33,441 nt of DNA. It comes from a virus. The position numbers and the translations under genes were made by a program. Shown piece after piece: positions 1-33,441 of this stretch. Position 1 is the stretch's first letter; each line of letters begins with the position of its first letter. Under the pieces are notes generated by a model that was given only the letters and a program-made list of their open reading frames with translations, did not search any database and was not told where the DNA came from. The DNA lies in IMG/VR virus record IMGVR_UViG_3300010379_000025, positions 1 to 33,441 of that record; one strand, given 5' to 3'.

Positions 1-63
1 AAGGGCGAACGCGAACGCGACCATCCCTCGCGCATGCCGCCCCCCGACGAGTTCTGGCACTGA
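1..63 (+). CDS. C-terminal end of an upstream gene (partial)
   Basis: Reading frame 1 is open from the left edge to a TGA at 61-63 and gives 20 residues ending in PPPDEFWH. It is followed by a dispersed repeat, as are most real genes in this window. Too little remains to name the product, and the reading frame could be chance. Confidence 0.35.
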   Translation, partial: KGERERDHPSRMPPPDEFWH

Positions 64-71
64 CTGCGGAA

Positions 72-99
72 AGCCACAAAGGGCACAAGGACCACAAAG
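72..99. repeat. Family B dispersed repeat (CCACAAAGG type), partial
   Basis: Tandem GCCACAAAGGGCACAAGG-like units in the gap after the first stop codon. This is one arm of the family B element found in fuller form at 5517, 10578, 17846, 20832 and 24045. Confidence 0.6.
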
Positions 100-151
100 G
101 TCGATCCGGAGGTGACCGAGTTCCACTAACGGCTCTGGTTCTCGGGCGGTC

Positions 152-535
152 TCAGACCGCGTCGTGCTCTTCTCCCTCTGCCGAAGGCTCGGCCGCGCGC
201 TCCCGCCGGAAGTTGAAGAGCGTGCGCTCGTCGTGGCCGAGCTCGCGGGCCGCGGCGCCCAGGGAGGCCAGCGTGTTTTGCACGCAGCGGCAGGCAGCGC
301 CTTTGGATTTGAAACCCAGGGCGGTCGCCAGCTCCTCGTACTCAAACTCGCAGACCACCCGGCCGACCGCGGCCAGCACGCGGCGGAGCCTGAGCTTCTG
401 CAGCGGACCGAGCTTCAGCCCGCGCGATTGCTCGCCGTCACTGGCCGGCCGTCTCAGATAGTGCTGGATCGTTTCCGCGAACGCGGTCCCGGCCCGGACC
501 ACGCGCTTCTGGCCATCTCGCGCAACCACTGACAT
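152..535 (-). CDS. Small HTH-like protein, possible phage regulator
   Basis: A 127-aa basic protein on the minus strand. I chose the ATG at 535 because a GGTGGGGAG Shine-Dalgarno-like stretch lies just upstream of it; a longer frame reading upstream would run through non-coding repeat DNA. Residues about 65-92 (EYEELATALGF, then a basic Gly/Ala segment and VQNTLASLG) look like a helix-turn-helix. The C-terminus is acidic. It is the only leftward gene in the left half and is divergent from the Gam-like gene across a roughly 410-nt gap, the usual arrangement for a phage transcription regulator. That role is inferred from position and the HTH-like segment. No specific family was recognised. Confidence 0.6.
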   Translation of the reverse strand: MSVVARDGQKRVVRAGTAFAETIQHYLRRPASDGEQSRGLKLGPLQKLRLRRVLAAVGRVVCEFEYEELATALGFKSKGAACRCVQNTLASLGAAARELGHDERTLFNFRRERAAEPSAEGEEHDAV

Positions 536-690
536 GGAAAAACTCCCCACCAGGAAAGGACTTGGGTTTGCTCTTGGCGAACGCCGCGCAACCACACAAG
601 ATAAGTGGGAAGTCGTTACGTAATGTTTTTGGATTCGGCCGCCTGAGAACCAGGCGGCTGGCTCCGACAAACCGCCCCGCGGCGGCTGAT

Positions 691-733
691 CCCCGCCAGG
701 CGAACAGGACGTGAGCCGGCGGGGTGGGCTTTT
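691..733 (+). terminator. Possible rho-independent terminator
   Basis: CCCCGCC (691-697) pairs with GGCGGGG (718-724), followed by TGGGCTTTTT. The 20-nt loop is large, so this is only a candidate. Confidence 0.3.
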
Positions 734-783
734 TATGCCGCCGCGCACCAAGCGGCAATGGCAGTTTTCGGGGCCCCCCGAAA

Positions 784-919
784 AAGCACGAAATCCGAAT
801 GACGAAGGAATGACCTCATGCTCTAAGCCCGAAACAGAGGCGGCGCTGGCGCTCTTGTTTCGTGCTTCCGGCTTCGTGCTTCCTTCCGGCTTCGTGCTTC
901 CTTCGTGCTTCGTGCTTTG
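784..919. repeat. Family A dispersed repeat, copy 1
   Basis: Begins AAGCACGAAATCCGAATGAC and ends with several CTTCGTGCTT units; the two arms are roughly inverted. It ends 27 nt before the start codon of the Gam-like gene. Translation of the right arm gives a spurious MLPASCFLPASCF extension of that gene. Confidence 0.8.
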
Positions 920-945
920 AATTTCAGTCCACGGAAGGACAAAAA

Positions 946-1632
946 ATGCCCGCTCGGCCCGGCGGCTTTCGGCCACGCTCTTCCGTCGACGTAGTCCCGG
1001 ATCGGCGGCTCGAATTTGTGCCGGTCCCCTCTTCGCGGGGCGACCTCGACGACTTGCTCCAGGAGCACTCCTACCTGGACTCTCTTGAAGCCACGGCCAA
1101 CGCCGTCTGTGCGGCGGCCGTCCGCATGGCGCAGGCTGCCTGCGCGAAGAAGCTGGTGACCGAGGTCGACGGGCTGGAGGTCTCCTTCGCCGACCGGCGG
1201 AAAGCCATCCGGAACGCGATCACCACCTACGTCCAGATGCACCATGACGAGGTGTTCGGCGACGCGAAAACGGCCAAGTTCAATTTCGGCACGCTCAAGC
1301 TGCGGGGCAGGCCGCGAGGGATCGCGATCCGCGAGGGCCTGACCGACGAGGACGTGAAAGCGCGGCTCGACAAGCTGAGCGGGCTCTCGGGCAAGATCAC
1401 CCGCTGGCTGGCCGGCAAGGTCTTCGCCCAACCGCTCGCGGTCTTTTATCGCATTAAATCGGAAATCAACTGGCAGGCGCTCAAGCCGGCCGTACTCGAC
1501 GGCCGCGTGAGACCCCGGGACGCACACGCACTGGGTCTGGAGTGCTCGGGCGGCGAAGACGAGCTCTCGATCGACGTCGCCCAATGGACGGTTCAATCCC
1601 AATCCCGCATGCAGGCCGAGACCACCGAGTGA
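946..1632 (+). CDS. Mu Gam-like host-nuclease inhibitor family protein
   Basis: A 228-aa protein. I start it at ATG 946, 6 nt after GGAAGGA, rather than at an upstream ATG that lies inside a dispersed repeat. Residues around 90-125 follow the Gam-like pattern: a helical segment with RKAIRNAITTYVQMHHDEVF, then a basic strand with FGTLKLRGRPRG. Mu Gam-family proteins bind double-stranded DNA ends and block RecBCD-type exonucleases, protecting phage DNA in the cytoplasm. The N-terminal 40 and C-terminal 60 residues are not diagnostic. The family call rests on pattern recognition; a role in protecting linear phage DNA is inferred from the family. Confidence 0.65.
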   Translation: MPARPGGFRPRSSVDVVPDRRLEFVPVPSSRGDLDDLLQEHSYLDSLEATANAVCAAAVRMAQAACAKKLVTEVDGLEVSFADRRKAIRNAITTYVQMHHDEVFGDAKTAKFNFGTLKLRGRPRGIAIREGLTDEDVKARLDKLSGLSGKITRWLAGKVFAQPLAVFYRIKSEINWQALKPAVLDGRVRPRDAHALGLECSGGEDELSIDVAQWTVQSQSRMQAETTE

Positions 1633-1706
1633 AGGACGATCCCCTGGATGGCCTGCTTGCCGACCGGACCGCGACCGCTGATGACGCGATTAAGTCAGTG
1701 CCCTGA
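1629..1706 (+). CDS. Possible 25-aa ORF
   Basis: GTG at 1629 overlaps the TGA of the Gam-like gene (GTGA) and the frame runs 25 codons to TGA 1704-1706, filling the gap before the next gene. The product is acidic and unrecognised. The coupled overlap is the only support. Confidence 0.25.
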   Translation: MKDDPLDGLLADRTATADDAIKSVP

Positions 1707-1721
1707 AAAGGATTTCTCCCC

Positions 1722-1949
1722 GTGGATTGGCACCCCTACCTGCCGCACGTGGCGGCGGCGATTTTGGCCGCGCTGGGCGCGATCTTGGTGACGGGCATTC
1801 GCGGCGTGTTTTACCTGGGCGAGCTATCTGAGCACCAGAAACGCCGCGACGCGCAGATCGACGATCACGAAGGGCGGATCGGCAGCGTGGAGAAGACGGT
1901 GGTAATCCACGGGACACGCCTGAAACGGGTCGACCCGGAGGGCGAATGA
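1722..1949 (+). CDS. Small membrane protein with C-terminal coiled coil
   Basis: 75 aa from GTG 1722, preceded by AAAAGGA at 1706-1712. Residues about 8-28 form one hydrophobic transmembrane helix. Residues 34-65 are polar and heptad-like (HQKRRDAQIDDHEGRIGSVE), probably a coiled coil. The topology resembles small phage XhlA-type or other lysis-associated membrane proteins, but no family can be assigned. Its stop overlaps the next start by 4 nt (ATGA), so it is translationally coupled with the following membrane protein. Confidence 0.6.
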   Translation: MDWHPYLPHVAAAILAALGAILVTGIRGVFYLGELSEHQKRRDAQIDDHEGRIGSVEKTVVIHGTRLKRVDPEGE

Positions 1950-2356
1950 ACGAGTTTCGCGGAGTCTTTGAAGAGGTCGATCCCCGAGTCGCGCCCGCGG
2001 TGTGCTTGGGTGCGATCGCCTGCCTCGTCCTCGGCCTGCTGGCCTGGGGGCGGCGGAAAGAGATCGGCGGCGCGCTCGTGATTGGCTGCCTGTTCGTGTG
2101 CGTGCTGGCGGGGACTTGTTGGGACTTCGTCCGCCTGGCCGAGAAGCTGATCTATCGGCACCGGATGCAGATCCTCGCTCTGATCCTGTGCTGCGTCGCC
2201 GGCCACATGGTCTATGCGGGCCACTTGAGCGGCACCGACTTTCTGTTGATCGCCGTGGGGCCGCTCTTCAGTTGGATCCAGGGCCGCGGCCACGCCGGCG
2301 AGAAAGAAGCACTCATTAAGCAGCTCCAGGCCGTCCGCGGCTGGAGCTCGCCGTGA
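1946..2356 (+). CDS. Multi-pass membrane protein, unknown function
   Basis: 136 aa. ATG 1946 overlaps the upstream stop. Hydrophobic segments lie at about residues 16-34, 40-58, 75-92 and 96-110, giving three or four membrane spans with a basic, amphipathic C-terminus. It belongs to a run of five genes with overlapping stops and starts (1722-3582). Small size, membrane spans and neighbours would suit a holin or envelope protein, but there is no diagnostic motif. Function unknown. Confidence 0.6.
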   Translation: MNEFRGVFEEVDPRVAPAVCLGAIACLVLGLLAWGRRKEIGGALVIGCLFVCVLAGTCWDFVRLAEKLIYRHRMQILALILCCVAGHMVYAGHLSGTDFLLIAVGPLFSWIQGRGHAGEKEALIKQLQAVRGWSSP

Positions 2357-2835
2357 TGATGAAGGTTTTTGAAATGGCTGACGCGAAAGCTGCGAACGAC
2401 CGCCTGGATGAGCTGGCCGCGTTTTTGAAAACCTCCGGCCTGCTCGTGATCGCCGGATCGGCGATCGGCTTCTGGCTGTTGAGCTGGCTCAAGGGCGAGG
2501 CCGCGGAGTTGTTCCAGGGCCTGTGCTGCAACCTGGGTTTCGGCTGGTTTGCCTTGGACGAAGGTTGGGGCGCGATCAGCGTGGCCCTGATCGTCGCCGC
2601 GCTCCCCGTCTCAATTTTCTGGCTGGCGAAGTTTTTCGCCTGCCGCCAGCGGACGAAACCCCCTTCGATGCGGGAATTGCTCGCCCGAGGCGTCGTCGCG
2701 CTCGAGGCAGGACTCGCCCTGCACCCGGTACCGCCAGGAGGTGAGAAGAATCAGGCGGCCGCGACGGCCCCGCTCGAGCCCGGGCACGCCGCTCCGCCTC
2801 CGTCAGAACCGGTCGCTGCGGAGCATCACGCTTGA
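2353..2835 (+). CDS. Membrane protein, unknown function
   Basis: 160 aa. The frame opens with GTG-ATG-ATG at 2353, 2356 and 2359; any of the three overlaps or abuts the upstream stop, so the exact start is open. Residues about 26-46 and 70-93 are hydrophobic spans. The last 40 residues are Pro/Ala-rich and likely disordered. Unrecognised. It sits within the overlapping small membrane-protein cluster. Confidence 0.6.
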   Translation: MMMKVFEMADAKAANDRLDELAAFLKTSGLLVIAGSAIGFWLLSWLKGEAAELFQGLCCNLGFGWFALDEGWGAISVALIVAALPVSIFWLAKFFACRQRTKPPSMRELLARGVVALEAGLALHPVPPGGEKNQAAATAPLEPGHAAPPPSEPVAAEHHA

Positions 2836-3257
2836 ACGACTATTACGCGCTCTGCTGCGAGCACGTGGAAGAGGCCCGGCGGCGGTTTGCCCGTTGCCTG
2901 ATGGGCCGCGCCTACGAGCCGAGTTTCGCGCAAGGGAAACGGGCCCACGAGCTGGCCGTCGTCTGGCTCGCACTGCTCGCCGCGGAGCATCCGGCCTGGG
3001 ACGAGCGCGCGAAGCGGCAAATCGAAGGCCTGGCAGCCGACTGGATCCTCGACCAGCTGCAGATCAAAGGAATTCGCCGGCTGCCGATGAAGGTGTTCGT
3101 CGGCGCCGTGCTCGATGTGCTGCTCGAATGGGTCATTCGACGCGCGCGGGCCCAGGAGCTGCCCGGCGGCTCGGAACGGATGTTCGGCGGCAGCGTCAAC
3201 GACGCGTTGGTGCGGTTCGCGGCCGAAATTCGCGCCGGGGCGGCTGTCAATGCGTAA
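2832..3257 (+). CDS. Hypothetical helical protein
   Basis: 141 aa from TTG 2832, which overlaps the upstream stop (TTGA). The product is helical and amphipathic with no clear membrane span; residues 38-54 (KRAHELAVVWLALLAAEH) are moderately hydrophobic. Its end overlaps the start of the next gene by 8 nt. No family recognised. The non-ATG start fits the overlap pattern of the cluster but was not proven. Confidence 0.55.
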   Translation: MNDYYALCCEHVEEARRRFARCLMGRAYEPSFAQGKRAHELAVVWLALLAAEHPAWDERAKRQIEGLAADWILDQLQIKGIRRLPMKVFVGAVLDVLLEWVIRRARAQELPGGSERMFGGSVNDALVRFAAEIRAGAAVNA

Positions 3258-3582
3258 GGTTCTCGTCGCCGTCGCGCTGATCTTCGCCTTTCACGGCTGC
3301 CTGCACGGCATTGGCGGCGGCCGCGCGCGGCAGGCGGCTCGGAGCGCCAGCAAGTCGTACGACCGGGCGATCGCCAAACACCTGCGCGCCATGGCCGCCC
3401 AGATCGAGCGCGGCCGGCTCCGTGGCCAGGCGGAGGAACGGAACTGGCTGGCCCAGCGACTGGCGCCCGCCCGCGATCGGAGCTTTTCCGCCGTCTACCG
3501 CCTGCTCTGGCCCCATCCCGGCCGTCCCGACGAACGAAAAACCGCCGACGCCGCCAGGCGTCTGGCCAAGGGCTTTGAGTGA
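3250..3582 (+). CDS. Small exported protein, possible lipoprotein
   Basis: 110 aa from ATG 3250, which overlaps the upstream stop. The N-terminus (MRKVLVAVALIFAFHGC) is a good signal peptide ending in a Cys, a weak lipobox. The mature part is short, basic and helical. It is the last gene of the overlapping membrane-protein run and is followed by a spacer and the papain-like protease. An outer-membrane spanin-like or other envelope role is conceivable from position and size only. Confidence 0.55.
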   Translation: MRKVLVAVALIFAFHGCLHGIGGGRARQAARSASKSYDRAIAKHLRAMAAQIERGRLRGQAEERNWLAQRLAPARDRSFSAVYRLLWPHPGRPDERKTADAARRLAKGFE

Positions 3583-3616
3583 TCCGCAGATTTCGCAGGT
3601 TCCGCAGATAAAGCGG
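3583..3616. repeat. Short tandem intergenic repeat (CCGCAGAT type)
   Basis: The gap between two genes carries ATCCGCAGATTTCGCAGG followed by TTCCGCAGATAAAG, a degenerate 9-10-nt tandem unit distinct from repeat families A and B. It resembles common host-type intergenic repeats. Confidence 0.5.
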
Positions 3617-3639
3617 ACCACTGCTCCTAGGAAAACGAC

Positions 3640-4476
3640 ATGCGTGACGGTTACCGCGGGTATCGATTCGACCTCGAGGACCGGGCGGCGCTCGGCCGGC
3701 TGCCGGTCGCCTTGCATACCACAGTGACTGCCGGCCACTTCCAGGCTCCGGCGGTGATCAATCACCGGCCCTGGCTCGCGATCAAGGACCAGGGGCAGAC
3801 CGAGAGCTGCATCGGCCACGCCGGCGCGACGGGCGTCCAGATCGACACCTATCTCGAAACCGAAGGCCGCGCGGCCGACCTCGATCTGTCGGCCTGGTAT
3901 GCCTATCTGGTCGCACAAGTCGGATCGGGAACTTTCGGGCAGGACCAGGGCGCGGCGGTCGGCGGAGCGATCAGGGAGTGGCAAGAGCGCGGCTTCTGCC
4001 TGACGGCGCAGTGCCCCACGCCGGCGATTTACAGCAACCACCTCTCGCCGCGGGCGATCGAGGTGGCGAAAACGCACCGCCCGAGGCACCATTTCACGCC
4101 GATCCGCAGTTATGTCGGAGCGTTCAGATTTATCTCCTCGGGCCTGGGCGCTGTCCTCTTCGGCGCCCCGATCACGGAGGAGTATCAGCAATGCTCGGGC
4201 GTGCTCGAGGGGATGGGCGGACGCGAGCTGGGCCTGCACGGCCAGGTCGCAGCGGGCTATACATCCCGCCGCGATGCCAACGGCTATCCCTACCTCGACT
4301 GCCCCGGCTCGTGGGGCACGTCCTTCGGACAGGCCGGCTGGATCGAATACAGCCCGGCCGTCTTCGACCAGCTGCTGCGAGACCGGCGCTCCGTCGCCAT
4401 CGGGCTGTCCAGCGTGCCGCCGTTCCAACCGCCGACGCGGCGGCTCGAATGGCTGCTCCGACACGGCGTTTTTTGA
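3640..4476 (+). CDS. Papain-fold (C1A-like) cysteine peptidase
   Basis: 278 aa; ATG 3640 follows CCTAGGA. The papain core is visible: Q51 and C57 in IKDQGQTESCIGHA, with the 6-residue spacing of papain Q19-C25; H200 in GLHGQVAAGY; and GSWGTSFGQAGWIEY (223-237) matching the papain NSWG strand. The usual catalytic Asn is Gly223 here, so activity may rest on a Cys-His dyad or may be reduced. There is no signal peptide. In phages such enzymes may process virion proteins or cleave envelope or peptidoglycan peptides; neighbouring small membrane proteins favour an envelope or lysis role. That is inference. A family A repeat follows directly. Confidence 0.75.
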   Translation: MRDGYRGYRFDLEDRAALGRLPVALHTTVTAGHFQAPAVINHRPWLAIKDQGQTESCIGHAGATGVQIDTYLETEGRAADLDLSAWYAYLVAQVGSGTFGQDQGAAVGGAIREWQERGFCLTAQCPTPAIYSNHLSPRAIEVAKTHRPRHHFTPIRSYVGAFRFISSGLGAVLFGAPITEEYQQCSGVLEGMGGRELGLHGQVAAGYTSRRDANGYPYLDCPGSWGTSFGQAGWIEYSPAVFDQLLRDRRSVAIGLSSVPPFQPPTRRLEWLLRHGVF

Positions 4477-4604
4477 AAAGCTCGAAATCCGAATGACGAA
4501 ACAAGCACGAAGCACGAATGTCCGAAACGGAGCCAGCGCGCGGGCCTTTGCCTTCGGGCTTCGGTCATTAGATCATTCCTTCGTCATTCGGATTTCGTGC
4601 TTTT
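4475..4604. repeat. Family A dispersed repeat, copy 2
   Basis: The left arm has GCTCGAAATCCGAATGACGA and the right arm TCGTCATTCGGATTTCGTGC, near-perfect inverted ends of about 25 nt around a variable centre. It lies between the protease stop and the lipoprotein start. Confidence 0.85.
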
Positions 4605-4624
4605 CCGACTTCTGGCTCTGGCTC

Positions 4625-5509
4625 CTGCGCCGATTTCCCCGTTGGCACTTGCTCGCCGCCGCCGTGCTGCTGTTCGCCATGAGCGGCTGCTTCCGCTGGT
4701 GCGACTGCCAGGGCGACCAGGGCGAGGCCCTGGACCCGGTGCCTTCGGCAGAGGATGTGCAGCCGGAGCCTTCGCCCTTCCAACCGGAACGTCCTGAGCC
4801 GTTGCGGCCGCGGGAGCAGCCGCGCTGGCAGGGACAGCCAAAGCCCACGGCGGACGAGGATGATCGATCCGCGGCGGCCACGCCGCCGGCTCCGCCCTCA
4901 GGCCAGCCACTGGCGGCTCGACTGACTTCGACGAGCTCAGTCGAGTCGAGCTCGCCGAAGTCCACTAGTCACCAGCCACTCAAGGATGAATCCTATCGAC
5001 TGCATCCGCCGCCCCATCCCGAGCTGGCCGATCCGGGGTCTAATTTCACGGGGGCCAAGGTCTTCGTCTGGCAGCAGGGCTGCCCAATCGGTGAACGATT
5101 GCTCGCCGACCTCAAGGCCAACCGGATCGGCTGGACCTGCGGGCCTGGCCCCGAGTACGACTTTTGGGAAGTCCGCGTGCCGGCGACCGAGTGGTGCCCA
5201 ATCATCCGCTATTACGACCGCGGCCGGCTCCTCCCCGGAGCGGTCCGCGGCTATTGCGGCCCGCAGCAGCTCCCCGCGATCTACGCCAAACATCCGCACA
5301 CCAACGAAGACGTCGAGCAATGGCGGAGTGACGCAGCCCCTGCGGGGCTTGCGGCGAGTGGCCAGCAAATGCCGCCCGTCTACGGGCAGCCGGTTTATGC
5401 GCCGGTCTACCGCTCCGCGCCCATTCAACGGCCGCCCTGCGGTCCGTACATCGGTGGGGTCTATGACAGCCATACGAAGGTCGGGCTGAATCTGGGCTTC
5501 GGCTTTTGA
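4625..5509 (+). CDS. Lipoprotein with degenerate thioredoxin-like domain
   Basis: About 294 aa. No ATG precedes the signal peptide, so I propose CTG 4625, which gives an n-region with two Arg pairs, a hydrophobic core and the lipobox AMSGC. ATG 4679 would delete the signal peptide. After the Cys comes a long Pro/Glu/Ser linker containing a REP-like insertion (4917-4965). The segment from about residue 135 to 225 has thioredoxin-like order: KVFVWQQGCPIGERLL, then a central strand, PIIRYYDRGRLLPGAVRGY and a final helix. The second active-site Cys is absent. The C-terminus is Tyr/Pro-rich. It is likely exported and membrane-anchored; function unknown, with the thioredoxin fold tentative. Confidence 0.6.
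   Translation: MRRFPRWHLLAAAVLLFAMSGCFRWCDCQGDQGEALDPVPSAEDVQPEPSPFQPERPEPLRPREQPRWQGQPKPTADEDDRSAAATPPAPPSGQPLAARLTSTSSVESSSPKSTSHQPLKDESYRLHPPPHPELADPGSNFTGAKVFVWQQGCPIGERLLADLKANRIGWTCGPGPEYDFWEVRVPATEWCPIIRYYDRGRLLPGAVRGYCGPQQLPAIYAKHPHTNEDVEQWRSDAAPAGLAASGQQMPPVYGQPVYAPVYRSAPIQRPPCGPYIGGVYDSHTKVGLNLGFGF
4917..4965. repeat. REP-like palindrome inside a CDS (family E, copy 1)
   Basis: GACTTCGACGAGCTC faces GAGCTCGCCGAAGTC with 9 nt between them. It encodes an in-frame Ser/Thr-rich stretch (TSTSSVESSSPKS) in the linker of the lipoprotein. The same element occurs in the HNH gene at 11329-11406. Confidence 0.75.
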
Positions 5510-5516
5510 ATCATCA

Positions 5517-5590
5517 AACCTTTGTGTCCTTTGTGCTCTTTGTGGCTCGGAAGTTTGAAACCACGAAGGACACGAAGGACACAAAGGAAA
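5517..5590. repeat. Family B dispersed repeat, copy 2
   Basis: TTTGTGTCCTTTGTGCTC units are followed, after about 20 nt, by CCACGAAGGACACGAAGGAC units, forming inverted arms. It ends 15 nt before the next start codon. Confidence 0.8.
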
Positions 5591-5604
5591 TCGGAGCGAA
5601 ACGA

Positions 5605-5904
5605 ATGAATGCGATGGGCGAAGTAATGATCGAAGCGTTGAACGAGGAACACCCGGTCGACGCGGCGGCCGACGCGCACTGCGCGGCGATCAAGGCCGAG
5701 CGGCAATCGAAAGACGCGCTCACGGTCGTGCTGAAAGAGCAGGAGGCGATCAAGGCGCGAGTCCTCGCGTGTGACCGGGACCTGGCGCAGGCCTCGGAGC
5801 TCGTGTGTCAGACCGGCGCGAAGCTGCAGCAGGCCCGGGAAGCGGACGGCTTGCCGACGCGGCTGCCGGCGGCCGAGGCGCGGAGCGAAGGGGAAGACGC
5901 CTGA
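5605..5904 (+). CDS. Small coiled-coil protein
   Basis: 99 aa. ATG 5605 follows GGAGCG at 5593; an upstream ATG would add residues translated from the family B repeat. The sequence is highly helical and charged (EALNEEHPVDAAADAHCAAI, KERQ-type heptads) and is predicted to form a coiled coil throughout. There is no signal peptide or membrane span. Its stop overlaps the next start (TGATG). Unrecognised; possibly a minor virion or chaperone protein, given the structural genes that follow. Confidence 0.55.
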   Translation: MNAMGEVMIEALNEEHPVDAAADAHCAAIKAERQSKDALTVVLKEQEAIKARVLACDRDLAQASELVCQTGAKLQQAREADGLPTRLPAAEARSEGEDA

Positions 5905-6296
5905 TGCAGAGCGGCGCCACGGTCTCCGGCCCATCACTCGACGGCTCGCTCGTCCAGATCGACAGCGCGCCCGAGCCGTGGGCCTCTGCGGCGAGTCTCA
6001 CGCCCGCGGCAAACCGCGAATGGGCCATGGCGGAGTCGATCCGCTTCTTTGATCAATGTCAGCCCGGGCACGCTGAGCAGCTCCAAAAAATGCTGCCCAC
6101 GCCGTGCTCGCCCAGCGGGACCGGTCCGGCGACCCATTTTCTCTGCTGGTGGCGGGCGAAGCTCTCGCTGATCGAGGCGGCGATTCGCTGGTGTCAATCG
6201 CAGACTGACCCGCGCTACAAAACGCACATTGTCGAACGGGCCGCGTCGCGTGAGGCGTTCCTCGCCAGCCGCGGATTGAAGGTGATCGGTGAGTAG
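5904..6296 (+). CDS. Hypothetical protein
   Basis: 130 aa from ATG 5904, sharing one base with the upstream stop. A flexible N-terminus is followed by a helical core with the Trp/Cys-rich stretch ATHFLCWWRAKLSLIEAAIRW. Unrecognised. Its stop overlaps the GTG of the next gene, implying coupling with the virion-type protein downstream. Confidence 0.55.
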   Translation: MQSGATVSGPSLDGSLVQIDSAPEPWASAASLTPAANREWAMAESIRFFDQCQPGHAEQLQKMLPTPCSPSGTGPATHFLCWWRAKLSLIEAAIRWCQSQTDPRYKTHIVERAASREAFLASRGLKVIGE

Positions 6297-7050
6297 TCAG
6301 GGCCCGTTTACCGCGGGCACCGTCGTCGGGACCGGCATTGTCACCGGCAGCAGCGGGTCCTGGTCCGATCCGTCCGGGGCCGAGGGGAGTGGGTCGAGTC
6401 CCTATGCCCAATGGTCCACCACCGCGGGCTCGGATGGAATTTATTCGCCCGGGCTCATCTTTACCGGATGGAATGGCGGTGCGGGCTTCTCGGTCCCCAC
6501 CGGGGCAACGATCGTCGGTTTCATCGCGTCAGTCACCAGGTCCGCCAACAATAGCAGCAGCAAGGAAAACGCGATAGACCACGACGCGGTCGCCTTCTTC
6601 GACACCGAGGGGACGACCCTGCTGGGAAGTAACCTGGCTTCCTCGGCTCTCTGGCCGCCCAGCCTGGAAACGGTTTCCTACGGCTCCAGCGCCGTCTGGC
6701 AGGGCTGGACGAGCCCGACCGTGGTCCAAGTCAACGATCCGGTGAACTTCGGTTTCGGCCTCGCGGTTCAGACAGGCGGCTCGTCGATCACAAGCACGCT
6801 GGTGGCGACGGTCGAAAGTTGCACGATGGAGTTGTACTACACGCTGGCGGCCTCCGCGGTGCAGCAACAGCTCGGTCTGCTGGGCATCGGCTGCTCGTTC
6901 GCCGTGGCCGTGGAGATCGCCCGCAACTTCGTCTTCTGCCAGCGCGGGCGGCCAGGAGGTGCGCGGGTCGACGGGACGCGGATGAGCTGCGCCCAGCTCC
7001 TCGCCGCCTGGCGGCGCCATCGCCGGCACAAAGTGCAAGTTTTCATTTAG
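6289..7050 (+). CDS. Beta-rich phage structural protein, putative
   Basis: 253 aa from GTG 6289, overlapping the upstream stop. Residues 1-185 are rich in Gly, Ser and Thr with alternating beta strands (GTVVGTGIVTGSSGSWSDPS, IVGFIASVTRS), typical of phage tail or spike surface proteins. The last 65 residues change character (Cys- and Arg-rich) and could reflect a frameshifted or decayed C-terminus. There is no enzymatic motif. A virion role is inferred from composition and from the similar neighbours at 7063 and 9353. Confidence 0.6.
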   Translation: MSSQGPFTAGTVVGTGIVTGSSGSWSDPSGAEGSGSSPYAQWSTTAGSDGIYSPGLIFTGWNGGAGFSVPTGATIVGFIASVTRSANNSSSKENAIDHDAVAFFDTEGTTLLGSNLASSALWPPSLETVSYGSSAVWQGWTSPTVVQVNDPVNFGFGLAVQTGGSSITSTLVATVESCTMELYYTLAASAVQQQLGLLGIGCSFAVAVEIARNFVFCQRGRPGGARVDGTRMSCAQLLAAWRRHRRHKVQVFI

Positions 7051-7062
7051 AGATCGGGCCGC

Positions 7063-7590
7063 ATGACGGAAGGAATTGCTGTTACTCCTGGATCGGGCGC
7101 GACGCTCGCCGCGGATCCGTGCACGGTCAACGGCGTGGCTGTCCTGGTCCCGCAGAACAAGATCGGCGTGGGGGGGCTGGGCAGCTATACCGACGTCTCG
7201 ACGTCGAACCCGCTCCCGGTGCAGCAATCGGCCCAGACAACGGGCGGCTATACGCCGTATAAGCTGAACTCGGCGGCCTCCACGAACGCCACGAGTGTGA
7301 AGACCTCGGCCGGTACGATCGGCCTGGTCACGGCCAGCAACGTCAATGCGTCACCCCGCTACCTCAAGCTGTACAACAAGGCCTCCGCACCGACGGTCGG
7401 GACCGATACGCCGGTGCAGGTCTATCTGCTGCCCGGAAATGCCAACGGAGCCGGCAGCAACATCCCGATCCCGGACGAGGGACTCGCGTTTGGGACGGGA
7501 ATCGCGTTCGCCGTCACCGGCGGAGCGGCCGACAGCGACACGACGGCCGTTTCGGTCAACGACGTGATCGTCAATTTGGGCTACGTCTGA
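7063..7590 (+). CDS. Phage virion-associated beta protein
   Basis: 175 aa from ATG 7063. The C-terminal half has a pattern common in phage structural proteins: SPRYLKLYNKASAPTVGTDT, then PVQVYLLPG, FGTGIAFAVTGGAADSDTTA and a final VNDVIVNLGYV. I recognise this as a widespread tail or virion-associated domain of unknown exact function. The N-terminus contains a short stretch with LPVQQ, as in related proteins. There is no signal peptide. It is followed by an inverted repeat with a terminator-like hairpin at its centre. Confidence 0.65.
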   Translation: MTEGIAVTPGSGATLAADPCTVNGVAVLVPQNKIGVGGLGSYTDVSTSNPLPVQQSAQTTGGYTPYKLNSAASTNATSVKTSAGTIGLVTASNVNASPRYLKLYNKASAPTVGTDTPVQVYLLPGNANGAGSNIPIPDEGLAFGTGIAFAVTGGAADSDTTAVSVNDVIVNLGYV

Positions 7591-7596
7591 GAGAGA

Positions 7597-7683
7597 GTGG
7601 CCAGTGGCCAGTGGCCAGTGGCCAGCCGGAGAAGGCAGGCTTCGCCTGCCGGGGTTTTTACTGGCCACTGGCCACCAGCCACT
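7597..7683. repeat. Family C inverted repeat (TGGCCAG type)
   Basis: Four tandem GTGGCCA units (7597-7624) face ACTGGCCACTGGCCACC (7660 on), so the arms can pair around the terminator hairpin at 7634-7659. Related pieces lie at about 4966-4982, 11813-11840, 15571-15600 (inside the portal gene) and 23616-23645. Confidence 0.75.
7634..7659 (+). terminator. Rho-independent terminator candidate
   Basis: Perfect 7-bp stem GGCAGGC/GCCTGCC with a TTC loop, then GGGGTTTTT. It lies between the virion protein gene (7063) and the LPxE repeat gene (7689), inside the family C inverted repeat. Confidence 0.55.
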
Positions 7684-7688
7684 GCTCC

Positions 7689-9203
7689 ATGGTTACTCAC
7701 GCGATCGCTCTGCGACTCTTCACCTTGGCCGTGTCGGCGGCTTCCACGCTGCCGATCGACTGCCTGGCGTCGGTCGCTTCACACTCGACCATGTCGATCG
7801 AAGCGAAGGCCTCCCTCGCGCAGACGAAAACGCTGCCCGTCGAAAGCAATCTCTCGGTCGAGTTTGGGGCGACGCTGCCGGTCGAGAGTCTGCTGACGGT
7901 GTCGCCAGCGCTGGCGGTGCTCCCGATCGAGAGTGGCGGCGGCGTGCGGTTGCTGGTCGTGTTGCCGGTCGAGTTCGGGCAGACGACGGTCGCCGTATCG
8001 TCGGCGCCCGTCTTTGTCATCGAATGGCTCCTTTCGGCCGCGGCGAGTCAAACGGCACCGACACTGCCCGTGGAGTGGCTGGGGGTCGCCGACATCGTGC
8101 GGGCCGACGTGCTGCCGATCGAATGGTTTTTGACCGTCGCGCACCGGACGGCCGTGCTGTCGACCGAATGGCTGCTCTCCGCGCCGACAAAACCTGCGTT
8201 ATCGGTCGAGTGGAGCGGCACGCTGACAGCCCTCTCGATCGCCCGCGTGCTGCCCGTCGAATGGTTGTCCCACGCCGCGAGTCGCGCGATCGCGCTGCCG
8301 ATCGAAACGCGGGCGTCGACAAGCTCAGCCCAGGGGCTGGCGATTGAAGCGCTCTCGGCGGTCGCGCGCGTTGCCGGCTTGCCCGTGGAAACCGTTTTGC
8401 GGCTCGGCTCGCTCGCGGCATTACCAATCGAAACCAGGCGATCGCTGGCGTCAACCCTTGCGCTGCCAATCGACGCACGCGGACAACTGGCGGTCTTTTC
8501 CGCCCTCCCGATCGAAACGCGGGCTTCGACAAGCTCAGCCCAGGGGCTGCCGGTCGAAACGCGGGCTTCGACAGGCTCAGCCCAGGGGCTGCCGGTCGAG
8601 TGGGGGTCGAAGGCGATTGTCCAGGCTTCGTCCCTGCCGATCGAGTGGCGGGCTTCGACAAGCTCAGCCCAGGGGCTGCCGGTCGAATCGCGGCTGCAGC
8701 TCGCCGCGGCAAAGACGCTGCCGGTTGAAACGCGGGCTTCGACAGGCTCAGCCCAGGGGCTTCCGATCGAAACGCGGCTGCAACTGGCCGGGATCGTCGC
8801 ACTGCCGATCGAAACGCGGCTGCAGCTCGCCGCGGCCCAAAACGTGCCGGCCGAGTGGCGCGCTTCGACAGGCTCAGCCCAGGGGCTGCCGATCGAAACG
8901 CGGCTGCAGCTCGCCGCGGCCAAGACGTTGCCGATCGAGACGCGATCGCAATTGGCGATCGTTCCGGGGCTGCCGGTGGTCTGGTATCTGCAGGTCGCGC
9001 CGCTGGTCGCCACGCTGCCCGTGGAGTTGCTGCGGGGCGTGATCAACGCGGGGGCCGTGCTCCCCGTGGAATGGTTTGGCGCTGCGATGCCCGACGTTTC
9101 GGGCGGCGTCTTCGTGCTCCCCCAGCGGGGCTCGGTCTTCGCGCTCGATTCCCGCGGCACGGTGTTCGTCCTCGGCAAGCGAGGAACCGTGTTCCGCATC
9201 TAG
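7689..9203 (+). CDS. LPxE tandem-repeat protein, probable fibrous virion protein
   Basis: 504 aa from ATG 7689; an earlier in-frame ATG lies in the upstream repeat. Almost the whole protein consists of about 30 degenerate units of 13-18 residues, each marked by LP[IV]E[TWS], for example KTLPVETRASTGSAQG and ALPIETRLQLA. Such regular short units suggest a beta-solenoid or fibre. Six units carry RASTSSAQG or RASTGSAQG, encoded by a REP-like DNA repeat (see 8311-8888). The C-terminus ends in three short units of the form SVFALDSRG / TVFVLGKRG / TVFRI. There is no signal peptide or enzyme motif. A tail or spike role is inferred from the beta-rich neighbours. Confidence 0.65.
   Translation: MVTHAIALRLFTLAVSAASTLPIDCLASVASHSTMSIEAKASLAQTKTLPVESNLSVEFGATLPVESLLTVSPALAVLPIESGGGVRLLVVLPVEFGQTTVAVSSAPVFVIEWLLSAAASQTAPTLPVEWLGVADIVRADVLPIEWFLTVAHRTAVLSTEWLLSAPTKPALSVEWSGTLTALSIARVLPVEWLSHAASRAIALPIETRASTSSAQGLAIEALSAVARVAGLPVETVLRLGSLAALPIETRRSLASTLALPIDARGQLAVFSALPIETRASTSSAQGLPVETRASTGSAQGLPVEWGSKAIVQASSLPIEWRASTSSAQGLPVESRLQLAAAKTLPVETRASTGSAQGLPIETRLQLAGIVALPIETRLQLAAAQNVPAEWRASTGSAQGLPIETRLQLAAAKTLPIETRSQLAIVPGLPVVWYLQVAPLVATLPVELLRGVINAGAVLPVEWFGAAMPDVSGGVFVLPQRGSVFALDSRGTVFVLGKRGTVFRI
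8311..8888. repeat. Six in-frame REP-like units inside the LPxE gene
   Basis: Copies of about 29 nt containing TTCGACAAGCTCAGCC or TTCGACAGGCTCAGCC, then CAGGGG, begin at 8311, 8521, 8563, 8650, 8734 and 8860. The pair at 8521 and 8563 is spaced exactly 42 nt (14 codons). All lie in one frame and encode RAST[SG]SAQGL. They share the TTCGAC-AGCTCAG core with family E. Confidence 0.85.
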
Positions 9204-9205
9204 TG

Positions 9206-9337
9206 GAAAAGCACGAAATCCGAATGACGAAGGAATAACCTAAGCCCGAATGACCGAAACCAAAACCGGCGCGCCGGCACTCTTCCTTCGTGCTTCAGTG
9301 CTTCGTGCTTCCTTCGTCATTCGTGCTTCGAGCTTTT
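9206..9337. repeat. Family A dispersed repeat, copy 3
   Basis: Left arm AAAGCACGAAATCCGAATGA; right arm ends CGTCATTCGTGCTTCGAGCT. It lies between the LPxE gene and the next virion gene, ending 16 nt before its ATG. Confidence 0.85.
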
Positions 9338-9352
9338 TGAGGGGAGACAGGG

Positions 9353-10126
9353 ATGTCTTTGGCATCAACGGATCTGGTGTGGTACGGGTCGGCCGACATG
9401 GAGGAGGTCGATGGGTCGACCGCAGGGGGCGGGATCGACACGACGACGTTGATCGTCTTCAGTGATCCCACCACGGTCAACTCGCTGGGGACCACGCTCA
9501 AATACGTGTCGTCGAACGCCGGCGACACCACACAGAGTGTCACGGTCACGGGCCGCAGCTCGACCGGCTCGATCGTGACCGAGACGATCAACCCGCTCAC
9601 CGGCACGATCGTGATCACAGGCACGGTCACCTTCGGGCGGATTTTGAAGGTGGTCATGTCGGCCACGGCGGTCGGCACCGTCTCGATCGAGCGGTCGACC
9701 GACGGCGACGTGCTGGCCGCGATGCCCCCGGGCATCAAGCAGGTCCGACGCTTATTCTACAACGTCTCGGCCGACGTCGGCTCGGGGAGCACCCGGAACT
9801 ACTACGACAAGGCGTTTTTGAAAAATACGAACGGCACCAACGCCGCGCTGGGCCTCACGTTCAAAACCAACACGGACGTCGGCGGCGGGGCCGATTGCAC
9901 GGTCGCCGTCGAGAGCAGCGTCGGCGGCAGCGGCACGAGCACCAACCGGCAGACGGCTCCCAGCGGCGTCACGGGGGCCGGCTTCAGCGACGGGCCGACC
10001 TCGATCTCGGGTACCGACCTCGCGCCGGGCGCGGCGGTCGGTATCTGGTTCAATCTCACCCTGACGGCCGGCCTGGCGGCCGACGTCACGACCTACACGC
10101 CGGAGGCGGATTGCAGCACGACGTGA
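9353..10126 (+). CDS. Phage virion structural protein, beta-rich
   Basis: 257 aa from ATG 9353, preceded by GAGGGGAG. The N-terminus (MSLASTDLVWYGSADMEE) and the following beta-rich, Thr/Gly-rich body match a type of phage structural protein I recognise in many environmental siphoviruses, without a defined role. The central region IKQVRRLFYNVSAD and the Cys near residue 182 are unremarkable. It has no enzymatic motif or signal peptide. It is flanked on both sides by family A repeats, so it probably forms its own transcriptional or translational unit. Confidence 0.65.
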   Translation: MSLASTDLVWYGSADMEEVDGSTAGGGIDTTTLIVFSDPTTVNSLGTTLKYVSSNAGDTTQSVTVTGRSSTGSIVTETINPLTGTIVITGTVTFGRILKVVMSATAVGTVSIERSTDGDVLAAMPPGIKQVRRLFYNVSADVGSGSTRNYYDKAFLKNTNGTNAALGLTFKTNTDVGGGADCTVAVESSVGGSGTSTNRQTAPSGVTGAGFSDGPTSISGTDLAPGAAVGIWFNLTLTAGLAADVTTYTPEADCSTT

Positions 10127-10132
10127 GGCAGC

Positions 10133-10273
10133 GAAGCATGAAATCCAAATGACGAAGGAATGACCTAAGCCCGAATGACCGAAATAAAGGCGGCACTGGA
10201 CTTCGGCGAGCTCAGTCGAGCCGCACTCTTCCTTCGTGCTTCGTGCTTCCTTCGTCATTCGTGCTTCGAGCTT
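10133..10273. repeat. Family A dispersed repeat, copy 4, with a nested family E fragment
   Basis: GCATGAAATCCAAATGACGA opens it and CGTCATTCGTGCTTCGAGCT closes it. The variable centre contains CTTCGGCGAGCTCAGTCGAG (10201 on), half of the family E palindrome, so elements appear to insert into one another. Confidence 0.8.
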
Positions 10274-10284
10274 AAGGAATTGCA

Positions 10285-10569
10285 ATGTCCACACAAGTTC
10301 GCTTCAAATGTGTCTCCGCCCACAAGGTCGTCGAAGGCCAGAACACCTTTTACGACGCCAGGCTGCTGGCCGCTGCGGCCAGCGAACAGCCGGCCGGCCT
10401 GTTCATCGTGAAACCGGCCGGCAAGTTCGATCTCCAGCGGCTCGCCACGCAGCCCTTCGAGGTCGACAAGGAATACGTCATCACGATCGACGAGGCACCC
10501 GCGGCGGCGCCGGCAGCTCAGAAAGCTCCGGCAGCTCCCGCGGCCGCGTCTCCGACGCCGGCGAAATAA
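10285..10569 (+). CDS. Small protein with Ala/Pro-rich tail
   Basis: 94 aa; ATG 10285 follows AAGGAATTGCA. A compact domain (residues 1-70, with FKCVSAHKVVEGQNTFYDA) is followed by an Ala/Pro-rich tail (about 72-94). The same layout, a small domain plus Ala/Pro tail, occurs in the product at 20392, but the domains are not obviously alike. Unrecognised. Its position among virion-type genes suggests a minor structural protein. Confidence 0.55.
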   Translation: MSTQVRFKCVSAHKVVEGQNTFYDARLLAAAASEQPAGLFIVKPAGKFDLQRLATQPFEVDKEYVITIDEAPAAAPAAQKAPAAPAAASPTPAK

Positions 10570-10577
10570 AAGCCGGA

Positions 10578-10650
10578 AAACCACGAAGGACACCAAGGAC
10601 ACAAAGAGAGTCCGAACTTTGTGCTCTTTCTGACCTTTGTGGTTACCACT
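10578..10650. repeat. Family B dispersed repeat, copy 3
   Basis: CCACGAAGGACACCAAGGAC units face TTTGTGCTCTTTCTGACC and TTTGTGGTT. It ends about 14 nt before the next ATG. Confidence 0.75.
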
Positions 10651-10663
10651 TCGGGAATCGGAA

Positions 10664-11020
10664 ATGGACTCCGTCGTCGCTCGTCGCCCCAAAGTGAAAC
10701 ACCCGGCGGAGAGCCTGGTCTATCCGATCGACGTCTCGCGGATCCTGCAGGCGGGGGTCACCGCGATCTCCGTGACGTCGTTGACGGTCTCCGGTCCTCC
10801 GGACGATGAGACGCCGCTCACCGTCGGCACGGGCACCGTGACGGTGGCCACGATCGAGGACGACGAGGACAACCCGATCGCCCCGGGCTTGGCGCTGCTC
10901 GCTCCGACCGCCGCGGGCACGGACAGCTTTGACTATCGGATCACGGCGATTTTTGTCGACAGCCAGGGCAACACGCGGGCCGGTGTGTGCGTGGTGCAGG
11001 TGCGGGCGGGAATTCCCTGA
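10664..11020 (+). CDS. Small beta-rich protein, probable virion component
   Basis: 118 aa from ATG 10664; earlier in-frame codons lie in the family B repeat. The sequence is beta-rich: YPIDVSRILQAGVTAISVTS, then VGTGTVTVATIEDDEDNPIA and YRITAIFVDSQGNTRAGVCV. The end (RAGVCVVQVRAGIP) is typical of small beta-sandwich phage proteins. No named family recognised. It is the last gene before the packaging module. Confidence 0.55.
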   Translation: MDSVVARRPKVKHPAESLVYPIDVSRILQAGVTAISVTSLTVSGPPDDETPLTVGTGTVTVATIEDDEDNPIAPGLALLAPTAAGTDSFDYRITAIFVDSQGNTRAGVCVVQVRAGIP

Positions 11021-11026
11021 GAGAGC

Positions 11027-11157
11027 GAAGGAAGCACGAAGCACGAATGACGAAGGAATGACCTAATGTTCTAAGCTCGAAACAAAGGCGGTGCTGGAAC
11101 TCTTGTTTCGTGCTTCTGGCTTCGTGCTTCCTTCGTCATTCGTGCTTCGAGCTTTTT
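11027..11157. repeat. Family A dispersed repeat, copy 5
   Basis: AAGGAAGCACGAAGCACGAA opens it and CGTCATTCGTGCTTCGAGCT closes it. It ends 7 nt before the ATG of the HNH gene. Confidence 0.85.
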
Positions 11158-11163
11158 AATCAG

Positions 11164-11616
11164 ATGCCCAATTCGGCGCAGGTTTTCCGGCCATATGGCC
11201 CGGCTCGCCCCTCAGCCCTCGCCCGTCGCCCCTCCCCCGCGAAGCGGGGCTACGATGAGAAGTGGCGGCGGCTGGCGATCGCGTATCGGAAGGAACACCC
11301 CTGGTGTGAAAACTGTTTGGCTCGCGGCTCGACTGACTTCGGCGAGCTCGCGGCTCGACTGACTTCGACGAGCTCAGTCGGGTCGAGCTCGCCGAAGTCC
11401 GAAGTCCACGGCAGAAAGGTGCCAACCGGGGCGGTCGATCATCGCGTTCCGTTTCAATCGCTCGACGATCCCTTGAGGCTGTCATGGAAAAATTGCGAAG
11501 CCCTCTGCCGCTCGTGCCACGCCGAGAAGACGCACCGCGAGCGGCGGCGGGGAACGAACTCCGCGATGATCTTCCGGCAATCCGGCCGACGCGGGCCTTC
11601 GCCATCGTCGAGCTGA
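11164..11616 (+). CDS. HNH endonuclease of the packaging module
   Basis: 150 aa from ATG 11164. Zinc-binding pairs are C48/C51 (WCENC) and C115/C118 (LCRSCH). The HNH core is D92-H93 (AVDHRVPF), N110 (SWKNCEAL) and H119, with H124. HNH enzymes directly upstream of terminase genes in HK97-type phages act with the terminase at cos cleavage. Residues about 54-82 between the first Cys pair and the HNH core are Ser/Thr-rich and derive from REP-like palindromes (11329-11406), an in-frame insertion. The final 20 residues overlap the next ORF and look less coding-like. Activity is plausible because no core residue is lost. Confidence 0.8.
   Translation: MPNSAQVFRPYGPARPSALARRPSPAKRGYDEKWRRLAIAYRKEHPWCENCLARGSTDFGELAARLTSTSSVGSSSPKSEVHGRKVPTGAVDHRVPFQSLDDPLRLSWKNCEALCRSCHAEKTHRERRRGTNSAMIFRQSGRRGPSPSSS
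11329..11406. repeat. REP-like palindromes inside the HNH gene (family E, copy 2)
   Basis: Nested copies of CGACTGACTTCGGCGAGCTC and CGACTGACTTCGACGAGCTC face GAGCTCGCCGAAGTC. The reading frame stays open and encodes STDFGEL and TSTSSVGSSSPKS. Confidence 0.75.
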
Positions 11617-11825
11617 AGCGGCGGCTGCCCTTTTGGCGCGATCCGCGTCGACAATTCGTCGTGATGGGCGCCCAGGATGCACCGGAGGCGGTCGGGCTGG
11701 CCGTCGACGCCAAGTTGGCGATTGAGACGCCGGAGGGCTATGGATTGGCGCGGATCGAGGCCCATCCGTTCGACGACGCGAGCTTCATTGTCACGTTGAC
11801 CTTTGCGGCCGCAACTGGCCACTGA
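11484..11825 (+). CDS. Hypothetical protein between HNH and small terminase
   Basis: Up to 113 aa from ATG 11484, but this start overlaps the HNH gene by 133 nt. Coding character is clear from about 11590 (FAIVELKRRLPFWRDPRRQF) onward. CTG 11613, overlapping the HNH stop (CTGA), is an alternative start giving about 70 aa. The product is a small alpha/beta protein with no recognised family. Its position in the packaging module suggests a phage-specific accessory protein. Confidence 0.45.
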   Translation: MEKLRSPLPLVPRREDAPRAAAGNELRDDLPAIRPTRAFAIVELKRRLPFWRDPRRQFVVMGAQDAPEAVGLAVDAKLAIETPEGYGLARIEAHPFDDASFIVTLTFAAATGH

Positions 11826-11849
11826 CCACCAGCCACCGGTCACTTCTTG

Positions 11850-12314
11850 ATGACTCGCGGACGAAAACCCAAGCCGACGGCACAGCACAAGCGGGAGGGA
11901 ACCTTCCGCCACGACCGGCACGCCGATCGGACCCAGGTGCCGTCTGGCGTCCCGGATCCGCCGGCGATGTTGTCCGACGATGCGGCGGAGGAGTGGCGGC
12001 GGGTGGTCGCTCTCCTGTCGGCGGCTGGACTGATTGCCCAGCTCGATCGCGGGGCGCTGGCGCTCTACTGCCAGGCCTGGTCGGACTATTGGGCCGCCAA
12101 GGCGATTGTTGAGGACGAAGGATGGACCGCCGTCGGGTCGACAGGAAACGTGGTAGAGCATCCGGCCGTCAAGGCGATGCAGCGGTCATGGGCCCAGGTC
12201 CTGCAGGCGGCGCGCGAGTTCGGCATGACGCCGTCGGCCCGCGCCTCGATCAAACTGCCGGCCAAGGAAGCCGCCGACGCGCAGGAAAAAGCGTTCTTCG
12301 GGGTCGTCGGTTAA
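11850..12314 (+). CDS. Terminase small subunit, P27-like
   Basis: 154 aa from ATG 11850 (a TTG one codon earlier is possible). The basic N-terminus MTRGRKPKPTAQHKREG followed by PPAMLSDDAAEEWRRVV is the usual opening of P27-family small terminases. The segment VVEHPAVKAMQRSWAQVLQA and the ending with GMTPSARASIKL match the family too. Small terminases recognise the packaging site on the DNA and regulate the large subunit. The gene lies directly between the HNH gene and the large terminase, the standard order. Confidence 0.85.
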   Translation: MTRGRKPKPTAQHKREGTFRHDRHADRTQVPSGVPDPPAMLSDDAAEEWRRVVALLSAAGLIAQLDRGALALYCQAWSDYWAAKAIVEDEGWTAVGSTGNVVEHPAVKAMQRSWAQVLQAAREFGMTPSARASIKLPAKEAADAQEKAFFGVVG

Positions 12315-12319
12315 AAAAG

Positions 12320-14086
12320 ACGGTCGGTCGCAAACCGAAAGCGAGCGGGGGGCGTCAGCCCCCCGAGACTGCTGTCGACGACGCCGCGTTCATTCGCCCG
12401 AAGGTCGCCGGCTGCTACTTCGATGCGGCCGCCGCCGACCGGGTCTGTTTGTTCTTTGAAAACCTGCAGCACATTAAGGGCCGCAAGGCGCGCGAGCCGT
12501 TTAAGCTCGAGCCCTGGCAGCGGACCCTGGTCCGCCGCATCTTCGGCTGGAAGAACGCCGACGGCACGCGGGTTTACCGCTGCGTGTATGTCGAGGTGCC
12601 CCGCAAAAACGGCAAGAGCACATTGGCCGCGGGCATCGCACTCTATCTGCTCTTCTGTGACGGGGAAGAGGGGGCCGAGGTCTACAGCGCGGCGATCGAC
12701 AAGGATCAGGCCGCGATCGTCTACTCGGTCGCGGCCGAAATGGTCGAGCGTTGTCCGATGCTCGAGCGGCGGTCCTTGCGGCTGAAGGGCGTCCGCCAGA
12801 TCAACGTGCCGGCGACGGCCAGCTTTTACAAGCCGATCCCCGCGGACGACATGGGGGCCCACGGCTTCAACGCACATGGGATCGTGTGCGACGAGCTGCA
12901 CACGCAGCCCAATCGTCACCTGGTCGACGTGCTCACCACTTCGACAGCCTCCCGCGACCAGCCGCTGGCCCTGTTTCTGACGACGGCCGGCAGCGACAAA
13001 ACGTCGATCTGCTGGGAGTACCACCAGAAGGCGATCGACATCCTGGCCGGCCGCACCGAGGACCCCGAGTTTCTGGCGGAGGTCTACGCGGCGGCCCCGG
13101 AAGATGACTGGAGGGACGAAAACACGTGGAAAAAGGCCAATCCGAATTACGGCGTCTCGGTTTCCGAGCGGTACCTGAGGAACGAGTGCGACAAGGCCCA
13201 GAAAAATCCGGCGCTCGAAAACACGTTCCGCCGGTTGCATTTGAACCAGTGGACCGAACAAGAAACCCGCGTGATCCCCATGGACGCCTGGCGTCTGCGG
13301 ATCGATCGCGGCCTCACCGTTGAGAGCTTGCGGGGACTGCCCTGCCGGCAGGGTCTCGACCTGGCCAGCACGCGGGATGTCGTCGCCGCGGTCAAGGTCT
13401 TCCGCCTCGGCCGACGGATGGTCTGGCTGCCCCGCTTTTGGCTGCCGCGGGACTCGGCGTCAAAACGGTCGGAGCAGGACAAGGCCCGTGCAATGAACTT
13501 CGCCGAGCGGGGGCTGATCAAACTGACGCCGGGCAACGAGGTCGATTACTTCACGGTTGCCGAGGACCTGCTCGCCGACGCGCAGACGTTTCAAATTCTG
13601 CAGACGGGCTTCGACGGTTGGAACGCCTCGATGTTGGTGCAGCATTTGGTCAACAGCGGCTACGCGGCCGACTCGATGATCAAGATGCCGCAAACCTTCG
13701 GGGTCTACAACGAACCGTTTAAGGCGCTCTTGGGAGGGCTCGAATCGGGCACGTTCGCCCACCCGGGCAACGACGTGCTCGATTGGATGGCCGAGAACAC
13801 GGCCGGAAAGCAGGACCCGGCCGGCAACTTGAAGCCGGACAAGTCCCGGAGTGGCGACAAGATCGACGGCATTTCGGCCGGCCTGATGGGCTGGGCCCTG
13901 TGGATCGCCGCCGAAGCCGGCAAACCGGCCGGCAGCGTTTACGAAACAAGGGGAGTGCGATGCCTTGCTTCCTCGTCGGAGTCAAACGACCCTTCCGCGG
14001 AAACCGACCCGGCCGAGGAATTGTTCTTCGGTGGCGATCGGCCCTCGGTCTCCTGGGAAGACTGCGAGACGGGGCGCAACGGATAA
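12320..14086 (+). CDS. Terminase large subunit (Terminase_1/HK97 type)
   Basis: About 588 aa. No ATG, GTG or TTG occurs in frame between the small terminase stop and 12449, so the start is unresolved: earlier in-frame ATGs (12122, 12188) are shadows inside the small terminase gene, and ACG 12320 or ATT 12392 would need a rare start. Motifs counted from 12320: Walker A PRKNGKS (94-100), Walker B IVCDE (188-192), and the RNase H-like nuclease Asp in GLDLAS (D347), with KIDGISAGL near the end. It powers DNA packaging through the portal and cleaves the concatemer. A short palindrome (12347-12364) sits in its first codons. Confidence 0.9.
   Translation, partial: TVGRKPKASGGRQPPETAVDDAAFIRPKVAGCYFDAAAADRVCLFFENLQHIKGRKAREPFKLEPWQRTLVRRIFGWKNADGTRVYRCVYVEVPRKNGKSTLAAGIALYLLFCDGEEGAEVYSAAIDKDQAAIVYSVAAEMVERCPMLERRSLRLKGVRQINVPATASFYKPIPADDMGAHGFNAHGIVCDELHTQPNRHLVDVLTTSTASRDQPLALFLTTAGSDKTSICWEYHQKAIDILAGRTEDPEFLAEVYAAAPEDDWRDENTWKKANPNYGVSVSERYLRNECDKAQKNPALENTFRRLHLNQWTEQETRVIPMDAWRLRIDRGLTVESLRGLPCRQGLDLASTRDVVAAVKVFRLGRRMVWLPRFWLPRDSASKRSEQDKARAMNFAERGLIKLTPGNEVDYFTVAEDLLADAQTFQILQTGFDGWNASMLVQHLVNSGYAADSMIKMPQTFGVYNEPFKALLGGLESGTFAHPGNDVLDWMAENTAGKQDPAGNLKPDKSRSGDKIDGISAGLMGWALWIAAEAGKPAGSVYETRGVRCLASSSESNDPSAETDPAEELFFGGDRPSVSWEDCETGRNG
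12347..12364. repeat. Family D palindrome at the start of the large terminase
   Basis: Perfect hairpin GGGGGGC-GTCA-GCCCCCC, read in frame as GGRQPP. A relative, GGGGAC-GTCA-GTCCCC, lies at 23598-23613. Confidence 0.75.
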
Positions 14087-14244
14087 ACCCCAGCGACCTG
14101 CTGGCGCTCGCGGGCTTCGCCGGGATCGCGGCGGGAACCTGGCAGCTGTCGCACGCCTGGTCGTTGATCGTGTGCGGGTCGCTGCTGTTGTCGGCCGCGG
14201 CTGTCGGTGCGCTGCGAGGCGGGAAAAGCACGAAATCCGAATGA
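13960..14244 (+). CDS. Small two-span membrane protein between terminase and portal
   Basis: 94 aa. ATG 13960 is preceded by a strong AAGGGGAG, although it overlaps the terminase C-terminus by 127 nt. The first 40 residues are basic. Residues about 45-63 and 67-87 (DLLALAGFAGIAAGTWQ; SLIVCGSLLLSAAAVGAL) form two membrane helices. Small membrane proteins occur at this place in many HK97-type phages, with unknown function. Its last codons and stop come from the family A repeat (GGKSTKSE). A start nearer the terminase stop is also possible. Confidence 0.6.
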   Translation: MPCFLVGVKRPFRGNRPGRGIVLRWRSALGLLGRLRDGAQRINPSDLLALAGFAGIAAGTWQLSHAWSLIVCGSLLLSAAAVGALRGGKSTKSE

Positions 14245-14367
14245 CGAAGGAAGCACGAAGCACGAATGACCGAAGGGGTGCCAGCGCCGTGGCCTTTGTT
14301 TCGGGCTTCAGTCATTCAGCGGGTACCCGCGCTCCGTGGGTGCCTTCGTCATTCGGATTTCGTGCTT
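14224..14367. repeat. Family A dispersed repeat, copy 6
   Basis: AAAAGCACGAAATCCGAATG opens it and CGTCATTCGGATTTCGTGCT closes it. Its right half, with the palindrome GCGGGTACCCGC, is nearly identical over about 50 nt to the right half of copy 8 (24834-25022). Confidence 0.85.
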
Positions 14368-14378
14368 AGGAGCGATTC

Positions 14379-16109
14379 GTGGGATTTCTCAGTCGAATCT
14401 TGAGCGGCGGCGGCCCGTCGCGGCGCGCGGGGCTGCCCGGGCCGCTCGATCCCTATTGGTACAGCGACGTCGGCACGCGCTCCGGGTCGGGCGTGCTGGT
14501 GACGCCCGAGACGGCGCTCCGCCTGATCGACGTCTATGCCTGCGTCCGCGTGATCGCCGAGACGATGGGGAGCATTCCCAACCTGCTCTACCGCAACCTG
14601 GGCCAGGACGAGGAAGGGAACCCGCGGAAAGAGCTGGCGACCGATCAGGGCCTGTATCAGGTCCTGAAGAGCCGGCCGAACAACTGGCAGACGTCGATCG
14701 AGTTCGTGGAGATGATGACGGGGCACGTCTGCCTCCGCGGCAACGCCTACGGCGAAAAGGTCTGGGGATCCCGCGGCGCCGTCGACCAGGTGATTCCCCT
14801 GCATCCCGCCCGGATGCAGGTCCAGCAGCTCGACAACGGCCAGCTCCGCTACGTCTACCGCCGGCCGGACGGCAAGGAAGTCACCTACCGGCAAGACGAA
14901 ATCTTCCACCTCCGCGGCTTCACCAGCGACGGGATGATCGGCATGAATCCGGTCCAGGTCGCCCGCGAGGGGATCGGCCTGGCGATTGCCACCGAACGCT
15001 TTGGCGCCCGCGTGATGCACAACAACGCCGTCCCCAACGGCGTGGTTTCTCATCCTGCCACATTAAGTGACAAGGCCTACGCCCGGCTCCGCGCGTCGAT
15101 CCGCGATCAGACCGGCGGCGTCGAGAAGGCGGGCAGTTTTCTGATCCTCGAAGAAGGGATGAAGTGGCAGCAGATCGGGATGAAGCCCGAGGACCTGCAG
15201 TTCCTCGAGACGCGGCAGATGAATTTGCGGCAGATCGCCCGCCTGTTCCGCGTGCCGCTGCACATGCTGGGCGACCTCGAAGCGGGTGCGTCCTACGCCT
15301 CGGTCGAGCAGATGGGCCAGGAGTTTATCACCTACACGCTCTTGCCCTGGATGGTCCGCTGGGAGCAGGCGATTGCCAGGGACCTGATCGCCGACCCGGA
15401 GACCTACTTTTGCGAATTCGATGTCGACCGCCTGGCCCGCGGCGACATGGCCTCGCGCTACGCAGCCTATTCGGTCGCCCGGCAATCCGAATGGCTCAGC
15501 GTGAACGAAATCCGCGGCAAGGAAAACCTCAACCCCATCGAAGGGGGCGACGAGCATTCCAATCCAAATGTGGCTAGTGGCCAGGGGCCAGTGCCCGGTA
15601 AAGACGGACCGCCGGCTCCCCCGGCAGCTCCGCCGGTCCCCGGCAAGCCGGGAAAGAAAAAGCCCAAGCCGGACAAAAAGAAAAAGAAAGACGACGAGGA
15701 GAAACCGGACGGGGAAGCGTCGGCGAGGGGCGAGTCCGAGCCGCCAGCCTGGATGCAGATCCTGGCGAATGACGCTGCGGACCGCATCGCGACGGCTGAG
15801 TTGCGTGAAACCGAAAAACACGCCTCGAAAGCGGCCGCCGACTTGTCCCGCTGGAGCGCTTGGTCCCGCGATTTCTTTGTCGGCCATCTGTTCTATGTGA
15901 CCAAGACCGTGTTGCCGCTTTGCGAGGCGGCCGGAATGGAAGACCCGAGGCAGACCGCCGAGGCGATCGCCGGCGCGATCTGCGACCGCCGAGCGAAGCT
16001 GCTCGCCGATGCCGCGGATCCGGCAGCGTTGATTTCGTCGACCTGGTCGGACCGCGGCCAGGAGTGTGGGGAGCTGATCCTCGTCCATCTGGTGGCGCGA
16101 AAGAATTAA
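14379..16109 (+). CDS. HK97-type portal protein with C-terminal extension
   Basis: 576 aa from GTG 14379 after AGGAGCG. Residues 1-400 follow the Phage_portal family: MGFLSRIL, TPETALRLIDVYACVRVIAE, GNAYGEKV, DEIFHLRGFTSDG, and the helical FRVPLHMLGDLEAGASYASV. Portals form the dodecameric vertex through which DNA enters and to which connector and tail attach. Residues about 405-455 are a Pro/Lys-rich linker that includes a family C repeat (15571-15600). The last 120 residues form an extra helical domain seen in some longer portals. It is followed by a convergent gene with a 4-nt overlap. Confidence 0.92.
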   Translation: MGFLSRILSGGGPSRRAGLPGPLDPYWYSDVGTRSGSGVLVTPETALRLIDVYACVRVIAETMGSIPNLLYRNLGQDEEGNPRKELATDQGLYQVLKSRPNNWQTSIEFVEMMTGHVCLRGNAYGEKVWGSRGAVDQVIPLHPARMQVQQLDNGQLRYVYRRPDGKEVTYRQDEIFHLRGFTSDGMIGMNPVQVAREGIGLAIATERFGARVMHNNAVPNGVVSHPATLSDKAYARLRASIRDQTGGVEKAGSFLILEEGMKWQQIGMKPEDLQFLETRQMNLRQIARLFRVPLHMLGDLEAGASYASVEQMGQEFITYTLLPWMVRWEQAIARDLIADPETYFCEFDVDRLARGDMASRYAAYSVARQSEWLSVNEIRGKENLNPIEGGDEHSNPNVASGQGPVPGKDGPPAPPAAPPVPGKPGKKKPKPDKKKKKDDEEKPDGEASARGESEPPAWMQILANDAADRIATAELRETEKHASKAAADLSRWSAWSRDFFVGHLFYVTKTVLPLCEAAGMEDPRQTAEAIAGAICDRRAKLLADAADPAALISSTWSDRGQECGELILVHLVARKN

Positions 16110-16381
16110 ACCTTTTTGCCGAAAAAGAACTCAGCCATCCGCTCGCGCTCGGTACGTGCAGCCGGCCGAAACGCCTCGTGCGATTGCTTGAGGGCCGCGA
16201 TCTCCCCTTTGAGCCATTCGGCGGCCATGGCGTCGGGAAGATATTCTTTGCCCCTGAGGTCGAGAAGTTTGTAGCAACCCTTCCATCGGAGCGTGGCGCA
16301 GGTGTTGCCCAATGGCTCGAACGAAAACTGCAAGATGCAATCGGCCTCGCGGAGGACGCGATTCGTTTCGCTTTCCTTCAT
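16106..16381 (-). CDS. Reverse-strand hypothetical protein, possible moron
   Basis: 91 aa, ATG at 16381 with AGAAGGA about 12 nt upstream. It is transcribed against all surrounding head genes and its stop overlaps the portal stop by 4 nt. The protein looks genuine: FSFEPLGNTCATLRWKGCYK, then a helical C-terminus with PAARTERERMAEFFFGKK. No family recognised. Insertion between portal and protease, its own start region and the opposite strand fit a moron-type cargo gene. A mobile-element-like structure begins 24 nt upstream of it. Confidence 0.55.
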   Translation of the reverse strand: MKESETNRVLREADCILQFSFEPLGNTCATLRWKGCYKLLDLRGKEYLPDAMAAEWLKGEIAALKQSHEAFRPAARTERERMAEFFFGKKV

Positions 16382-16412
16382 GACCGGACCCGATCCTTCT
16401 TATCCTTCTTAT

Positions 16413-16837
16413 GGCACTGACATACTTGGCTCAGAACAGGATATGACACATGGATATTCCGCGCCACCTCATTCCTCCTGCTCCGCCTCGCGAATTCGAC
16501 TCCGGCGAGACCTTCGATGTTTACTGGAAGCGTGAAGCTCCCCGTTGGGCAGACTACTGGGGCGGATGCCTGAATCGCGGCGAAACGCTGATTCCAACCC
16601 CATACGGTTTTTGCCGAGATTACTCGCATCGAACGGAATACGCATGGGGAGCTTTGTTTACAGGGCTTGTCATCGGGCTGTTGGTCGGGCTCGTTTTTGC
16701 AGGGATCGTCGTGTTCGATCGTCCGTCTACGCGGCCACCTGCGAATACGCTTCAGCATGCAATTGAGGATGTTGACCGCACGCATTTCGGTGACGGCATT
16801 TGAAACATGAGCGTTCTGAGCCAAGTATGTCAGTGCC
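16413..16837. mobile_element. Mini-transposon-like element with perfect TIRs and 8-bp duplication
   Basis: The 25-bp left end (16413-16437, starting GGCACTGACATACTTGG) is the exact reverse complement of 16813-16837. The 8-bp direct repeat CTTCTTAT flanks it precisely at 16405-16412 and 16838-16845. The interior is almost entirely one ORF (16450-16803); there is no transposase. These are the hallmarks of a non-autonomous element mobilised in trans. IS6, IS1595, ISL3 and IS66 families make 8-bp duplications, but I cannot assign the family. Confidence 0.85.
16450..16803 (+). CDS. Single-span membrane protein carried by the mini-element
   Basis: 117 aa. ATG 16450 lies 13 nt inside the left terminal repeat and the stop 9 nt before the right one. 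Residues 1-65 are hydrophilic with aromatic and Pro-rich patches (MDIPRHLIPPAPPREFDSG). Residues about 66-90 (WGALFTGLVIGLLVGLVFAGIVVF) form one membrane helix. A short tail follows. Base composition is less GC-rich than neighbouring phage genes. No family recognised. Being packed exactly between the repeats suggests that it travels with the element. Confidence 0.6.
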   Translation: MDIPRHLIPPAPPREFDSGETFDVYWKREAPRWADYWGGCLNRGETLIPTPYGFCRDYSHRTEYAWGALFTGLVIGLLVGLVFAGIVVFDRPSTRPPANTLQHAIEDVDRTHFGDGI

Positions 16838-16849
16838 CTTCTTATCCCC

Positions 16850-16925
16850 CATTTTCTTCGTGCCCTTCGTGCCCTTTGTGGTGACAAAGAGTTCTACCAC
16901 CGAGGTACCAAGGTACCAAGTGAAA
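16850..16925. repeat. Family B dispersed repeat, copy 4
   Basis: TTCGTGCCCTTCGTGCCC and TTTGTGGT units, then ACCACCGAGGTACCAAGG. It ends just before the protease ATG and replaces most of its leader. Confidence 0.7.
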
Positions 16926-16932
16926 AACACAC

Positions 16933-17841
16933 ATGAAATATGAACGAATCCTGCGGGCCCTCAGCGCGACGCCCTGGATGATTCTGCCGGCGAAGCTGGA
17001 GGAGATCTTCGGCGTGGTCGAAGCTCGGGCCGCCGGCGTGACGCTCTCGGCCCGCGAGCTCAAACACTTTGCCGCGCGGAAGAAGAAATATACGGGGGTC
17101 AACGGCAACGTGGCCGTGCTGCCCGTCTACGGAACGATCTCGCAACGCTTCGGGCTGCTCACCGCCAGCGGGGGGACCTCAACCGACGAGTTCTGCCGGG
17201 CGTTCGACCAGGCCCTCGCCGATGCGTCGATTGGCGCCATCCTGGCCGACTTCGACACGCCGGGCGGCTCGGTTTTCGGAGTGCAGGAGGCGTTCAACAA
17301 AGTCTTCGCCGCGCGGGGTCAAAAGCCGCTGGTGGCGTCCGTCAACTCCCAGGCCGCCTCGGCGGGCTACTATCTGGCGTGCGCCTTCGACGAGATCGTG
17401 GTCACCCCCTCGGGGGAGCTCGGTTCGGTGGGCGTGATCAGCGCCCACGTCGATTATTCCGCGCAGAATGCAGCCGACGGCGTCAAGGTGACCTACATTA
17501 CGGCCGGGCAATACAAGGCCGAGATGAACCCTGACAGCCCGCTGTCGGACGAGGCGAAGGCCTACGAGCAGTCGGTCATCGACGCCTACTATGCCGCGTT
17601 CGTCGACAGCGTGGCCCAGGGCCGCGGCGTGACGACCCGCGCGGTGAAGGCCGACTTCGGCCAGGGCCGCTGCGTGCTGGCCGCCGACGCGGTCGAAAAG
17701 AAGATGGCAGACCGGGTCGCCCCCTTCAGCCAGGTCCTCGCCGAGCTCAACGCGGCCGCCAAACCGCCGGGAACCGGCCGCCGCCCTGTTTCCGGGGCTC
17801 AGGTCGCGTTATTGCGGAAGAAGCTCGCCTTGCGGAAGTAG
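16933..17841 (+). CDS. S49-family capsid maturation protease
   Basis: 302 aa from ATG 16933. The S49 (SppA-like) fold is clear: GNVAVLPVYGTI (about 58-69), FDTPGGSVFG (107-116), catalytic Ser143 in NSQAASAGYY, and Lys195 in TAGQYKAEMNP. There is no signal peptide, as expected for a phage head protease. Located between portal and major capsid, it would cleave the capsid delta domain or scaffold during head maturation. The C-terminal 40 residues are basic and Pro-rich. Confidence 0.88.
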   Translation: MKYERILRALSATPWMILPAKLEEIFGVVEARAAGVTLSARELKHFAARKKKYTGVNGNVAVLPVYGTISQRFGLLTASGGTSTDEFCRAFDQALADASIGAILADFDTPGGSVFGVQEAFNKVFAARGQKPLVASVNSQAASAGYYLACAFDEIVVTPSGELGSVGVISAHVDYSAQNAADGVKVTYITAGQYKAEMNPDSPLSDEAKAYEQSVIDAYYAAFVDSVAQGRGVTTRAVKADFGQGRCVLAADAVEKKMADRVAPFSQVLAELNAAAKPPGTGRRPVSGAQVALLRKKLALRK

Positions 17842-18121
17842 AGCAGCCACAAAGGACACGAGGAGCACAAAGGGGACATTTCGGGACATTCTGGCCTTCG
17901 TGTCCTTTGTGCCCTCCGTGGCTAAACTCCCCGGCACTCGCGCAACTTCGCCGCGACAAAATCTCTCGGCGTCGTCACCGCTTAGGTGCGTTCCCGCATT
18001 CCGTTGCGCAACCGTTCAAGAAGTGTGGATAGGCGAAGTTCGGCGCGACGCGGTAGCGAGCGCCACTCACGAGCCTTCGGCGAAAGCCATGATTTAAGCA
18101 AACATCAAAACGTCACGCGGT
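17842..18121. other. Intergenic region upstream of the capsid gene
   Basis: No credible gene. It carries a family B repeat (17846-17926), the inverted 9-mers AACTTCGCC (near 17944) and GGCGAAGTT (near 18032), and two copies of ACGCGGTAGCGnGCG (near 18049 and 18116), the second leading into the long hairpin that follows. Confidence 0.5.
17846..17926. repeat. Family B dispersed repeat, copy 5
   Basis: CCACAAAGGACACGAGGAGC faces TTCGTGTCCTTTGTGCCC, with a central GGGACATTTCGGGACATT direct repeat. It lies immediately after the protease stop. Confidence 0.8.
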
Positions 18122-18222
18122 AGCGGGCGTGAAAGCGTCAATCGGTCTGTGATGCTGGCGTCGGTCGCTTTGACCGAAACGGCCAGCACCAACACGGACC
18201 CATCGACGCTTTCACGCCCGTT
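18122..18222 (+). ncRNA. Long multi-helix hairpin upstream of the capsid gene
   Basis: Four consecutive helices stack into one hairpin: 18122-18139 with 18205-18222 (18 pairs, one G-U); GGTCTGTG 18144-18151 with CACGGACC 18193-18200; TGCTGGC 18153-18159 with GCCAGCA 18182-18188; TCGGTC 18161-18166 with GACCGA 18172-18177; loop GCTTT. TTTCTTTTT follows. It could be a leader RNA element, an attenuator or terminator before the capsid gene, or a palindromic insertion; the sequence does not decide. Confidence 0.6.
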
Positions 18223-18251
18223 TCTTTTTGGCCCTCTCGGCGCCGCGCCTT

Positions 18252-18318
18252 CTTCGTGTCCTTCGTGCCCTTCGTGGTTTCGAACCACAAAGAACGCGAG
18301 GAGCACAAAGGGAAGCAC
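18252..18318. repeat. Family B dispersed repeat, copy 6
   Basis: TTCGTGTCCTTCGTGCCC faces CCACAAAGAACGCGAGGAGC. It ends within the ribosome-binding region of the major capsid gene; AAAGGGAAG of the repeat edge serves as the likely Shine-Dalgarno. Confidence 0.8.
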
Positions 18319-18320
18319 AG

Positions 18321-19676
18321 ATGAACCGCCTCGCCAAATTGCGGAATGATCGCGCGGCCATCGTGGCCCGCATGGAAGCCCTGCTCGACGCGGCCGACAA
18401 GGCGGGACGCGAGTTCTCCGCCGACGAGCAGAAGGATTACGACGAGCACGTCGCGACGCTGGCGTCGCTCGACGGCCGGATCAAGCGCGAGGAGGCGTTT
18501 CTCGAGGCTCGCGGCGCCGAGGCAACGGTCATCCGTTCGCTGGCCGGCGACGGCACTTCCCCCGCGGCGGACGAAACGGCCAACGGGCGTTCCGCGGTGG
18601 GCCGGGTGCACGACAACAGCCAGGACGATCCCACGCGGGGCTTCAAGTCGCACAAGGACTTTTTGCTGTGTGTGATGGCGGCCGGCCAGGGGCGCCGCCC
18701 GGATTCGCGCCTGCGGCCGCTCGAGGTGAGCGCGTCGGCCGGGACGGACGAGCAGCAAACGCAGTCCGAACAGTACGGCGGCTACCTCTCGCCCGAGGCG
18801 TTCCTGCCCGAATTTATGGTGATCGACCCCGAGGCCGATCCGACCGGCGCCACGACCAAAGTGCCGATGCAGACGCCCGTCGTGAAGCTCCCGGCCCGGA
18901 CCGACAAAAACCACACGCAGAGCGTCACCGGCGGTCTGCAGTGGAATCGACGCGAGGAAACCGGCGCGGTCGTTTCCAGCTTGATGCAAATGGAGCAGAT
19001 CCGGATGGAAGCGATGAGCCTGTTTGGGCTCTCCTTCAGCTCGGAGGAAGTGCTCGTCGATTCGCCGATCAGCTTTATCGCCATTCTGGAGCAGGGTTTC
19101 AGCCAGGAACTCACGGCCCACATGGTGAACGAGAAGCTCAACGGCACGGGCGTGGGCCAGTTCCTGGGCATCATGAACAGCCCGGCCCTGATCGCCGTGG
19201 CCAAGACCACCTCGCAGGCCACGGCGACGATCAACATCCAAAACGTGCTGCAGATGCGGTCGCAGTCCTGGCACTACGACCGATCGATCTGGCTGGCCAA
19301 CCACGACACGCTGCCGCAGATTGCCCAGCTCGCGCTCACCGGCAGCGGCAACGCTTCGGTGGTCTTGGTCTTCATGCCCTCTTCGCGGGAAGGCGTGCCC
19401 GAGACGCTCTTGGGCCGGCCAATCGTCTTCACCGAATATTGCCAGACGCTGGGCTCGCAAGGCGACCTGGTGCTGGCCGATTGGTCCCAGTTCCTCGAGG
19501 GGACCTATCAGCCGATGCAATCGGCCAGCTCCGTCCACGTCCGCTTCGTGAATCACGAAAGATGTTTCAAATTTTGGCTCCGCAACGCGGGCGCCCCGTG
19601 GTGGAGAACGCCGCTGACGCCGAAATTCAGCACCTATTCGCTGAGCCCGTTCGTCACGTTGCAGGCGCGACCGTAA
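18321..19676 (+). CDS. HK97-fold major capsid protein
   Basis: 451 aa from ATG 18321, after AAAGGGAAG. Residues 1-75 form a charged coiled coil (LAKLRNDRAAIVARMEALLD), the delta or scaffold-like domain that the S49 protease is expected to remove. The rest follows Phage_capsid order: YGGYLSPEAFLPEFM, the spine region with MEAMSLFGLSFSSEEVL, IAILEQGFSQELTAHMVNEK (E-loop/spine helix), GVGQFLGIMN, and the C-terminal A-domain with LGRPIVFTEYC and GDLVLADWSQF. It assembles the icosahedral head. It follows the protease, the normal order. Confidence 0.92.
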   Translation: MNRLAKLRNDRAAIVARMEALLDAADKAGREFSADEQKDYDEHVATLASLDGRIKREEAFLEARGAEATVIRSLAGDGTSPAADETANGRSAVGRVHDNSQDDPTRGFKSHKDFLLCVMAAGQGRRPDSRLRPLEVSASAGTDEQQTQSEQYGGYLSPEAFLPEFMVIDPEADPTGATTKVPMQTPVVKLPARTDKNHTQSVTGGLQWNRREETGAVVSSLMQMEQIRMEAMSLFGLSFSSEEVLVDSPISFIAILEQGFSQELTAHMVNEKLNGTGVGQFLGIMNSPALIAVAKTTSQATATINIQNVLQMRSQSWHYDRSIWLANHDTLPQIAQLALTGSGNASVVLVFMPSSREGVPETLLGRPIVFTEYCQTLGSQGDLVLADWSQFLEGTYQPMQSASSVHVRFVNHERCFKFWLRNAGAPWWRTPLTPKFSTYSLSPFVTLQARP

Positions 19677-19689
19677 GCGACTTGCTGAA

Positions 19690-19814
19690 TGACGAAACAC
19701 GAAATCCGAATGACGAAGGAAGTACGAAGGCTCGAATGACCTAAACGAAGACCTCCGCGCTGTTTCGAGCCTTCGTGCTTCGGTCATTCCTTCGTCATTC
19801 ATGCTTCGAACTTT
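19690..19814. repeat. Family A dispersed repeat, copy 7
   Basis: GACGAAACACGAAATCCGAA opens it and CGTCATTCATGCTTCGAACT closes it. It fills the gap between the capsid gene and the next structural gene. Confidence 0.8.
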
Positions 19815-19826
19815 GGGATTCCAAAC

Positions 19827-20333
19827 ATGGGCACAATCATCTTAATTCTGGCGATCCTCTCGCTGTGCGCCGTTGGCATGGCGATCACTCAGGCCGAGAA
19901 CCGCATCTCGGCCAAAATGTCGCTGCAGCATTTCGTCGCCGCGCCGGCCGCGACCACGCTGCAGACCGTGACGCCCTGGTTCGATCTCTCCAAATTCGAA
20001 TGCTTCCTGGCGTCCTACGTCAAGACGGTGGGGACCGGCGCGCTGTCGACGTTTCAGATCGTGGCCAATAACAAGAGCGACGGCTCGGGCACGACCGTCA
20101 CCGTGATCGCGGACGCCTTCGCGGCCGGCACGGTCGACGCGGTCGGCGACCAGACGTTCATCGAATGCACGGCCCAGCAGGTCGCGCGGCTCGCCGCCGA
20201 CAACGGCGTGGCCCTCCGCTATGTGGCCGTCCAGTACCAGCAAGCGACGAGCACCGACACGGGCGTGATCAGCTACCTGGCGGTCGATCCCCGCTTCGCA
20301 ATCCCAGGTTTGACGGCTGATTCGATCAGCTGA
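19827..20333 (+). CDS. Head-proximal structural protein with hydrophobic N-terminus
   Basis: 168 aa from ATG 19827. Residues 3-20 are strongly hydrophobic (TIILILAILSLCAVGMAI). ATG 19917 (MSLQHFVAAPAATT) is an alternative start that would remove this segment. The remainder is beta-rich (LSTFQIVANNKSDGSGTTVT, RYVAVQYQQATSTDTG) and resembles small decoration or virion proteins found after capsid genes, without a clear family. The stop codon lies inside a 27-bp tandem duplication. Confidence 0.6.
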   Translation: MGTIILILAILSLCAVGMAITQAENRISAKMSLQHFVAAPAATTLQTVTPWFDLSKFECFLASYVKTVGTGALSTFQIVANNKSDGSGTTVTVIADAFAAGTVDAVGDQTFIECTAQQVARLAADNGVALRYVAVQYQQATSTDTGVISYLAVDPRFAIPGLTADSIS

Positions 20334-20374
20334 GCGTGAGACTCGACTTCGATCAGCTGAGCGTGAAACTCGAC
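20321..20374. repeat. 27-bp tandem duplication across a stop codon
   Basis: TTCGATCAGCTGAGCGTGAG and the following ACTCGAC (20321-20347) are repeated with one mismatch at 20348-20374. The first copy includes the last codons and the TGA of the upstream gene. Confidence 0.85.
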
Positions 20375-20391
20375 GGCAAAGGAATCAAACG

Positions 20392-20820
20392 ATGGGCGAT
20401 CCCGCGAAGGTGCACGTTCTCTTCAACGAGAACTACACGGTTCAGAACGATGATGCGGCTCAATACGCGGGTGGTCAGGTCTACGAGATGACGCCCGAGC
20501 AGGCGCGGCTCTTCGGCCACTGGTGTGATTGTGAAGTGGTCGACCTGCCCAGCTCCACGCCGCCGCAGCCGGCCGCACTCGACGCGGCCACCCAGGCCAA
20601 AGTCGACGCGGCCAAAGCGAAAAAGTCCAAAGGCAAACCGGCGGCGGCGCCGGCCGTTGATCCGCCAAAGACAGCCGCTCCGGCCGCGCCCGCTGCTCCG
20701 GCAGCTCCCCCCGCGCCGCCCGCACCACCTGCGGCCGCAGCCGCGGCTCCCCAGACTGCTCCGTCTCCGGCGTCCGCGGCTCCGCAGGCCGCGCCGCAGC
20801 CGGCCAGCACGAAGAAATAA
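20392..20820 (+). CDS. Small protein with long Ala/Pro-rich tail
   Basis: 142 aa from ATG 20392. Residues 1-52 form a small domain (VHVLFNENYTVQNDDAAQYA, then YEMTPEQARLFGHW). Residues 53-142 are low-complexity Ala/Pro/Lys sequence, probably disordered. The short domain resembles small phage proteins found next to connector genes, with no assigned role. The gene at 10285 has the same architecture. Confidence 0.55.
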   Translation: MGDPAKVHVLFNENYTVQNDDAAQYAGGQVYEMTPEQARLFGHWCDCEVVDLPSSTPPQPAALDAATQAKVDAAKAKKSKGKPAAAPAVDPPKTAAPAAPAAPAAPPAPPAPPAAAAAAPQTAPSPASAAPQAAPQPASTKK

Positions 20821-20831
20821 GCGGGGAGATT

Positions 20832-20940
20832 TACCACAAAGGACACGACGGACACAAAGGGCGGACATGAGTCGGAAATCAGCCCGACTGTCGCTCGTCC
20901 TTCCGCTCTGTCTTTGTGCTCTTGGTGTTCTTTGTGGCCA
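20832..20940. repeat. Family B dispersed repeat, copy 7
   Basis: CCACAAAGGACACGACGGAC at the left, TTTGTGCTCTTGGTGTTC and TTTGTGGCC at the right. The centre contains an ATG (20867) that would give the connector gene a false signal-like N-terminus. Confidence 0.75.
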
Positions 20941-20950
20941 GGCGCAGCCG

Positions 20951-21613
20951 ATGCCTCTGAAGATGACCGTCCCGCCGACGTCATGGCCGGTGCAGCTGGA
21001 GGACGTCAAAGAAGTCCAGCCGGCCGTGCAGCATGACGCGGACGACCGGCAGCTCACCCGGCTGATCAAAGCGGCCACGCGGCATGTCGAGAACGTCACC
21101 TGGCGACAACTCGTCACGGCGACCTACGTGCTCACACTCCGCGGGTTCCCCTGGGGTCTGGGGCAATTCGCCGGGCCGGGCGATCACTACCTGGGTTTCG
21201 GCGACACGGGCTCCTTCCGCCAGATCGGCCACGAAGGCAAGATTCACCTGCCGCGGCCGCCGCTGGTTGCCGTGCTGTCGATGACCTACGTCGACTGGAA
21301 CGGCAACGTCCAGACGGTCGACCCGTCGACTTATACCGTCGACCCGCATCGCGAGCCGGCCACGATTGAACCGGTGTGGGGCTCCTTTTGGCCCCCCACG
21401 CGGAACGTACCCGGCGCGGTCACGGTGACCTACACGGCCGGCTACAGCGACGAGGACGAGAACGTGCCGGAGGAACTGCGGGACGTGATCATCCGCGTGG
21501 TGCGGGCCTGCTACGACACGGGGAACAGCTTCGGCCAGGTCGCGCCGATGTTTAACGCCTTCCTCGAAGACTACAAGTTCAGGGACGCCCGCATTCTCGA
21601 ATCGGTGCGGTGA
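20951..21613 (+). CDS. Head-tail connector protein, gp6/phiE125 gp8-like
   Basis: 220 aa from ATG 20951 (MPLKMTVPPTSWPVQLEDVK). ATG 20867 would add 28 residues encoded by the family B repeat, so it is less likely. The helical N-terminal part (DADDRQLTRLIKAATRHVEN, then VTWRQLVTATYVLTLRGFP), the central LPRPPLVAVLSMTYVDWNG and the C-terminal VPEELRDVIIRVVRACYDT match phage connector proteins of the gp6/phiE125 gp8 type. These form a ring beneath the portal. Position after capsid and before the adaptor supports the call. Confidence 0.82.
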   Translation: MPLKMTVPPTSWPVQLEDVKEVQPAVQHDADDRQLTRLIKAATRHVENVTWRQLVTATYVLTLRGFPWGLGQFAGPGDHYLGFGDTGSFRQIGHEGKIHLPRPPLVAVLSMTYVDWNGNVQTVDPSTYTVDPHREPATIEPVWGSFWPPTRNVPGAVTVTYTAGYSDEDENVPEELRDVIIRVVRACYDTGNSFGQVAPMFNAFLEDYKFRDARILESVR

Positions 21614-21623
21614 ACCACAAAGG

Positions 21624-22142
21624 ATGAATAACTTGAAAGCTCATCTCGTCTGTGCCGTCGTCTCGTTGTTCGCGATCGCCGCATTGAGCGTGGACCTCGC
21701 GCCGAAACCGGGCCCCGATCCGCCCGGGGCGATCAGCTGCAATTCGTGCCACCTGCCAACCGGGGAACCGTTCATGCAGCAAGTTATTCTGCGCGAAATC
21801 ATCCGGATAGAGAAACTCCGACCGACCGCTGCCAGCGACGCCGGCGGCCATGTGGATCCGGACGTCCAGGCGAATTGGGTGGAACACTGTACGCGGCGAG
21901 CCCAGGTGCTCGAGATGGGCGTCCGCGAGCAGCAATCGCCCGATAACAACGAAATCAAAACGCTAACCGTGATCCGCGTAAAGCTGCGGTGGGACGCGAT
22001 CGCCGCGGCTACAAACGGCAAGATGCGCGGCAATTGGCTGAACGCGATTGGCGGCGCGCGGCGGTTAAATATCCAAGGCGTCTACGATCCTGACGGGGAC
22101 CGTCGGCAACTCTTCGTGGAGTGCTTGAGCCCCACGTCCTGA
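21624..22142 (+). CDS. Head-tail adaptor (SPP1 gp16-like) with unusual N-terminal extension
   Basis: 172 aa from ATG 21624; ATG 21774, after CGGGGAA, would give a 122-aa protein of normal adaptor length. The part from residue 51 fits the phage head-tail joining family: IIRIEKLRPTAASDAGGHVD, a Trp and RAQVLEMGVRE, then IRVKLRWDAIAA and LNIQGVYDPDGDRRQLFVEC. The first 50 residues form a plausible signal peptide followed by CNSCH, a CxxCH motif. Such an extension is not expected on an adaptor, yet its codons look phased. The adaptor closes the head beneath the connector. Confidence 0.7.
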   Translation: MNNLKAHLVCAVVSLFAIAALSVDLAPKPGPDPPGAISCNSCHLPTGEPFMQQVILREIIRIEKLRPTAASDAGGHVDPDVQANWVEHCTRRAQVLEMGVREQQSPDNNEIKTLTVIRVKLRWDAIAAATNGKMRGNWLNAIGGARRLNIQGVYDPDGDRRQLFVECLSPTS

Positions 22143-22159
22143 CAACCGGGACCTGAAAC

Positions 22160-22705
22160 ATGGTCTCCTCCGGATTCGCGGTCGCCCTGCTCGAGCTGAC
22201 TGGAGACAAGCAGCTCGGGCGGAAGCTCGCGAAGGTGTCCCGGGAAGTCCAGACGAAAGTCTGCCGGCCGGCCGTGCACGCCATGCTGAAGACGATCGAG
22301 CGGGCGGCCAAAGCCGGCTGCCCGCGGCGCGAGATCAAGCGGACAATCCGCTCGCGATTTAAGAAGCCGCGCCGGGCGGGCGACGTGGACGCCAAGGTCG
22401 GGGCGGGCGTCGGGGGCGGCAAGAAAAAGAAGGACCGCGGTCGGGAAAAGGGGCACGGCGTCGGCATCTCCGCCCGCAACGTGCACTGGGAAATCCTCGG
22501 CACCAAACAGCGGTTCACCGGGACATCGACGCGCGTCAGCGGACACCGCGGCGAGCGCGTAAAAACCAAAGGCGCGGTGCAAAACCGGGGCCGCATGCCG
22601 CGGATGTGGTCACTGAAAGAGGCGGCCGAAGGCGCGTGGCCCGCAGCGCTCGGGGCGGCCCGGGTCGAGGCGCTCGAGCGGCTCTCGGAAATATCAGCGG
22701 GGTAA
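22160..22705 (+). CDS. HK97 gp10-like tail component
   Basis: 181 aa from ATG 22160. The pattern is that of HK97 gp10-like proteins: LTGDKQLGRKLAKVSREVQT, then VCRPAVHAMLKTIERAAK near the N-terminus, NVHWEILGTKQRF in the middle, and a final PRMWSLKEAAEGAWPAALGA. A basic Gly/Lys-rich insert lies at residues 73-100. This family takes part in joining tail and head and follows the adaptor gene in many siphoviruses. Confidence 0.75.
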   Translation: MVSSGFAVALLELTGDKQLGRKLAKVSREVQTKVCRPAVHAMLKTIERAAKAGCPRREIKRTIRSRFKKPRRAGDVDAKVGAGVGGGKKKKDRGREKGHGVGISARNVHWEILGTKQRFTGTSTRVSGHRGERVKTKGAVQNRGRMPRMWSLKEAAEGAWPAALGAARVEALERLSEISAG

Positions 22706-22708
22706 CCG

Positions 22709-23119
22709 GTGCTCGATGGCTTGTGCACGCTCCTGCGAGGGCAGTCCTTCGCCGGCGTGAAGGGCGCATATGCGGTCAACGCGTCCGAAGACTCGCCGCG
22801 TCCGCAGATTCTCGTTTCGAGGTCGGGCGGCGACGGGAACGATTGCTTCGACCCGAACGATGGCAGCCTGATCAACACCGAGGCCGATTTCGTCGTCCGT
22901 GACACCAACGCCATTCGCTGCGGGGCGATCGCCGACGCAGTCGTCGCGTTTCTGAGGGATTGTTGGCCCGTCGAAATCACTTGTGTCTCGGGCAACCGCG
23001 AGATTGTCTGGGTATCCTGCACGGAGCCCGTCGACGACGGGCAGTCCGCGACGGACGGCAGCGACAAGTGGGACATCACGAGCACCTTTGCGGCGACCAT
23101 CCAACACACACCCGCTTGA
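22709..23119 (+). CDS. Putative tail completion/terminator protein
   Basis: 136 aa from GTG 22709, 3 nt after the gp10-like stop, with AGCGGGG upstream. It is a small alpha/beta protein (MLDGLCTLLRGQSFAGVKGA, then IADAVVAFLRDCWPVEITCV, ending SDKWDITSTFAATIQHTP). Its size, its order between the gp10-like and tail tube genes, and the terminal beta strands fit a tail completion protein. No family motif is decisive. Confidence 0.6.
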   Translation: MLDGLCTLLRGQSFAGVKGAYAVNASEDSPRPQILVSRSGGDGNDCFDPNDGSLINTEADFVVRDTNAIRCGAIADAVVAFLRDCWPVEITCVSGNREIVWVSCTEPVDDGQSATDGSDKWDITSTFAATIQHTPA

Positions 23120-23155
23120 TGAGGAGCGCGGCACGACTCGCCGCGGCATAAAAAG

Positions 23156-23587
23156 ATGGAGAAGAAACCGGTTGCCGGCGTGGTGTTGCAGGGAGGCGTC
23201 GCGACCGTGTTTACGGCAATCGCCCAGGTGATCGAGGCCAGCGAGAGCGATCGCGGCGGCGAGACGTTCGAGAGCACATCCTTTGATTCGCCCGTCGACA
23301 GCAACGGCAACGTCGGCAAGGAGACGGCCTACAACGGGATCCTCAATCCCGGCAAGGCGTCGTTCATGATTTTCTTCGATCCGACGCTCGCCGGACATAT
23401 CGCCTTACTCGCCGCGGCCACGACCTTTTTCAACTGGAAGATCGTGTTTCCCGCCAGCGGCGGAGCCTGCTGCATCTTCGATTCGTGCGTGGCCAAGTTC
23501 GGCCGCGACTACAAGATGGGCGACGGCCTCAAGATGAGCGTCGATCTGACGCTGACGGGGCTCGTCACCGACGTCGGTCCATTCTGA
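23156..23587 (+). CDS. Major tail (tube) protein
   Basis: 143 aa from ATG 23156. The pattern is typical of siphovirus tube proteins: a strand-rich N-terminus, ETFESTSFDSPVDSNGNVGK, then ILNPGKASFMIFFDP and a final strand pair DGLKMSVDLTLTGLVTDVG. The protein polymerises around the tape measure to form the tail tube. The position, two genes upstream of the chaperone pair, is standard. Confidence 0.82.
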   Translation: MEKKPVAGVVLQGGVATVFTAIAQVIEASESDRGGETFESTSFDSPVDSNGNVGKETAYNGILNPGKASFMIFFDPTLAGHIALLAAATTFFNWKIVFPASGGACCIFDSCVAKFGRDYKMGDGLKMSVDLTLTGLVTDVGPF

Positions 23588-23595
23588 GTCGAGCG

Positions 23596-23645
23596 AGGGG
23601 ACGTCAGTCCCCTGAGTGGCTAGTGGCTGGTGGTCAGTGGCTAGA
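23596..23645. repeat. Family D plus family C repeat
   Basis: GGGGACGTCAGTCCCC hairpin followed by TGGCTAGTGGCTGGTGG. It fills the gap after the tail tube gene. Confidence 0.7.
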
Positions 23646-23659
23646 AAAACGGGAAATCT

Positions 23660-24022
23660 ATGAAAGCGCGACTACACTTCGATTCGTTCGGGCATGTGTG
23701 CAACCTGCCGCAGGCGGCCCGCGAGGAGCATTTTAAGCGGAGCGGCGTGGCCCATCATGCGAAGCTGCCGGCCGGGACGATCATCGACCATCCGGACGCC
23801 TGGCAGCTCGTGCGGAACGGGCATGCCGAGCCGGCTGACGAGGAATGCAGAATCGCGGCCGCGATGACGCAGGCCGAAATGGACGCGGCCAAGGCCCGCT
23901 ACCAGCGGATCGCCGTCGGCCGCGGCACGGGCCTCAAAAAATACGATGCGCCGCCGCCGGCCGCCGAAGTCCAATCGATGGCCGACGCCGCAGTCCAATC
24001 GATGGCCGCCGCCGCAGTCTGA
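23660..24022 (+). CDS. Small hypothetical tail-region protein
   Basis: 120 aa from ATG 23660. Residues 1-85 form a small domain (MKARLHFDSFGHVCNLPQAA, ending near RIAVGRGTGLKKYD). The C-terminus has a short duplication, AVQSMADA and AVQSMAAA. Unrecognised. It sits between the tail tube and chaperone genes, where small accessory proteins are common. Confidence 0.55.
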   Translation: MKARLHFDSFGHVCNLPQAAREEHFKRSGVAHHAKLPAGTIIDHPDAWQLVRNGHAEPADEECRIAAAMTQAEMDAAKARYQRIAVGRGTGLKKYDAPPPAAEVQSMADAAVQSMAAAAV

Positions 24023-24044
24023 CCTCTCGCCGGAGTCTTCAAAG

Positions 24045-24120
24045 ACCTTGTGCTCCTTGTGCTCTTTGTGGCTTCAAAAGAAGTTCGAAACCATAAAGGA
24101 TACGACGGACACAAAGAAAA
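24045..24120. repeat. Family B dispersed repeat, copy 8
   Basis: TTGTGCTCCTTGTGCTCTTT at the left, CCATAAAGGATACGACGGAC at the right. It ends 14 nt before the chaperone start. Confidence 0.75.
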
Positions 24121-24133
24121 CCGAGGGTAAAGC

Positions 24134-24535
24134 ATGATGGTGCTGAAGCGGGATGAGATTCTCAAAGTTCGGCCGCGGGTGGTCGAGCCCGTCCCGGTAC
24201 CCGAGTGGGGCGGCGATGTGCTCGTGCAATCCATGACGCCGTCCGAGGCGGCGAAATTCGAGGCGCGGCTGCTCGATCGCGAGGGCGAAATCATCCCTCA
24301 CATGCTGATGAGCTATAACGAGCGGCTGTGCATTGAAACCGTCGTCGACGAGCACGGGCAGCGGGAGCTCAAGGACTCCGATCTGCCCACCCTGATGAAA
24401 GACAACAATGCGGCCGCCGTGCGACGGGTCGCCGACAAGGCCTGCGAACTGGCTGGCCTCGACAAGAAGCGCAACCGCAAGCAGGTGGGCGACCTCTCGG
24501 GAAACTGCGACACGCCACGCGCCTCCGCTGGTTGA
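24134..24535 (+). CDS. Tail assembly chaperone, short form (gpG-like)
   Basis: 133 aa from ATG 24134 (a second ATG follows). The N-terminal pattern LKRDEILKVRPRVVEPVPVP and EWGGDVLVQSMTPSEAAKFE is typical of tail assembly chaperones placed just before the tape measure. Such proteins bind the tape measure during tail assembly and are not kept in the virion. The last nine codons follow a GGGAAAC slippery site. A -1 shift there would fuse residues 1-124 to the next ORF and give a 233-aa long form, as in lambda G/GT. Confidence 0.8.
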   Translation: MMVLKRDEILKVRPRVVEPVPVPEWGGDVLVQSMTPSEAAKFEARLLDREGEIIPHMLMSYNERLCIETVVDEHGQRELKDSDLPTLMKDNNAAAVRRVADKACELAGLDKKRNRKQVGDLSGNCDTPRASAG

Positions 24536-24549
24536 TGAGGTGCGTGGCG
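24499..24549 (+). promoter_or_regulatory. Programmed -1 ribosomal frameshift signal
   Basis: GGGAAAC (24499-24505) is phased as G-GGA-AAC in the upstream frame, the canonical X-XXY-YYZ form and one base from the lambda G/GT site. Seven bases later, 24513-24525 pairs with 24537-24549 (13 pairs, one G-U, 11-nt loop). The -1 frame is open from the slip site into the downstream ORF. Confidence 0.85.
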
Positions 24550-24834
24550 ATCCCGGCCGGGCGCTTTGACTGGGACGTCTACGTCGACGAACTGGGGGCC
24601 GAGCGGATCGCCGAGCTGGAGGCGCTGTGGGCCGTCGAGCCGTGGGGCGACGAACGGGCCGATCGCCGGGCCGAGGCCCACACCCGCATTCTCGCCGCCG
24701 CGTTCGGCAACTCCACGCCCATCGACGACTGCCTGTTCGACTATCTCGAGCTCCGCGACGCGGAGGAAGAGACCGACCCGGAGACGAGCGCAGCGATCGT
24801 CCGGGGCGTGCTGCACGGGGCGCAGGAACAGTAA
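24532..24834 (+). CDS. Tail assembly chaperone, frameshift extension (gpT-like)
   Basis: 100 aa if read from TTG 24532 or ATG 24535, which overlap the upstream stop. It lies in the -1 frame relative to the gpG-like gene, and the slip adds LRHATRLRW before its first Met. The domain is acidic and helical (FDWDVYVDELGAERIAELEA, RAEAHTRILAAAFG), consistent with the C-terminal part of a long-form chaperone. It is more likely made as a fusion than independently, as no Shine-Dalgarno is evident. Confidence 0.75.
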   Translation: MMRCVAIPAGRFDWDVYVDELGAERIAELEALWAVEPWGDERADRRAEAHTRILAAAFGNSTPIDDCLFDYLELRDAEEETDPETSAAIVRGVLHGAQEQ

Positions 24835-25022
24835 GCACGAAATCCTAATGACGAAGGAAGCAGGAAGCTCGAAGCACGAATGACGAAGGAAGCACGAAGC
24901 ACGAATGACTAAACAGTGCCAGCGTCTTTGAAGACAGCGCGCCGGCTCCGTTTCGGGCTTAGGGCATTAGGCGGGTACCCGCGCTCCGTGGGTGCCTTCG
25001 TCATTCGGATTTCGTGCTTTTC
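24834..25022. repeat. Family A dispersed repeat, copy 8
   Basis: AAGCACGAAATCC is adjacent to the chaperone stop. The left arm carries a partial tandem duplication (GAAGCACGAATGAC units), and the right half is nearly identical to that of copy 6. It ends 6 nt before the tape-measure ATG. Confidence 0.85.
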
Positions 25023-25027
25023 CCCAT

Positions 25028-26683
25028 ATGGCTGCCATCGGTGATTTAGTCGCCAATCTCAGGGCCAACGCGGCCCCGATGATCGCCGGCCTCGAGGCGG
25101 CGAAGGGGGGCGTTTCGCGGTTTGCCTCGTTCACCCGCTCGGCCCTCGCGCCGGTCGCCGGCGCGTTTGCCGGCGCTTTCACGGTCAGCGGCATGCTCCG
25201 GGCGGCCGGGGAACAGGCCAAAGCCCAAAAGATGCTGGCCAGCCAGGTGGCCGGGACGGGCGAGGCCGCCGGCCTGACCACGGGGCAGATGATCGAATTC
25301 GCCCAGAGCCTGCAGAAGACGACCAATTTCTCGGCTGCGGCGACCGAAGGGGCCATGTCGCTGTTGACCACCTTCCGCAACGTGAAGGGGGATCAGTTCA
25401 AGGGGGAGATTAAAGAGGCGCAGAACCTGTCGACCGTGCTGGGCGTCGATCTCACCAGCGCCACGCGGCTGGTCGGCAAAGCGCTCAACGATCCGGTCAA
25501 CAGTCTGAAATTGCTGCGGAAGGCGGGCGTGCAGTTCACGGCCGAGCAGCAGCAGCAGATTCAGGCGATGCAGGCGGCCGGCAATATGGCCGGCGCGCAG
25601 CAGATTATCTTGAGCCAGCTCGAGGGGAGCTTCGGCGGCGCGGCCGAGAACATGGCGTCACCCATGACGCAGCTCAGCCATGTGATCGAAGACGTTTCGG
25701 CCTCGCTTGGCTCGATCCTGGGGCCCGGCATCAAAGTCGTGGCGCAGACGATGGCCGAGATGCTCGGGCCGCTCGACGAGGCGCGAGGTTCGCTGCAGGC
25801 CTTCGGCAAGCTGATCGCGTCGTTTATTGGGGCGATCTTCAAGCCGTTTGGGACGGCCATTGCGCAGACGGCCCAGTTGCTGATGGGCATGTGGGCCGGT
25901 GGCTCGGTCTCGGCGGCGGACTTTGGCAACGTGGCCAAACTGGCCATGGACAACATGACACTGGGCATGATGGACCTGCTGCCCAACGGGGAAAAAGTGT
26001 TCACCGCGATCGGCGTGTACGGCGCGGCGACCTGGGAGGCGATCTCCACCAGCCTGGCGTCGCTGTGGGAGAACGTGAAGAGCGTCTGGACGTCGATGGT
26101 CGACCTGGCCAAAGCCGTCGGCGGCGCCATCTACGCGGCGTTCCAGGCCGCGTGGAACATGGAGGATCCGATCGAGGCGGCGAAAAAGGCGTTCGCCGAC
26201 GGCATGAAGCAGATGCGGGAGACGAACTTCCAGAACCCGCTCACGGCCGGGATGGACAAGTTCAACGACACGGTCCGCGACGCGACGCAGGGCCTGGCCG
26301 AGCAAGGCGGTCTGAAAAATGTGTTGACGATCGACCGCGACAAGCTGAAGCGGGACGTCAAAGCGACGATCGACGGGCTCCCGAAATTGCCCGGCATCAC
26401 GGTGCCCGATTTCAAGAAGCACGCTCCGATCGACGCGGGCACGGGGGGCAAGCCGGGAAAAGAGAAAAAGGCGCACGCCGAAAGGCAGGAGAAGCTGGAG
26501 GCGTTCGAGGCCAATTCGAAAGAAGCCCTCGAGGCGCTGGCCCAAGCAGCGCGGGGCGACTTGGGCGACACGGCTGAACGGACCGCCGCGGCCGCGGAGC
26601 GGACGGCCGACGCGACCGAGCGCTCGGCCGACGTGGCCGAAGACGGCGACGACGGCGACAACTACGACGGTCTACCGGGTTGA
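25028..26683 (+). CDS. Tail tape measure protein
   Basis: 551 aa from ATG 25028; an earlier ATG (24992) lies in the family A repeat. The protein is long, helical and Ala/Met-rich: AIGDLVANLRANAAPMIAGL at the start, the conserved region SLLTTFRNVKGD and ARLVGKALNDP-like segment near 130-170, several hydrophobic stretches at about 250-300, and a charged coiled coil with AERTAAAAERTADATERSAD at the end. It sets tail length and guides tube assembly; about 1.5 angstrom per residue implies a tail near 80 nm. It is comparatively short for the family. Confidence 0.85.
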   Translation: MAAIGDLVANLRANAAPMIAGLEAAKGGVSRFASFTRSALAPVAGAFAGAFTVSGMLRAAGEQAKAQKMLASQVAGTGEAAGLTTGQMIEFAQSLQKTTNFSAAATEGAMSLLTTFRNVKGDQFKGEIKEAQNLSTVLGVDLTSATRLVGKALNDPVNSLKLLRKAGVQFTAEQQQQIQAMQAAGNMAGAQQIILSQLEGSFGGAAENMASPMTQLSHVIEDVSASLGSILGPGIKVVAQTMAEMLGPLDEARGSLQAFGKLIASFIGAIFKPFGTAIAQTAQLLMGMWAGGSVSAADFGNVAKLAMDNMTLGMMDLLPNGEKVFTAIGVYGAATWEAISTSLASLWENVKSVWTSMVDLAKAVGGAIYAAFQAAWNMEDPIEAAKKAFADGMKQMRETNFQNPLTAGMDKFNDTVRDATQGLAEQGGLKNVLTIDRDKLKRDVKATIDGLPKLPGITVPDFKKHAPIDAGTGGKPGKEKKAHAERQEKLEAFEANSKEALEALAQAARGDLGDTAERTAAAAERTADATERSADVAEDGDDGDNYDGLPG

Positions 26684-26686
26684 AAC

Positions 26687-27622
26687 ATGAGCGTCGCTGA
26701 AGTTCACGAAGTGTTTGAGGACGAGGGTGAGCTCGTCTTTTCGTTCACGCCGGAAGACACGTCCGCGCGATGTTTCCGCGTCCGCTGCACGAGCCGGACC
26801 GACGGGCCGGCCGTGCTGGCCGCGTCGGGCCTGTTACCGCTGCCCGGCATGTCGCACCCCACCCTGCCCCACATCGCCCGCAAGGCCAAAGCCAAGCGGA
26901 TCGACAAAAGCCCGTATCACTGGTGGTGGAACGTCGACTACAGCGACGCGCCGATCAAGGAGCCGCAGGATCCCAACCCGCTCAACCGGCCGGCCGTGAT
27001 CACGGGCAACGCGCGGCAATACAGCCGGCACACGCTCATCGATCGCGACCAGAACGCGATCATCAATGCGGCCGGCGACCTGTTCGACCCGATCGAGATG
27101 GACGACGCCCGCTGGACGATCAAGGTCAAGAAAAACATCCCGTACAACGCGGTCCCCTCGATCCCGAACGACGTGATCAATCAGGACCCGTTTTCCATCT
27201 CGCAGATCGGCCTCTCGGTCGACCAGGAAACGCTGAAGATCTCGGAGCAGGAGATCGACGACCTGAAGACTGAGCTGGTGGTCATCGCCGGCGTCTTTTC
27301 GGCCATCACCTATCGCGCGTACGGATTTTCGTTGGCGTACCGCGAGGAGGGCTGGGCGTACAAAACACCGCAGCGCGGGTTCCGCGCGCTCAACGTCGGT
27401 TCGAACCCGCTGGTCAGTATCACTGTCGGCATGCTGTATTACATCAAGATTCTCGACGCCAATAATCTCGCCGTGCTGGCGCACAAGCCGCAATACCTCA
27501 ATGATGACGGCTCTGAACTGTTCCCGGCCCCCACCGCGGTCAACCCCGATTTGATCGTTTACAAGCAGGTCAATCTCTACACCGATTACGATTTTTCGAC
27601 GCTGACGCCCTATTGCTCATAA
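26687..27622 (+). CDS. Tail-tip region protein, unknown
   Basis: 311 aa from ATG 26687, 3 nt after the tape-measure stop, so probably coupled. The protein is alpha/beta with a Trp-rich spot YHWWWNVDYSD and a central SISQIGLSVDQETLKISEQE. No named family recognised. Directly downstream of the tape measure, distal-tail or tip proteins are the rule, so that role is inferred from gene order. Confidence 0.6.
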   Translation: MSVAEVHEVFEDEGELVFSFTPEDTSARCFRVRCTSRTDGPAVLAASGLLPLPGMSHPTLPHIARKAKAKRIDKSPYHWWWNVDYSDAPIKEPQDPNPLNRPAVITGNARQYSRHTLIDRDQNAIINAAGDLFDPIEMDDARWTIKVKKNIPYNAVPSIPNDVINQDPFSISQIGLSVDQETLKISEQEIDDLKTELVVIAGVFSAITYRAYGFSLAYREEGWAYKTPQRGFRALNVGSNPLVSITVGMLYYIKILDANNLAVLAHKPQYLNDDGSELFPAPTAVNPDLIVYKQVNLYTDYDFSTLTPYCS

Positions 27623-27634
27623 AGGAGCGGGACC

Positions 27635-27982
27635 GTGCCGCACGGTACGCGACTCTCGCCGCGCGCGAAGGCCGACCTCGACACGGCCATTCTCCGCGAT
27701 CGCGAGCGGCTGACCGGAAACAACGGTGAGTCCGCTGAGGGAGGAGCCGCTGCCCACCAGGGCTCTTTGCTGGGCAAGACGCAGGCGGCGATCGCTCCCG
27801 GCAGCTTCGGGCCGGTCAACTTTTGGACCGGACCCAAAGGCAACGAGACTGACTCGGGGATCACGGTTCAGGTCTACCTCCGGGCCAATTTCGCCAGCCA
27901 GTCGATCGGCACGCAGAAGTTCGTGATCTTCGAGTCGATCGACCGGGGCTACGAGATTACGGTGGCCAACCCGTGCGGATGA
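27635..27982 (+). CDS. Small tail-tip region protein
   Basis: 115 aa from GTG 27635, with the strong site AAAGGAGCGGG upstream. The C-terminal half is beta-rich (SGITVQVYLRANFASQSIGT, FVIFESIDRGYEITVANPCG). Unrecognised. It is translated between the tail-tip protein and the fibre, so a minor tail component is likely. Confidence 0.55.
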   Translation: MPHGTRLSPRAKADLDTAILRDRERLTGNNGESAEGGAAAHQGSLLGKTQAAIAPGSFGPVNFWTGPKGNETDSGITVQVYLRANFASQSIGTQKFVIFESIDRGYEITVANPCG

Positions 27983-27992
27983 GGAGGGGCGG

Positions 27993-30818
27993 ATGCTCGT
28001 CGCCTTCATGTGGCAGGCCTGCTGCTGCGGCGTGCTCAAGTTCTGGTGGTTTAACCTGGTTTACCTGCTCGCCGATCGGGTGACGTACTACGACAACACC
28101 CAGCTCGCCAACTCGCTGGCCAATTCGCTCCCCGGCAACGGCGGCTCGTTCGACCTGAGCCCGACCGATGACACGCTGGCCGCCGTCGGCGACGTGCAGG
28201 GGAGCGGCTCCAGCCTGGGCTACCAGCAGCAGCTGTTTGTCTATCCGGCGATCGACCTGGTTCCGAACCAGGACCCGACCGTGACGGGGACGCCGCCCCT
28301 CTATTCGTTCGCGGGGCTTTATAACCCGGCCGCCGCCTCGCCCTTCAACGTCGAGCTGCAGCAATACGCGACCGTCGCGGCGCTCCCCGACGGCGGCTAT
28401 CTCGCCGGCCTGGTGCACAAGTTCTGGACGAACAGCCCCATGGGCAGCTCGCCGTTCCACCTCCTCTGGGAAGTGCAACAGATCACGACCGAGACCACGC
28501 GCGAGGTGCAGACGGTCGCGATTTCCGGCACGCCGACGGGCGGAACGTATACGCTGACCTGGATCGATCCGAAGACGAGCCTGCCGTCGACGACGGCCCC
28601 GATCAATTACGACGCGCCGCAGGACCAGGTCCAAAACGCGCTGCTCGGCCTGACCGGCATTAACGCGGTCGGCGTGGCCACGACGGGGACTGCTCCCAAT
28701 TTTACCCACGCGATCACGTTCAACGGCGTCGCGGGCCCGGTCGCCCTGCTGACTGATGTCAGTTCGCTCGTGGGCGGCTCGATCGCCATTGCTCGGCGGA
28801 CCGCGGGACGGTCGGGCAGCACACACAATACGGTCTGCACGATCGATCCCTTTGGCCAGCAGACATACGCCGTGCTGGCCAATATCACTGTCAACGGTGG
28901 CAGCGGGCTGACCCAGGCCGAAATCAATTCCAACTTGCCCACGATCGAGAGCAATCTGTCGGCCGTCAATCAGGACGGCACGCTCTTCTGGCCCAATAGC
29001 CGCTTTCAACCCGCCGCCGAGGTGCAACTCGTCAGCTGCGCTCCCTCACCCGCGACGGCGGGAACCTACACGATTACCACGCAATTTGGCACCACGGCTG
29101 CGCTGCCCTTCAGCGCCAGCCCGGCCCAAATTCAAGCCGCGCTCCGACTGCTGGCGGGACTGAGCCAGGTCACCGTCGCGTCGGAGTACGCTTTCGGCTA
29201 TGGGCAGTATTCTTTCTCGATCACGTTCAATTATCTGGCCGGACCGCTGACGCTCGTCACGATCGGCAACTCGACGACGGGCGGAACATTCACGGTCAGC
29301 CGCACGCAATCGAATCCCGGCGTCGCCGGCGTTCCCCCCGGCTATTGGAAGGTGACGGGCAGCTCCTCCGCGCACGTCGACCTGCTGGCCGAGCCGACCT
29401 GGTGCGAGTGCCTGCCGAACGGTGCGCTCGTCGCGTCGGGCGCGGGGTTCGATGCGACCGGCAATACGCTGCTCGTCGACACGGGATCCGGCCCGGCGTT
29501 CGGCGGGAAAGCCCAGGGCATCACCTTTCATTCCGCCGGCTGCGTCGACGACTCCGATTTCATTTACTGCACCGGCCAGACGTCAAGTCCGCCGACGCTG
29601 TATCGAATTCAGATCGGCGGCGCGCCGATCAGCGGCAGCTTCACGATCACCGTCAATGGCCACACGACGACGTCGCTGGCGTTTAACGCGAGTCAGGCGG
29701 ACGTGCAGTCAGCACTGCAGGCGCTCCCCGGCCTGGCGACCGCGACGGTCTTTTGGTCCGGCACGTCCAACGTTACGAACATTCTCAAGTTTCCCGGGCA
29801 AGTTTTTCAGGCGGCGCCGGGCCTTACCAGTCAAATGCTGATTAAGCCGGCCCTGTCGTACAGCGTGACGGGATCGGGCGACGGAAGGTTGGCTGTGCAG
29901 CGTGTCGGGATTTCCGGATCGCCGACAGCCGGCAGCTATACGATCTCCTGGGTGAACGCCAGCAGCGTGACGCTGACGACGGCGCCGATAGCCTGGAACG
30001 CAGCGCAGGCCGACGTGCAATCTGCTCTCAGGGCGTTGGCCGGCCTTGGCAGCGTCACTGTCTTCACCACCGGCACGACGCCGAACTTCACTCATACGAT
30101 CACGTTCAGCGGTGTTCCTGCTCCCGTCGCACTTGCCACCGTCAATAGCTCTCTGACGGGAGGAAGTGTCGCCGTACAGAACGCGGGAAACGCGGTGACC
30201 GAGACACAGGTCATTTCGGCCGCGACGGGCGGATTGGACTACCAAGGCGCCACGGGCGGCACTTATGTGCTTTCGTTCAACGGGCAAAGCACGACACCGA
30301 TCGCCTACAACGCCTCCCAGTCAGACATTCAAGCCGCGATTCAGGCGCTGCCGGGACTCAGCACGCTGACCGTTTCCGGACACATCAACGGCGGAAATGG
30401 CAGCTATACAATTAGCTTCACCGGCATCGCTGGTCCGCAGAACTCCTGGTCCGTCGCCGACAATCAAACGACCGGACCTCCCTACATCTTCATCAATCAA
30501 TTCACCTCCACCGACCAGCTGATCAAGCTCGACGACAGCTTTCACGTGCAGTGGATCGCCGATTTTACGCCCTATTCGATCGCCGGCCTGATGGTGCAGG
30601 GCGATACGATCTACGTTTTTGAAAACGTGGGGAACCAGCCCAATTCGATCAGCATCACCGAATTCGATCCGGGGACCGGGCAGCGCATGAAGACGCTGCC
30701 CGTCCCGCCGTCGCCGTTCGCCGTCGCGCCCTATCTATCACTCAGTCTGGTCAACCAGGTGAGCGGGTCGGGCCAACGCGGGCCGCTCTCGGCCGACGGA
30801 CGACCGGCGATTGCCTGA
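27993..30818 (+). CDS. Large tail fibre/receptor-binding candidate with five internal repeats
   Basis: 941 aa from ATG 27993 with GAGGAGGGG upstream. It has a short hydrophobic, Cys-rich N-terminus (QACCCGV). Five copies of an 80-95-residue domain start near residues 174, 343, 536, 634 and 737. Each has a G-[ST]-Y-T-L/I strand, a segment like AYNASQSDIQAAIQALPGL, a beta stretch, then TITFSGV-like strands. I recognise this module from planctomycete surface proteins and phage fibres. The last 120 residues look like propeller-type strands (DTIYVFENVGNQPNSISITE). Host-surface adhesion is inferred from size, repeats and position at the end of the tail module. Confidence 0.72.
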   Translation: MLVAFMWQACCCGVLKFWWFNLVYLLADRVTYYDNTQLANSLANSLPGNGGSFDLSPTDDTLAAVGDVQGSGSSLGYQQQLFVYPAIDLVPNQDPTVTGTPPLYSFAGLYNPAAASPFNVELQQYATVAALPDGGYLAGLVHKFWTNSPMGSSPFHLLWEVQQITTETTREVQTVAISGTPTGGTYTLTWIDPKTSLPSTTAPINYDAPQDQVQNALLGLTGINAVGVATTGTAPNFTHAITFNGVAGPVALLTDVSSLVGGSIAIARRTAGRSGSTHNTVCTIDPFGQQTYAVLANITVNGGSGLTQAEINSNLPTIESNLSAVNQDGTLFWPNSRFQPAAEVQLVSCAPSPATAGTYTITTQFGTTAALPFSASPAQIQAALRLLAGLSQVTVASEYAFGYGQYSFSITFNYLAGPLTLVTIGNSTTGGTFTVSRTQSNPGVAGVPPGYWKVTGSSSAHVDLLAEPTWCECLPNGALVASGAGFDATGNTLLVDTGSGPAFGGKAQGITFHSAGCVDDSDFIYCTGQTSSPPTLYRIQIGGAPISGSFTITVNGHTTTSLAFNASQADVQSALQALPGLATATVFWSGTSNVTNILKFPGQVFQAAPGLTSQMLIKPALSYSVTGSGDGRLAVQRVGISGSPTAGSYTISWVNASSVTLTTAPIAWNAAQADVQSALRALAGLGSVTVFTTGTTPNFTHTITFSGVPAPVALATVNSSLTGGSVAVQNAGNAVTETQVISAATGGLDYQGATGGTYVLSFNGQSTTPIAYNASQSDIQAAIQALPGLSTLTVSGHINGGNGSYTISFTGIAGPQNSWSVADNQTTGPPYIFINQFTSTDQLIKLDDSFHVQWIADFTPYSIAGLMVQGDTIYVFENVGNQPNSISITEFDPGTGQRMKTLPVPPSPFAVAPYLSLSLVNQVSGSGQRGPLSADGRPAIA

Positions 30819-31051
30819 TGCGTGGCAAACCCTATCCGCCGATCGATCATTGCCGGCACCTGGGGAAAATCATCCGCCAGGGCCAGCGGACCGTCTGCGG
30901 CCAGGTGGGACGCCCGTTCGACGTGCACGCCTGCGCGGTGCACGGCGAATGCTCGCTCCGCCGCGTCTGCCGCAATTGCCGAGATTGTTCGCATTGTGCC
31001 CAGTACGAACCGCGCGTCGACGGAGCGTCCGCAGAAACCTCGAAGGACTGA
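30818..31051 (+). CDS. Small Cys-rich zinc-binding protein
   Basis: 77 aa; ATG 30818 overlaps the fibre stop (TGATG). Nine Cys and several His are spread through CRHLG, TVCGQVGRPFDVHACAVHG, ECSLRRVCRNCRDCSHCAQY, suggesting one or two zinc sites. The CAVHGEC pattern is one I recognise as a short Cys/His module linked to tail genes or to glycosyltransferases in Planctomycetes. It has no signal peptide. It ends 4 nt before the integrase start. Confidence 0.62.
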   Translation: MRGKPYPPIDHCRHLGKIIRQGQRTVCGQVGRPFDVHACAVHGECSLRRVCRNCRDCSHCAQYEPRVDGASAETSKD

Positions 31052-31055
31052 CGTC

Positions 31056-31925
31056 GTGGACGTGCAAACCGCCGTCGATCGGTTCATCGTATGGTGCTCC
31101 GACAAGCGGGCGCGTGCTACCTGCTTGCTATACCATTCGCGGCTCCGTTCGCTGGTCGCGTTCGTTCCGGCGGAGGGCGAAGCTCCGCTGGGCGTCCGCG
31201 AATTGGGAGTTATTTCGCGCGAAATGATCGAGGCCTGGCTGGCCGCGGCCGCGCGGCATCCCGACGGCCGGCCGAAGGCGCCCGACACGATTCGCGCCAA
31301 CGCGATCGCGTTCGTGCAATTGCAGAAATGGGCCGTCGACTACGGGTTCTTGGCCAATCTGATCGTCGAAAAGGTCAAAAAGCCGATGGGCCGCTGGCGC
31401 GAGCGGATTCCGAGCCCCGAAGAGACCGCCCGGCTGCTCGAGCACGCGCCGCGCGAGTTTGAATTGATGTATCGCGCGCTTCGCCAGTCGGGCGCCCGTC
31501 CCAACGAGCTCTGCCGCGCCACGATCGCCGACTGGAAGCGCGGCGAACGCATGATCGTGCTGGCGCGACACAAGACGGCCGAGAAAACCGGCCGCACGCG
31601 AAAGATCGCCGTGGGTGCGAAACTCGAAGCCATGCTGTTCGAGGCCATCGGCACGCGGAGCGCAGGCCCGATCTTCCTCAACCAGAAAGGCAGCGCCTGG
31701 CAGCCGCAGCGGCTGTCGACGATCTACCGCAACCTGCGAAACCGCGCCGGCCTTCCTAAAGATCTCTGCCTGTACCTGACCCGTCACGAGCACGGCACCA
31801 TTCTCTGCCGCGAACGCGGCATCAAGGTCGCGTGCGACGCGCTCGGCCACACCACCATCAACACCACGCAACGCTACGCCCACACCACGATCGAAGAGCA
31901 GGCCGCGGCTCAGGACGTCTTTTGA
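31056..31925 (+). CDS. int: Tyrosine recombinase/integrase
   Basis: 289 aa from GTG 31056, 8 nt after AAGGA; upstream codons in frame overlap the Cys-rich gene. The N-terminal SAM-like core-binding part spans about 1-105. Catalytic residues: R148 (GARPNELCR), K173 (ARHKTAEK), R243 in LYLTRHEHGT, H265 (LGHTT) and nucleophile Y274 (TQRYAH). The usual first His of HxxR is Tyr240 here, a variant also seen in related integrases. It catalyses site-specific integration. It lies 0.7 kb from the tRNA-like attachment site at the end of the phage. Confidence 0.88.
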   Translation: MDVQTAVDRFIVWCSDKRARATCLLYHSRLRSLVAFVPAEGEAPLGVRELGVISREMIEAWLAAAARHPDGRPKAPDTIRANAIAFVQLQKWAVDYGFLANLIVEKVKKPMGRWRERIPSPEETARLLEHAPREFELMYRALRQSGARPNELCRATIADWKRGERMIVLARHKTAEKTGRTRKIAVGAKLEAMLFEAIGTRSAGPIFLNQKGSAWQPQRLSTIYRNLRNRAGLPKDLCLYLTRHEHGTILCRERGIKVACDALGHTTINTTQRYAHTTIEEQAAAQDVF

Positions 31926-32043
31926 CGCTGATCCTGCTTTTCGGGCCGTCCCCAAGCCGCGAACGGTCCATTCGGAAGCGAAAACCAGATTTTGCGGAAA
32001 AGCCGCGAAGCAAAGGGGGGGGACGGTCAAATCCTACCGAAGC

Positions 32044-32084
32044 CGCGCGCCCCCCAAACCGCACCCCAGCCGCGCGTTTTTTTT
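32044..32084 (+). terminator. Terminator candidate after the integrase
   Basis: CGCGCG at 32044-32049 can pair with CGCGCG at 32071-32076, followed by eight T. It lies between the rightward integrase and the leftward zinc-ribbon gene. The stem is short, so support is moderate. Confidence 0.4.
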
Positions 32085-32085
32085 G

Positions 32086-32415
32086 TCAAAATTGGCCGCG
32101 TTTTTTGCCCGGACAGCCGTTAGAAACGATCGCGATTTCGGCTTCGGTGGGCGGCTGATAGGGCTGCCCGTGTAATGGCTCGGGCTGCTGCCTGGCGCGT
32201 GGCGCGGGAACGTCAAAAAAGTCATCCGGCGGCAGAGCGGGCGGCGCCGGCCGTGATCTCGGTGCCACGGCATGGGGAGGCCGGGCGATCAGCTCGCCGG
32301 TCAGTGGGACGACGATCGGGTTCTTGCAGCTGTTGCACTGACCTTTTTTGCCGGCGGCCTCGTCGCGGACACGAATTTCGCGTCCGCACTTGGGGCAGGC
32401 GAAGGTGATGGTCAC
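32086..32415 (-). CDS. Zinc-ribbon protein of planctomycete type
   Basis: 109 aa on the minus strand from GTG 32415, with GGGAGCGAG upstream; a longer reading would pass through the promoter. The N-terminus ITFACPKCGREIRV with DEAAGKKGQCNSC and VVP is a zinc ribbon (four Cys) of a kind very common at the start of planctomycete proteins. The rest is Pro-rich and likely disordered. Convergent with the integrase. It lies inside the phage if the tRNA fragment at 32619 is the attachment site. Function unknown. Confidence 0.65.
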   Translation of the reverse strand: MTITFACPKCGREIRVRDEAAGKKGQCNSCKNPIVVPLTGELIARPPHAVAPRSRPAPPALPPDDFFDVPAPRARQQPEPLHGQPYQPPTEAEIAIVSNGCPGKKRGQF

Positions 32416-32496
32416 GGATCTCGCTCCCTGCTTTGGAGTTGGCCTGCTCCCTCGGCAGAAGCTCGACCGTTTCCGTGGTCGAGATGCGAAGAAACC

Positions 32497-32525
32497 AACG
32501 TACACCCGGCGCGCGCGGATCGCAA
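32497..32525 (-). promoter_or_regulatory. Promoter for the zinc-ribbon gene
   Basis: On the minus strand TTGCGA (32525-32520), a 17-nt spacer, then TACGTT (32502-32497). Transcription would begin near 32490, giving a leader of about 75 nt before GTG 32415. Confidence 0.45.
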
Positions 32526-32548
32526 GAAAAATTTCTCGCGGCGATCAC

Positions 32549-32570
32549 GGCTCACCCAAATAGGTGAGCC
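32549..32570. other. Short perfect hairpin near the attachment site
   Basis: GGCTCACC (32549-32556) pairs with GGTGAGCC (32563-32570), loop CAAATA. A second hairpin, CTCGACC/GGTCGAG, lies at 32462-32483. They could be integrase arm or core symmetry elements, or a terminator lacking a T-run. Confidence 0.4.
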
Positions 32571-32618
32571 GGAAGCAAACCGCACTTTCCTTGATGAGCG
32601 TTATTAACGAAAACACCG

Positions 32619-32671
32619 TCTGCATCATAATTTGAGTGCAGAGGCTGAGGGTTCAAGTCCCCTATCCTCCA
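32619..32671 (+). other. Probable attachment site: 3' half of a tRNA
   Basis: From 32631 the sequence matches a tRNA 3' half: loop TTTGAG with TTG at anticodon position, stem TGCAG, variable AGGCT, T-arm GAGGG-TTCAAGT-CCCCT, acceptor ATCCTCC and A73 at 32671. No D-arm or 5' acceptor exists upstream. TCTGCA (32619-32624) mirrors TGCAGA (32637-32642) around the presumed crossover. One T-stem pair is a mismatch. The integrase lies 0.7 kb away. A Gln tRNA is suggested by TTG but is not certain. Confidence 0.6.
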
Positions 32672-32672
32672 A

Positions 32673-32695
32673 AACTCGGGCGGCGAAGCCGAGTT
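32673..32695. terminator. Hairpin after the tRNA 3' end
   Basis: AACTCGG and CCGAGTT form a 7-bp stem two bases after the tRNA-like end, a place where tRNA terminators often lie. There is no long T-run, so termination is only possible. Confidence 0.35.
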
Positions 32696-32710
32696 CGTGT
32701 TCAGTATGTT

Positions 32711-32741
32711 AGAGGTCAGGGGTATTAGACCCCTGACCTCT
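32711..32741. repeat. Perfect 13-bp inverted repeat
   Basis: AGAGGTCAGGGGT and ACCCCTGACCTCT flank ATTAG. It is a REP-like hairpin in the intergenic region between the attachment site and the host-side gene. Confidence 0.75.
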
Positions 32742-32851
32742 GGGAGCGATGTCCGGGGGGACTGCCGGAAACCGCAAGGTCCGGACGGCACAAACAGAGG
32801 CCTCGGCCTCCGCTAGACGCCGCGCAACCCCCCCGGATCTTTCTTCTCTGC

Positions 32852-32880
32852 TTGACCCGGAGTCGGCGGCCGGCCACAAT
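32852..32880 (+). promoter_or_regulatory. Promoter directly upstream of the host-side gene
   Basis: TTGACC (32852-32857), exactly 17 nt, CACAAT (32875-32880). The ATG at 32887 falls where transcription should begin, so the message may be leaderless. This arrangement is characteristic of planctomycete genes. Confidence 0.55.
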
Positions 32881-32886
32881 CCGCGG

Positions 32887-33153
32887 ATGCCCATCATGGA
32901 GAAGTTCGTTCGCATCGGGATCGGTGAGCTGACCCGCGTGCGGATCGCCTGCACCAAATGCGGCGCCGCCCATGAGCTCGCGGTCAATCAACTCCATAAC
33001 TTCCAACTCGCCCCGTGCCCGCACTGCGGACAGCTCTTCGGACACTCGGCCGAGTTTGAGCGGCTGATCGCCGCCCTGAAAGAGTCGCTCACGAAGCTGG
33101 GCGAGATGAGCTGCCCAACAGTTGAATTCATCGTCGTCGAACCCGCCCAATAG
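32887..33153 (+). CDS. Zinc-ribbon protein, probably host
   Basis: 88 aa from ATG 32887; ATG 32896 is an alternative, while earlier in-frame codons precede the promoter. The sequence has two Cys pairs, CTKCG and CPHCGQLFG, in a zinc-ribbon spacing, then a helical segment (AEFERLIAALKESLTKLGEM) and a beta end. No family recognised. It lies beyond the putative attachment site and has its own promoter, which suggests a chromosomal gene flanking the prophage. Confidence 0.6.
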   Translation: MPIMEKFVRIGIGELTRVRIACTKCGAAHELAVNQLHNFQLAPCPHCGQLFGHSAEFERLIAALKESLTKLGEMSCPTVEFIVVEPAQ

Positions 33154-33441
33154 CTTATTCCCACTTTTGGGAATTCCGAGATTCACGGTTTCCCCGTCTT
33201 GCAATCCGCGCAGACCGTCGCGCATCATGGCCCTCGCGTTAAGTCTAGCGTTCGCCAGACCGCGACCTGGTCAGCTTCTTTGAAGTGACCACCAAGGCCG
33301 AGACCTGCGAACGCCGAAACCTTCAGCGTTCGATGTGGTCGGCCCCGCTTGACGGCTAACGCCGGCCTTGGTGACTTTTGCGGAGTCCTCCGTGTTTCCA
33401 GCGGATGACCAGCTCCCTTCACGGCGTGAGGAATCAGCCCC
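33154..33441. other. Non-coding right edge with nested inverted repeats
   Basis: No gene is supported. It contains GCGTTCGC (33248-33255), GACCAC/GTGGTC (33287-33292 with 33335-33340) enclosing CGAACGC/GCGTTCG (33308-33314 with 33326-33332), and CACCAAGGCCG/CGGCCTTGGTG (33290-33300 with 33363-33373). These alternative pairings suggest a palindromic repeat or a structured RNA. Confidence 0.4.

Follow-up and report, generated by a model that had tools for sequence, protein, structure and literature searches.

Genomic Setting of the Insertion

The window, that is, the whole stretch of DNA analyzed here, is a virus record from IMG/VR, 33,441 bases long. It carries an HK97-type head module composed of terminase, portal, S49 head protease and capsid genes, which identifies it as an HK97-type prophage or phage. 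The window terminase shares 43% identity with its counterpart in the planctomycete MAG SJ810 and 46% with those of viral contigs, and a planctomycete host for this phage is plausible. No tRNA and no Rfam match were found in the window.

A 425-bp insertion lies between the portal gene, which ends at 16109, and the gene encoding the S49 protease, which starts at 16933 (Table 1). The single open reading frame (ORF) within it, referred to here as the cargo, runs in the direction of the head genes. An initial annotation made from the sequence had described the element as inserted in a head operon. This holds for the neighborhood, with portal on one side and protease on the other, but the site itself is an intergenic stretch and no head gene is interrupted. 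In the related phages L004 and L049, the protease gene follows the portal gene almost directly with no insert, and the extra DNA can therefore be regarded as an addition in the window phage. Neither relative has a gene at this site.

Other features of the window were observed in passing. An antisense ORF of 91 aa (16106-16381, minus strand), which matches no known family, occupies the space between portal and protease and extends into the end of the portal gene; the transposon lies approximately 24 nt upstream of its start. A 530-aa ORF with LPIE/LPVE repeats (7611-9203) contains the 27-bp unit CGGGCTTCGACARGCTCAGCCCAGGGG six times in frame (window 8310-8885). These units encode RAST(S/G)SAQG, and CGGGCTTCGACARGCTCAGCCCAGGGG looks like a short dispersed repeat that was inserted repeatedly into a coding gene. 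A separate family of dispersed repeats, CGAATGACGAAGGAA / GCACGAAATCCGAATGACGAA and their relatives, is found at many intergenic sites (e.g., 801, 4573, 10151, 11049 and 19784), with core 14-mers present in 8-11 copies.

Anatomy of the Element

Table 1. Features of the 425-bp element and its flanks (window positions).
Feature	Position	Strand	Basis
Complete 425-bp element, very probably a non-autonomous IS1595-family mobile insertion cassette	16413..16837	+	Ends and shared end motif
Left terminal inverted repeat (TIR), GGCACTGACATACTTGGCTCAGAAC	16413..16437	+	0 mismatches to family motif GGYANTGACWTACTTGNNNCA
Right TIR, perfect complement of left TIR	16813..16837	-	End comparison
Target-site duplication CTTCTTAT, left copy	16405..16412	.	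Exact 8-bp match, abuts TIR
Target-site duplication CTTCTTAT, right copy	16838..16845	.	Exact 8-bp match, abuts TIR
AGGA, Shine-Dalgarno-like, 8 nt 5' of ATG	16438..16441	+	Count of Shine-Dalgarno-like 4-mers
Cargo ORF P0001, 117 aa plus stop	16450..16803	+	ORF listing

The two TIRs are complementary at 25/25 positions, and shuffled sequences gave no match to the TIR with up to 3 mismatches allowed. The perfect 25-bp TIRs and the exactly abutting 8-bp direct repeat that had been reported for this locus were both borne out, the latter as CTTCTTAT at both ends. A third CTTCTTAT is present at 16396-16403, next to the left duplication, so the target was a small local tandem; the 8/8 match abutting both ends stands despite this third copy. 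The ORF had also been described correctly in its length of 117 aa and in its stop, 9 nt before the right TIR, but its start lies 12 nt inward of the left TIR rather than 13. The ORF makes up 83% of the length of the element, and a 169-aa open antisense frame also crosses it. No IS1595 transposase is encoded in the window. The element is thus a derivative and not an autonomous member of the IS1595 family.

The Cargo Protein

Judged from its predicted topology, the cargo most likely encodes a protein that crosses the membrane once. Residues 1 to ~65 are rich in proline and aromatic residues. They are followed by one predicted transmembrane helix (residues ~68-90; hydropathy peak of 2.65 over 19 residues) and a short C-terminal tail. 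No credible homologue was found among viral contigs, phages, plasmids and 170 genomes, and profile searches gave no family match. An Rv0361 C-terminal domain was considered and rejected; its NCBIfam score was 15 bits against a cut-off of 37, and the match was attributed to the transmembrane helix only. As a guess, the protein might act as an accessory factor of the phage or the lysogen.

Searches for Further Copies

The initial annotation had proposed a search for multiple copies with different 8-bp flanks. No second 425-bp unit was found in any collection searched, the collections being ones that may omit very near relatives of the window. Specifically, no second copy exists in the 33-kb record itself, where the TIR and the protein do not recur either; the 425-bp unit, the TIR and the protein have no match in INPHARED phages or PLSDB plasmids; IMG/VR has no other match to the exact 20-base TIR or to the cargo protein; and the 22-base window end retrieved nothing from GTDB genome contigs. 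In 170 genomes from the order of MAG SJ810, BLAST with the 425-bp unit returned only short chance matches. With 3 mismatches allowed, a TIR 22-mer had 7 matches, spread over 5-6 of 398 genomes from the class of MAG SJ810, and the reversed control was matched at least as often. Of these 7 chance-level matches, two fall in a coding gene. A transposase with exactly the 25-bp end of the window was likewise not found in the collections searched.

Transposase-Bearing Relatives With the Same Ends

Relatives were recovered with a shortened end. The window end was reduced to 16 bases, GGCACTGACATACTTG, which retrieved 16 viral loci, 3 of them complete elements. The motif GGYANTGACWTACTTGNNNCA, which both window ends fit with 0 mismatches, was built from the complete GGCACTGACATACTTG-ended elements and then used for wider retrieval. 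Overall, an end motif of 16-21 bases yielded 20-odd related elements, located in phage contigs of IMG/VR or in genomes of planctomycetes. Complete IMG/VR elements with exact 8-bp duplications include L118, L123, L165, L184, L215, L282, L283, L285, L286, L290:676-2203, L291 and L292. Two-sided end pairs with 5 mismatches and no duplication were treated as chance.

Several of the related elements encode IS1595 transposases, as defined by the models NF033547 and PF12762, with scores of 134-190 bits against the NCBIfam NF033547 cut-off of 75. The 2,020-bp element L123 (duplication AAAGCGAT) has a transposase matching both NF033547 (168 bits, cut-off 75) and PF12762, and L285 and L291 are transposase-bearing with 8/8 duplications. 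In planctomycete genomes, L323-L325 are complete elements of 2.48-2.57 kb with transposases, ends of this kind and duplications that match at 8/8 positions. The nearest end found belongs to the phage-borne L249, whose IS1595 transposase scores 190 bits and whose end is identical to the window TIR at 23/25 positions. This end adjoins a terminase gene, and the left end is lost at the contig edge. L249 is also the only viral contig besides the window in which the inner end sequence CTCAGAAC follows the core. Transposases 51-64% identical to that of L249 are encoded in planctomycete genomes (170 genomes, order of MAG SJ810), those of L323-L325 among them; those of plasmids reach ~42% identity at most among the matches listed. 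In the same 170 genomes, the chromosomal end motif was found at 12 ends, compared to 0 in the reversed control. Transposase-bearing relatives with matching ends, the other support that the initial annotation had asked for, are thus at hand in L123, L285, L291 and L323-L325, as well as in L249 with its 23/25 identical end. The TIR type of the window and its 8-bp duplication are common to transposase-bearing IS1595 elements, which places the window element in this family.

Gene-less elements share these ends as well. In phage contigs they are represented by L286 (276 bp) and L284:532-707 (176 bp). In MAG SJ810, GGYGATTACATACTTGACTCATCA ends occur at four places (L326-L329), three of which are gene-less elements of ~190-200 bp; L327 and L329, both ~200 bp, have exact 8-bp duplications. 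These ~200-bp elements are chromosomal IS1595 MITEs.

Two phage contigs carry several of these elements at once. IMGVR_UViG_3300037242_000090 (61.9 kb; L184 and L292) has an IS1595 transposase (L184:1098-2039), a 508-bp Dam-like cassette (L184:6120-6627), a 1,063-bp element containing two small ORFs (target-site duplication AAATGGTT) and further solo ends. IMGVR_UViG_3300050016_000060 (L290 and L250) contains a nest of several IS1595-ended elements, in which L290:676-2203 (target-site duplication ATCGGCTC) appears to be inserted in the transposase gene of the larger L250:5419-8947 (target-site duplication CAAATGAA).

A Series of One-Gene Elements

The design of the window element was found in ten other elements with the same ends, no transposase and one ORF running nearly from end to end (Table 2). 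The initial annotation had called such an element unusual; the element is not unique in kind, being one of a series with these ends.

Table 2. One-gene elements with the same ends as the window element.
Element	Length	Cargo	Target-site duplication
L118	1,319 bp	D12 adenine methyltransferase	Exact
L122	821 bp	C5-cytosine methyltransferase	No clear duplication
L215	1,342 bp	C5-cytosine methyltransferase	Exact
L290:2719-4328	1,610 bp	C5-cytosine methyltransferase	No clear duplication
L184	508 bp	Dam-like methyltransferase, just below Pfam cut-off	Exact
L282, L283	Within 274-353 bp	Orphan ORFs, within 67-98 aa	Exact
L287, L288, L289	Within 274-353 bp	Orphan ORFs, within 67-98 aa	No clear duplication

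The cargo of the ten relatives is divided evenly between DNA methyltransferases (five) and orphan proteins of 67-98 aa (five), the latter with no known relatives in family and homologue searches. In each of the eleven elements, that of the window included, 74-97% of the sequence is taken up by the longest ORF. A Shine-Dalgarno-like 4-mer precedes 7/11 cargo starts, that of the window among them, against a background of 17% (P ~7e-4), and in several elements the stop codon is located inside the inner part of the terminal repeat. L118, L122 and L215 have arms of ~45-60 bp that are 89-96% identical around very different methyltransferases (one adenine and two diverged cytosine methyltransferases). 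From these sequences, an exchange of cargo between constant arms is suggested.

Interpretation and Alternative Explanations

The window element has insertion sequence ends, no transposase and one unrelated ORF, which are the marks of a mobile insertion cassette (MIC). Since ten further elements of the same design share its ends and likewise have no transposase, we consider it very probable that the 425 bp are a non-autonomous MIC of the IS1595 family, in which one unrelated gene has replaced the transposase. The central claim of the initial annotation, that this is a complete transposon, non-autonomous and centered on one small ORF, is supported by the TIRs, the duplication, the missing transposase and the transposase-bearing relatives. 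Several observations count against the MIC reading, namely the lack of a second copy and of an exact-end transposase, the missing left end of L249, and the relatives with no clear duplication (L122, L287, L288, L289 and L290:2719-4328). The ORF adds to these, as it has no homologue, its length alone makes it no more than moderately improbable in shuffled sequence (see below) and its third-position GC is 0.55 vs. 0.83-0.87 in the phage genes.

These properties of the ORF bear on the alternative that survives best, in which the window element is a gene-less IS1595 MITE and the 117-aa ORF an accident of composition. The same ends are found on elements that have no gene (L286, L284:532-707, L327 and L329), the antisense frame is open too, and an ORF of at least 117 aa was obtained in 4-5% of dinucleotide shuffles when any start codon was accepted. 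However, ATG-only ORFs of this length appeared in 1% of shuffles, AGGA is positioned 8 nt before the ATG, GC by codon position (0.64/0.50/0.55) is coding-like, and the layout is repeated in relatives, five of which carry recognizable DNA methyltransferases. The MITE explanation is therefore judged unlikely, and the cargo ORF is supported, though not proven, as a real gene.

It is far less probable that the 425 bp represent an ancestral phage gene flanked by inverted repeats of another origin, e.g., regulatory hairpins; location in the head operon and a direction shared with the neighbors would fit, but the 8-bp duplication is exact, the ends are common to independent transposons, and the relatives L004 and L049 lack a gene at this site. 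A different family that produces 8-bp duplications, e.g., IS6/IS26, was considered as the source of the ends because IS26 ends begin GGCACTG, as does the window element with its 8-bp duplication, and was dropped as highly improbable given that only transposases of the IS1595 type were found within elements with the longer motif.

Under the MIC reading, the IS1595 transposase would be supplied by an autonomous element, carried either by the host chromosome or by a co-infecting phage, and, as the anatomy of the element implies, would recognize both window ends in trans. L249 and L323-L325 are the candidate cognate transposons. The target would be cut with an 8-bp stagger and the cassette inserted, and the landing site between portal and protease would be harmless. 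The cargo would then be translated mainly from head-gene read-through transcripts, via its own ribosome-binding site. One phage contig (L184) has both a transposase gene and a one-gene cassette.

A broader reading is put forward tentatively, as a possibility that we hold to be somewhat doubtful. IS1595 ends might constitute a minimal vector for phage accessory genes, with single genes, each with its own ribosome-binding site, moved singly by shared transposases, and with cargo that can be re-loaded; some ends would supply the stop codon. The window cassette would be one such vector with a membrane-protein cargo. The phages concerned are apparently those of planctomycetes and perhaps of other hosts. 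Re-loading is suggested by L118, L122 and L215 because their arms are alike (~89-96%) and their methyltransferases different.

Several implications follow. The orphan 425-bp insertion can now be linked with a family of transposases, and phage genes of very small size are seen to move singly as transposons. The presence of single accessory genes between conserved head genes might be explained in this way. With the end motif, accessory genes can be sought in uncultured phages, and it can be tested whether methyltransferases, which may counter restriction, and small orphans are selected cargo.

Comparison With Known Systems

Both MICs and IS1595 passenger genes were already known. The open-access literature searched contained no account of phage-borne one-gene cassettes of the IS1595 type or of a compact series of them; this does not prove absence.

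Phage morons and integron gene cassettes are single accessory genes, placed between core genes or swapped as units. The window element resembles them as a single accessory gene added between core genes. Morons and integron cassettes move by illegitimate recombination and attC recombination, respectively, whereas the window element was moved by TIR transposition with target duplication. Like MITEs, it is short, TIR-bounded and non-autonomous. Unlike MITEs, it has an ORF over 83% of its length, and gene-less MITEs with the same ends exist separately (L284:532-707, L286, L327 and L329).

Within the IS1595 family, members with passenger genes (tIS) have been described (Siguier et al., 2009, cited in PMC3129680 and PMC5704250). 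The window element agrees with this family in its terminal sequence type, its 8-bp duplication and the occurrence of passenger genes. It differs from transposase-bearing IS1595 elements in having no transposase and a single gene that fills the element. The prototype of the MICs is MIC231 of Bacillus cereus, which has IS231 ends (De Palmenaer et al., 2004, cited in PMC3129680). As in MIC231, insertion sequence ends enclose a non-transposase gene, and activation by a cognate transposase in trans is expected. The ends of MIC231 are those of IS231, a member of the IS4 family; the window series, in contrast, has IS1595 ends, resides in phage genomes and is very compact. In several of its members, the ribosome-binding site and the stop codon adjoin the ends or lie within them.
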